Assembly: GCA_900757695.1 (NCBI GenBank)
Contig: CAAEOU010000096.1
Location: 1 to 6,042, forward strand
Length of the DNA stretch: 6,042 nucleotides
Direction: 5' to 3'
Origin: an uncultured Oscillospiraceae bacterium
GTDB taxonomy: Bacteria > Bacillota_A > Clostridia > Oscillospirales > Oscillospiraceae
Position 1 is the stretch's first letter; every line of letters begins with the position of its first letter. The notes under the pieces are model-generated. The model saw only the letters and a program-made list of their open reading frames with translations. It did no database searches and was not told the DNA's origin. Position numbers and translations under genes: made by a program. This document shows positions 1 to 6,042 of the stretch, piece after piece.

Positions 1-26
1 GGCAAAACGGTTTGTCGATCTGTGAT

Positions 27-33
27 GGGAGGA
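27..33 (+). promoter_or_regulatory. Shine-Dalgarno site of the AraC gene
   Basis: GGGAGGA four bases before the ATG at 37. It decides the start in favour of 37 over the in-frame GTG at 22 and ATG at 25. The 25-27 ATG overlaps the edge of this site, so it cannot use it. Confidence 0.65.
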
Positions 34-36
34 ACT

Positions 37-1251
37 ATGCTATATTTGTGCGCTGACCCTTCGGCGACCCAGCCCGCCCCACTGGGCCAATGTCTGGACA
101 CTATCCTGTTGAGTCCGGACGCCGGAGCCTGCTTTGACTATCTGGAAGAACAGGGCCTACTTCTGGGCAACGGCGGCTTTCTTTTGACCCTGCTATGTCC
201 CCGGGAGGGTCTGGTTCTGCCGGGCCAGGAGAGCTTCTGTGCCGATGTGGCCAGGGCTTTTCGGACACATCTTCCCCATCGACAGTCCCTGGTATCTCTC
301 ACTGGCGGAGATGTGTACGGTCTGCTGGCCTTTCCGCGGCTGTGCCTTGAAAAGCCCCTCTCTTCCGAGGCCGCCCAAGGATTAAATAAAGGCCTAATCT
401 CCCTGTATCAGTCTCTCTCCGCCGAGTCTCCCCTGCTGACACTGCAAAGCCCGGTGTTCTATGGAGAACAGACCATCTGGCAGGCGGCCCTGGCTCTTCG
501 GCGGGCGAAGGCCTACCACGCCTTTCGCCAGACTCGGACGGGGCTAATCCCGGTCTCCCTGGAGCCAGAGGACGGTCTATCCCAAGCTCTGGCGGATTAT
601 CAGGCTCTGGCAGGCCAGGTGGTCTCGGAGTTGGGCGGTCCCCACGCCGACACAAAAAAGCTGTCCGTTCACATTCTGGAGGAGATTCTGGCCCACAGTA
701 TCGCGTCTCTGGATTCCGTAGGCCAGCAATACCGACTGTTCCTACACTGCTTCTCCCAGACGCTGATCCGAACCGCCTCGATTAGCACGAGCGCTCTCCA
801 GGAAAACCAGCACCTATCCCACACCGTTTTGACCACTGACCGGGCGCTTCTGGATGCTCTGCGGATGCTGCTGGACCAAGTATACGGCTCTATGCACCAC
901 CGGCTGGACCACGAGATCCGGGGCAAAATGCTAGAGATCCGCCAGTACATCGACGAGAACATTCCAAACTATGAGCTGTCCATCCGCTTTTTGAGTGAGC
1001 GCTTCCAGTTAACTCCTGCTCGACTCAATGCTAACTTCAAAAAGTATTATGGAGAACAGCTCAGCCGCTATCTCCGCATGGCACGGTTCCGTTATGCCCA
1101 GGGGCTGATCCTGGCCCACGAGGACTGGACCATGACCCAGGTTGCCGCCGCGGCGGGCTACAGCGATATCTCCACCATGTACCGGGTCTTTCAGGTAGAA
1201 GCTGGTGTTACACCAGCCCGGCTACGGTCGGCTCAAGAAACAGGGGAATAA
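37..1251 (+). CDS. AraC-family transcriptional regulator, long N-terminal domain
   Basis: A 404-residue cytoplasmic DNA-binding regulator. The C-terminal ~105 residues (from about residue 298) form a typical AraC/XylS double helix-turn-helix. The first HTH includes LSIRFLSERFQLTPARLNANFKKYYG-like spacing, and the second carries the family signature around GYSDISTMYRVFQVEAG followed by VTPARLR. The N-terminal ~290 residues have no membrane segment or signal peptide and I do not recognise the domain. The layout resembles YesN-like regulators with a poorly conserved ligand or signal domain. I chose ATG at 37 because GGGAGGA lies just upstream (27-33). In-frame GTG at 22 and ATG at 25 are possible but lack their own ribosome binding site. 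The gene looks complete, and its HTH ends where family members normally end. It faces the recombinase operon and probably belongs to the flanking chromosome rather than the element (inference). Its target genes cannot be told from this window. Confidence 0.9.
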   Translation: MLYLCADPSATQPAPLGQCLDTILLSPDAGACFDYLEEQGLLLGNGGFLLTLLCPREGLVLPGQESFCADVARAFRTHLPHRQSLVSLTGGDVYGLLAFPRLCLEKPLSSEAAQGLNKGLISLYQSLSAESPLLTLQSPVFYGEQTIWQAALALRRAKAYHAFRQTRTGLIPVSLEPEDGLSQALADYQALAGQVVSELGGPHADTKKLSVHILEEILAHSIASLDSVGQQYRLFLHCFSQTLIRTASISTSALQENQHLSHTVLTTDRALLDALRMLLDQVYGSMHHRLDHEIRGKMLEIRQYIDENIPNYELSIRFLSERFQLTPARLNANFKKYYGEQLSRYLRMARFRYAQGLILAHEDWTMTQVAAAAGYSDISTMYRVFQVEAGVTPARLRSAQETGE

Positions 1252-1382
1252 CTGTCGGCCATAGCCGCTAGGGATGCTTCGTCTGCATGATAATGACTCC
1301 CAACATAAATGCCGCATCCGCTTCCTAGAACAACCAAAACTGGAGTCAATCCAAAGTCTATTAAATACCTGATAGTATACTG
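1252..1382. other. Gene-free spacer, probable element/chromosome junction
   Basis: No coding frame is supported here. The stretch lies between the AraC stop codon and the terminator hairpin, and becomes more A+T-rich towards the right. It holds nested inverted repeats: TGACTCC (1294-1300) with GGAGTCA (1342-1348), and GGATGC (1272-1277) with GCATCC (1314-1319), the latter flanked by CTAGG (1268-1272) and CCTAG (1324-1328). Large serine recombinases use short, imperfectly palindromic attachment sites, often next to the recombinase gene, so the attachment site may be here. No repeat partner is visible because the other end of the element is outside the window. Confidence 0.35.
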
Positions 1383-1430
1383 AAGCCAGAAAAAACGTAG
1401 CTTATTCTGCTACGCTTTTCTCTGGCTTTT
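1383..1430. terminator. Bidirectional rho-independent terminator between converging units
   Basis: A long hairpin with inner stem CGTAGC (1396-1401) / GCTACG (1409-1414) around a 7-base loop, and outer stem AAGCCAGA (1383-1390) / TCTGGCTT (1421-1428), joined by A-rich and T-rich strands that also pair in part. Read on the minus strand, the inner stem is followed directly by a run of six T. Read on the plus strand, the inner stem is followed by CTTTTCT and the outer stem by TTATT. It sits 8 bases past the stop of the last recombinase gene and so most likely ends the recombinase operon, while also blocking readthrough from the AraC side. Confidence 0.85.
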
Positions 1431-1437
1431 ATTAATG

Positions 1438-3066
1438 TTAGTGTGCTATTGTTTGCTCGATTTGACCGCCGCCGCGTAAAAACACGATGATTTTTTCTGC
1501 AGATACGACCCTGACCGTATCTACCAATTGACGGATAAGCCCCTCATTCCATTCGGTAATTTCGGCAGATGCTTCCTCCATCGCTGTGGCGGCATATGTT
1601 ATACGTTGAACTGCCTGGTTGTTGGTTTTGCGTTGTTCTTGGATGAAGGACCGTTTTTCTTTCAGTGCAGCCACTTCGTCCATGATGGCCTTGAGCTGAG
1701 ATGTATAGGCAGAAGCATCCTCTGCACGGGCAGCCTGCGCAACCAGTTCCCGTGTTTGATCATTTAGTTCCTCCAGCCGGCGCTCAATATCCGCAAGGCT
1801 CATACTCTCACCAGGGATCGGAGCCAGTTCCAATTCCATTGCTCCTGTGATTTCCCGAATCAGCTCTCGCTTATCGCTCATAGCTGAATTGATGGCAGAC
1901 AAAATCGCTTGATGAAGCTGCTTCTCATCCAGTGTTGGCGAGTTATGACAGTATTTTTTCCCGTAGTCCAGTCGACTGACGCAGCGCCATACCACCCGTT
2001 TTTTCCCGTTACTCACCCAGGTGCAGCGACGGTAAAGTGTACCGCATTCTCCGCAGACCAGCCGTTCAGACAGAGCGTATTTGCTGGCGTAGCAGCTTTT
2101 TCCTGTGGGTGCATATTTTTTTGAAGGACTTTTCGCCGAATTACGCCGTGCAAGTTCCGCTTGCGCCGCTTGGAATGTATCTCGGTCAATGATCCCTTCG
2201 TGATGATCCTGAATCAAGTACATAGGAAACTGTCCTGTATTTTTGATTACCTTTCTGCTGATACAGTCACTGATGAATGTTTTTTGGAGCAGTACATCTC
2301 CACAGTATTTCTCATTGGTCAGGATACTCCGTATGGCTGTGATGCTCCATCCTTTTTTACCATACACATTGGGGATCCCCTCAGTTTCCAGCGTGTTCTT
2401 TATCATGCGGAGGCTGTCACCCAGAAGATACTGACGGAAGATCTTTTTTACAACCTCCGCCTGCTGCGGGATGATCATGGGCTGCCCATCCGGGCCTTTC
2501 TCAAAGGCATACAGGTGGGTGTATTGTATAGATACCCTCCCCTCCCGCATAGCCTGCCGCTTGCCCCATCGGACATTGGCGCTGATACTCTCGCTCTCTG
2601 CCTGAGCAAAGGCACCCAGCATTGTAATCAGCAGTTCACTGTCTGCCTCCAGCGTATTGATGTTCTCCTTCTCAAATATCACTGCGATCCCCAGCTCCCG
2701 CAGGGCTCGAATGTAGTTGAGACAATCTACGGTGTTTCGGGCAAAGCGGGAGATAGACTTCGTCAGGATGATGTCGATCTTTTTCTGCTTACAGAGATGA
2801 ATCATTCTTAGAAACTCCGGACGTTTTCGGGCAGAGGTACCTGTGATTCCTTCATCGGCAAAAATCCCAGCCATGGTCCATTCCCGGTTGGACATGATCT
2901 TATCGGTGTAGTAGGTACGTTGGGCCTCGTAACTGCTGAGCTGTTCTTCTTCATCGGTAGACACACGGCAGTATGCAGCAACGCGCTTCTGGCGTTGAAC
3001 AGTCTTATTCTGGGCCATCTCAGGTTTGGCCGGAATGACAATGACCTTGGCTGGAGAATCCTTCAT
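1438..3066 (-). CDS. Large serine recombinase (third of the triplet)
   Basis: A 542-residue site-specific DNA recombinase that would cut and rejoin attachment sites through a covalent 5'-phosphoserine link. After a ~28-residue N-terminal extension comes the resolvase-type catalytic domain (about 28-175) with nucleophile Ser36 in RVST, Arg34, the ADEGITGTS loop (70-78) and the SISRFARNT motif (104-112). The recombinase DNA-binding domain follows (about 180-300). A zinc ribbon has Cys338, Cys341, Cys362 and Cys373. A coiled-coil stretch covers about 425-480, and a C-terminal beta segment ends near residue 540. All key residues of an active enzyme are present and the length is normal for the family. 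ATG at 3066 is chosen because AGGTGA lies six bases upstream. It is the last gene of the operon and is followed at once by a terminator. It is clearly related to the first recombinase in the catalytic domain but differs more in the DNA-binding part, so it is not a recent copy. Confidence 0.95.
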   Translation of the reverse strand: MKDSPAKVIVIPAKPEMAQNKTVQRQKRVAAYCRVSTDEEEQLSSYEAQRTYYTDKIMSNREWTMAGIFADEGITGTSARKRPEFLRMIHLCKQKKIDIILTKSISRFARNTVDCLNYIRALRELGIAVIFEKENINTLEADSELLITMLGAFAQAESESISANVRWGKRQAMREGRVSIQYTHLYAFEKGPDGQPMIIPQQAEVVKKIFRQYLLGDSLRMIKNTLETEGIPNVYGKKGWSITAIRSILTNEKYCGDVLLQKTFISDCISRKVIKNTGQFPMYLIQDHHEGIIDRDTFQAAQAELARRNSAKSPSKKYAPTGKSCYASKYALSERLVCGECGTLYRRCTWVSNGKKRVVWRCVSRLDYGKKYCHNSPTLDEKQLHQAILSAINSAMSDKRELIREITGAMELELAPIPGESMSLADIERRLEELNDQTRELVAQAARAEDASAYTSQLKAIMDEVAALKEKRSFIQEQRKTNNQAVQRITYAATAMEEASAEITEWNEGLIRQLVDTVRVVSAEKIIVFLRGGGQIEQTIAH

Positions 3067-3072
3067 AAGAAA

Positions 3073-3078
3073 TCACCT
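3073..3078 (-). promoter_or_regulatory. Shine-Dalgarno site overlapping the upstream stop codon
   Basis: On the minus strand AGGTGA is placed six bases before the ATG at 3066. Its last three bases, TGA, are also the stop codon of the 245-residue middle recombinase. Ribosomes ending the middle gene therefore finish on the binding site of the third, which favours coupled translation. Confidence 0.7.
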
Positions 3079-3810
3079 CGCTATCATTTGATGATTTTTT
3101 AACTCCAGGCAAATTGCGCCGTTCCCTTGGATATGAATCGCTGCCACAGTGCTTTTCAGCAGTTCTGCATCCAGTGTTTCCATTGGCTCTGATGCGGCAA
3201 AGATCCGCTTGAGCCGTTCTGTCTCATATTCCGCCGAACCAATCTGGTCATACCGGGCGGCGGCAAGTTTGAAAACCAAATCACGGGCTGAATCTTCGTC
3301 AACAGGCTGTATTGCCAGGATTTTATCGAGTTGTGCCTTGAACTCGACACATGAATCATTGGCCACTTGGACTGGCTGGATTTGCAGCTTTTCCGGTCTC
3401 CCAATCAGGCAATTTAGCAGATCCAGCACCTGTTGTTCTGTGGAGTGCGTAGCCGTGTGGCCACTGAGTTGGCGAATGACCTTTTGCGCTGCTGTTTTCT
3501 GAATGGGAACTTGCCTGGAGGTTCGTATCCGCAGCGCTGCTTCCATATCCGCCTGCGAGATGATTGCGGGGTATTCATTTTCGCCGGCATACCGCTGATC
3601 AGCCAAAATACGGGCAACCATGTTCTTGTTCCAGGCCTTATCCTGGTCATAGGATATGTCCTGCGCACATAACGAGTTGACAAGGGCGCTGAAAGAAGCA
3701 CCCGCAATGTACTGCTGGAAAATAAATCGAACAGTCTCGGCCTCCTGGGGATGGATCACGATACGGCCCATCTCCATACGATAGCCAAAAGGCTGCTTTC
3801 GGTTGCCCAT
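3073..3810 (-). CDS. Catalytic-domain-less serine recombinase homologue (middle of the triplet)
   Basis: A 245-residue protein that starts straight in the recombinase DNA-binding domain: PFGYRMEMGRIVIHPQEAE at residues 7-25, then a pattern with IFQQYIAG (30-37) and ARILADQRYAGENEYP (66-81). A long helical region covers about 120-205. The end, around LLKSTVAAIHIQGNGAICLELKN (217-239), matches the C-terminal beta segment of the two full-length neighbours. There is no resolvase domain, no nucleophilic serine motif and no CxxC zinc ribbon. The frame has no internal stop. Its ATG overlaps the stop of the first recombinase (TGATG at 3812-3808), with AGAGGA about a dozen bases upstream. These points argue for a kept, translated gene rather than a decayed fragment. 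Inference: a DNA-binding or oligomerisation partner, or directionality factor, for the two active recombinases. It cannot itself do serine recombination. Confidence 0.85.
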   Translation of the reverse strand: MGNRKQPFGYRMEMGRIVIHPQEAETVRFIFQQYIAGASFSALVNSLCAQDISYDQDKAWNKNMVARILADQRYAGENEYPAIISQADMEAALRIRTSRQVPIQKTAAQKVIRQLSGHTATHSTEQQVLDLLNCLIGRPEKLQIQPVQVANDSCVEFKAQLDKILAIQPVDEDSARDLVFKLAAARYDQIGSAEYETERLKRIFAASEPMETLDAELLKSTVAAIHIQGNGAICLELKNHQMIAR

Positions 3811-5399
3811 CAGCGCACCGTCCTCTCTATCGTCTCGGCCAGTTCCAGTCCATTTTTCAGGCGGAACCGGATACGGGTATTGCTGTCCACAATGATTTTG
3901 TCTACCAGTTCATCGAAGATCACTGCATCAAAGGATTCCAGAATGTCTGGCCCGACTTCAAGGACTTCCAGCAGATCCTGCGTCTGCGTCAAGGTCCCGT
4001 CGCCATTCTGATCCAGCAAGCGGCCCTTTTGACGTTTGGCTTCACGAAGCTGCTGTGCCAGCTCATTGCTCTGATAAATAAAAATGTCAGGATCAATGAG
4101 GCCCTGCTGCTTGAGCTGGGTCAGCATTTGATTCTGACTGGACAAATCTGATATTTTCTTGTTGAGTTCAATGACATCCTCGCTCCACAGCATACGGCGG
4201 CTGCGGATGGTCTGGATGTGAGTGATCATTTCTTCGAGGATGGCTGACCCCTGGTGCTTCAACTTATAGTAGAGGCGAAGAAATGCAGCGCAAAGTTCTT
4301 TTTCTGCAACCGGCTTCACGGAACACAAGTTTTTGCTTTCATCATGCTTCGTGCAAACCCAGTAATTCGTTTGATTCACAGACTTATATCTATAAATCGC
4401 ACCACAGCATCCGCAGTATACTTTTCCAGACAAAGGCTTTTCAGCCTGTGCTTTCACTGCCTGCTGCAGCAGTCGTTTCTTTCTAAGCATCTGCGCTTGA
4501 TCAAACATCTCTTGCGGGATAATCGGGATATTGCTTCCTTCCACAAAATACATCTGCCGCTCTCCTCGGTTCCTTTTCTTTGCAGTCGGAAAGGTGTCCG
4601 TGGTATATCGCTTCTGCAGAAGGGCATTCCCAGCATATCTCTCATTTTTCAAGATATAATCAACGATTTCCCGACGCCATTCTCTCTGCAAAACGCCATG
4701 CTCATTTAACGAAGCCGCTATTTCTCTGGAATTCTTTCCATTCAAATACGCGACATAAATACCTCGTATGACATCCGCCTCATCCTGATGGATTTCAAGT
4801 TTTCCCTCCACCAGGTCAAATCCCAGCGGAGCATTGTATGTGTTGAAGGTTCCATCCTGCATCCGCTTCTGGTAGCTCCAGCGCATATTTCCCGAGATGC
4901 TTTCGCTTTCCGCCTGCGCAAAGGACGCAAACAGGGCGGTCATCATTTCGCCAGACATGACTGCGGTGTCAATATTCTCCTTTTCAAATTGAACACTGAC
5001 ACCCAGCAGCTTCAGTTCCCGAAGAGCCTCCAAACACTCCTTTGTGTTCCGGGCAAACCGTGAGATGGATTTGACCAGGATTCGGTCAACGAGCCCCCGT
5101 CTGCAGTCAGCCAAGAGCCGCTGAAAATCTCCTCTTTTTTCTGCCGAAGTTCCTGTGATGCCCTCATCCGCATATATGTCCACCATGCTCCAGTTCTCCT
5201 TGCCGGAGATCAAGGTGGTATAGTAGCGGTTCTGGGCGGCAAAGGAGTTGAGCTGATCCTCGGAGGCGGAACTGACACGGGCATAGGCTGCAACCCGCAG
5301 CTTGGCATTCTGATGCGCTTTGGTGGGTTCAATCGTGATGACCCGGTACTGTTTATTCTGCAGTGCCAGGCTTCCATCTGTCTGCGCGCGTTTTTTCAT
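3810..5399 (-). CDS. Large serine recombinase (first of the triplet)
   Basis: A 529-residue site-specific recombinase with all parts of the large serine family. An N-terminal extension (1-34) is followed by the resolvase catalytic domain (about 35-185) with Arg41, nucleophile Ser43 in RVSS, ADEGITGTS (77-85) and SISRFARNT (111-119). The recombinase DNA-binding domain starts at PLGF (191-194) and runs to about 300. The zinc ribbon has Cys329, Cys332, Cys349 and Cys359. A helical coiled-coil stretch covers about 405-465, and the C-terminal beta segment (about 497-525) contains RFRLKNGLEL. ATG at 5399 has AGGAGG ten bases upstream (5410-5415). The stop overlaps the start of the middle gene. It is predicted to catalyse integration and excision, alone or with the third recombinase. 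Both enzymes share the N-terminal extension style and catalytic motifs. Confidence 0.95.
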   Translation of the reverse strand: MKKRAQTDGSLALQNKQYRVITIEPTKAHQNAKLRVAAYARVSSASEDQLNSFAAQNRYYTTLISGKENWSMVDIYADEGITGTSAEKRGDFQRLLADCRRGLVDRILVKSISRFARNTKECLEALRELKLLGVSVQFEKENIDTAVMSGEMMTALFASFAQAESESISGNMRWSYQKRMQDGTFNTYNAPLGFDLVEGKLEIHQDEADVIRGIYVAYLNGKNSREIAASLNEHGVLQREWRREIVDYILKNERYAGNALLQKRYTTDTFPTAKKRNRGERQMYFVEGSNIPIIPQEMFDQAQMLRKKRLLQQAVKAQAEKPLSGKVYCGCCGAIYRYKSVNQTNYWVCTKHDESKNLCSVKPVAEKELCAAFLRLYYKLKHQGSAILEEMITHIQTIRSRRMLWSEDVIELNKKISDLSSQNQMLTQLKQQGLIDPDIFIYQSNELAQQLREAKRQKGRLLDQNGDGTLTQTQDLLEVLEVGPDILESFDAVIFDELVDKIIVDSNTRIRFRLKNGLELAETIERTVR

Positions 5400-5477
5400 G
5401 TCAGTTCCACCTCCTGATCAGTGACACACATTACCACAAAACTTTCGGAATAGCCATACGGCAAAAGCACCGAAAAC
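5400..5477 (-). other. Short gap upstream of the first recombinase
   Basis: The only sizeable gap in the minus-strand operon. It carries the strong Shine-Dalgarno AGGAGG (5410-5415) for the first recombinase and a weak inverted repeat, TTTCGG (5443-5448) with CCGAAA (5470-5475). No convincing -35/-10 pair is visible on the minus strand. A TAATGT preceded by TG could be an extended -10 element, but no matching -35 is clear. Whether the recombinases have their own promoter here is undecided. Confidence 0.3.
5410..5415 (-). promoter_or_regulatory. Shine-Dalgarno site of the first recombinase
   Basis: AGGAGG on the minus strand, ten bases before the ATG at 5399. It is the best-matching ribosome binding site in the operon and supports both this start and strong translation of the first recombinase. 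Confidence 0.7.
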
Positions 5478-5627
5478 TCATGGGGATAAAATGATATCTG
5501 CACCAATTTTCGCAGCAATGCGGGATGCGATTTTTCGGGCTTCCCGCTGTGTGCAAGTTCCGTTTTGAACCAAAAAACGCAGCAGATTGACAATCCCGCA
5601 GTAGTCAATATTTACGTTCTGTCCCAT
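5478..5627 (-). CDS. Small helical protein, SHOCT-like, 49 residues
   Basis: A 49-residue frame from ATG at 5627 to TGA at 5480-5478, overlapping the helicase end by 16 bases. The sequence has two probable helices: IVNLLRFLVQNG (12-23), a turn, then TQREARKIASRIAAKIGADI (26-45). This helix-turn-helix hairpin with the pattern 'short loop, T, acidic/basic helix, KIA.RIA..GADII' resembles small SHOCT-like proteins often found beside recombinase genes on Firmicutes mobile elements; that link rests on memory of the pattern, not a search. A possible Shine-Dalgarno, AAGGAG, lies about 14 bases upstream, which is rather far; coupling to helicase translation may help. It is preferred over the competing 70-residue frame across 5396-5608 because its composition is far more protein-like. 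It could be a small regulator of the recombinase genes, but the function is unknown. Confidence 0.65.
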   Translation of the reverse strand: MGQNVNIDYCGIVNLLRFLVQNGTCTQREARKIASRIAAKIGADIILSP

Positions 5628-6042
5628 TCTGGCTGTTTCAACTCCTTGAAATACCGATCTGGCTTGTGGTCCAGCATAAATTGCTCCACATCTTCCAGAA
5701 GAGACGTCTGTGGCATCTCGGGCAGAGCATCCAGCACAGCATCGTGATACCGCTCTCCGTCCCCGGCACGGTCATCCAGAATTGCCACCACACAGGTGTC
5801 TGTCTCAGTACGGATTGCCCGTCCAAAGCCCTGGCGGAGCTTGATCTGCATCTCGGGGACGATGACAGACTGGATGAAGTCATGAACAGACTCGTAGTGC
5901 GCGAGCTGTTTTTCCCGCAGCTCATCGGGAAACGCAAAGGGCAGTCTGGGGATCACCAACAGAGACACACCGTCTCCCGGAAAGTCCATGCCCTCCCAGG
6001 CAGCTCCTGTTGCCAGAAGAATCGACCCAGGGTGCGCCCGAA
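5612..6042 (-). CDS. DinG/XPD-like ATP-dependent DNA helicase, C-terminal part (runs off the window)
   Basis: The open frame enters from the right edge and ends with TAA at 5614-5612. About 142 codons are visible. The first residues carry helicase motif V of the DinG/XPD branch of superfamily 2: ILLATGAAWEGMDFPGDG, then a strand and IPRLPFAFP. Further on comes motif VI, QGFGRAIRTETDTCVVAILD, with the arginine pair expected to contact ATP, followed by DDRAG. The ATP-binding Walker motifs and any iron-sulfur cluster cysteines would lie outside the window. The ATG at 5989 is internal, not the start, because the motif continues upstream of it in frame. Family members unwind DNA 5' to 3'. On mobile elements such helicases may assist replication or transfer (inference). 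Its end overlaps the start of the 49-residue gene, consistent with one operon. Confidence 0.85.
   Translation of the reverse strand, partial: RAHPGSILLATGAAWEGMDFPGDGVSLLVIPRLPFAFPDELREKQLAHYESVHDFIQSVIVPEMQIKLRQGFGRAIRTETDTCVVAILDDRAGDGERYHDAVLDALPEMPQTSLLEDVEQFMLDHKPDRYFKELKQPEWDRT

Follow-up and report, generated by a model that had tools for sequence, protein, structure and literature searches.

The window, by which we mean the whole stretch of 6,042 nucleotides that was analysed, carries on its minus strand three adjacent genes related to large serine recombinases (LSRs), here named A, M and B, from a gut-bacterial mobile element. Gene A (positions 3810..5399) encodes an LSR of 529 residues and gene B (1438..3066) one of 542 residues; their ORFs and the Pfam matches give both proteins a Resolvase, a Recombinase and a zinc ribbon domain. 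By eye, the serine and arginine motifs are retained in both, from which we infer that A and B are active recombinases. Between them lies gene M (3073..3810), read directly as an ORF and recovered in Pfam and family searches, which encodes a recombinase homologue of 245 residues devoid of a catalytic domain. The initial annotation had described M as locked in place on both sides, and this was borne out: A and M share a TGATG overlap (3808..3812, minus strand), with the A stop codon at 3812-3810 and the M ATG at 3810-3808, and the stop codon of M (TGA, 3075-3073) falls inside the Shine-Dalgarno sequence of B (3071..3080, minus strand), within GAGGTGATT, the ATG of B being at 3066. On the A side, a small minus-strand ORF separates the module from the C-terminal part of a DinG-like helicase (5612-6040, minus strand). 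Just after B, an inverted repeat with a T-run (1381-1431) looks like a terminator by eye, and an AraC-family gene (22-1251, plus strand) faces the module convergently; this regulator could be either cargo or a host gene.

The M protein begins at its recombinase domain (RD). Recombinase (PF07508) was the sole Pfam family above the cut-off (residues 21-94, E 8e-13, 48.9 bits vs a cut-off of 21.1), and Pfam gave no match in M to the resolvase domain PF00239 or to the zinc ribbon PF13408, which are the two domains that M had been proposed to lack. Profile comparisons aligned M colinearly with B (E 8e-28) and with the A profile, where it spans columns 208-544 (E 1.5e-34), and these alignments end in a beta segment shared with both neighbours, as had been noticed from the sequence. 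Pfam, structure and profile comparison place the recombinase domain, less its beta-hairpin stretch, in residues 1-100 (3511..3810, minus strand); residues 101-245 (3076..3510, minus strand) comprise a helical region and the terminal beta segment common to A, B and M, and this tail is colinear with the C-terminal half of LSRs according to both profiles and structure. Read off the profile alignments, the beta-hairpin stretch and most of the coiled coil are missing from M. An AF2 model of M (pLDDT 86.7, pTM 0.47) matched LSR-DNA complexes, and residues 3-102 superposed on 9dxd with an rmsd of 2.3 over 100 residues. Alignments over the whole length gave a large rmsd, which together with the pTM of 0.47 makes the domain arrangement uncertain.

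We then looked at the family to which M belongs. The protein search returned 1603 proteins similar to M at E ≤ 1e-3; it admitted 0.55 to 1.75 times the query length (135-429 aa), so that full recombinases were excluded from the candidates. All of the 120 homologues listed among these 1603 were 244-251 aa long and carried PF07508 only. Contig scans without a length limit covered 58 genome loci and 2 viral ones, and in none of these 60 loci did the M frame contain a resolvase domain. Homologues mostly endowed with a catalytic domain, which would mark M as a decaying fragment, were thus absent (0/120 listed within the 135-429 aa filter, 0/60 scanned loci). The order A-M-B, with a full A upstream (at least 500 aa) and a full B downstream, was found at 35 of the 60 loci in addition to the window; this count includes L056, whose M frame of 171 aa was dropped from the codon alignments, and treats as a miss L026, whose M frame of 433 aa has no resolvase domain and is not in the triplet tables. 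At the other loci contig ends cut the module or a neighbour gene is broken. M therefore mostly lies between two full recombinases, though not always, and its length is likewise constant in the clade of the window but ranges from 137 to 326 aa in the wider family. Many distant M proteins of at least 273 aa keep the zinc ribbon or its CxxC pairs, which the clade of the window is without. Four loci (L032 10734-11216, L035 10840-11382, L037 3427-3930 and L038 10846-11406) encode between M and B an extra protein of 160-186 aa consisting of a resolvase domain only, with A or V at the catalytic serine position in 4/4 cases, as judged by eye.

In the set analysed, this integration module of mobile elements was found mostly in Clostridia. 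We sampled 398 genomes of the phylum around one known carrier. Counting that carrier, 13 genomes have M at E ≤ 6e-34, and a version of 137-163 aa occurs in five others. Within the 3.2 kb inspected at each of these five short-M loci, both neighbours could be recognised as LSRs in four cases; L094 showed only an A fragment. We also looked at 19 regions from the class of the L049 genome, chosen for two recombinase matches close together: five had a short M, one a long M (290 aa), two a middle gene of 170 aa, and 11 (L138-L148) carried CcrA/CcrB-like pairs of 430-444 and 522-532 aa with no middle gene. A named example of the module is Ruminococcus albus 7 pRUMAL02, with the three genes in a row. 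At the short-type loci the middle protein is a recombinase domain only and the WNKNMVARIL motif of M is not kept. The 170-aa middle genes, near-identical to each other (L136 3983-4495 and L137 3898-4410), have no recombinase domain and an end that looks LSR-tail-like by eye, a truncation that is the reverse of that of the short middle proteins. Since the middle gene can be RD only (137-163 aa, or 138-140 aa in phages) or, by eye, tail only (170 aa), no single domain of M is needed in all systems.

The question was then whether M is under selection or is the decaying remnant of a third recombinase. NG86 estimates over 22 pairs with dS < 1.3, which are not independent as 15 of them come from six related loci, gave dN/dS values of 0.13-0.53 for M (median 0.18, well below 1), 0-0.18 for B and 0.08-0.36 for A. 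By a length threshold, 52 of 56 scorable M frames were full-length (45/51 for A and 43/50 for B), including the M of L033 (240 aa), which passes this length test although its match looks frame-shifted. In a tree of recombinase domains the 56 M rows formed one clade (support 97/86; 97% of 200 bootstrap trees). With 124 rows, this tree has few columns (127), its deep forks are uncertain and two of the M rows in it are long; alignment A2 has 59 rows, 15 of which were excluded. CcrA-like proteins made one group in this tree and CcrB-like proteins another, and A and B needed two changes each. Most simply, M descended from a large serine recombinase by a single loss of the N-terminal catalytic domain. 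Decay would fit with domain losses that differ in extent between lineages and with M being the fastest-evolving of the three proteins (mean p-distance 0.63 vs 0.49 and 0.44), but dN/dS near 0.18, the integrity of the frames, a length that is constant within the clade and a single clade across deep divergence led us to reject decay as very improbable. The same observations uphold the earlier proposal that selection keeps M. Protein distances over 34 loci and the window were correlated (A-M 0.87, M-B 0.87, A-B 0.94), as they should be if the genes travel together.

Conservation within M is uneven. Residues 60-69, WNKNMVARIL (3604..3633, minus strand; located from alignments), lie inside a stretch with a mean majority frequency of 0.81 in M vs 0.63 in A and 0.69 in B at the same place, and the remainder of M is the least conserved (0.47); the recognition-helix region is thus the most conserved stretch of the protein. 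This pattern bears on the idea that M is a dominant-negative protein or an autoregulator, which would occupy half-sites or the promoter and damp A and B. A DNA-binding domain without a catalytic domain, made from the same operon as A and B, would suit such a role. Binding to core half-sites, however, would need the specificity of A or B, whereas M is an old clade apart from A and B, in which the recognition-helix region is independently conserved, and we regard regulation of this kind as quite improbable.

The A protein behaved differently from its partners. At six loci (L005, L007, L009, L008, L010 and L014) the B proteins are 97-100% and the M proteins 92-98% identical, and the A proteins are 96-100% identical in the catalytic domain and 90-100% in the coiled coil and tail. 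L005 is from Anaerofilum sp. An201, and L007 comes from a complete genome. These six A proteins nevertheless fall into three types, between which identity drops to 41-44% in the recombinase domain and 33-47% in the zinc ribbon segment. The borders of the exchange are sharp, at residues ~178 and ~400; in the A gene of the window these borders, taken from relatives, correspond approximately to 4200..4868 (minus strand). Over the 34 loci and the window, 51 of the 75 A pairs with a catalytic-domain identity of at least 0.8 had a recombinase-domain identity of at most 0.55, vs 5 of 212 B pairs under those thresholds; L001/L047 is a separate case in this analysis. Binning error is an unlikely cause, since five of the six records are not labelled metagenome assemblies. 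A thus looks like an exchangeable target reader, B like a constant enzyme and M like a constant non-catalytic subunit.

We searched for the ends of the elements in the relatives of the window. Near-identical elements cease to be homologous downstream of B at GGCATCTATAGTGTTGCGATGTTCCA. This end motif gave 12 matches, one of which, a minus-strand match in L041 with 4 mismatches, was left out, and a strong hairpin follows the right end in 9 of the 11 ends (absent at L015 and L033). Right ends of other lineages also have CCA near a terminator-like hairpin, weakly so in L036; none was seen at L001, L047, L035, L037, L023 and L025, where homology merely stops. We considered terminators as the target and rejected this, as, given the left ends, the hairpin is most simply the terminator of the tRNA gene, displaced by the element. 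The left-end scan of 18 genomes gave 11 places in 9 genomes: tRNA-Leu(CAA) four times, tRNA-Ala(CGC) three times, tRNA-Lys(TTT), tmRNA and two places without a called RNA gene. Five more places came from two other lineages: Leu(CAA), Leu(GAG), Ser(GGA), Arg(CCG) and a tRNA-like site that was not called. In all, a called tRNA or tmRNA gene with its 3' CCA precedes the left end in 13 of 16 cases; L190 and L210 have a T-arm and CCA without a called tRNA, and L188 has no tRNA. A GGTTC(G/A)A..CC T-arm stands at a fixed distance before 15 of the 16 left ends and CCA before 16/16, CCA having been part of the search pattern for the first 11.

Both ends were found on one contig for L004 and L007 (both tRNA-Leu CAA), L043 (tRNA-Arg), L036 (tRNA-Leu GAG) and L009, whose left end is 87 kb off and without a tRNA; in the other genomes left and right ends are on different contigs. 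The ends of L043, L036 and L009 presumably belong to one element each. The L007 element measures ~51.7 kb and that of L004 10.4 kb. From B to the right end, L007 (12401-15031) and L160 (12296-14616) carry calcineurin-like phosphoesterase, DUF1016 and KilA-N genes, with two ArdA-like genes towards the left end, and the 20 proteins scanned, which are only part of the elements, included no relaxase or conjugation gene. A strict rule of one A for one tRNA is disfavoured by genome G850: it has two A proteins 93% alike in the recombinase domain, and its left ends are found at Ser(GGA), at Leu(GAG) and at a tRNA-like site that was not called, in a round where 15 regions were used out of 18 pattern matches (3 left out).

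Inside the left end of L181-L191, the first 60 bases form a strong hairpin whose arms vary between clades yet remain complementary; this element-borne hairpin behind the tRNA is plausibly a replacement terminator for it. The left arm also has boxes at +18, +41 and +95. Further in, at +127/128 from the left end, an inverted copy of the T-arm was present in 12 of 15 readable cases (L181-L191 and L207), 11 of which are homologous within one clade and one of which comes from a second lineage. The three other readable cases, from a third lineage, have by eye a copy with one mismatch. The T-arm and CCA in front of the left ends and this inverted copy in the elements led us to consider a three-part integrase in which M would read the shared T-arm, A the individual tRNA end and B the element's own ends, M being proposed for the T-arm as the constant part left without an assigned site. 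We hold this for rather unlikely. If it were true, one kind of module could colonise many tRNA genes.

In the window itself, the end motif of the relatives was not found with up to 4 mismatches, and a weak likeness to it near 1288-1313, noticed by eye, was set aside. The nearest relatives with known ends are ~49-52% identical to the window in M and ~78% in B. As no element end was recognised within the window, what we say of the behaviour of its element is extended from these relatives.

Modules of two or three LSRs are already known (streptococcal triplets, the Phi1207.3 tandem and ccrAB). The serine integrase triplets of streptococcal ICEs consist of external, middle and internal integrases that cluster by position; their targets are mutT, traG or hsdM, with repeats of 2-8 bp, and each of the 42 streptococcal integrases in that study has a Resolvase domain (Ambroset 2016, PMC4701971). 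They resemble A-M-B in having three adjacent recombinase genes in fixed positions, but differ from it in that M has no Resolvase domain and in that the relatives of the window use tRNA and tmRNA ends. SCCmec CcrA/CcrB and the Phi1207.3 tandem are, as here, two adjacent LSRs acting as one module, but have no middle gene and other target genes. At the right end of prophage Phi1207.3, orf56 (412 aa) and orf57 (521 aa) overlap by one base (PMC4260502). The CcrAB genes adjoin on one strand; A and B share a strand too, but with M between them. In the NCBIfam equivalogs, A (134 bits) and B (116 bits) stay far below the CcrB cut-off of 900, and M (34.5) below the CcrA cut-off of 700. CcrA is reportedly, in work by Misiura in 2013, needed for one half-site only and so a specificity subunit beside a core enzyme, and the apparent specificity role of A resembles it; the exchange of the A segment is the one observation that suggests a division of half-sites between A and B as in CcrAB.

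Related layouts are those of the phages Javan105, Javan191, Erysipelothrix phi1605 and Ruminococcus NatCom_38182, in the order integrase, small 'recombinase' or 'DNA invertase', recombinase, with a middle protein of 138-140 aa vs 245 aa for M. Other loci with this short layout fall in the M clade, in a tree without the four phage proteins themselves. Phage LSRs need a recombination directionality factor (RDF) for excision, and RDFs are small non-catalytic proteins adjoining the integrase, as M is. M could then bind the coiled coils of A and B as RDFs do and switch the module to excision; its tail region is still of LSR type and includes the terminal beta segment, and M would be co-produced with A and B, which it overlaps or abuts. 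On the other hand, known RDFs are unrelated to recombinases, constant co-production with the integrases would leave no regulated excision, and short middle proteins have no tail. We consider a directionality factor unlikely.

We favour, with reasonable though not strong confidence, a reading of M as a third, non-catalytic subunit of a conserved A-M-B module, kept for DNA binding or assembly. What places M there is that A is exchangeable, that B and M are constant and that the recognition-helix region is the most conserved part of M. Its fast evolution, the differing reductions of the middle gene elsewhere, the uncertain domain arrangement and the 11 two-LSR loci lacking it count against this. 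In an LSR tetramer every half-site requires a cutting subunit, so that M cannot simply replace A or B. A and B would cut and rejoin DNA, and M would most likely use its recombinase domain to bind accessory positions of the attachment sites and its LSR-type tail to contact A and B; the synapse would then form on the right sites only. M would thus bind DNA, touch both recombinases and gate their assembly, and the element of the window would behave like its relatives.

In a search of open-licence papers, with most subscription papers outside it, we found no description of a third member without a catalytic domain. Single LSRs are in wide use as genome tools, and little is known of how two or three LSRs divide the task. 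The A-M-B module offers a natural and widespread system with a non-cutting subunit, and one in which natural exchange swaps the DNA-binding segment of a recombinase as a single block with two fixed borders. Two questions become directly testable: how the target choice of an LSR changes, and what a subunit without a catalytic domain adds.
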